DNA of 34,446 bases. It comes from Vicinamibacteria bacterium. Its GTDB lineage: Bacteria; Acidobacteriota; Vicinamibacteria; Fen-336; JAGNNV01. Location of the stretch: assembly GCA_017990495.1 (NCBI GenBank), contig JAGNNV010000014.1, positions 1 through 34,446 of the forward strand. Reading direction: 5' to 3'. A model generated the notes under the pieces. The model did no database searches, was not told the origin of the DNA, and worked only from the letters and a program-made list of their open reading frames with translations. Positions 1 to 34,446 of this stretch are shown piece by piece. Position 1 is the stretch's first letter. Each line of letters opens with the position of its first letter. The position numbers were made by a program, and so were the translations under genes.

Positions 1-209
1 TGGGCGGCGCGGTGGCGCGGAAGCCCTCGCTTCCTGCGTGGATCGGAGAGCCCGTGCCCAAACGCACGCCCGCTCAGGGCGTGCCCTCGCTTGGGCGATT
101 CGAGGATGCCTTCCTGATCCGGTTTCCAAACGACGGGTCTCGCGATTCGTTTGAATTCGACTGGGGCAAGGCCCGTTCGTACGCCCAGCGCGCCCGAGAC
201 AGGCCATAG
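1..209 (+). CDS. 3' end of an unrecognised gene cut by the window edge
   Basis: The frame is open from the left edge to a TAG at 207-209, so this is probably the C-terminal tail of a longer protein that starts outside the window. A GTG at 12 could be a start, but nothing resembling a ribosome site precedes it. About 68 residues are visible, rich in Arg, Pro and Asp, with no membrane segment and no motif I recognise. The stop lies 13 bases before the PAP2 start, as expected of neighbours in one operon. I cannot name the family. The reading frame could be spurious. Confidence 0.35.
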   Translation, partial: GGAVARKPSLPAWIGEPVPKRTPAQGVPSLGRFEDAFLIRFPNDGSRDSFEFDWGKARSYAQRARDRP

Positions 210-222
210 CCCCGCCGCAAGA

Positions 223-1209
223 ATGTTCGACACTGGTATCAATGTCTGGCTGCAGGCGATGGGGTCGCCCACCGCGACTGCGCTGCTCACGGGCGTTACG
301 TCCCTCGGATACCTGCCATTCCACGCCTTCCTGATCGTGACCCTCGCCTTTGGCGTGCGGTTGCGTCCGGGCCTCGCAGTGCTGGGGGCCGTCCTGCTGA
401 CCGGACTCGTCACGGAGGGGGCCAAGGAGATCGTTGCCTTTCCGCGGCCCGACCAGGTCGACGACCGGTTGATGAGGACAGCCGCTTCACGCGGAGCGGC
501 GATCGTCTCGCGTGGAAGCGCCTCGGGCTTCTGGTCGCTGCCGGCGCAAGAGGCCATCGAGAAGGTCCGGGAGCAGGCGCGGGTGCGCGATCACGGCGGC
601 TTCGGATTTCCTTCCGGCCATGTGAGTGCCACCACCGCGCTTCTCGTTGGCACGGCATGGTTCCTGCGATTCCGGTGGTTGTATGTGTTCACCGCGGTCT
701 GGGTGCCGCTCATGGCCCTCTCCAGAATGTACCTGGGGCGGCATTTCCTCGCCGACGTGCTGGGAGGGTTAGTCATCGCCATTGCCGTGTCTGTAGTCTG
801 GCTGCGGCTGTTCGGCTCCCGCCACCCTGCGGGAGAGACCGTGGCCTCGGCGTGGGGATTGCGAGGGCTCTGGTTCTTCTGCCTGGGGCTTCTTGTGCTC
901 ATGCCCTGGTGCCCACCGATCTCTCCGAGGTACGCGGGGGCGCTCACCGGCCTCGCTCTCTCCTACACCCTGATCGGCTCCACCGGCGAGCCCCCCGATG
1001 GAGGGACAGACCGTCAGCGGGTGAGCCGGGTTCTCCTGGCCTTGGCAGTCTTGGCGACCACGCTCGGACTGTCGGAGGGAATGCTCGCGTTCGAGGGCCG
1101 ACTCGAGAGTCGCCTGGGGCAGTGGGTGGTCGGGGCGGCGGTGATCGCCTCCACCTTCGCGGGAGGCGTTGTGTTGTCTCGGCGGCTGGGGTTGTCCGCA
1201 CTTAGATGA
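223..1209 (+). CDS. PAP2-family membrane phosphatase
   Basis: This is an integral membrane phosphatase of the PAP2 (type 2 phosphatidic acid phosphatase) superfamily. Members remove phosphate from lipid phosphates such as undecaprenyl pyrophosphate or phosphatidic acid on the outer face of the inner membrane. All three signature motifs are intact in the 328-residue product: K68 with RP at 75-76 (KEIVAFPRP), the PSGH motif at 130-133, and SR-x5-H-x3-D at 167-178 with H174 and D178. Several hydrophobic helices surround them, and the C-terminal third adds further membrane helices. I chose ATG 223 over the in-frame TTG at 151 because the upstream stretch is hydrophilic and overlaps the preceding gene. 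The weak purine run before 223 (GCAAGA) is the only ribosome-site candidate. The substrate cannot be told from sequence. Confidence 0.85.
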   Translation: MFDTGINVWLQAMGSPTATALLTGVTSLGYLPFHAFLIVTLAFGVRLRPGLAVLGAVLLTGLVTEGAKEIVAFPRPDQVDDRLMRTAASRGAAIVSRGSASGFWSLPAQEAIEKVREQARVRDHGGFGFPSGHVSATTALLVGTAWFLRFRWLYVFTAVWVPLMALSRMYLGRHFLADVLGGLVIAIAVSVVWLRLFGSRHPAGETVASAWGLRGLWFFCLGLLVLMPWCPPISPRYAGALTGLALSYTLIGSTGEPPDGGTDRQRVSRVLLALAVLATTLGLSEGMLAFEGRLESRLGQWVVGAAVIASTFAGGVVLSRRLGLSALR

Positions 1210-1285
1210 CTGCGCATTGCCCACCATCGCGTTCATTCTCCAAGCCGGTCCCCTTCACGCGACGGGGTCGCCTCCACCGCCTGTT

Positions 1286-2137
1286 TCAGCGCGTTGCCGG
1301 CAGTCTCAACGGCAAAGGCATCGGGGGGGCGAATCGCTCCGGGTCCGCGGGGCACATGGCGCACGAGGGCTCATCCTCGCGGCGGAAGAACTCCGCCAGT
1401 TCCTCAGCCGTGCAGGTGATGTCCAGGGGCTGATAGCGCAGATACGGAGCCCAACTCTCAGAGAGGCGATACCGGGCGTCTTGCAGTTTCAAGTAGGCCA
1501 ATGGCGCGCACTTCCAGATCTTGCCCTCGAAGATCTGCGGACAGGTCTTGGCCCGGCACCGCTCCCAGCTTTGTCGGGGCCGCGAGTCGGTATAGGGCTC
1601 CATGGCGCTTCCGGTGCCGTGGTACCTGCGAGTCCAGCTCTTGAATGATTCATAGAACTCGACTCGAATCCCGTGGTCTCGAACCCAGGCGGCCAGGAGT
1701 TCCCTGATTGGAAGGAGCCTTTGCCTGTACTCGAGGGAGTCGTGGTGCACCGAGACGTAAAGGCCCGCGTTCGAGTCCTGCTGGAGGACCAGAGGCAGGC
1801 GCGGGTGCCGGTGCAGAAAGAAGCCATTGGTAACCAGCCGAAGGTAGGCAGCCGGCCAAAGCCTGCGGGCCAGCCTGACGAACTCGGTCAGGTCGGGGTG
1901 AACCGTGGGCTCGCCTCCGAGCAAGGAGAGGGTCTGCGGACGCAATCGCTCGCTCCAGGGAGCCATCCATCGCTCGGCTTCCGCCAGCGACAGCACGCCC
2001 TTGTGTCCCTGGTTGGAATAGTGGGAACAGCTTTCGCACGCGAGATTGCAGCGGTGAGCGACATGAATCTCGAGGTGGGGGATACCCCTCCGCTCGGAAG
2101 GAACGTCCGCTGCTCGATCGTTGACGCGGGTGGCCAC
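1286..2137 (-). CDS. radical SAM enzyme with SPASM-like C-terminal cysteines
   Basis: A cytoplasmic iron-sulfur enzyme of the radical SAM superfamily, 283 residues. The SAM-binding cluster motif CxxxCxxC is at C30, C34 and C37, followed by the GGEPTVHP segment (residues 74-81) typical of the SAM-binding strand. Further cysteines at 194, 199, 210, 242, 259 and 262 resemble the auxiliary [4Fe-4S] ligands of SPASM/twitch domains, found in peptide-modifying and anaerobic maturase enzymes. The start is GTG at 2137, without a clear Shine-Dalgarno. The gene converges on the PAP2 gene and is divergent from the RibD-C gene. No small precursor-peptide gene is visible beside it, so a RiPP role is unsupported. 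The radical SAM call is firm; the substrate is unknown. Confidence 0.88.
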   Translation of the reverse strand: MATRVNDRAADVPSERRGIPHLEIHVAHRCNLACESCSHYSNQGHKGVLSLAEAERWMAPWSERLRPQTLSLLGGEPTVHPDLTEFVRLARRLWPAAYLRLVTNGFFLHRHPRLPLVLQQDSNAGLYVSVHHDSLEYRQRLLPIRELLAAWVRDHGIRVEFYESFKSWTRRYHGTGSAMEPYTDSRPRQSWERCRAKTCPQIFEGKIWKCAPLAYLKLQDARYRLSESWAPYLRYQPLDITCTAEELAEFFRREDEPSCAMCPADPERFAPPMPLPLRLPATR

Positions 2138-2150
2138 GACGAAGATTATG

Positions 2151-2162
2151 CCCCGATCGGGG
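2151..2162. promoter_or_regulatory. perfect 12-bp palindrome upstream of the radical SAM gene
   Basis: CCCCGATCGGGG is a perfect inverted repeat, 14 to 25 bases before the radical SAM start, in the 116-base divergent gap shared with the RibD-C gene. It could be an operator. A GC-rich 12-mer palindrome can also occur by chance, and no regulator gene adjoins it. Confidence 0.2.
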
Positions 2163-2253
2163 AGCGAGTAAGTCCCTCTGCCGCTGCTCTATGATCGGCG
2201 CAATTCGGAGCGATCAGCACTGCGCGGATGGGCCGCGCCGGAGAGGAAGTGAT

Positions 2254-2781
<528 letters not shown>

Positions 2782-2849
2782 AGTCGCGGTCCGCCGGAAG
2801 GTGGCATCGACGGTGGCGGGGATGGGGGAGTACTTCCTGCCCAGGCTCT

Positions 2850-3902
2850 TCACTTCAAGTGAATGGCCGAGGTCAGAGCGGTGAGCGCGGCCTCAAGGTC
2901 GGCGTTGGGCATCGTGTGGTTGAGGAAGGTCGTCATCACCATCAGCTCGCCCGTCATCGTCAGGGCCTGGGTGAGGTACTTGTACTCGCCCACCGGCGCG
3001 GCGCGGTCGGTCAATGAGTAGGCGAAGCCCTTTGTCCTCGGTCCCTGGATCTCCCGCAGAGTCACGGTGTTCTCGACGGCCTGCTTCAACGGTCCTTGCG
3101 CCATGTCCAGGGCTCGCCTTCGGAGTTCGGCGAGAGGAACCGCGCCCTGGCTCGGGTCAAGACGGACCGCAGTGATTTGGAGCGAGAACGAGTCGCCCGA
3201 GGAAGGAGCGAGCGCCAGGGCGACCGATGCGGGTTGTGCGGTTGTGCGGCTTTGCACTCTCCAGGCCGACGGGAAGTCCAGCACCAGCCGACCATGTCCG
3301 GGAATCGCGAAGCCGGTCGTTGCCGGGGGCGCGGCTTGACCCGATGACGCTCCTTGCCGCTTGAGGGCGAAGCGCACGGACCGCACGAAGGAGTCGAGAA
3401 TCACTTGCCGGTCCGGGGTGAAACCCGCGTATGAGAGATGGAGGTCAACCCAATAGCCGTCCCTCACGAACTGCGCGTACAGGTTCTGCTGATCGACCTT
3501 CTTGCCTTCAAAGAAGGGAATCAGAAACCCGACGCAACTCGCCTCGCCGATTTCAAACATCTTCACGTTCTGCGGTTTTTCCCAGGCCGGGTTGCCGGCC
3601 TTCCAGATCATGTCGCGGCACGCCTTCGCGTCCGTGCAGTTCTTGACGGGTTCGATGAATACGGACACTCCTAGTCCCGAACGGCCGGCGAGGCGGATGT
3701 AGGCAGAGCTACCGTCTTCCTTGCGCCGCTCCTCCTGCACGGTGAGTCCGCCGTCTGGAAGAAGCAGTTCCCACGGCGCGGATTCAGCGCTGAAAGACCG
3801 CGTCCCCGCCGTTTGCGCGATGGCGAGCCCCGGAATCGCTTGCATCAGGGCCACTGCTGCAACAAGCGTTCTGAGACTCCACCTCAAGTGATTGGCCCGC
3901 AT
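2850..3902 (-). CDS. secreted protein of unknown function
   Basis: A 350-residue protein with an N-terminal signal peptide: positive MRANHLRWSLR, a hydrophobic core, then a probable cleavage after AIAQ near residue 30. This predicts export to the periplasm or beyond. After the signal there appear to be two related halves, each reading like a mixed alpha/beta PsbP/DUF1795-type module. The first runs from about residue 40 to 180 and has a Cys pair (KNCTDAKAC). The second runs from about 195 to 350. No catalytic motif is recognised. The ATG at 3902 is preceded on its strand by AGGGGGGCGAGG, a good ribosome site. It converges with the RibD-C gene. The domain comparison is an impression, not a search result. 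Confidence 0.72.
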   Translation of the reverse strand: MRANHLRWSLRTLVAAVALMQAIPGLAIAQTAGTRSFSAESAPWELLLPDGGLTVQEERRKEDGSSAYIRLAGRSGLGVSVFIEPVKNCTDAKACRDMIWKAGNPAWEKPQNVKMFEIGEASCVGFLIPFFEGKKVDQQNLYAQFVRDGYWVDLHLSYAGFTPDRQVILDSFVRSVRFALKRQGASSGQAAPPATTGFAIPGHGRLVLDFPSAWRVQSRTTAQPASVALALAPSSGDSFSLQITAVRLDPSQGAVPLAELRRRALDMAQGPLKQAVENTVTLREIQGPRTKGFAYSLTDRAAPVGEYKYLTQALTMTGELMVMTTFLNHTMPNADLEAALTALTSAIHLK

Positions 3903-3981
3903 CCTCGCCCCCCTTGTTTGTCGCTGAACAACGCGGAAGGAGCTTAGCCGAGGGTCATCGAGGTGTGGGTGGTCCTCTCCT

Positions 3982-4455
3982 CTAGTCCTGGGTTGCGGCC
4001 TGGGCGAGGTGCTCTGCGGTGAGGTTGAGCGCCCGCGCGAACCCGGCGATCAGCCGTCCCCCATCGATGTCGAGACTGAAGAAGGTGAAGTCGCCGAGGT
4101 CGAGAGTCATGGCGGCGCTCGGATAGCGGTCGCGCCAGACGCTGCGGATCCTCGCCAGTACCTGAGGATCCTCGATCGCGCGCGAGGTGCCGTGAAGGAT
4201 GACGCGCGGGGTCTGCAGCGCATCGCGGTCGGCGGCGTCGGGCTCGGCGATGACGCCGCTCCAGGGCCGGTCGTCGCCCAGCCCCCCGGTATGGGGGGCG
4301 AGGCGCGAGGCGTGCACTACCAGGCTCGCGAACGTCGGCGCGGCCAGGAATGGCAGAAGCCCTACGACGGGCAGCCCGTCGACGACAACACCGAGCGACA
4401 AGAGCCGTTGCCGGCGCAGCAGCTCGCGCAACGTGCGTAAATCGTCGGGACTCAT
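3982..4455 (-). CDS. pyridoxamine 5'-phosphate oxidase-like FMN-binding protein
   Basis: A 157-residue cytoplasmic protein that reads like the split-barrel flavin-binding family (PNPOx-related, HugZ/DUF2470-like). An N-terminal helix precedes LLSLGVVVDGLPVVGLLPF (residues 19-37), the first barrel strands. A segment ASLVVHASRLAPHTGGL follows, as in family members where the S/H-containing strand contacts FMN. A third part, PRVILHGTSRAIED, then leads to the C-terminal strand FTFFSLDIDGGRLIAGF. Members bind FMN, F420 or haem, and the cofactor here is not decidable. The ribosome site before ATG 4455 is weak. The gene lies 66 bases beyond the end of the large repeat protein on the same strand and 79 bases after the start of the secreted protein. 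Confidence 0.65.
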   Translation of the reverse strand: MSPDDLRTLRELLRRQRLLSLGVVVDGLPVVGLLPFLAAPTFASLVVHASRLAPHTGGLGDDRPWSGVIAEPDAADRDALQTPRVILHGTSRAIEDPQVLARIRSVWRDRYPSAAMTLDLGDFTFFSLDIDGGRLIAGFARALNLTAEHLAQAATQD

Positions 4456-4520
4456 GGCGGGATGTTACCGCGCGCCCCTCGTGTCTCTTTGCAGTCAGGC
4501 CGCCTGGCGCTTCCTTCTAT

Positions 4521-7500
4521 CTATGGGATGACCACGGTCGAGATTTGGCCATCCGTCACCAGGACGGTTTGTGGCGTGGCGCCCGGCTCGTCGACCAGCT
4601 CGAGCCTGTACGTTCCCGGCGCGACGTTCTCCACGACGGTACGCTTCCCTTTCAGCTCGATGTCGGCGATGCCGTTGCACCAACAGCGGATGTACTCCTC
4701 ACCATCCGGCTGCACCAGGCGAACACGGCCCCGCAGGTCGCGCGTCGATTCGATCACCAGGGTGCCCCCCGGCGTCAGGCCGATCCGAAGTTGCGGTCCG
4801 GGCGCCGTCACCTTGATCGTCGCCGTCCCGTAGCCAGTCGCCGAGGTCGACAGACTGTAGGAGCCGCTCGCCAGGGGGATGTTGAGCGCCCCGTCCGCGC
4901 CCAAACCCGAGTGTCGGTTGGCCACGATGCGCCGGGCTGAATCCCGCACCACCACAATCGCATCGAGGGGCCGCTGGTCGCGCGCATCCACCACGATCAC
5001 ATGGAGGCCCTCCGCGGGCTTGAGTTCCAGATTGGCCTCGACGGTTTGCGCGCGCGAAACCTCCACCTCCAGGACCTCCTGTCCAAAGCCCGGTTTCGAG
5101 GTGATGATGCGGTAGGGCCCTTCCGGAAGCGCCCGTTGCAGGAAGGCGCCCTGGCCGGAAGTGACGACCGAGGTCGCGGGGGTGTTTTCGTCAACGCCGA
5201 TGCGGAAGAGCGACACTTCGACGCCGGGGATGGGCGTCCCCCCGTCCGCGCGCACGATGCGCCCCGCGATGGCGCCGCCGGTGATGTCGATATCCAGCGT
5301 GCCTGAGGCCTCGACCACGTAGGGCGTCGTGAAGGTGACGTCGTCGCCCCGCACCTGGACCTTGTAGCGGCCGGGTTCCACGCCCACGGCTCGGTAGGCT
5401 CCATGAGCATCGGTGCGCGCCGATGTGTCCTGGTCCGGGCCGCCGGTGAACGTCACGTTCGCGTAGGGCACGAAGGCGCCGTCCCTCCTGACCGTCCCGC
5501 TGATCGTGATGTCGTTGGAGAACTCGAGCACAGTGGAAGTCTGGCTTCCCGGCGCGAGTGTGAGGTCGACGGAACGGCTCATGCGAGTGGCGCCGGTGGA
5601 GAGCGAGGCGGCGATGGCGCGCACGCGCACGCGACCGGTCGGCGCGTCCTCCATGCGGAATGACTGTGAGGCGTCGAGGGTCGCCTGCGAGGAACTGCCG
5701 GTCTCTTCATTCACCGCCATCACCACGCTCATCTCGGCGTCCTCCCCTTCGGGCAGGCCGGTGACCCTGCCGGTCAGGACCGCCGTTTTCTCCTGTTCGA
5801 GCACGAGGCGAAGGGGGCCCGCGGTTTCGACATCGACGTCCTCGAGCTTGGCCGAGCCATGGTCGACGGTGTTCGCGCTCACCGTATATCGCCCTGGCAC
5901 CAGTCCCTCGATCGTGAAGCGCCCACGATCGCCGGTCTGCACCGATTGGTCGGTGGCGCCCTGTGTGCTTGATCTTGCGTTCACGAAAGCGTCCTCGACG
6001 CCCGCGCCGCTGGCCCCGACCACCTCGCCCTTGAGGGAGAGCCCCCTTTTCAGAACCACGTCAAGTCGCGAGACTCTCAGGGTATCGATCGTCCGCTGTT
6101 CTTTGGCATAACCGGGCGCCGAGAACCCGAGGGTCGCCTCACCGGCGATCAGTCCGCGCAACTCGTACTCGCCCGTTTCGTCGGCCTGGGTCGATGACGT
6201 GGCCGCCGACTCTCCCCCGGGAGCCCTCTCCACACTCACCGTGACGTCGGCGATCGGGGCGTTCGCGCCGTCGGTGACTCTTCCGCGGATCGGCGTGTCG
6301 GCATCGAGGACGATCTCGACGGGGGCAGGATCAAGGCCCTCGTCAAGGGTGATGTCCGCTACGGTCTCGGCGGCGTAGCCCTCCGCGATCACGGTCAGGG
6401 TGACGGCGCCGGTTGAGAGGTCGGCGAAGGTGAAGGCCCCGGTTCCGTCCTCCGACTCCACCTGGCGCGAAGAGGGGCGATTCTCGGCCTGGGCGGTGAT
6501 GGTGAAGCGGGGCACCGGCTTTCGGGTGGCGGCGTCCAGCACCTGGCCCTTGAGGGTCACCGTGGGCGGCAGCACGACTTCGAGATCGCTTCCAGGCACT
6601 TCCACAGTGCGGGTTTCGCTGATGCCCATAGCGTCGTGCTGCGCGCTGAATCGGTAGACGCCGGGAGAGAGTCCGGTGATCTCGAAGTCCCCCTCGACCG
6701 TCGTGGTGGCGGTTGCGCCCATGGATCCCGACATGGGGTTCGGGGACACCACGCTCGTCTGCACTCCCTCAACGCCCCGTCCGTCCGCCCGACTGATGCG
6801 GCCGCGCAGGGTCACCGCGGATTCGAGAACCACTTCGAGCGGGGCCGAGTTTCGGGGGTCGTGCCTTTTTGCGAGGCCGGGGGCAAAACCTGTGCGACGA
6901 ACCGCCACATGGTGCAGCCGGTCGTTGACCCGCACGACAAACCAGCCGGCTTCGTCGGATCGGGTCCAGCCCTTTTCATCGAGGCTCGAGATCACCGCGT
7001 GGGTCGGCATCAAAGACCCGCCTACGGAACCGTCCTCGGCGACGTTCACCTCCGCGCCCGCGATGGGGGCGCCTTCCTTGTTCGTGACCCGTCCCCGCAG
7101 CTCGATTCCCCGCATCAGCGTCACCACAACCGGGGCGCCTTTGGGGGCGGCGGGCGCGAGGGCAACCGTCGCGGCCGCGAAGCCCTGCTTCAGCACCACG
7201 AGCGGCCGGTTCCTGAGCACCGACGGCATTCCAGGGACCGCTTCATCATCGGCGGGAACGGAGAGACGAAAGGCGCCATCCTCGTCGGTTCGCGTCGAGC
7301 CCCCGCCGCTGTTCATCCACATCGCGGAATAGATGTTCGGGGTCTCGTTGTAGCCCAGCCCGACCAGGGCGCCTTCGATAGGTCGATGCTGCTCGTCCAC
7401 GACTCGGCCCTCGAGACGGGGAACGCGGGTGAGCTGCGCGTCGAAGGTCTCCCGGAGTGCGCTTCGCAGGTCGATGGTCCGGGATGCGTCCGCGCCCGGG

Positions 7501-8489
7501 CTGTACCCCGCGCGCTCCAACTGCGGCTGGTAGCGGCCGGCGGGCAGTCCGGTGATCGTGTACTGGCCCCGGGGGTTGGTGTCCGCGGCCGACGAACTTC
7601 CCCACCCGGTGGTGACGGTCACGGTGACGCCCTCGAGGGGCAGGCGGGTTCCTGCGTCGACGACGGTTCCGGAAAGAGTGCGGCCGGGATTCAAAGCGAT
7701 CACCACGGATCCCGCCCGACGTCTCGCGCTGCCGATGACCTGGCGCGTTCTCGCCGTGACGGTCGCCCAATCCGCCGGGGCGTGGGGGATGCTGAACGCG
7801 CCCGTGGCGTCCGTTTGCGACAAGGGCCAGGTGTCATCCACCCAGACCTCCACGCCGCTCATGGGCTTCCCGGTGGCTCGGTCCACGGTGGAGCCGCGCA
7901 CGACGACGCCGGCTTCGAGCTTTTGGTCGAGACCACGAACCGCGTCCCTGCCCGCCGCGAAAGCCTGCTTCGGGGCGTAGTCCTTGTGCAGCACGATCAA
8001 GCGGGCTGCCGCGACCGCGGGATCCGGCGATTGAAAGGCGCCGTCCTGCCCCGTCGTCGCGTGCTGTTCCGCGCCCTCGACCGAGATCCAGGTCACCTGG
8101 GCCCCTGCGACCGGGCGTCCGCCCGCCGTGATCACGCCGCGCTTGAGGGAGGCCTGCCGCAGGCTGAGAAGGGTGGCCACGCCCTCCTCGACGGTCACGG
8201 CCCCCGGCGCGTACCCCTCGGCCGTCGCCTGAAGCACGATGGAGCGTGGCTTGAGCCCCAGCCGGAACGAGCCGTCGGCCGCGGACTTCACGGTGGCGAG
8301 CGGAACCCGGACGCCTCCTCGGGCCTGGCGTCTGCCCAGCTCCTCCGCGTTCTCACGTCCGAACGCATCGATGCGCGCGCCCGCGATGGGCGTCCCGTCA
8401 TCATTCACCACGCGCCCGTCCGCCTTGGGTTGGCCCTCGGCCGACGAAGCGATCAAGACGGCAAGAAGAAAGAACCGGGGAACCCGCAT
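4521..8489 (-). CDS. giant secreted protein of carboxypeptidase-regulatory-like (CnaB/SdrD-like) repeats
   Basis: A 1322-residue exported protein. MRVPRFFLLAVLIASSAEG is a signal peptide with cleavage near residue 19-20. The rest is about 15 tandem beta-sandwich modules of 75 to 100 residues, each opening with a line such as GRVVNDDGTPIAGA and closing with a turn such as GLPAGRYQPQLE or GLSPGVYRFSA. That is the pattern of CarboxypepD_reg-like (transthyretin-like) domains. No protease, TonB-plug or sorting motif is seen, so it is probably a structural, adhesive or ligand-binding surface or periplasmic protein. The only cysteines I find are a CWC pair in the last module. ATG 8489 has a strong GGAGGTG site seven bases upstream; a longer in-frame extension to 8726 overlaps the divergent reductase and is rejected. 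Acidobacteria carry many such proteins; individual functions are mostly unknown. Confidence 0.9.
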   Translation of the reverse strand: MRVPRFFLLAVLIASSAEGQPKADGRVVNDDGTPIAGARIDAFGRENAEELGRRQARGGVRVPLATVKSAADGSFRLGLKPRSIVLQATAEGYAPGAVTVEEGVATLLSLRQASLKRGVITAGGRPVAGAQVTWISVEGAEQHATTGQDGAFQSPDPAVAAARLIVLHKDYAPKQAFAAGRDAVRGLDQKLEAGVVVRGSTVDRATGKPMSGVEVWVDDTWPLSQTDATGAFSIPHAPADWATVTARTRQVIGSARRRAGSVVIALNPGRTLSGTVVDAGTRLPLEGVTVTVTTGWGSSSAADTNPRGQYTITGLPAGRYQPQLERAGYSPGADASRTIDLRSALRETFDAQLTRVPRLEGRVVDEQHRPIEGALVGLGYNETPNIYSAMWMNSGGGSTRTDEDGAFRLSVPADDEAVPGMPSVLRNRPLVVLKQGFAAATVALAPAAPKGAPVVVTLMRGIELRGRVTNKEGAPIAGAEVNVAEDGSVGGSLMPTHAVISSLDEKGWTRSDEAGWFVVRVNDRLHHVAVRRTGFAPGLAKRHDPRNSAPLEVVLESAVTLRGRISRADGRGVEGVQTSVVSPNPMSGSMGATATTTVEGDFEITGLSPGVYRFSAQHDAMGISETRTVEVPGSDLEVVLPPTVTLKGQVLDAATRKPVPRFTITAQAENRPSSRQVESEDGTGAFTFADLSTGAVTLTVIAEGYAAETVADITLDEGLDPAPVEIVLDADTPIRGRVTDGANAPIADVTVSVERAPGGESAATSSTQADETGEYELRGLIAGEATLGFSAPGYAKEQRTIDTLRVSRLDVVLKRGLSLKGEVVGASGAGVEDAFVNARSSTQGATDQSVQTGDRGRFTIEGLVPGRYTVSANTVDHGSAKLEDVDVETAGPLRLVLEQEKTAVLTGRVTGLPEGEDAEMSVVMAVNEETGSSSQATLDASQSFRMEDAPTGRVRVRAIAASLSTGATRMSRSVDLTLAPGSQTSTVLEFSNDITISGTVRRDGAFVPYANVTFTGGPDQDTSARTDAHGAYRAVGVEPGRYKVQVRGDDVTFTTPYVVEASGTLDIDITGGAIAGRIVRADGGTPIPGVEVSLFRIGVDENTPATSVVTSGQGAFLQRALPEGPYRIITSKPGFGQEVLEVEVSRAQTVEANLELKPAEGLHVIVVDARDQRPLDAIVVVRDSARRIVANRHSGLGADGALNIPLASGSYSLSTSATGYGTATIKVTAPGPQLRIGLTPGGTLVIESTRDLRGRVRLVQPDGEEYIRCWCNGIADIELKGKRTVVENVAPGTYRLELVDEPGATPQTVLVTDGQISTVVIP

Positions 8490-8493
8490 CGCC

Positions 8494-8500
8494 CACCTCC
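8494..8500 (-). promoter_or_regulatory. ribosome binding site deciding the repeat-protein start
   Basis: On the minus strand this reads GGAGGTG, four bases before the ATG at 8489. It is one of the strongest Shine-Dalgarno matches in the window and places the start just before the signal peptide. Confidence 0.7.
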
Positions 8501-8667
8501 GAACACCACAGCCCAGGATCATAGGCCCGGGAGTCCTGAAAGCCTGAAAGCGCGAATGCCGTGGGCGACCCGTGCGTGTGCTGGCGCACCGAGCCGCCGA
8601 GCGCCGGCGTGCCACAATCCGGGCGCGGATTCGGCCCTTCGCCTGATCCCACCCTGGAGGGATAACC

Positions 8668-9231
8668 ATGAGTGAGAGCCGGAATGTCGCGGTGATCGTT
8701 GGAAGTCTTCGCAAGGAGTCCTTCAATCGGAAGATGGCGCACGCGCTTGCCGCCCTGGCTCCTTCCTACCTGAAGTTCGAGATCGTCGAAATCGGAGAGC
8801 TTTCCCTCTACAACCAGGACCTGGATGAGACGCCTCCACCGACCTGGGTCGCGTTTCGCGCCAGGGTCAAAGCGGCGGACGCCGTCCTGTTCGTGACCCC
8901 CGAGTACAACCGCTCTGTGCCGGGCGTGTTGAAGAACGCGATCGACATCGCGTCCCGGCCCTACGGGCACAGCGCGTGGAATGGAAAGCCGGGCGCGGTG
9001 GTGACCGTGTCTCCGGGTGCCATCGGTGGTTTCGGCGCCAACCACCACCTTCGACAATGCCTCGTTTTCCTGAATGTGCCGGCCATGGCCCAGCCGGAGC
9101 TGTACATCGGGAATGCGACCGATATGTTCGACGCCCTTGGCAAAGTCAAGAGCGAAGACACCAGCAAGCTGCTTCAGAAGTTTGTCGATAGCTTCGCGTC
9201 GTGGATTGAAACGACCGCACCCAAGGGCTGA
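8668..9231 (+). CDS. NADPH-dependent FMN reductase
   Basis: A 187-residue flavodoxin-fold oxidoreductase of the NADPH-dependent FMN reductase/azoreductase (FMN_red) family. It transfers electrons from NAD(P)H to FMN, quinones, azo dyes or metal ions in the cytoplasm. The FMN phosphate loop is GSLRKESFNRK (residues 12-22). The second flavin loop is TPEYNRSVPGVLKNAID (about 76-92), the most conserved signature of the family, followed by KPGAVVTVSPGAIGG. ATG 8668 has GGAGG at 8656-8660. The gene is divergent from the repeat protein, with a 178-base gap holding a CACAAT hexamer at 8613-8618 as a weak -10 candidate. Full family length, no missing motif. Confidence 0.93.
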   Translation: MSESRNVAVIVGSLRKESFNRKMAHALAALAPSYLKFEIVEIGELSLYNQDLDETPPPTWVAFRARVKAADAVLFVTPEYNRSVPGVLKNAIDIASRPYGHSAWNGKPGAVVTVSPGAIGGFGANHHLRQCLVFLNVPAMAQPELYIGNATDMFDALGKVKSEDTSKLLQKFVDSFASWIETTAPKG

Positions 9232-9234
9232 GGC

Positions 9235-9248
9235 GAGCGCGGCCGCTC
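9235..9248 (+). terminator. short GC hairpin after the FMN reductase stop
   Basis: GAGCG-CGGC-CGCTC forms a five-pair stem with a four-base loop, starting four bases after the reductase stop. Only a short AAA run and no T-tract follows, so it is at best a weak intrinsic terminator or a transcript-end stabiliser. Confidence 0.2.
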
Positions 9249-9327
9249 AAACCTCGGCGGTAATGATGCAGATGACTTAGTCCGCCGTTGGCCCGGTCCC
9301 GCTACGATTCGGGCGGTCGGAGGACCC

Positions 9328-10269
9328 ATGGTCAAGCGAGTGGTCTCTGGGCTCGTCGTAGCCGCGCTCTTGGCATCGATCACCGTGTGGGCGGTCCACG
9401 CCCGCGACATGCGGCGCGCATACGAGCGGATTCGGGGACGGAGCCACGTCATCCCGTCGCCGTATGGCGACATCGAGTATGCCGAGGGTGGCGCGGGTCA
9501 GCCGGTGCTGGTCATTCACGGGAGCGGCGGCGGTTTCGATCAGGGGGAGTTGCTGGCCCGCGCCGTCCTCGGCGAAGGCGTGCGCTGGATCGCGCCGTCG
9601 CGCTTTGGATACCTGCGGTCGACGTTTCATCAAGGCGCCACCTTCGACGAGCAGGCGCATGCCTACGCTTTCCTTCTCGACCATCTGGGTCTCGAGCGGG
9701 TCGCCGTCGTCACCTTGTCGCACGGCGGACCATCGGCGCTTCTGTTCGCGGTGCTTCATCCCGATCGTGTTGTCTCGCTGACTCTGATCTCAGCCGGCGT
9801 CGCGTCGTCAGACGAGGCAACACAGGTCGCGGCCAATCAGCAGGGGAACGCGCTGACCGCGATCTTCCAGCGCGACTTCCGCTACTGGGCGGTGACGACG
9901 GCTCTGCGAGGCCGGTTCCTGGAACTCATGGGCGTTTCCAAGACGGTGATCGCCGGCATGACTCCAGCGCAGCGTGCGTTGGCCGACGAGGTCATCGACT
10001 CCATGAACCCCGTGTCCCCGCGGGCGAGGGGCGTCACCTTCGATAACCGGGCGGCCATGCCCAACGAGCGCATCGCCGCCGTGCGTGCTCCCACCTTGAT
10101 CCTGCACGCCCAGGACGACACCCTTCAGCTCTTTCGCAACGCCCGGTTCGCGGCCGCCACCATCCCGAGATCGCGGTTGGTGAGCTTCGATCGCGGCGGC
10201 CACCTTCTCATCGCAGTCGAACAGGCGCGCGTCCGCACCCTGGTGGCGGAACACCTTTTCGCGCCGTGA
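9328..10269 (+). CDS. alpha/beta hydrolase, membrane-anchored or exported
   Basis: A 313-residue alpha/beta-hydrolase-fold protein. An N-terminal hydrophobic segment (residues 5-24) suggests a signal anchor, so the enzyme probably faces the periplasm. The oxyanion-hole motif HGSGGG is at 64-69. The nucleophile elbow reads TLSHGG with Ser131, a slight departure from the usual GxSxG because the first Gly is Thr. The acid is Asp263 or Asp264 (LHAQDD) and the base is His292 (GGHLL). Esterase, lipase or similar C-X hydrolysis is expected; the substrate is unknown. GGAGG lies at 9319-9323 before ATG 9328. The diguanylate cyclase gene begins 27 bases after its stop on the same strand, so the two may be co-transcribed. 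Confidence 0.86.
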   Translation: MVKRVVSGLVVAALLASITVWAVHARDMRRAYERIRGRSHVIPSPYGDIEYAEGGAGQPVLVIHGSGGGFDQGELLARAVLGEGVRWIAPSRFGYLRSTFHQGATFDEQAHAYAFLLDHLGLERVAVVTLSHGGPSALLFAVLHPDRVVSLTLISAGVASSDEATQVAANQQGNALTAIFQRDFRYWAVTTALRGRFLELMGVSKTVIAGMTPAQRALADEVIDSMNPVSPRARGVTFDNRAAMPNERIAAVRAPTLILHAQDDTLQLFRNARFAAATIPRSRLVSFDRGGHLLIAVEQARVRTLVAEHLFAP

Positions 10270-10296
10270 TCGGGATGTGCTAAACGTCTCCGCGGA

Positions 10297-11742
10297 ATGC
10301 CCTCGCGGAAGTTGAACTCTCTTCCGGCCCACCCGGCGGAAGCCCGAGGGCCGATCTGGTGGTCGCTTGCCGAGCTTGGGTCTCTGGGTCGCAGCCCGCG
10401 GCTGCGCGGGGTCTTTCTGCTTTGGCTCGTCTGCATCGGCGTCTCCATCGCCACCGGCGCCCTGAATGTCACCCAGGGGTGGTCCGGGCTGCCCTTCACC
10501 TTCGCGGGGATGGACTTCGCGGCCACTATCTATCCGCCCTTCGTTCTCTCCGTCCTGCTCGCCTTGTGGCTGGGGCCGATCTGGGGCGCCGTGCCCATTT
10601 ATCTCGCCAACCTGGCGAGCGCGCTCGCGGGCGGACTGTCGTTCCCTCTGAGCGCGATCTTCGCGTTTGGCGGAGTGATCGAGACCCTCATGTTGTGGGG
10701 GGCGCTGGTCGTGTTGCGGGTCGATCCCGACATCCGGCGTCTCCGTGATCTCCTGTGGTTCATCGGCGCCGCGCTGGTCGCGGCGGTGACGGGGTCGCTC
10801 GCCGCTATTCTCTGGAACGCGAGCCACGGCCTCGACCCGGTGATGGCGCAGCGCGTGTGGCGCGGCTGGGTGATCGGCGACTTCATCCAGATCCTCTTCG
10901 TCGTGCTGCCGCTCCTTTACTTCGCCGGCCCCAGGGTGCGGGCCTGGTTCGACCGGCGTTTCGTCACCCCTCCCAATCGCGAGTTCAGCTACACCCACGG
11001 CGTGGGCCTGATCGTGGTGGCTTTCGCGCTGCTCGGACTGGTGGTCTTCCTCGGCGTACATCAGGCGCTTGGCTCGATTGAGCTTGCCATCGATACCCGC
11101 ACGGCCGACGGCGAGCTGCTGATTCCGAAGATGCGGGAGATCATTCTGATGATGGCCCTGCTTTCGACCGCGCTCATCGTGGCCACCGGCATGTTCTCCA
11201 CCGCGCTCGCGCGCATGGGAGAACGCCAGCGGACCGAGGCCCGGCGCGACACTCTCACCGGCTGCCTGAACCGCCGTACCTTCGACGACATCCTCGGCAA
11301 TGAAGTGGAGCGCGGGCGTCGGCTCGGCCTCGGCCTGGGCGTGCTCTTCGTCGATGTCGACCACTTCAAGTCGATCAACGATCGCCTGGGCCACGCAGCC
11401 GGCGATCAGGTACTGGTGGCGGTGGTGCGGCGGATCGAGAAGGCGCTTCGCTCCACCGACCTGCTGTTTCGTTGGGGCGGCGAGGAATTCCTGGTGCTGA
11501 TGCCGCACACCCGGCCGGAAGAAGTGAGTCTGGTGGCCGAGCGGGTGCGGGCGATGGTGGCCGAAGGGCCGATGCTCCTGGACGTGATTGACGAAGGGCT
11601 GTCCGTCACGGTGAGCGTCGGCGCGGCCGCCGCGTCCACCCTCACCGGCGATATCGCCGGCCTTCTGCCCCAGGCCGACAAGGCCTGCCTGAGTGCGAAG
11701 GCCCAGGGCCGAAATCGCGTGGTGACCGTTCCTCTCGTGTGA
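10297..11742 (+). CDS. membrane diguanylate cyclase with MASE1-like sensor
   Basis: A 481-residue inner-membrane enzyme that should make cyclic di-GMP from two GTP. The first 300 residues hold about eight hydrophobic helices with the FPLSAIFAFGGVIETLM-type pattern of MASE1 integral-membrane sensors; a loop region (about 260-280) precedes the last helix. The catalytic domain runs from RRDTLTGCLNRR (316-327) to the C-terminus. The active-site motif GGEEF is at 394-398, and the inhibitory I-site RSTD at 385-388 has the usual five-residue spacing. Both are intact, so an active, product-inhibited cyclase is predicted. It follows the alpha/beta hydrolase by 27 bases. The MASE1 assignment is by pattern only; the GGDEF assignment is firm. 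Confidence 0.93.
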   Translation: MPSRKLNSLPAHPAEARGPIWWSLAELGSLGRSPRLRGVFLLWLVCIGVSIATGALNVTQGWSGLPFTFAGMDFAATIYPPFVLSVLLALWLGPIWGAVPIYLANLASALAGGLSFPLSAIFAFGGVIETLMLWGALVVLRVDPDIRRLRDLLWFIGAALVAAVTGSLAAILWNASHGLDPVMAQRVWRGWVIGDFIQILFVVLPLLYFAGPRVRAWFDRRFVTPPNREFSYTHGVGLIVVAFALLGLVVFLGVHQALGSIELAIDTRTADGELLIPKMREIILMMALLSTALIVATGMFSTALARMGERQRTEARRDTLTGCLNRRTFDDILGNEVERGRRLGLGLGVLFVDVDHFKSINDRLGHAAGDQVLVAVVRRIEKALRSTDLLFRWGGEEFLVLMPHTRPEEVSLVAERVRAMVAEGPMLLDVIDEGLSVTVSVGAAAASTLTGDIAGLLPQADKACLSAKAQGRNRVVTVPLV

Positions 11743-11767
11743 GCCGCGGGAAGGGCGTCAGTCCGGA

Positions 11768-13204
11768 TCAGAGATTGGGGAGCGAGGACCGCCGGTCGCC
11801 GAAGTGGTACTGGCCCTTGAAGTTCACGCGGTAGTCGCCGAAACCGGGCTCGCCGCCGGCCTCCCATTCCTCGTGGCCGAGGCCCATTTTCTTCATGAGG
11901 GTGATCAGCAACTCGTTGTAGGGCCGGCCGAGATCGGGGCCGTTCAGGTCGGGTCGGCCATCGGCGGACATGATGACCTTGCGCCGGGGGTTCTGATAGT
12001 TGATGAATCGGTTGGTCTCGATGCGACCCCCGCAGCCGCCCACCAGCAGAACCTGCATGTCGTTGCTGTAGTGCGGATTGCCGGTGGCGATGTTGTAGAC
12101 GCCGGATTCATTGCCCCAGAACACCAGACTGTTGTCCAGGTAGGTGGCGCCGGTCTCCGGGTCTTCGACCACGTCGAGCTGGGTCAACAACTCCGCGACC
12201 AGGCGTGAGTACCACTGGTTGATCTTCACCAGCGGGGGGAGGTTCAGGTCGTGGGTCAGGTTGTGGTGATTGGAGGTGACGCCGGTGAGCCAGGCAAACG
12301 ACCGCTGGTCCTGGGTATGGGCGAGCTGGAGCCCGTAGACCCGGCACAGGTCGGCCTTGATCGAGGAGACGATCAGGGTGGCGTGATTGCGGATGACCTC
12401 GGCAACGTCCCGCTCTTCTCGTCCACGCACGGGCTTCAAGGATGGACGTTCGAGGCCGAACGCGCGCGAGGGCACGGCCTGCTTCTCGACCTGGCGCAGG
12501 AAGGTGAGGTGGGCATCCAGGCGCTGTCGGTCATCGCTCGAGATCCGGGCGTCGGACTGGAGTCGGGCCATGTCCTCGGCCACGGAGTCGATCACCGAGG
12601 TTTTGGTGTCCTGGTCGACCGGGGTGGGAAACAGCCGCTGGAACACCACGGCCGGATCCGAGTAGGGGACGACCGGAGACACCAGTTCGCCATTCCGGGC
12701 CACGGAGAGGGGAAGGTACTTCAACTCACTCTGGCCGTCGGCCACCACGTTGAGCGAGCGCAGCCAGGGCTCGGCGGGGTAGACCGCGGGGGAGGCGGCC
12801 ATGACCTGATCGATCGTGGCCCTCAACGGATGCGCCTCCCCGAACCCGCTCATCATCTTGGTGGCGATGTGGGTGTTCTCGTTCAGCACGGCGGCGTCCA
12901 GTCCGCGGATCAGCACCATCTTCTTCCGGAAGACGTCGAACTCGCGCCCGAGGACGGGCGACAAACGCCCCCGGATTTCCGTGAGCCTCGCTTCGCGGAT
13001 GTGGGTTCCCTTCTCCATGAAGTTCACGGGCTGGGTCGGGTACCAGTTCGTGTGGTGTTGTCCGTTGGGGCTGAAGATGGCGATGAACCGACGCGGGAAG
13101 GCCACGGTTCGCGCCGAGCCGCGCGCGGCCAGCGACGGCAGGAAGGGCAGGGCGAGGGCGGCTCCGCCCGCTCCGCGAAGGAATCTGCGCCGGTGGTGGT
13201 TCAT
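11768..13204 (-). CDS. DUF1552 family protein with twin-arginine signal
   Basis: A 478-residue protein of the DUF1552 family. It starts MNHHRRRFLRGAGGAALALP, a twin-arginine (Tat) signal, so it is exported folded, probably with a cofactor or metal. The family belongs to the DUF1501/sulfatase-like set of periplasmic proteins of Planctomycetes, Acidobacteria and Verrucomicrobia whose biochemical role is not established. Features seen are FSPNGQHHTNWYP (about 44-56), a central four-helix stretch with the conserved SSIKADLCRVYGLQ, and LVFWGNESGVYNIATGNPHYSNDMQVLLVGG near the C-terminus (given in two parts of the same region). ATG 13204 overlaps the DUF1592-type gene stop by four bases (ATGA), so the two are translationally coupled and likely work together. 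Confidence 0.93.
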   Translation of the reverse strand: MNHHRRRFLRGAGGAALALPFLPSLAARGSARTVAFPRRFIAIFSPNGQHHTNWYPTQPVNFMEKGTHIREARLTEIRGRLSPVLGREFDVFRKKMVLIRGLDAAVLNENTHIATKMMSGFGEAHPLRATIDQVMAASPAVYPAEPWLRSLNVVADGQSELKYLPLSVARNGELVSPVVPYSDPAVVFQRLFPTPVDQDTKTSVIDSVAEDMARLQSDARISSDDRQRLDAHLTFLRQVEKQAVPSRAFGLERPSLKPVRGREERDVAEVIRNHATLIVSSIKADLCRVYGLQLAHTQDQRSFAWLTGVTSNHHNLTHDLNLPPLVKINQWYSRLVAELLTQLDVVEDPETGATYLDNSLVFWGNESGVYNIATGNPHYSNDMQVLLVGGCGGRIETNRFINYQNPRRKVIMSADGRPDLNGPDLGRPYNELLITLMKKMGLGHEEWEAGGEPGFGDYRVNFKGQYHFGDRRSSLPNL

Positions 13205-15285
13205 GGGAAAGGCGACCCGATTTCCCTGGTGGCGTGCAGCTTCACCACCGAGAGCAGGACATCCTGGACGCTGCCGCCTGGTTGCATCATCTTGTCGGTC
13301 ACGATCTCCAGGCGGACCATATCCTCTCGTTCGAGGGCGCGGCCGGAAACGAACTTCGTCAGCTGTTCCACGAAACAGGCATTGGCCTTAGGGCTTTCTC
13401 CCAGGAGCGCGCTGAGCGCCACCGGGCCCTTGAGCACCGGCTCTGCCCGTCGCTCGATGAACGGGTTCACCGCGGTGTCGATGTGGTGTTCGATGAAACG
13501 CGGCGGCGACGATTTCGGTACGGGAAGCTTCTCGAATCGTCGGAACCGGCCGATCGCGTCGTAGGCCTCGAGCGATGCGCCCAGGGGATTGATCAGGCGA
13601 TGGCAGCCCTGGCATATGGCGGGAGCGGTGCGCGCCTCCCACCGCTGTCTCGTGGTGAGTCGGTGATCCTTCTCCGGAGGCACCAGGGAGCCGGCGGGCA
13701 GTTGAGCGGGGTCAGGCGGTTTCAGCGGGTCGCAAAGAAACTGGCGACGAACGAAGGCGCCGCGCTTGACCAGGGAGGCTTCGTCGCGCCCGTGCGCGAG
13801 CAGGGCGACCCGGGTCAGAAGGCCCGCGCGGTTCTTCGGAGCCAGCTCGGCTCCGGGTGCGGTCCGCGCGGGGATTCCGTAGATCGCGCGGAGGGCCGGG
13901 GCGTCAGTCAGCACTTTTCGGGAGACCATGAGATCGCGATAGGCGCCGCGGTCGGTCCAGATGATCGCGTCTATGAATCGGTCCAGCTCGGCGATGGCGC
14001 TGTCGTGGAGATGCGCTCGTTCGACCGGGCCCAGGAATCCGGCGGAGTAGGCCTCGGTGGGAAGCTGCTCGTAGTGGAGCCATTGGTGGAAGAAGGTTTC
14101 CACCCATCGCCGGGCCCGGACGTCAGTCGCCATTCGCCCGATGTGCGCGGTCAGCCGAGTGTCATCGAGAAGGTCCAGGCTCCGCGCGGCGGCGAACAGC
14201 GGAGCGTCGGGCATGGTTCCCCACAGGCCGTACGACATTCTGGAGGCGCGGGCGAAGCTCTCGTCGATTCGCGATTGCGCGCAGCCCTCATCCCCGCGCA
14301 CCGGGCCGGCGCCCTGTTTGAACAGGAACGCGGGCGACATCAGCACCCGAGTGATGAGAGCCCCCAGGGCGCGGGCGGGCGCGTGGCTCCTCCGGTCCGC
14401 GTAGAAGCGGAGGAGGCTCTCCCGCTCCCGAGGTTCGAGGGGGCGTCTCCAGGCCCTCACCGCGAAATCGTCGAGGAACGACTCGATGCAGGTTCCATCC
14501 ACATTCTCCGGATCCTCGGCGCAGGGAAGAAGGTGGAGGCGCAGATCGGCGCGGGCGCTCATCTGCATGCCGATCTCGTTGGCCGCGCCGAGATATCCGC
14601 CCACATGATCGGCCGAGAGCGACCACTGGAGATTCGCGAAACCTCCCTGACGGTCGTCGTCGGGAATGCTCGCGATGAGCCCGGAGAGGGCCGGCAGTTC
14701 GTCGGCGGCCTCGTCACCGATGAGGTCCCGGAGGGTGTTCGCGAGTTCCATCTTCGACAGACGGGTCAGCGAGTCACGGCGGCGCCCCGCCTCCGCGCAA
14801 CCCGTGGGATCGAGGTCGGAGGCGGTGTGGGCGGCGACCGGCCGCGGCTTCGGCGCGACAATCCTGATCTCGTGGAGCTTCTTCGCATCAGGCTCGAGGG
14901 TGACGTCGCCTGCGGGATACTGATTGACGGTGAGGATATGGGCGATGATGTCGGCCTTCGTCTCCGCCGAGACGCCCTTGGCGCCATCGGGTGGCATCGA
15001 GGAGCGGATGAGTTCGAAGAGGTCCTTCACGGTCGAGCCGTTCCAACTGCCCACGAACCGGGGGCCGGCAAGAGCAGGGGCAAAGCCGTCACCGGCCAGA
15101 TCGGAGCCGTGACAGCCCGAACAGGCCGAACCGAAGGCCTTCTCGCCGCGTTTGGCCTGCTCCACGGTGAACACGCCGTCGAGAACGGTACGCCTCGCCG
15201 CAGGCGCTTCCGCGCGGGCGACTGCTGGAGTGAGGGGGAAGGTCCACAATCCGACCAGGACCAGAGCGGCGATGCCGCCCTTCAC
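13201..15285 (-). CDS. cytochrome c / DUF1587-1595-1592-1588-1585 protein
   Basis: A 694-residue exported haem protein of the multi-DUF planctomycete-type cytochrome family. After a signal peptide (cleavage near residue 25) comes a class-I cytochrome c domain with haem motif CSGCH at 55-59 and probable distal Met97 (SSMPPD). Next is DUF1587 with the LTRLSKMELANTLRD signature. DUF1595 follows (FAVRAWRRPLEPRERE), then DUF1592, then DUF1588. The last contains a second CQGCH motif at 558-562 followed by the typical INPLGASLEAYDAIGRFR. DUF1585 ends the protein. Reaction unknown; an oxidoreductase role in polymer or sugar metabolism has been suggested for relatives. The start is GTG 15285 behind GGGAG. 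It is the first gene of a two-gene operon with the DUF1552 partner. Confidence 0.93.
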   Translation of the reverse strand: MKGGIAALVLVGLWTFPLTPAVARAEAPAARRTVLDGVFTVEQAKRGEKAFGSACSGCHGSDLAGDGFAPALAGPRFVGSWNGSTVKDLFELIRSSMPPDGAKGVSAETKADIIAHILTVNQYPAGDVTLEPDAKKLHEIRIVAPKPRPVAAHTASDLDPTGCAEAGRRRDSLTRLSKMELANTLRDLIGDEAADELPALSGLIASIPDDDRQGGFANLQWSLSADHVGGYLGAANEIGMQMSARADLRLHLLPCAEDPENVDGTCIESFLDDFAVRAWRRPLEPRERESLLRFYADRRSHAPARALGALITRVLMSPAFLFKQGAGPVRGDEGCAQSRIDESFARASRMSYGLWGTMPDAPLFAAARSLDLLDDTRLTAHIGRMATDVRARRWVETFFHQWLHYEQLPTEAYSAGFLGPVERAHLHDSAIAELDRFIDAIIWTDRGAYRDLMVSRKVLTDAPALRAIYGIPARTAPGAELAPKNRAGLLTRVALLAHGRDEASLVKRGAFVRRQFLCDPLKPPDPAQLPAGSLVPPEKDHRLTTRQRWEARTAPAICQGCHRLINPLGASLEAYDAIGRFRRFEKLPVPKSSPPRFIEHHIDTAVNPFIERRAEPVLKGPVALSALLGESPKANACFVEQLTKFVSGRALEREDMVRLEIVTDKMMQPGGSVQDVLLSVVKLHATREIGSPFP

Positions 15286-15412
15286 GGCGTCTCCCGAGAC
15301 ATGTTGGCGCGGAGGTTACTAGAGCCGGGCCGGCCCCGAGGGTACGGAGGCCGGGAGGCCGAGGGTCTCTCCGGTCGGCGACAGGGGTCGACCAGGCCGG
15401 CCGCCCCCAACA

Positions 15413-15418
15413 TACAAT
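15413..15418 (+). promoter_or_regulatory. possible -10 element for the M61 peptidase gene
   Basis: TACAAT lies 43 bases before the M61 start, in the 176-base gap shared with the DUF1592-type gene. There is no convincing -35 hexamer at the right spacing, so this is a weak call based on the hexamer and position. Confidence 0.28.
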
Positions 15419-15461
15419 CGCGATCGGAAGACTCCTCTTCCCGACGACGGAGAAATTCTGA

Positions 15462-17300
15462 ATGAAAGTGTTCGCCCTCGCGTTCGGCCTGTCGGTCAGC
15501 GCATCCCTCGCGCCGCCTCCCCCCGAAACCCTGCCGGTGGTCTACGAGGTGTCGTTCGAGAACGCGGTTCATCACGAGGCGAGGATCTCCGTGACCTACC
15601 GGGCCGTGGGAAAAGAACCGCTCGAACTTCGTATGGCCCGTTCGTCCCCGGGGCGCTACGCGATCCATGAGTTCGCCAAGAATGTCTACGACGTCTCCGC
15701 CGTTGATGGCGCGGGACGGGCGCTGAAGATCGGGCGGACCGATCCTTATTCATGGAGCGTCGCCGGCCACGACGGAACGGTCAAGGCCACCTACACCTTG
15801 TTCGCGGACCGGGCCGACGGCACGTACTCGCAGATCGACGAAACTCATGCCCATCTCAACATACCGGCGACGTTCATGTGGGCGAGGGGCTTCGACGCGC
15901 GTCCCATCGAAGTGACATTCCGGATCGGCGATCGTCCGTGGAAAGCCGCCACCCAGCTTGCCGCGGGCGGCGCGCCCATGTCTTTCCGCGCCCCCAACCT
16001 TCAATACTTCATGGACAGTCCCACCGAGCTGAGCGACTTCGCCCTGCGAGAGTGGTCCGTGGGCGATCAGACCGTCCGCATCGCCGCTCACCACGAGGGC
16101 ATCGATGCCGACCTCGATGTCTTCGCGGAGAAGGCGAAGAAGGTCGTGGCGGAGCACGTCCGGATGTTTGGCGAGGCGCCGCGATTCGACTTCGGCGTGT
16201 ACACCTTCATCGCCGACTACCTGCCCCATGCGAGTGGCGACGGCATGGAACATCGGAACTCCACCATCATCAGCGGACGGGGAAGCCTGTACGAAGAGGA
16301 CTTCAGGCAACTCGGGACGCTCAGCCACGAGTTCTTCCACGCCTGGAATGTCGAACGTCTCCGGCCACGGGAATTGGAGCCATTCGATTTCACCGAAGCG
16401 AACCCAAGCCCCAACCTCTGGCTCGCCGAAGGGTTCACCTCCTACTACGGCCCGCTCATGATCCGGCGCGCGGGGGAGTCGTCGGTCAAAGAGCATCTGA
16501 AGAGCCTGGGCGAACTCGTCGACTCCGTGGTCAGGGCGCCGGGGCGACGATTCGCCTCTCCCCAGGAGATGAGTCTGCGCGCGCCGTTCGTCGACGCGGC
16601 CACCGCCATCGATCCCACGAACTTCTCGAACACCTTCGTGTCCTACTACCCGTATGGAGCGGCCATTGCCCTCGCCCTCGATCTGACTCTCCGTCAGCAA
16701 TTCGAAGGCGTGACCCTTGATGACTTCATGCGCCACATGTGGACGACTCAGGGGAAGACCGAGAGGCCGTACTCGACCGAGGACCTCATCCGCGGCCTGG
16801 CCGCGACCACCAAGGACGCGAAGTTCGCCGCTGATTTCTTCGCCCGCTCCATCACCGGAAGCGAACTTCCAGACTACGCGCCCCTGCTCAGCCAGGCCGG
16901 CCTGAAGCTACGGCCGAAGAACGCGGGCCAGGCGTCTTTCGGGCGCGTGGGCTGGGAACGCGAGGGGAAGAGCGTCATCCTTCGCGGCCTGCCGCTCATC
17001 GGCGAGCCCCTCTATGTCGCGGGCCTCGATCGGGGAGACGAGATCGTCACCATTGGGCGTTTCCGGATCGATGCCGAGGCGGACGTTCGCAGGGCGCTCG
17101 ATCGACACGAGCCTGGAGACGAGGTCGCCGTCCGCTTCATCCGGCGCGGCCAGGAGCGCAGCGTTTCCGTGCGGCTGGTGGAGGACGGAGCGCTCGAGGT
17201 CGTCCGGCTCGAAGATACAGGCGGCGTGCCTACCGAAGCGCAACTCGCTTTCCGCACCGCCTGGCTGGGCGCCGAGGCCGGGACCAAAGCGAAGGACTGA
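15462..17300 (+). CDS. M61 family glycyl aminopeptidase with PDZ domain
   Basis: A 612-residue exported zinc metallopeptidase of family M61. These are periplasmic aminopeptidases, often with preference for Gly or Ala. A short signal peptide (residues 1-17) is followed by the N-terminal M61 beta domain. That domain has the conserved SSPGRYAIHEFAKNV segment (61-75), and GMEHRNS (261-267) follows. The zinc site is HEFFH at 289-293 with the third ligand Glu323 in WLAEGFTSYY (320-329). A C-terminal PDZ domain spans roughly 490-590, with GLDRGDEIVTIG. All catalytic residues are intact and length is usual. ATG 15462 has GGAGAA at 15449-15454. Its stop is four bases from the convergent cytochrome stop, leaving no room for a conventional terminator between them. 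Confidence 0.93.
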   Translation: MKVFALAFGLSVSASLAPPPPETLPVVYEVSFENAVHHEARISVTYRAVGKEPLELRMARSSPGRYAIHEFAKNVYDVSAVDGAGRALKIGRTDPYSWSVAGHDGTVKATYTLFADRADGTYSQIDETHAHLNIPATFMWARGFDARPIEVTFRIGDRPWKAATQLAAGGAPMSFRAPNLQYFMDSPTELSDFALREWSVGDQTVRIAAHHEGIDADLDVFAEKAKKVVAEHVRMFGEAPRFDFGVYTFIADYLPHASGDGMEHRNSTIISGRGSLYEEDFRQLGTLSHEFFHAWNVERLRPRELEPFDFTEANPSPNLWLAEGFTSYYGPLMIRRAGESSVKEHLKSLGELVDSVVRAPGRRFASPQEMSLRAPFVDAATAIDPTNFSNTFVSYYPYGAAIALALDLTLRQQFEGVTLDDFMRHMWTTQGKTERPYSTEDLIRGLAATTKDAKFAADFFARSITGSELPDYAPLLSQAGLKLRPKNAGQASFGRVGWEREGKSVILRGLPLIGEPLYVAGLDRGDEIVTIGRFRIDAEADVRRALDRHEPGDEVAVRFIRRGQERSVSVRLVEDGALEVVRLEDTGGVPTEAQLAFRTAWLGAEAGTKAKD

Positions 17301-17304
17301 GGTC

Positions 17305-17838
17305 TCAGGCGCCGGCTTTGTGCGCGTGCGCCTGCTTCAGCAGGTCGTCTTTCCAGCCGCTCTTGTGGCACGTCATGCAAAACGCCTTGTCGGGGGTGAC
17401 GAGGCCGGCGGCGTGGGCCTTCGCGGAGTCCTTCATGATGGCCATGCTCTTGTAGGCGCTACCCGCGCCGTGGCACGACTCGCAGTCGAGAGGCGGGGTG
17501 CGGGTGGCGTGCGCCGTCTTGGCCCAGGACGTGAACTGGACCTTATGGCAGAGCTTGCACTTATCGGACCCGATGCGGGTGAGACCGGACTTCGTGGCCT
17601 TCACTTCGACCAGGCCGCCTGGGTCAACGACGCCGGAAGCCTTTAAGGCTGAAGCCGCCGGAACGGCGGTGGCCACAGGTTTCGCGGTTGGGGACGGTGT
17701 GGGCGTTGATCCCATCACCGCAGCACTCAATGAGGCCGCGTGGGCGGGCGGTTCCGAAAGCGCGGTGGTCGAACACCCCGCGACGATGACGGAGATCAAC
17801 AGGAAGGGAAGCGAGTGAGTCGACAGTGTTCTTTCCAT
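17305..17838 (-). CDS. tri-haem c-type cytochrome lipoprotein
   Basis: A 177-residue lipoprotein cytochrome. The signal ends in a lipobox VAGC with Cys22, so it is membrane-anchored on the periplasmic side. A Pro/Ala/Thr-rich linker follows to about residue 75. The C-terminal half has three haem motifs: CKLCH (94-98), CESCH (119-123) and CMTCH (154-158). His110 in the FTSWAKTAH segment is the type of residue that serves as an axial ligand in cytochrome c-554-like proteins. It probably shuttles electrons; the donor and acceptor are unknown. I chose ATG 17838 over the longer frame to 17982 because it gives a proper lipoprotein signal and has GGTAGGG upstream. The M61 gene converges on it and an unknown gene diverges from it. 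Confidence 0.87.
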   Translation of the reverse strand: MERTLSTHSLPFLLISVIVAGCSTTALSEPPAHAASLSAAVMGSTPTPSPTAKPVATAVPAASALKASGVVDPGGLVEVKATKSGLTRIGSDKCKLCHKVQFTSWAKTAHATRTPPLDCESCHGAGSAYKSMAIMKDSAKAHAAGLVTPDKAFCMTCHKSGWKDDLLKQAHAHKAGA

Positions 17839-17913
17839 AGGGCACCCTACCTTTCTGGCTGAGGGCGTTTCTGTGCGCCACGCCTCGTAGCCTGCGGGGT
17901 TTCGCGACGCGGC

Positions 17914-17919
17914 TTGACA
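17914..17919 (+). promoter_or_regulatory. possible -35 element in the divergent cytochrome/unknown gap
   Basis: TTGACA matches the sigma-70 -35 consensus exactly, 71 bases before the unknown gene's ATG. No good -10 lies 16 to 18 bases downstream (best is CAACCT), so the promoter is only a possibility. Confidence 0.22.
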
Positions 17920-17990
17920 GCCCTCCAGAGCGCCTGCCAACCTGCCTGGCTCCACCCCTTTCAGAGGAAAAGCCAAAGACAAACCACAGG

Positions 17991-18716
17991 ATGAGAACTA
18001 AAACCAAGTCGACTCGCAAAGACGCGTTGCTCTCCATCCTGGCCTCCCTGTGTTTCATCCTTGCCGCAGGCCCCAAGGCCCCCGCGGCCCAGAGCAAGTA
18101 CAGGATCGGCGACCGGGTGGAGTGTGATCCCTCGCAGATCGGCCAGTTCAAGCCTGGGACCATTGTCGACTTCCCGAAGAACGAGACCGAGCGCTCGGGC
18201 CGGTTCTTCTACGTGCTTCTCGATGGCAGCCATATCACCGAGGGTTATCTCTGCATGGCCACCCACATGCGCGCCATAAGTGGAGCGCCCCCGGCGACGC
18301 AGCCCGCTTCGCCCCGCGCAGATCCTCGGGCTGAAGTGTCCAAACCGCGGCCCTTTCTTCATCCACCGGCCGGCCGGAAGGCACCCACGAGTCCGGCTCT
18401 CACCATTCCCATGAACGGCGGGGTTCCTCTTATCCCGGGCACAGCCTGGAAAATGGACTTCGGCGTCAAACGCGGCAACGTGCAACGCATCCTGTTCTGC
18501 AAGAGCGGCCGGTGGGAAGTTGTCAGTTCCCAACTCCTGAAAGGAGGCGCGGTTTCGTTGATGGGGCGTTACAGCGTGTCCGGAAGCACTCTGGCTCTGA
18601 CCGGCGACGGCAAGACCACCAACTACCGGATCAGCCGCAACGACGCGGGTCTCTTGCTCTCCGGAGGAAGTCAGGACATGCGGCTTTACGAGCCGGTCCC
18701 GACGGAGTGCAAGTAA
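17991..18716 (+). CDS. secreted protein of unknown function, two small beta domains
   Basis: A 241-residue exported protein. A signal peptide with a hydrophobic core (residues 13-26) is cleaved near AAQ33. The first domain (about 35-95) opens YRIGDRVECDPSQIG and continues GTIVDF then RFFYVLLDG, which reads like a small Tudor/SH3-like barrel. A Pro/Ala-rich linker follows to about 150. The last 90 residues read like an open beta-barrel or lipocalin-like module (WKMDFG, ILFCKSGRWEVVSS, GRYSVSGSTLALTGDGK). No catalytic motif is seen, and I do not recognise a named family. ATG 17991 follows ACAGG almost directly; a better GAGGAA lies about 22 bases up, so the start is uncertain. It precedes the V4R-GGDEF-EAL gene by 68 bases on the same strand. 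Confidence 0.68.
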   Translation: MRTKTKSTRKDALLSILASLCFILAAGPKAPAAQSKYRIGDRVECDPSQIGQFKPGTIVDFPKNETERSGRFFYVLLDGSHITEGYLCMATHMRAISGAPPATQPASPRADPRAEVSKPRPFLHPPAGRKAPTSPALTIPMNGGVPLIPGTAWKMDFGVKRGNVQRILFCKSGRWEVVSSQLLKGGAVSLMGRYSVSGSTLALTGDGKTTNYRISRNDAGLLLSGGSQDMRLYEPVPTECK

Positions 18717-18784
18717 GCGGGCGGGCCCGATGCGAATGACGCCTCGCCGGCGGGCGGGCCGGGACTAGACTGCCGGCCAATGTC

Positions 18785-20908
18785 ATGAGCGACCAGAAGG
18801 TCGAGCGACTCACCACGGTCAAGGTGCCGGCGCCGTTCGAGGCCCCTTTTCTGCGCGCGCAGGAGTATGTCCGGCGTTACTTCGCCGACCGGGTGGAGAA
18901 TCCGGATACCGCCACCATTTCCATCGCGGGCGAGCGATATGTGCTGCTGCGCGCCGCCTCGTTGTCGGTTGAGTTCATCGAGCTGGTGACGAAGCTGTAT
19001 CAGGATCAGGGGGAGACCGAGGCGCGCAGCGTGGCCCACAATCTCCTGTTCGATCTCGCCCACGCCCTCGGACGGGCCGACGCGAAGGCTTTTCAGGCCA
19101 AGATGGGCGTGACCGATCCCATCGAGCGCCTCTCCGCGGGCCCCATCCACTTCGCGTTCTCCGGCATGGCCTTCGTCGACATCTCGCCGGAATCGAGGCC
19201 GTCGCCTGACGAGGACTACTTTCTTGTCTACGACCACCCGTTCTCGTTCGAGTCGCACTCCTGGATCGCCAAGGGGAAACGGAGCGAGGTGCCGGTGTGC
19301 GTCATGAACGCCGGCTACTCCTCCGGCTGGTGTGAGGAGAGTTTCGGTCTGCGTCTCGTGGCCGTGGAGGTCGAGTGTTGCGCTTCGGGCGGTGAGCACT
19401 GCCGGTTCATCATGGCCCCGCCTTCGCGGATCGAGGGCCACCTTCAACGGTTCCCGCCTCGCCGCTCGGGCTCAGCCGAGAGCCACGCGTCGCCCGTGGT
19501 GCCGGAGTTCTTCCAGCGCAAAAGACTCGAGGCGGAACTTCGTGAGGCCAACGAGCGGCTCGAACAGCGAGTCCGTCAGCGCACCGAGGAACTGGAACTG
19601 GCGACTGAGCAACTGCGTCACCAGGCCATGCACGACGCGCTCACCGGCTTGCCCAACCGCGTGCTCCTCCTCGACCGGCTGGAGCAGGCCATCCTCAACA
19701 TGCAGCGCAAACACGAGCGCTTCTCGCTGCTGCTCCTCGACCTCAACGGATTCAAGGACGTGAACGACACCTACGGCCACCACGTGGGCGACCGCCTGCT
19801 GGCCAAGATCGGCATCAGGCTTCGCGCCCATCTGCGCGACAGCGACACCATCGCGCGCCTGGGCGGCGATGAATTCGCGGTCTTGATCGGAGGCGTGAGC
19901 AGCCTGGTGGATGCCGAGCAGGTGGCCGCCCACCTCCTGCAGTCGCTCGAGCAGGCCATCCTGGTGGAGGGGGAGCCGCTGGTCGTGGGCGGCAGCATCG
20001 GCATCGTTCACTGTCCGGCGCACGGGGCCGATCCCGCCACCCTGCTGCGGCGCGCCGATGTCGCCATGTACGCGGCCAAGTCGGACGGCGTGGGCATGCG
20101 CAGCTACGAACCCTCCATGGATCAGCACTCGCCCGCGCGCATGCAGCTCATCTCCGAGCTGCGGGGAGGCGTCGACGACAAGCATCTGGTCCTGCACTAC
20201 CAGCCCGAGGTCGCGGCCTCGGATGGGTCGGTGGTGCGGGTCGAGGCCCTGTTGCGCTGGCGGCGCGACGATGGTGTGATGCTTCCCCCGGGCGATTTCC
20301 TGCCCCTGATCGAAACCTCGGAGTTGATGGATCGCATCACGCGCTGGGTCATCGACGCGGCGGTGCGCGACTGTCGCGGGTGGCGCGAGGCGGGCTTTAC
20401 GCCGGGAGTGGCGGTGAACCTCGCTCCCCGCAACCTCCGCGATCCGGAGCTGCCGCTCGCCGTCGCCCGCGCGCTGACCCGATACGGACTGCCTGCCCAC
20501 GCCCTGACCCTCGAGGTCACGGAGAGTGGCGTGCTCGGCGATGCGGCGCTCGCGGGCGAGGTGTGCGCGGCCTTGCGGGAGAGCGGTGTTGGCCTGTCGG
20601 TCGACGACTTCGGGACCGGCTATTCGTCGTTGATGCACCTCAAACATCTGCCCTTCACCGAGCTGAAGGTCGACCGCGCTTTCACCGCGGGGATGATCAG
20701 CAACGAACACGACGCCGCGATTGTCCGCTCGATCATCGATCTGGGGCACGAGTTGGGCCGCACCATCGTGGCCGAAGGGGTTGAGAGCCAGGAGGTTCTG
20801 GACCGCCTGAAGGCGCAGGGTTGCGATCTGGTTCAGGGCTTTCACATCTCCCGCCCTCTGCCCGAGCCCGAGTTGCGTCAGTGGCTGCTCGCTCGGGCCA
20901 CCGGCTGA
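18785..20908 (+). CDS. V4R sensor - GGDEF - EAL cyclic-di-GMP enzyme
   Basis: A 707-residue soluble protein for cyclic-di-GMP turnover. Residues about 20-212 form a XylR-N/V4R-type sensor; V4R domains bind small hydrophobic or aromatic molecules in activators such as DmpR and MopR. C172, E195, C198 and C206 show the spacing I recall for the zinc site of MopR (C155, E178, C181, C189). A coiled coil (about 245-280) links to a GGDEF domain with DALTGLPNR (284-292), the I-site RDSD (351-354) and GGDEF (360-364). The EAL domain has EALLRW (487-492), E579, DDFGTGYSS (607-615), K628/D630 and the EGVE segment (664-667). All look catalytically intact, so either or both activities are possible. Start ATG 18785 has no clear ribosome site. 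TAGACT at 18766-18771 is a possible -10. Confidence 0.95.
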   Translation: MSDQKVERLTTVKVPAPFEAPFLRAQEYVRRYFADRVENPDTATISIAGERYVLLRAASLSVEFIELVTKLYQDQGETEARSVAHNLLFDLAHALGRADAKAFQAKMGVTDPIERLSAGPIHFAFSGMAFVDISPESRPSPDEDYFLVYDHPFSFESHSWIAKGKRSEVPVCVMNAGYSSGWCEESFGLRLVAVEVECCASGGEHCRFIMAPPSRIEGHLQRFPPRRSGSAESHASPVVPEFFQRKRLEAELREANERLEQRVRQRTEELELATEQLRHQAMHDALTGLPNRVLLLDRLEQAILNMQRKHERFSLLLLDLNGFKDVNDTYGHHVGDRLLAKIGIRLRAHLRDSDTIARLGGDEFAVLIGGVSSLVDAEQVAAHLLQSLEQAILVEGEPLVVGGSIGIVHCPAHGADPATLLRRADVAMYAAKSDGVGMRSYEPSMDQHSPARMQLISELRGGVDDKHLVLHYQPEVAASDGSVVRVEALLRWRRDDGVMLPPGDFLPLIETSELMDRITRWVIDAAVRDCRGWREAGFTPGVAVNLAPRNLRDPELPLAVARALTRYGLPAHALTLEVTESGVLGDAALAGEVCAALRESGVGLSVDDFGTGYSSLMHLKHLPFTELKVDRAFTAGMISNEHDAAIVRSIIDLGHELGRTIVAEGVESQEVLDRLKAQGCDLVQGFHISRPLPEPELRQWLLARATG

Positions 20909-21068
20909 CGACGTTCCCAAAACCGCTCTGCCCGGCGATCCGCGCGGCCTCATGGGCACGACGGCTGCGCTGCTAGATTGATTCGCCAGCCATGTTCTGA
21001 GCTCGGTCGCTCTGCGGAATGCGAGCGCTCCGGAACTTGAAACCAACGCGAACCAGGAGAAAGACGAA

Positions 21069-22034
21069 GTGCGAGAACAGATCCTTCAACCTCGGCCATC
21101 ATTGGTGGCTTCAATCGTGGGCGTCTTTGCGCTCGCCGGGCTCGCCGCTCCGGCTCTCGCGCAGAATGGCATCGGCCAGAAATACAACTCACGCGATCCG
21201 CGGTCGTGCCGCGAAACCCCATCGAAGAGCAAAGCACCGACGCTCGCCGAAGCCGTCGAATCCGTTATCTGCAACAGTGAACACGAAGCCGGCATTGAGA
21301 CTCTCTATCTGCTTGAAGACGTGAAGGTGTCGCAAGTCGGTGTCGGATCGCCGTACAAACCGGGCGTGGACGGCAACGTCCAGGACATTGATCCTGGTTT
21401 TCTGATCTATCCGATTCGCGGCAGTCTCAAGCGGTATCAATGCACCCTTTCCACCGGCGTTCCGCCGGAGAAGAGTTGCCGTTTGACCGAGCACCCCAAT
21501 GCGGCGGGGCGATGCTACAAAGACGGCTTCGGGCAATGGCGCTGCTCGATGAGCGACGGCAGCGTAAGGGAGTCCGTGAAAGTCTTTCCTCCAGGCGGGG
21601 CGAAGACGACGGACGCCCCCGTCAATGAAAAGCCGAAGCTGACGATCGATAGCCAGAGGGCCGGCAAGCCCATCGTACCGACTGTCGATAACCCAGCCCA
21701 CCAGCCCCCCGGCCGGGCAGAAGGACGGCGCGAGAACGGATTCCCGAAACCGGATTTCGGCGAAATGGAGGCCTATTTTGAGATCGTCAGTTCGGATTAC
21801 GACCCCAAGCTCGGCAGATTCAATCTCCTCGTCAAAGCCAAGAAGAAAACCAATGTGTTCGAGTGGTATCTGACCTTTTACGATGCGGACGGCATAAAGG
21901 TGATGGACCGGAGTTTTAACGCCAACATGGGTTTACCGGAGCTCGGCGAACCCACGAAGATCTATGGCTACGTGCCGACTCCGCAGGAAATGAAGCAAGT
22001 GACGAGAATCGCCATCAGCAGAAGGCCCTTCTAG
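21069..22034 (+). CDS. secreted protein of unknown function
   Basis: A 321-residue exported protein. The signal peptide (residues 8-31) is cleaved near ALAQ32. The middle region carries about six cysteines (47, 68, then four between about 124 and 160), suggesting disulfides. A Pro/Lys-rich linker (about 170-220) is followed by a C-terminal beta-rich segment with FEIVSSDYDP, FNLLVKAKKKTN and WYLTFYDADG. That reads like an immunoglobulin-like fold. I do not recognise a family. GTG 21069 is supported by AGGAGA at 21055-21060. By eye its codons use more A/T at third positions than its neighbours, which may mean later acquisition. It stands alone between the V4R gene (160 bases upstream) and the convergent LuxR-type gene. 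Confidence 0.72.
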   Translation: MREQILQPRPSLVASIVGVFALAGLAAPALAQNGIGQKYNSRDPRSCRETPSKSKAPTLAEAVESVICNSEHEAGIETLYLLEDVKVSQVGVGSPYKPGVDGNVQDIDPGFLIYPIRGSLKRYQCTLSTGVPPEKSCRLTEHPNAAGRCYKDGFGQWRCSMSDGSVRESVKVFPPGGAKTTDAPVNEKPKLTIDSQRAGKPIVPTVDNPAHQPPGRAEGRRENGFPKPDFGEMEAYFEIVSSDYDPKLGRFNLLVKAKKKTNVFEWYLTFYDADGIKVMDRSFNANMGLPELGEPTKIYGYVPTPQEMKQVTRIAISRRPF

Positions 22035-22052
22035 CGGGTTGGCGGCACGGGG

Positions 22053-22607
22053 CTAGTGAACCGGCGGGCCCGTGGGCAGGATCATGCCGTCGAAGAAGAA
22101 CGCGGCGAGTTGGGCCCGGCCCGACAGGCCGGACTTCCGGTAGACGTTGACCGCGTGCTGCCGCACCGTCCGCTCGCTGCGGCCGGTATGCGCAGCGGCG
22201 TCCTTGTGGCTGTAGCCCTTGAGGAGGAGGAGGGCCGTCTCTTTCTCGGTGGGTGTGAGATTCCAGGAATCGAACTGTCGATCCATGGCTTCTCCGAAGC
22301 CGATCAGGGCGCCCTGAGCTCGTTTCTGCCACTCGTCCCTTTCCGCCCGGCGAGCATCCAGGAGGGCCCGCACTCCCGACAGCGATTGCTCGGCCGCGCG
22401 CCAGCCCCGCCCGAAGATGAAGGCGCCCGCCAGCGCCGTGACCATGAGCGCGATCTCAACGAGAGCGTGTCCGCTACGCCACAGGCGAGGTGAATCGAGC
22501 GCCAGATCCAGCGCGCTCAGTCCCGCGAAGGCCATCAGTACGATCACCATGGCGCGGTGGATCCACTTCGGCCGCGCGCCAGGCTCGTTGGAATCGATCT
22601 GCGTCAT
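22053..22607 (-). CDS. membrane-anchored LuxR-type transcriptional regulator
   Basis: A 184-residue regulator. Two hydrophobic helices (about 20-37 and 48-66) sit at the N-terminus, followed by a charged, probably coiled region (about 68-110). A LuxR-type DNA-binding domain ends the protein, with LTPTEKETALLLLKGYSHKD and SERTVRQHAVNVYRKSGL as its helices 1-4. There is no receiver or PAS domain and no phosphorylation site, so the signal is unclear; it may respond to a membrane or periplasmic cue. It is divergent from the Haem_bd gene across an 84-base gap, which makes that gene the first candidate target. It converges on the secreted unknown. The HTH call is firm. Confidence 0.89.
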   Translation of the reverse strand: MTQIDSNEPGARPKWIHRAMVIVLMAFAGLSALDLALDSPRLWRSGHALVEIALMVTALAGAFIFGRGWRAAEQSLSGVRALLDARRAERDEWQKRAQGALIGFGEAMDRQFDSWNLTPTEKETALLLLKGYSHKDAAAHTGRSERTVRQHAVNVYRKSGLSGRAQLAAFFFDGMILPTGPPVH

Positions 22608-22691
22608 TTGCCGGATACCCCGCCGCCCTTCCTGAGCCTACTCTGTTGCGGTCACGCCCGATTATGGCGCGGGACCACGCGGAGACACGAA

Positions 22692-23189
22692 ATGAAGCGA
22701 ATGATTCCGAAGATTCTGGGTGGCCTGGCCGCCCTTCTTGTTCTGATCCAACTCATTCCTGCGGGTCGGAACCACCAGAATTCACCAGCCAGGGGGGAAC
22801 CCGTCTGGGATTCCGCCCAGACTCGCGATCTGGCTCGCCGGGCCTGCTTCGACTGCCACAGCAATGAAACCCGTTGGCCCTGGTACTCCTCGGTGGCCCC
22901 GGCTTCCTGGCAGATTCAAAGCCACGTCAACGAAGGGCGCGAAGCTCTGAACTTCAGCACGTGGCCTGTGGGCGGCAAGGAGCCCCTCTCCGCGGGAAAG
23001 GAAGCCTCTGAGGAGTTGAGCGAGGGCAAGATGCCCCCCTGGGACTATCTCCTCATGCATCCAGAGGCCCGCCTCACCGCGACGGAGCGGGTTGCCCTGG
23101 CCAAAGGCCTCGAGAAATCCCTCGCGGCGACGCGCCGCGCAAACCCCGACCACGAGGGAGAGCACCCCGAACGGGAAGGGGAGCGATAA
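22692..23189 (+). CDS. Haem_bd domain (mono-haem) membrane-anchored protein
   Basis: A 165-residue protein with an N-terminal anchor or signal (residues 5-23) and a Haem_bd domain (PF14376 type). ACFDCHSNETRWPWYS (51-66) contains the CxxCH haem motif at 52-56 and the strongly conserved NETxWPWYS run. APASW and the MPPW element follow, the latter carrying a likely Met ligand near residue 114. It ends in a charged tail. It is expected to bind haem c in the periplasm; the electron partner is unknown. ATG 22692 is preceded by GGAGA at 22681-22685. The in-frame extension to 22557 overlaps the divergent regulator and is rejected. The DUF4139 gene starts 94 bases after its stop on the same strand. 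Confidence 0.9.
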   Translation: MKRMIPKILGGLAALLVLIQLIPAGRNHQNSPARGEPVWDSAQTRDLARRACFDCHSNETRWPWYSSVAPASWQIQSHVNEGREALNFSTWPVGGKEPLSAGKEASEELSEGKMPPWDYLLMHPEARLTATERVALAKGLEKSLAATRRANPDHEGEHPEREGER

Positions 23190-23283
23190 GAGGAAGGGCC
23201 GTCATCTGCAAGAATCCGACCGGGCGGCGCGTCTCGCCCTTGTAAAGCTCGCGAGCGCGCCTCCAGCCAAGATAAGGAAACCC

Positions 23284-24708
23284 ATGAAGAAGAAAGCCAT
23301 CGCCATTGTCCTCGCCCTGTCCCAGGCATCGTTCGCGGGTCAGGTCACCTCGTCGGGGGATCACCGGGTGTCCGTGGCCGTGACCGTCTACAACGACGGC
23401 CGAGGCCTTGTCCGCGAGGAGCGGAACATCGAACTCGTGGCCGGCCTCAATGAAGTTCGCTTCATGGATGTGGCGGAACAGATCCAGGCCCCGACGGTGC
23501 GCGTGGCCGCCATCGAGGGCGCGCCTTTCAACGTGCTCGAACAGAACTACGAGTACGACCTGCTCTCACCGGCGAAGCTTCTCGACAAGTTCGTGGGGCA
23601 GACCATCACCCTGGTCCAGCAGCGGATGATGAACGGGTCCACTGTCGATGAGGCGGTGGAGGGGAAGCTCCTTTCCAACAACGCCGGAACGGTCTGGGAA
23701 ATCGGCGGGAAGATCGTGGTGAACCCACCGTACTCCCGCCTGCTGTTTCCGAACGTTCCCGATGGCCTGATCGCGCGGCCCACGCTCATCTGGCAGATCG
23801 GCGCGCCCACGGCGGGGAAGCGGAAGATCGAGGCCTCTTACCTCACCGGCGGTATGCAGTGGAGCGCCGACTATGTGCTCTCCCTCGACGCGGCCGAGGA
23901 GAAGGCGGCCCTGCAGGGCTGGGTCACCATCAAGAATCACTCGGGCGCCTCCTACAAGGACGCGAAGCTGAAGCTGGTGGCGGGCGATGTTCACAAGGCC
24001 CAGGTGCTGGCGCCTCAGCCCGCGAGCCGCGTGTATGCCGCGGAGATGGCCATGGCCAAGCAGAACTTCGCGGAAGAGGGTCTCTTCGAGTATCACCTCT
24101 ACACCCTCGATCGGCCTTCGACCATCAAGAACGCCCAGACCAAGCAGATCCAGCTCCTGCAGGCGGAAGGGATCCGCATCACCAAGGATTACGTCCTGAA
24201 TGGCGGCACGCACTATTTCCAGTCGGTGTGGTCGGGGCCGCCGGCCAAGGGCAAGGTTGCGGTCTTCATCAGTTTCAAGAACTCCGAGACAACGCCTGGT
24301 CTCGGTCAGCCCCTGCCCAAGGGCATCGTGCGGGTCTTCAAGAAAGATCGCTCGGGCTCACCGCAGCTGATCGGCGAGGACAATGTCGACCACACCCCGC
24401 GCAACGAAGAGGTCAAGCTCGAGCTGGGCAACGCCTTCGACATCGTGACGGAGCGGCGGCAGACCGATTTCAAACACCTCTCCACCCGGCCGGGCACGGT
24501 CTATGAGTCGGCCCACGAGATCAAGATCCGGAATCAGAAGGACACGCCGGTCACCGTGCGTGTGGTCGAGCCCCTCGGCGGAGAGTGGACCATCATCGAG
24601 ACCTCGCACCCTTACAAGAAGACCGCGGCCTTCGAATCGCAGTGGGAGATTCCCGTGGCCGCGAACAGCGAGACCGTCCTCACCTACCGCGCGCGGGTGA
24701 AGTACTAG
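23284..24708 (+). CDS. DUF4139 domain-containing exported protein
   Basis: A 474-residue exported protein of the DUF4139 family. A short signal peptide (residues 1-18, cleavage near FAG) is followed by a beta-rich N-terminal domain opening VSVAVTVYNDGRGLVREE. The conserved DUF4139 body follows, with SYLTGGMQWSADYVLSL at about 194-210. A downstream stretch has LKLVAGDVHKAQ and later DIVTERRQTDF (given in parts). Members are periplasmic or surface proteins without an established activity; no active-site residues are known to me. The ATG at 23284 has AAGGAAACCC just upstream. An in-frame extension to 23092 inside the Haem_bd gene is rejected. Its stop is 12 bases from the convergent sigma-factor stop. 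Confidence 0.9.
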   Translation: MKKKAIAIVLALSQASFAGQVTSSGDHRVSVAVTVYNDGRGLVREERNIELVAGLNEVRFMDVAEQIQAPTVRVAAIEGAPFNVLEQNYEYDLLSPAKLLDKFVGQTITLVQQRMMNGSTVDEAVEGKLLSNNAGTVWEIGGKIVVNPPYSRLLFPNVPDGLIARPTLIWQIGAPTAGKRKIEASYLTGGMQWSADYVLSLDAAEEKAALQGWVTIKNHSGASYKDAKLKLVAGDVHKAQVLAPQPASRVYAAEMAMAKQNFAEEGLFEYHLYTLDRPSTIKNAQTKQIQLLQAEGIRITKDYVLNGGTHYFQSVWSGPPAKGKVAVFISFKNSETTPGLGQPLPKGIVRVFKKDRSGSPQLIGEDNVDHTPRNEEVKLELGNAFDIVTERRQTDFKHLSTRPGTVYESAHEIKIRNQKDTPVTVRVVEPLGGEWTIIETSHPYKKTAAFESQWEIPVAANSETVLTYRARVKY

Positions 24709-24720
24709 AAGGGGGAGCGC

Positions 24721-25242
24721 TTACAATTTCTCCCTCAGCGTCTTCAGGCCGATCCGCATTCGGGTCTTGACGGTGCCGAGGGGGAGGCCCAGACGCGTGG
24801 CGATCTCGCTCTGCGAGAGGCCCTCCCAATAGGCGAGTTCCAATAACTGCCGCTGCTCCTCGGGCAGGTCGCCGAGGGCGGTGCGGGCGGCCCAGCCCTC
24901 GGCCATGTTGTCGGCGGGCCTGGGCGCTTCCAGTTCGTGAGCCTCGGACACGGCGCTCTCGCGTCGCGTGGCGCGACGACGCCAGCGGTCGAGCGAGCGA
25001 GAACGGGTCATGATGGAGAGCCACGCGAGGACGTTGCCGCGTTGGGCATCGAAGCGGTGGGCCTGTTGCCAGGCCTGGACGAACACCTCCTGCACCACGT
25101 CTTCGGCCTCGTCTCCCACGCGCAGAATCCGCAGGGCCAGCGACTTCATCCTCCCGGCGTGGCGGTCGAAAAGCTCGCCCATGCTGTCGGCCTGGCCGGC
25201 CGCGGCACGGGCTACGAGTTCGGCGTCGCTTGCGGTTTCCAT
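24721..25242 (-). CDS. ECF RNA polymerase sigma factor (SigK/RpoE-like)
   Basis: A 173-residue extracytoplasmic-function sigma factor. Region 2 is about 24-90, with FDRHAGRMKSLALRI, then DEAEDVVQEVF (44-54) for core binding and -10 recognition. Region 4 is about 120-172, with LPEEQRQLLELAYWEGLSQ then LGTVKTRMRIGLKTLRE, the helix-turn-helix for the -35 element. No extra C-terminal domain is present. I chose ATG 25242 because it fits the usual ECF N-terminus; further in-frame starts at 25287 and 25371 would add an atypical extension, and none has a clear ribosome site. No zinc-binding anti-sigma gene lies in the operon. The divergent ChrR-like cupin is the only candidate regulator nearby. Confidence 0.9.
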   Translation of the reverse strand: METASDAELVARAAAGQADSMGELFDRHAGRMKSLALRILRVGDEAEDVVQEVFVQAWQQAHRFDAQRGNVLAWLSIMTRSRSLDRWRRRATRRESAVSEAHELEAPRPADNMAEGWAARTALGDLPEEQRQLLELAYWEGLSQSEIATRLGLPLGTVKTRMRIGLKTLREKL

Positions 25243-25361
25243 CGGTTGGTCACATCGTAGCCCATGGGAAGAATCGTCCGAACGCATCCAAACGGCCGAT
25301 CCGGTTCGTAGTCTGAGCGCGGGGACATAGAATTCCCGGCAACGTCGCGCTTCTTCCCTCC
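25243..25361. promoter_or_regulatory. divergent promoter gap of ECF sigma and cupin genes
   Basis: This 119-base gap must hold the promoters for both genes. A TAGAAT hexamer at 25328-25333 lies 28 bases before the cupin start, with a poor -35 (TTCGTA at 25305-25310, spacing 17). I see no clear ECF-type GGAAC/CGT pair on either strand. Autoregulation is therefore possible but unsupported by a motif. Confidence 0.35.
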
Positions 25362-25820
25362 ATGAACCCACGCACCACGGCCGACCCGCTCGAACAGGAA
25401 GTCTCCGATGTCCTCTCCGCGGCGGTGGGCGGCACGATCGCGGCCTCCAGCGTCGATCCGCGAACCCGGACGCAACTCATGGACATCCTGTCTTTCCCGC
25501 GTCTTCCCATCGATCGCTCGGCCTACGCCTGGACCGAGGCGGGGCCAGGACTGAAGCTTCACCTGGTTTCCGAGGACCCCGCTCGCGGTGTGAAACGGTG
25601 CCTGGTTTGGGGCGCTCCGGGAGCGAGCACGCCGCGGCATGGTCACACCGGCGACGAGGTGATCCTGGTGATCGAGGGCCATCTGAGAGACGACCGCGGA
25701 GCCTACGGCCCAGGCGACATCTGCCGATCGACCCAGGCCGACGTTCATCAGGAGCATGTCGTCGGTGATGGCGACTGCGTCTGTTTCGTTGTCTATTACG
25801 GGGAACTCGTTCCCGTTTAG
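25362..25820 (+). CDS. ChrR-like cupin protein lacking the anti-sigma zinc domain
   Basis: A 152-residue protein with a single cupin of the ChrR C-terminal type. Its metal-site residues are H93, H95, E99 and H129 (PRHGHTGDEVILVIEG, 91-106; ADVHQEH, 126-132), with the typical GAYGPGDI turn before the second motif. ChrR proteins restrain ECF sigma factors through an N-terminal zinc-binding HxxxCxxC domain and release them on singlet-oxygen or other signals sensed by the cupin. Here the first 60 residues lack that Cys/His motif, so only the sensory cupin module is present. It is divergent from an ECF sigma gene. It may be a signal sensor, a metal-binding enzyme, or unrelated to sigma control. 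ATG 25362 follows a pyrimidine-rich stretch with no Shine-Dalgarno. Confidence 0.86.
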   Translation: MNPRTTADPLEQEVSDVLSAAVGGTIAASSVDPRTRTQLMDILSFPRLPIDRSAYAWTEAGPGLKLHLVSEDPARGVKRCLVWGAPGASTPRHGHTGDEVILVIEGHLRDDRGAYGPGDICRSTQADVHQEHVVGDGDCVCFVVYYGELVPV

Positions 25821-25844
25821 CATTGCTCCCCATCAAAGGAGCTT

Positions 25845-26255
25845 TTGAACCGCTTGTCCAACTCGCCGATCCGCAAAATCCAGGCCGAAAACCTGCCGAA
25901 GCCCGTGGGGCCGTATTCGCCGGGCACCGCCTTTGATCGCCTCGTGTTCGTCTCCGGGCAGGCGGGTCGCGATCCGCTCACCGGCATCGTGGCCGATGAC
26001 GTCGAGGCCCAGACCGAACAAACCCTTCGCAACGTCGAGACCATTCTCAAGGCCGCGGGCACCGATCTGCAGCACGTGCTTCGCTGCGGCGTCTTCCTCG
26101 TCGACATGGCCGAGTTTTCGAAGATGAACGCCGTCTACGAGCGGATGTTCGCTGGACACAAACCCGCGCGAACCACGGTGGAGGTGGCTGGCCTCCCGGG
26201 AGAGAAACTCCGGGTCGAGATCGACTGCATCGCCGTTCTGCCCGAGCGGGCCTGA
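25845..26255 (+). CDS. ridA: RidA/YjgF family enamine/imine deaminase
   Basis: A 136-residue RidA (Rid/YER057c/UK114) family protein that hydrolyses reactive enamine and imine intermediates released by PLP enzymes to stable keto acids and ammonia. Family marks are PVGPYSPG (20-27), FVSGQAGRDP (35-44), the catalytic arginine R109 in PARTTVEV, and the C-terminal EIDCIAV with Glu125. The start is TTG 25845 with AAGGAG only three bases upstream; TTG 25854 (residue 4) has better spacing and is possible. The gene follows the cupin by 24 bases and precedes the deaminase gene by 39 bases on the same strand, so it is likely part of the menaquinone operon's transcript. Confidence 0.92.
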   Translation: MNRLSNSPIRKIQAENLPKPVGPYSPGTAFDRLVFVSGQAGRDPLTGIVADDVEAQTEQTLRNVETILKAAGTDLQHVLRCGVFLVDMAEFSKMNAVYERMFAGHKPARTTVEVAGLPGEKLRVEIDCIAVLPERA

Positions 26256-26294
26256 TCGTTCGAACCGCCGGGTGATGCACGGCCCGGCCTTACG

Positions 26295-27518
26295 ATGACT
26301 TTCCAGACTCTGTATCGTGCGGCCGTCGTTCTGCCGGTGACTGCACCGCCCATCCGTGACGGTTATGTCACGGTGCGCGATGGCGTTGTCACCGGTGTCG
26401 GCCCCATCGAAGAACGGCCGTCGGGGCCGGGGATCACGGAAACCGATCTGGGCTCCGTCCTCCTCATGCCGGGGTTCGTGAACGCCCACACCCATCTCGA
26501 GTTGTCCCATCTCGCGGGTGCGGTGCCGGGCGAGCGCGGTTTCGTTCCCTGGATCGAGGATCAACTGCGGGTGAGGGCGGAACGTCCGCCCGAGGAGGTC
26601 CCCGAAGGCATCAACCGCGCCATTGCCGCGCTTGAAGCGGGTGGCACCGCGGCCGTGGCCGATGTCACCAACTCGCTCGCCGCGCTCAAACCGCTGGCCG
26701 CATCCCGGCTTCATGCGCTGGTGCTCCACGAGATTCTCGGCTTCGATCCCGCACGCGCCGAGGCGGTGATGGAGCAGACCACGGCCGCTCGATCCGCCGC
26801 TGTTGCCGACGTCGAGGCTCTCGCCCCGAACTCCGCGATCCGTGTGGAAGTCGCGGCCCACGCTCCGCACTCGATATCTCGCGAGCTCTTCGCTCTGCTG
26901 ATCAAGTCGGGGGGCATTCGCTCGATTCACGTGGCGGAGTCGAAGTCCGAGGACGAGTTCGTGAAACACGGCGGGGGAGAGTGGCGCGAGTTCCTGGACC
27001 GTCGCGTGGGCCCCGTGCCGTTCAACGCGCCCGCGACCGGCCCGGTGCGTTATCTCGACGAGTTGGGCGTGCTCACGAAGGGCCTGCTCGCCGTGCACTG
27101 CGTTCGCGTCGTCGACGACGACGCGCGCCTGCTGGCCGCCCGGGGCGCCGTCGCGGTGCTTTGTCCTCGTAGCAATGAGTTCCTGGGGAACGGCGTGCCG
27201 CCCCTCGCCATGCTCCTTGGCAGCGGGATCGCGCTGGCGCTCGGCACCGACTCGCTCGCCAGTTGCGCGTCTCTCGACGTTCTCGAGGATGCGCGCGTGC
27301 TCAGCCGCCGCTTTCCCCGAGTGCCGAAGTCCATCCTCCTGCACGCGTTGACCCGGGGGGGCGCACTGGCTCTTGGTTTCGAACGCCTGGGCGAGATCAC
27401 GAAAGGCGCGGCCGCCCGCTTCGCTACGCTCTCCTTCGACGGCCCTGCTCCCGCGGACCCGGCCGCGTTCATTCTTCACGAGGCCGTCAGCGCGCGCGGC
27501 CTGTTTTGCGACCGATGA
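26295..27518 (+). CDS. mqnX: aminodeoxyfutalosine deaminase-like amidohydrolase
   Basis: A 407-residue metal-dependent amidohydrolase, best read as aminodeoxyfutalosine deaminase (MqnX type). That enzyme converts 6-amino-6-deoxyfutalosine to futalosine in the futalosine route to menaquinone. Metal ligands follow the superfamily pattern: HTHLE (H65, H67), the AAHAPHS segment (H189/H192), H212 with E215 in HVAES, H268 in HCV, and D319 in GTDS. Its closest superfamily relatives are cytosine/guanine deaminases, so sequence alone would leave the substrate open. The two downstream menaquinone genes, reached by four-base ATGA overlaps, are the reason for this call. No ribosome site is obvious before ATG 26295. 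The other mqn genes are not in the window. Confidence 0.82.
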   Translation: MTFQTLYRAAVVLPVTAPPIRDGYVTVRDGVVTGVGPIEERPSGPGITETDLGSVLLMPGFVNAHTHLELSHLAGAVPGERGFVPWIEDQLRVRAERPPEEVPEGINRAIAALEAGGTAAVADVTNSLAALKPLAASRLHALVLHEILGFDPARAEAVMEQTTAARSAAVADVEALAPNSAIRVEVAAHAPHSISRELFALLIKSGGIRSIHVAESKSEDEFVKHGGGEWREFLDRRVGPVPFNAPATGPVRYLDELGVLTKGLLAVHCVRVVDDDARLLAARGAVAVLCPRSNEFLGNGVPPLAMLLGSGIALALGTDSLASCASLDVLEDARVLSRRFPRVPKSILLHALTRGGALALGFERLGEITKGAAARFATLSFDGPAPADPAAFILHEAVSARGLFCDR

Positions 27519-28411
27519 CCCGGCCCGATTCTTCCCCGCCTCCTGTAGCCCCGGTTTTGAACCGGGTGGCGACCTACGGGCGGATGATCAAGTTCTCGCA
27601 CTCGATCTTCGCTCTGCCCTTCGCCCTCGCCGCGTTCGCTCTCGCCACCCGCCGCCAGGGATTCGATCCCGAGACGCTGCTGTGGGTTGTGGTGGCGATG
27701 GTGGGCGCGCGCAGCGCGGCCATGGGCTTCAATCGCTGGATCGATGCCGACATCGACGCGAAAAACCCGCGTACCGCGCAGCGCGAGATTCCCGCGGGTG
27801 CTTTGTCGCGGCCGCAGGTCCTCGCCTTTGTGATCCTGTCGAGCGCGGCCCTGGTGGTGGCGGCGTGGCAGCTCAATCCGCTGTGCCTGGCCCTCTCGCC
27901 CGTGGCCCTCGCCATCGTGTTCGGCTACTCATTCACCAAGCGCTTCACCATGTTGTCGCATGTGGTTCTTGGCCTGTCCCTGGCCATCGCTCCCCTTGGC
28001 GCCTGGCTGGCCGTGCGCGGCCACTTCGAGCTGACCCCCATTCCCATCGGCCTCGCCGTCCTCTTCTGGGTGGCCGGCTTCGACATCCTCTATTCGTGCC
28101 AGGACGTCGAGTTCGATCACAAGTTGTCGCTGCACTCGATTCCCGTGCGCTTCGGCGTGCCCCGCGCGCTCGTCCTGGCCCGGGTCGCCCACGTGGTCGC
28201 CATCGCCGCGTTGTTCGCGGTGGCGATCGTGGAGCCTCTGCACTGGTCGTACTTCGCGGGACTCATTCTGATCGCCCTCCTGTTCGTGTACGAACACTCG
28301 CTGGTGAGGGCCGACGATCTGTCGAAGATCAACGCCGCCTTCTTCACCGTGAACGGCTGGATCGGCGTGCTCTACCTGGTTACGGTACTGTTCGCGGGTT
28401 TCCTCGCATGA
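27515..28411 (+). CDS. mqnP: UbiA-type prenyltransferase of menaquinone synthesis
   Basis: A 298-residue integral membrane prenyltransferase of the UbiA superfamily. It should attach a polyprenyl chain to an aromatic acid, here probably the 1,4-dihydroxy-6-naphthoate-derived precursor of the futalosine pathway (MqnP role). The first aspartate-rich motif is FNRWIDADIDAKNPRT (72-87) with N73, D77 and D81. The second is YSCQDVEFD (193-201) with D197 and D201, both needed for Mg-diphosphate binding. About eight or nine membrane helices are seen. The ATG at 27515 overlaps the deaminase stop as ATGA, so translation is coupled. UbiA itself, in ubiquinone synthesis, has the same motifs; the MqnX neighbour argues for menaquinone. 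The symbol is by context. Confidence 0.9.
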   Translation: MTRPDSSPPPVAPVLNRVATYGRMIKFSHSIFALPFALAAFALATRRQGFDPETLLWVVVAMVGARSAAMGFNRWIDADIDAKNPRTAQREIPAGALSRPQVLAFVILSSAALVVAAWQLNPLCLALSPVALAIVFGYSFTKRFTMLSHVVLGLSLAIAPLGAWLAVRGHFELTPIPIGLAVLFWVAGFDILYSCQDVEFDHKLSLHSIPVRFGVPRALVLARVAHVVAIAALFAVAIVEPLHWSYFAGLILIALLFVYEHSLVRADDLSKINAAFFTVNGWIGVLYLVTVLFAGFLA

Positions 28412-29115
28412 CCAGCCCCACGCCCACTCCGGGAAGACCGGAAAAAGAGAACGTCCGCGCGATGTTCGACGCCATCGCCCCTCGCTACGATCTCCTCAAC
28501 CGCGTGCTCTCCGCCCGCGTGGACGTGGCCTGGAGACGTCAGGCGGTGCGCGCGCTCGAGGTACGGCGGGGCGACTGCGTTCTTGATCTTGCCACCGGCA
28601 CGGGCGACCTCCTGCTCGAGGAGTTGACCGCAGGCGCCATACGAAGCGTGGGCGCCGATCTGTCGTTCGGCATGCTGCGGCTGGTCCGACCCAAGCTCGC
28701 GAGTGCCGAAAAGGCCGCGCGGGTTTGTCAGGGAGATGCGGAGCGGCTTCCTTTCGGCGATGCGCGGTTCGATGGGGCCTCGATCGCCTTCGGCATCCGC
28801 AATGTTCTCGACCGCGCCCAGGGCGTGCGCGAGATGCGACGAGTGGTGAAGCCAGGACGCCGCGTGGTGGTCCTCGAGTTTCATGAGACAACCGGGGTGA
28901 TCGGGACGATCTTCCGCGTTTACTTCAATCACATCCTTCCGCGGATTGGCGCCCTCGTCAGCAGCCGCGAGGCGTATTCGTATCTCCCGAAGTCCGTGGC
29001 GAACTTCGAGACGCCCGAGGGCTTCGGCGCACTGATGCGCGCCGCGGGGCTCAAGGACGTCACCTCGCGGCCTCTGACCTTCGGCATCGCCTGGCTCCAC
29101 GTGGGCACGGTCTAG
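28408..29115 (+). CDS. menG: demethylmenaquinone methyltransferase MenG/UbiE
   Basis: A 235-residue SAM-dependent C-methyltransferase of the UbiE/MenG family, which methylates demethylmenaquinone in the last step of menaquinone synthesis. Marks are MFDAIAPRYDLLNRVLS (19-35), the SAM-binding DLATGTGD (60-67), the FGIRNV segment, and the NFETPEGF element near the C-terminus typical of UbiE. It starts at ATG 28408 with an ATGA overlap to the prenyltransferase stop, completing a three-gene coupled operon. The same enzyme can also serve ubiquinone in some bacteria; nothing in the window suggests ubiquinone. Cytoplasmic, peripheral to the membrane. Confidence 0.95.
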   Translation: MTSPTPTPGRPEKENVRAMFDAIAPRYDLLNRVLSARVDVAWRRQAVRALEVRRGDCVLDLATGTGDLLLEELTAGAIRSVGADLSFGMLRLVRPKLASAEKAARVCQGDAERLPFGDARFDGASIAFGIRNVLDRAQGVREMRRVVKPGRRVVVLEFHETTGVIGTIFRVYFNHILPRIGALVSSREAYSYLPKSVANFETPEGFGALMRAAGLKDVTSRPLTFGIAWLHVGTV

Positions 29116-29161
29116 CAAGCCCGCGCTCGCGGCGAAGCCTCGCCCGGGTTTGGCCGGTAAA

Positions 29162-29854
29162 ATGCCCGGGTTGAAGGCATTGGCTATCGGTTTGGCGCTT
29201 CTGGACTTCGCGCCGGTGTTCTTCCTCGCCCTGGGCCTTTTCTTCCTGGCTCAGCTCGTCGATCGGCTGGAGCCCCGATGTCGGCAGATGGCCCTGGCCG
29301 CTCTGGTCCTCATCACGCTGGGGGGATTGGCCCGCGCCGCCTCTCAGCTGGCCTTCGCGGTGGCGGGTGAGGGCGTACCCCTTCTCGAGACTTCGCTCCA
29401 CGTTTTTGGTGGGCCTGGCTTCGCGTTGATGGCCGCGGCCCTGATCCGTGCCCGCGCCACCGAGGCGGGCCGGGTGATTTCACGCGACCCGTGGGTCGCG
29501 CCTACCGCCCTCTCGTGGCTCTTCCTCGGGATCGCGTACTACCTCAACTCGCGTATCGAGACCGGGCTTTGGAGTCTTGTCCTGGTGATTCTGGCCCTCG
29601 CCGGCAGCGCCCTGATGAGTCTCGCCGCGGCCCGACTGGGCTGGAGACGAGAGCTTCACATGGCTGCGGCCTTCTTCGCCATGAACGCCGTTGGCTCCAT
29701 GCTGGTGGCCATCCTGCGGCCATTCGACCAAAACGTTTGGATTCATTTGGTTGAGGTGGTTCTGAACCTGGCCTCCCAGGCCGCGTTCACCTTCGCGGCC
29801 TGGCGGGTGGCCGCCGAGTTTCACGCCCGGGTGGGTCCGACCGCAGCGGTCTAA
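29162..29854 (+). CDS. polytopic membrane protein of unknown function
   Basis: About 230 residues with six or seven hydrophobic helices, separated by short charged loops (DRLEPRCRQ, RARATEAGRVISRD, RLGWRRELH). No catalytic motif or family signature is recognised; it reads like a small uncharacterised integral membrane protein. The start is uncertain. ATG 29162 is used here; TTG 29150 and TTG 29171 are alternatives. A TAAAAT hexamer at 29158-29163 overlaps the chosen ATG, so if that hexamer were a -10 the start would lie further down. It begins 46 bases after menG on the same strand and ends 59 bases before the TetR gene. It could belong to either neighbouring unit, but the efflux operon has its own promoter. 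Confidence 0.65.
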   Translation: MPGLKALAIGLALLDFAPVFFLALGLFFLAQLVDRLEPRCRQMALAALVLITLGGLARAASQLAFAVAGEGVPLLETSLHVFGGPGFALMAAALIRARATEAGRVISRDPWVAPTALSWLFLGIAYYLNSRIETGLWSLVLVILALAGSALMSLAAARLGWRRELHMAAAFFAMNAVGSMLVAILRPFDQNVWIHLVEVVLNLASQAAFTFAAWRVAAEFHARVGPTAAV

Positions 29855-29867
29855 GACGAGAAAATGG

Positions 29868-29900
29868 TTGCGGACTGACTGGCCGGTCATTAGAATGACC
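29868..29900 (+). promoter_or_regulatory. TetR-efflux operon promoter with overlapping palindromic operators
   Basis: TTGCGG (29868-29873) and TAGAAT (29891-29896) are 17 bases apart, a plausible sigma-70 promoter. Two inverted repeats cover it. TGACTGGCCGGTCA (29876-29889) is palindromic but for one pair. GGTCATT-AG-AATGACC (29885-29900) is a perfect seven-base inverted repeat that contains the -10. The TetR start GTG follows at 29914. Such TGAC/GTCA palindromes over the promoter are the usual operator form for self-repressing TetR-family regulators of efflux operons. That the adjacent TetR binds here is an inference. Confidence 0.6.
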
Positions 29901-29913
29901 GCCGGTAAGCCAA

Positions 29914-30534
29914 GTGACCCCCTCGTCAGAAACCAGAGAAGCTGTCCTCGAGCGGTTCCGCGTCGAGTCGATCACCGAGGGCGCGCTTCGCGCCATCGCC
30001 CGCAAGGGGGCGTCGGCCACCATGCAGGACATCGCCGACGAGTCCGGTATCTCCAAGGGGACCTTGTATCTGTACTTCAAGGACCGCGACGAACTGCTCC
30101 ATCACGTCAGCGAGCAGGGGATCGCCCAACTGCTCGCCAAGGTCGATAGTGTCTTCGCTCGCGGGCTTTCCTTCGAGCAGACGATCCGGGAACTCGTACT
30201 CGCCAAGCTCCGCTTCTTCGATGAGCGCCGGGACCTCTACCGCCTCCATTTCGAGTTGAAGTTCCAGGGGGCCCGACGGGGGATCTGCGAAGTCAAAGCC
30301 ACAGCGCCGCCTCCCGAGAAGCAGATCTACATCGATCGCCTCACCCGATACTTCGAGGGGCACATCGAGGACCCGGCCGACGCCCCTCTGCTCGCGTTCC
30401 TCTTTTCGGAAACCGTCGCCGCGCTGCTGTTCAGACGGATCCCCGAAACCACCGGCCCGAAGCTCGAGGACGACGCCGAACTGTTGTCCGACCTCCTTCT
30501 GAACGGACTCTCAGGAAGAAGAAAGAAGTCATGA
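29914..30534 (+). CDS. TetR/AcrR-family transcriptional repressor
   Basis: A 206-residue TetR-family regulator. The DNA-binding helix-turn-helix lies at about 35-62: ATMQDIADESGISKGTLYLY, then FKDRDELL. The C-terminal alpha-helical domain (about 70-200) would bind a ligand and dimerise. It is the first gene of an operon with a TolC channel, a membrane-fusion protein and an RND pump, and overlaps the channel gene as ATGA. It therefore probably represses its own pump until a substrate binds. The start is GTG 29914, 13 bases after the palindromic operator, with no strong ribosome site. The inducer is unknown. Confidence 0.92.
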   Translation: MTPSSETREAVLERFRVESITEGALRAIARKGASATMQDIADESGISKGTLYLYFKDRDELLHHVSEQGIAQLLAKVDSVFARGLSFEQTIRELVLAKLRFFDERRDLYRLHFELKFQGARRGICEVKATAPPPEKQIYIDRLTRYFEGHIEDPADAPLLAFLFSETVAALLFRRIPETTGPKLEDDAELLSDLLLNGLSGRRKKS

Positions 30535-31835
30535 TCCATCTCATACTGGCGGCCGCCCTCTCGGGCCAGGCGCCCGTGCCCGCCGAAGCCGCACCGCCGA
30601 AGCTCACACTGCGCGCCGCTTTGGAGCGGGCTTTCGCCCTGTCGCCCGCCTCGCTCCGGGCCGTGGATGAGATCGAGGCCGCCGAGGCCCAGCGCGTGGC
30701 CACCAAGTCTCTCGTCCTGCCGCGCATCAACATCACGGGCAGCCTCATCAAGAACTCCGAGGAGGTGACCTTCGGATCGACCGAAGATTCGCGGACGATT
30801 CTTCCCGGCACCGACTGGAACGCGCGGGTGACTCTGCAGCAGCCGATCTACGCCGGTCGTCGCGAGTTTCGCCTCTACTACCAGTCGAGGGAAGGCGTGA
30901 GCCTCGCGCGCGACGGCCAGAGACTCACGCGCGACCGTCTGGCTCTGCGCGTGATCGCCGACTACGCGGCCGCGGTGCAGGCCCAGGCTCTGATCGATGT
31001 GGAGCGCCAGGCCGCGTCTCTTGCCGAAGGTCGGATCGTTCAGGCCCGGTCTCTCTTCGATGCCGGGGAAGTGACGCGCGTCGATGTGCTGCGCGCCCAG
31101 ACCGCGCACAAGGCTGCCCTGCGCCGCGTGGCGAGCGCGGAAGCCGAGGGCATTCAGGCCCGGTCGCGCCTGCGCATGGCCCTCGCCATCGACGGCGGGG
31201 ATGTCGAACTCGGCGCGCTCGACGCCACCGCCGAAATCGGTCTGCCGGTGTTGGGAGCGGAGACTCTCGAAGCGCGCGCCCTCACCCGGGCCGAGGTGAA
31301 GCAGGCCGAGACCAACGTGCGGATCGCCGACCTCGAGGTGCTCAAGCAGAAGGGCGCCTACCTGCCCGTGCTCACCGCGGACATGGGTTACATCCGCCAG
31401 AAGTCCTCGTTCCCTTCCGACAGCTATGGTTATGCCGCGCTGCGGGTGACCGTGCCGGTGTTTCAAGGCGGGGAGGTAGGAGCGCGGATCCGCATCGCTG
31501 CCGCCCGTCTTCGCCAGGCCGAGGTCACTCTCGCCGAGACCCGCCGTCAGGCGAGCGAAGATGTGCGTCAGGCGTTGGCCCTTCTCGAAGCGGCGCGGAA
31601 GACCAAGAGTCTGGCCGACGATCAGGTGAAGGCCGCCGAGGCGGAGTATGCCCAGGCCCGCGACCTGTACGAACAGCGCGAGGCCACCGCCCTCGATCTC
31701 GAAGCGGCCGAGTCCGCACTTTCCGAGGCGCGACGCGCCTTGATTCAGGGGCGCTTCGCGGTGCTTTCAGCCGAGGCTTCGGCCTGGCTCGCCGCGGGGT
31801 CGCTCGCCGATGTCGCACTGGAGAACTTCAAATGA
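30531..31835 (+). CDS. TolC-family outer membrane efflux channel
   Basis: A 434-residue outer-membrane efflux protein of the TolC family, the exit duct of a tripartite pump. A short signal peptide (about 1-20) is followed by two similar halves of long helices interrupted by beta strands. Examples are LRAVDEIEAAEAQRVATKSL and LPRINITGSL in the first half, and ALTRAEVKQAETNVRIADLE with YLPVLTADMGY in the second. A further helical run precedes the end. It has no lipobox, so it is more TolC-like than OprM-like. It starts four bases inside the TetR stop and overlaps the adaptor start in the same way, which fits a stoichiometric tripartite assembly. Length is usual. Confidence 0.93.
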   Translation: MIHLILAAALSGQAPVPAEAAPPKLTLRAALERAFALSPASLRAVDEIEAAEAQRVATKSLVLPRINITGSLIKNSEEVTFGSTEDSRTILPGTDWNARVTLQQPIYAGRREFRLYYQSREGVSLARDGQRLTRDRLALRVIADYAAAVQAQALIDVERQAASLAEGRIVQARSLFDAGEVTRVDVLRAQTAHKAALRRVASAEAEGIQARSRLRMALAIDGGDVELGALDATAEIGLPVLGAETLEARALTRAEVKQAETNVRIADLEVLKQKGAYLPVLTADMGYIRQKSSFPSDSYGYAALRVTVPVFQGGEVGARIRIAAARLRQAEVTLAETRRQASEDVRQALALLEAARKTKSLADDQVKAAEAEYAQARDLYEQREATALDLEAAESALSEARRALIQGRFAVLSAEASAWLAAGSLADVALENFK

Positions 31836-32734
31836 AAACCACTCTGACCCCCAAGATCGTCGGACGCCTCGCTGTCGGGGTTCTCACCCTCGGCGCTGGG
31901 CTTTGGTGGTCGAGCGCTCACGCGCAAACTCCCGCGCCCACCAAGGCCCCCGGGAAACCCATGCCGGGCGACGTGCGTGAACTCGCGGCCGCGGTGGAGA
32001 AGGCCGGTCAGGAATCGGCGGCGCTCTCGGCTCGCTACTCGGGCGAGTTCGTTTCCTCGCAGCGTTCGGAGGTCACCCCTCGCATCGGAGGGCGCGTGAA
32101 GGCCGTCATGGTGGACGAGGGCGCGGTGGTGAATCGCGGCGCGGCGCTGCTGGCGCTCGAGACGGACTACCTCGATCTCGACGTCAAGCAGGCCGCGGCC
32201 GAAGTGGCCCGCGCTCAGGCGGCGGTCAATGAAGCCGAGCGCGATGCCGCGCGCAAGGCCGAACTCGTGGCCAAAGGTTCCGTTTCCGAGGCCGCGAATC
32301 TGCGCTCGACCAGCATGTTCGAACAGGCGAAGGCCGCCCTTGATGGCGCGAAGGCTCGCCTGGCCCTGGCCGAGACACGTCGCAAGGATGCGGTTCTGAC
32401 CGCTCCGTTCCAGGGCGTCATCGAGCAGAGGCGGGTGAACGTGGGCGAGCGCCTGACCGAAGGCACGCCCGCTTTCCTCATCGTGCAGTTGGCCCCGCTC
32501 AAGCTCCGTTTCCGGGTGCGCGAGAGCGACCTCACTCTCGTCCGGCGCGGTCAAGGCGTCGAGGCCGAAGTCGACGCCTACCCGGGGATGAAGTTCCGGG
32601 GTGTGATCTCGGTGGCGGGGGGTGCGGTTGATCCCGCGACCCGCACCTTCCTCGCCGAGGCCCGTTTCGCCAACAGCGATCTCAAACTCCGGCCCGGCCT
32701 CTTCGCCCGCGTTCGTGTGTTGACCGGAAAGTGA
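31832..32734 (+). CDS. RND efflux periplasmic adaptor (membrane-fusion protein)
   Basis: A 300-residue periplasmic adaptor of the HlyD/AcrA family that joins an RND pump to a TolC channel. The signal peptide ends near SSAHAQ (about residue 33) with no lipobox. Order of parts: a barrel-sandwich (lipoyl-like) half with VTPRIGGRVKAVMVDEGAVV (about 77-96); a helical hairpin rich in Ala, Glu and Arg (about 115-190); and the second lipoyl half with APFQGVIEQRRVNVGERL (about 190-207). A beta-barrel domain ends the protein, with the LRPGLFARVRV segment typical of adaptors near the C-terminus. At 300 residues it is shorter than AcrA (about 397) because the proximal domain is minimal. The ATGA overlap with the TolC gene implies coupling. 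Confidence 0.93.
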   Translation: MKTTLTPKIVGRLAVGVLTLGAGLWWSSAHAQTPAPTKAPGKPMPGDVRELAAAVEKAGQESAALSARYSGEFVSSQRSEVTPRIGGRVKAVMVDEGAVVNRGAALLALETDYLDLDVKQAAAEVARAQAAVNEAERDAARKAELVAKGSVSEAANLRSTSMFEQAKAALDGAKARLALAETRRKDAVLTAPFQGVIEQRRVNVGERLTEGTPAFLIVQLAPLKLRFRVRESDLTLVRRGQGVEAEVDAYPGMKFRGVISVAGGAVDPATRTFLAEARFANSDLKLRPGLFARVRVLTGK

Positions 32735-32740
32735 TCGGCC

Positions 32741-34446
32741 ATGCAAAAACTCGCTGAAATCTGCATAGAACGGCCGGTCTTCGCGACCGTGTTGATCCTC
32801 GCCCTGGTCGTGGTGGGCATCTTCGGCTACGGGACGCTCGGCGTCGACCGCTTTCCGAACATCGACTTTCCGTTTGTCACCATCACCACACGGATGCCGG
32901 GTGCGGCGCCTCAGGAGATGGAGACCGACGTCTCGGAGAAACTCGAGGAAGCGGTCAGCTCGATCTCCGGCGTCGATGAGTTGCGGTCGTTCTCGTCCGA
33001 CGGATTCTCCGTGGTGACGGTGGGCTTCAACCTCGAAAAGGACGGCAACGTGGGCGGCCAGGAGGTGCGCGAGCGGATCGACGGCGCCACCTTCACCCTG
33101 CCTCGCGGCATCGACCCGCCGGTGGTCGAGAAGATCGCGGCCGACGCGACTCCGGTCATCGCGGTCATCCTCTCGGGAGAGGCGACGCTGCGCGAGCTGA
33201 CCGAGTTCGCGGACAAAGTGCTGAAGCGCAATCTCGGCACCGTGGCCGGGGTCGGTCAGGCCACCATCATCGGCGGCCGGGCGCGTCAGGTGCGCGTGGT
33301 CGCCAACGCAGGAGCGCTCGCGAGCCTCGGTCTGCCCGCGGCCCAGGTTGTCCAGGCCATCCAGGCCCAGAACCTGCAACTGCCCGGAGGCAAGGTCGAG
33401 CAGGGCGCGCGGGATCTCTCCCTGCGCACCTACGGCCGTGTGACCTCCATCGATCAGTTCGGGGAGATCGTGGTCGCGAACAAGGGCGGAGTCCCCGTGC
33501 GCCTCAAGGACGTGGCCCGGATCGAGGACGGCGAGGAGGACCCCGTCTCCACCGCGTTGTGGAACGGCGAACCCGCCGTCACCCTGCTCATCCGCAAGCA
33601 GTCCGGCGCCAATACCGTGAAGACGGTGGCCGCGGTGAAAGAGCGCGTGGAAGCGCTGCGCGGCCGCCTGCCCAAGGGATGGAAAGTCGAATACGCGCGC
33701 GATCAGGCCGCCTTCGTCATCACCGCCATCGCCACGGTGATGGAGCATCTGATCCTGGGGTCGATCCTCGCCGCGGGTGTGGTGTGGATGTTCCTCAAAC
33801 GTTCGCGCCCCACTCTCATCGCCGCCCTCTCGATACCCGCCTCCATCATCAGCACGTTCGGGGCCCTGCAGTACATGGGCTACACCCTCAACACCATCAC
33901 CCTGCTCGCTCTGACCCTGGTGGTGGGCATCGTGATCGACGACGCGGTGATCGTGATCGAGAACATCTTCCGCCTGCTCGAGGACAAGCGCCTGCCTCCG
34001 CGGGAAGCGGCCATCCAGGGCACGCGCGAGATTGGCCTCGCCGTTCTCGCCACCACCATGTCGCTCATCGCCGTGTTCCTGCCCATCGGTTTCATGGGCG
34101 GCATCGTGGGCCGTTTCATGGGCAGCTTCGGCATCACCATGAGCTTCGCCATCTTCATCTCCCTGATCGTGGCCTTCACCATCACCCCGATGTTGTGCTC
34201 GCGCTGGCTGAAAGTTCCAAAGGGCGACGACGTGGTGGTTCCCGTCCACGGCCTCAACGAACACGCGCCCGGAGTGTACGGGCGGGTCGAATGGGGCTAC
34301 ATGACCATGTTGCGCTGGGCCATGGGGCATCGTGCCCTCATGCTGCTGATCATCGCGTTGACCGTTGTCTCCACCGTGCCGCTCGGCCGCATCGCCAACA
34401 AGAACTTCCTCCCCACCGACGACGAAGGCCAGTTCGAGGTTCTGGT
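32741..34446 (+). CDS. RND multidrug/metabolite efflux pump, cut by the window end
   Basis: The first 568 residues of an inner-membrane RND (AcrB-like) proton-driven pump; families in this class are about 1030-1060 residues, so roughly half is shown. TM1 is at 13-32. The first large periplasmic loop has FPNIDFPFVTITTRMPGAAP (38-57). TM2-TM6 follow from about 333, and the proton-relay aspartates D400 and D401 occur in IDDAVIVIEN (TM4). The second periplasmic loop begins at FLPTDDEGQFEV near the end. The sequence favours the HAE (hydrophobic/amphiphilic export) class over the metal (HME) class. It starts six bases after the adaptor stop, completing the tripartite operon. Substrate unknown. Confidence 0.95.
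   Translation, partial: MQKLAEICIERPVFATVLILALVVVGIFGYGTLGVDRFPNIDFPFVTITTRMPGAAPQEMETDVSEKLEEAVSSISGVDELRSFSSDGFSVVTVGFNLEKDGNVGGQEVRERIDGATFTLPRGIDPPVVEKIAADATPVIAVILSGEATLRELTEFADKVLKRNLGTVAGVGQATIIGGRARQVRVVANAGALASLGLPAAQVVQAIQAQNLQLPGGKVEQGARDLSLRTYGRVTSIDQFGEIVVANKGGVPVRLKDVARIEDGEEDPVSTALWNGEPAVTLLIRKQSGANTVKTVAAVKERVEALRGRLPKGWKVEYARDQAAFVITAIATVMEHLILGSILAAGVVWMFLKRSRPTLIAALSIPASIISTFGALQYMGYTLNTITLLALTLVVGIVIDDAVIVIENIFRLLEDKRLPPREAAIQGTREIGLAVLATTMSLIAVFLPIGFMGGIVGRFMGSFGITMSFAIFISLIVAFTITPMLCSRWLKVPKGDDVVVPVHGLNEHAPGVYGRVEWGYMTMLRWAMGHRALMLLIIALTVVSTVPLGRIANKNFLPTDDEGQFEVL

Follow-up and report, generated by a model that had tools for sequence, protein, structure and literature searches.

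The closest described counterparts of the sensor analysed here belong to the sigma54 activators MopR, PoxR, and DmpR (CapR). MopR anchors the phenol hydroxyl through His106 and Trp134, packs the ring against F99, P103, V112, V114, F132, Y161, A162, Y165, Y176, and I191, and closes the pocket with S166; the zinc site of MopR-type sensors is structural (PMC10715001). His100 and Trp128 serve likewise for the phenol hydroxyl in DmpR (PMC7264223). A V4R input may also be joined to a non-AAA+ output, as in PcrS, the p-cresol sensor kinase of Aromatoleum, which keeps the phenolic His/Trp dyad and ends in a histidine kinase (PMC10715001). Unusual partners occur as well, in the form of PYP-V4R fusions, in which the input partner is a different one; the survey reporting them also covers PYP with GGDEF/EAL, and its passages on these fusions describe no V4R-GGDEF-EAL protein (PMC12826048). 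Nor do the literature passages that treat V4R together with GGDEF describe a fusion of the two. On the output side, the known counterparts are the bifunctional GGDEF-EAL enzymes MorA, MucR, and DosP, the last of which is an oxygen sensor. To our knowledge, the ligands of most cyclic-di-GMP (c-di-GMP) enzymes are not known.

The locus described here lies in a stretch of 34,446 nucleotides (hereafter the window) from a Vicinamibacteria (Acidobacteriota) MAG with a completeness of ~76%. Its product shares with the MopR group the V4R fold, a Cys-Glu-Cys-Cys tetrad that aligns without gaps, a hydrophobic pocket, and a helical linker after the sensor, but differs in key pocket residues and in its output, a GGDEF-EAL pair where those proteins carry an AAA+ activator. 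Like MorA, MucR, and DosP it retains all canonical catalytic residues; unlike them, its input is a V4R domain with a predicted zinc site. We regard the gene as real, well-formed, and conserved, and its product as a candidate V4R-gated c-di-GMP enzyme with a putatively non-phenol pocket. Judging from sequence, it is probably a soluble soil-bacterium enzyme whose making or breaking of c-di-GMP answers to a small and probably aromatic molecule.

Domain Architecture and Output

The gene and its parts occupy the following window positions.

18785..20908, + strand: whole gene, XylR_N-V4R / linker / GGDEF / EAL, 707 aa (single ATG-started ORF; Pfam)
18785..19450, + strand: sensor region, residues 1-222 (AF2 model; Foldseek matches to PoxR/MopR/DmpR)
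18899..19180, + strand: XylR_N, residues 39-132 (Pfam E 2.8e-6; 27.4 bits against a curated cut-off of 23)
19271..19414, + strand: V4R, residues 163-210 (Pfam E 4.8e-9; 36.6 bits against a curated cut-off of 31)
19502..19624, + strand: linker, residues 240-280, PEFFQRKR motif (240-247) and helix into GGDEF (motif conservation; low-confidence model)
19625..20089, + strand: GGDEF domain, residues 281-435 (Pfam E 4e-46, above the curated cut-off)
19835..19846, + strand: I-site RDSD, residues 351-354, R351xxD354 (sequence)
19862..19876, + strand: GGDEF active-site motif, G360GDEF364 (sequence)
20156..20857, + strand: EAL domain, residues 458-691 (Pfam E 3e-68, above the curated cut-off)

The sensor region consists, in order, of an N-terminal helix (16-34), the XylR_N part, the V4R part, and a final helix (213-222). 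The AAA+ sigma54-activator domain and the DNA-binding HTH are absent from the protein according to Pfam, and GGDEF-EAL stands in their place. No transmembrane segment is evident in the 707 residues: the maximum 19-residue Kyte-Doolittle mean is 1.38, lies within the GGDEF domain, and falls short of the hydrophobicity of a membrane helix. In the GGDEF domain the metal and substrate residues D319, F323, K324, N327, D328, D336, and 360-364 are intact and invariant in eight relatives. The same holds for the EAL residues E487 (of the motif E487-A-L), N545, E577, E580, D607, D608, the catalytic lysine K628, E664, and Q684, invariant in 8/8 fusions, seven of which also carry the RxxD I-site. The closest solved structures for this part are MorA (4rnh, E 2.6e-94) and then 5m3c, with DosP lower. 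Because GGDEF, I-site, and EAL residues are all present, cyclase and phosphodiesterase activities are both possible. An earlier note, made from the sequence alone, had proposed a soluble protein in which an XylR-N/V4R-like sensor of about 210 residues precedes a GGDEF-EAL pair with intact I-site and active sites instead of an AAA+ activator, and the present results bear it out on each of these points.

The host genome holds 31 GGDEF and three PilZ matches, so c-di-GMP signalling is present, and within this ~76% complete MAG the window gene is the sole V4R gene found. A promoter and terminator scan around it found nothing. Some 7 kb upstream, at 10297-11742 (+ strand), the window encodes another GGDEF protein of 481 aa with a GGEEF motif, whose hydrophobic N-terminal half looks like a multi-pass membrane domain.

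Predicted Fold, Zinc Site, and Binding Pocket

The AF2 model of the sensor, built from a 54-sequence alignment, is confident (pLDDT 90.1, pTM 0.86). Its best Foldseek match in the PDB is PoxR (E 5.9e-12, TM 0.79 on the target), followed by MopR (target TM 0.75) and DmpR, with TRAPP/Bet3 and the MJ1460 V4R protein far behind. Phenol sensors are also the top sequence matches in the PDB, MopR reaching E 3e-9, or 1e-12 with a profile. Four residues align without gaps, at an offset of +17, with the MopR zinc ligands, and their spacings are 23, 3, and 8.

19298..19300, + strand: C172, predicted zinc ligand (MopR C155; ungapped alignment)
19367..19369, + strand: E195, predicted zinc ligand (MopR E178; ungapped alignment)
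19376..19378, + strand: C198, predicted zinc ligand (MopR C181; ungapped alignment)
19400..19402, + strand: C206, predicted zinc ligand (MopR C189; ungapped alignment)

Model and alignment together thus support a V4R fold with predicted zinc-site residues of the MopR/DmpR type. The earlier note had pointed to this spacing and proposed a structural comparison with MopR and DmpR; both have turned out as it expected. It had further placed H122 at the position of the ligand-pocket histidine, and this does not stand: in three alignments MopR H106 corresponds to F123, and H122, one residue off, to MopR M105.

Applying the same +17 offset of the ungapped MopR alignment, rather than model coordinates, yields a predicted pocket of 13 residues (L116, P120, F123, A129, V131, Y149, H151, Y178, S179, W182, C183, A193, and F208), in which the following positions are of particular concern.

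19151..19153, + strand: F123, at the position of the phenol-anchoring MopR H106 (alignment)
19235..19237, + strand: H151, at the position of the phenol-anchoring MopR W134 (alignment)
19328..19333, + strand: W182-C183, at the positions of MopR Y165/S166 (alignment; pocket list from PMC10715001)

The phenol-anchoring His/Trp dyad of MopR, DmpR, and PoxR is thus absent from the window sensor, which has F123 and H151 there; A193 furthermore takes the place of MopR Y176. This weakens the predicted link of the sensor to phenols: with Phe/His in place of the hydroxyl-anchoring pair, phenol is probably not what it binds.

A Widespread Phe/His Sensor Subfamily

A scan of 84,980 species genomes with peptide patterns recovered at least 270 loci encoding relatives of the window sensor, the best 80 of which show 54-89% identity over ~215 residues. 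The closest named relative, at 89% sensor identity, comes from a Vicinamibacteria (Acidobacteriota) MAG; the sensor of the isolate Dokdonella fugitiva is 81% identical. The relatives are spread over Acidobacteriota, Pseudomonadota (Dokdonella, Rudaea), Myxococcota (Nannocystis), Desulfobacterota, Gemmatimonadota, Planctomycetota, Bacteroidota (Chitinophaga), ANME-type archaea, and other groups, and a few per cent of the genomes of sampled groups carry a member. Its members score E < ~1e-64, as against mostly 1e-18 to 1e-10 for other V4R matches.

Conservation over 86 sensors averages 97.7% at the 13 predicted pocket positions, against 71.6% over all columns, and 12 of the 13 reach at least 97%, though the patterns used to find the loci overlap residues 149-156 and 171-178 and inflate conservation there. 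The result was upheld in a sample found by profile and protein search without patterns. In that sample, F123 and H151 are kept in 35 of the 36 members above 190 bits (the exception, L108, has lost both), whereas MopR and the alignable V4R proteins below 65 bits (L007, L008, L012, L121, and L122) keep His/Trp. C183 is invariant in the pattern set (86/86), and is T or V in outer members of the profile-found sample. The zinc tetrad is retained in 85-86 of the 86 sensors and, in the profile and protein-search sample, is common to Phe/His and phenol-type sensors; since both pocket types carry it, the ligand cannot be told from the zinc site. F123/H151 versus His/Trp, by comparison of aligned residues, separates a Phe/His subfamily from phenol-type sensors, a simple rule to tell apart sensor types that annotation by Pfam name conflates. 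On this evidence the window sensor belongs to a discrete, widespread Phe/His subfamily, here recognised as new.

The outputs attached to the 86 sensors are varied: 36 are histidine kinases, many of them hybrid, 25 LuxR-type HTH proteins, eight GGDEF-EAL and one GGDEF-only, with 16 truncated or other, so GGDEF-EAL is in the minority. Two further GGDEF-EAL loci, L139 (from a genome of the Nannocystis phylum, Myxococcota group) and L146, were found later beyond this set. Across histidine kinase, LuxR-HTH, and GGDEF-EAL members the post-sensor motif PEFFxRKRxE is kept; the long linker helix (241-287) is a hint from a poor full-length AF2 model (eight sequences, pLDDT 64) whose sensor part is unreliable. 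In the sensor tree, the window protein, its congener, and Rhodanobacteraceae GGDEF-EAL proteins are grouped with 100/100 support, and a second GGDEF-EAL group, of Thermoanaerobaculia type, lies nearby. A PAS domain separates linker from GGDEF in the tree's other GGDEF-EAL relatives but is missing in the window protein and its congener.

The pocket is near-identical between LuxR-fused and GGDEF-EAL members: the window protein has the LuxR majority residue at 12 of 13 positions, and the remaining one, A193, is A in 10/25 and T in 15/25 LuxR members. So near-invariant a pocket would imply one ligand class common to most members, whatever their output. The combination of V4R with GGDEF-EAL joins known parts; the widespread Phe/His subfamily with its probably shared ligand is the more interesting result. 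One sensor, its pocket hardly changing, serves transcriptional, kinase, and c-di-GMP outputs across many phyla, so a ligand identified once would supply the signal for hundreds of proteins.

Some members stand apart in their setting. L110, L111 (G418), and L115 (G329) are stand-alone Phe/His-type V4R proteins of ~230 aa with no output domain, and L111 lies near genes resembling, by eye, acyl-CoA dehydrogenase, thiolase, and B12-mutase. The sensor of L041 (3194-6485), from a Methanophagales (ANME-1) MAG, has a PocR-PAS-histidine kinase and a DUF169 protein as neighbours; PocR, too, is a domain proposed to sense small molecules.

Gene Neighbourhoods and the Probable Ligand

Neither the window gene nor its GGDEF-EAL relatives have conserved neighbours that we could find, and no aromatic-degradation genes were recognised beside them. 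When six window neighbours (an M61 peptidase, a cytochrome-like protein, two unknown proteins, a LuxR-type protein, and a haem-binding protein) were compared with all fetched loci of relatives, only a short HTH match in L024 resulted; an operon context for the window gene was therefore rejected.

The sensor-LuxR genes of Desulfobacterota are placed differently. They precede SerA (phosphoglycerate dehydrogenase) and/or TrpB2, sometimes with SerC (phosphoserine aminotransferase) and IorA; on the same strand and within 3 kb we count SerA at 20 loci, TrpB2 at 22, and SerC at 10, with identities confirmed by NCBIfam in representative loci. IorA is also found in the L029 sensor-LuxR neighbourhood (NCBIfam) and lies divergent from L058, a hybrid histidine kinase member within the window's own 17-row clade. 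SerA and SerC make O-phosphoserine. TrpB2 has been described as indole-scavenging (PMC2700814) and, in a passage citing Busch 2014, as O-phosphoserine dependent (PMC11917138). The neighbourhood thus reads as indole-to-tryptophan, and by association it would suggest an indole-like or aromatic-amino-acid-derived ligand. Indole or another such compound is our best current guess for the subfamily, drawn from the LuxR members. The TrpB2 linkage is confined to one clade, and 12 further regions, mostly myxobacterial, with Rhodanobacteraceae included, have no TrpB2, SerA, SerC, or IorA beside the sensor.

No TrpB2, SerA, or SerC gene neighbours the sensor gene within the window. TrpB2 and IorA are likewise missing above cut-off from the genomes of four GGDEF-EAL carriers; the window's own 76%-complete MAG gave only below-cut-off matches, and the 93%-complete congener none above cut-off. 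In these carriers the signal would consequently come from outside the indole-to-tryptophan pathway, and, their neighbours not being conserved either, the ligand guess comes from differently wired members in other phyla.

In other respects the neighbourhoods offer a few observations. In 17 loci, L028 (5349-5633) and its relatives encode a Cys-rich protein of ~95-110 aa (CPRLGH..YC....PCFK..DCW) with no NCBIfam or Pfam match, in sensor-LuxR neighbourhoods. Molybdenum-hydroxylase-type genes, possibly for aromatic hydroxylation, lie near L023 (234-2639), L029 (2-2284), and L139 (11312-14999), identified by NCBIfam/Pfam in L029 and by eye in L023 and L139.

Proposed Mechanism and Alternatives

Taken as a whole, the protein is likely a soluble, one-protein, ligand-gated c-di-GMP enzyme with a V4R sensor whose ligand is probably not phenol, and its predicted anatomy is most reasonably read as tying c-di-GMP to a small hydrophobic metabolite. 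Residues 1-222 would form a zinc-stabilised sensor of the MopR/DmpR type, dimeric by analogy with those proteins. The 13-residue predicted pocket would take up a small hydrophobic ligand from the cytosol, probably an aromatic one, and binding would shift the helix at the C-terminal end of the sensor; the PEFFQRKR-helical linker may then relay this shift, much as phenol moves the B-linker of DmpR, and so change the relative activities of GGDEF (cyclase) and EAL (phosphodiesterase).

Since its fold and zinc tetrad are as in MopR and its own best PDB sequence matches are phenol sensors, the domain might instead bind phenols or cresols like MopR, DmpR, and PoxR and tune c-di-GMP with them. We hold this to be very unlikely, given the F123/H151 replacement of a dyad kept as His/Trp in MopR and the five low-scoring V4R proteins, the W182 and A193 found for MopR Y165 and Y176, and, in the surroundings of this gene and of its GGDEF-EAL relatives, the lack of recognisable aromatic-degradation genes. 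A sensor of redox state, metal, or thiols, its C172/C183/C198/C199/C206 cluster responding to oxidants or zinc availability and not to an organic ligand, would accord with the invariant C183 of the pattern set and with MsvR, a V4R-containing archaeal regulator described as redox-sensitive via cysteines (PMC3729527). It is nevertheless improbable: zinc has a structural role in sensors of the MopR type, C183 gives way to T or V in outer members, and the conserved hydrophobic pocket would go unexplained. Sensing through C199 was rejected, as this residue is not conserved. That the V4R part is degenerate and only dimerises the enzyme, expression setting c-di-GMP turnover, would suit the lack of a conserved operon and the missing PAS domain of the window protein and congener, yet a passive dimeriser would not be expected to keep its pocket almost perfectly over such deep divergence, and we give this scenario very little credence.

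More specific than the ligand-gated enzyme preferred above is a receptor for indole or tryptophan catabolites that would act on TrpB2/SerA/SerC operons in Desulfobacterota, and on c-di-GMP in Acidobacteriota, Rhodanobacteraceae, and the Myxococcota-group genome. The SerA, TrpB2, and SerC loci beside sensor-LuxR genes, the fit of TrpB2 biochemistry with SerA plus SerC, and the near-identical LuxR and GGDEF-EAL pockets all speak for it; against it are the restriction of the linkage to one clade, the 12 contexts and four carrier genomes described above, the T of 15/25 LuxR members at the A193 position, and the chance that the product or another substrate is the signal. On balance we find it doubtful. 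Extended to a cross-phylum, Phe/His-marked module that receives indole or a related catabolite of aromatic amino acids, with transcription factors, histidine kinases, and c-di-GMP synthesis or degradation as outputs, the idea is speculative and rather unlikely; if true, it would provide a defined protein receptor joining indole-type signals to the biofilm and motility messenger.

Other Genes of the Window

Of the adjacent genes at 11768-15285 (- strand), one encodes a protein of 478 aa that has a Tat-like start (MNHHRRRFLRGAGG), the other a protein of 694 aa, where a CxxCH cytochrome-c motif lies close to the N-terminus. At 29914-34444 (+ strand), a TetR regulator and an outer-membrane efflux protein (Pfam) are followed by a probable periplasmic adaptor and the start of an RND-type pump (by eye); running in one direction, these genes resemble an efflux operon that is truncated where the window stops.
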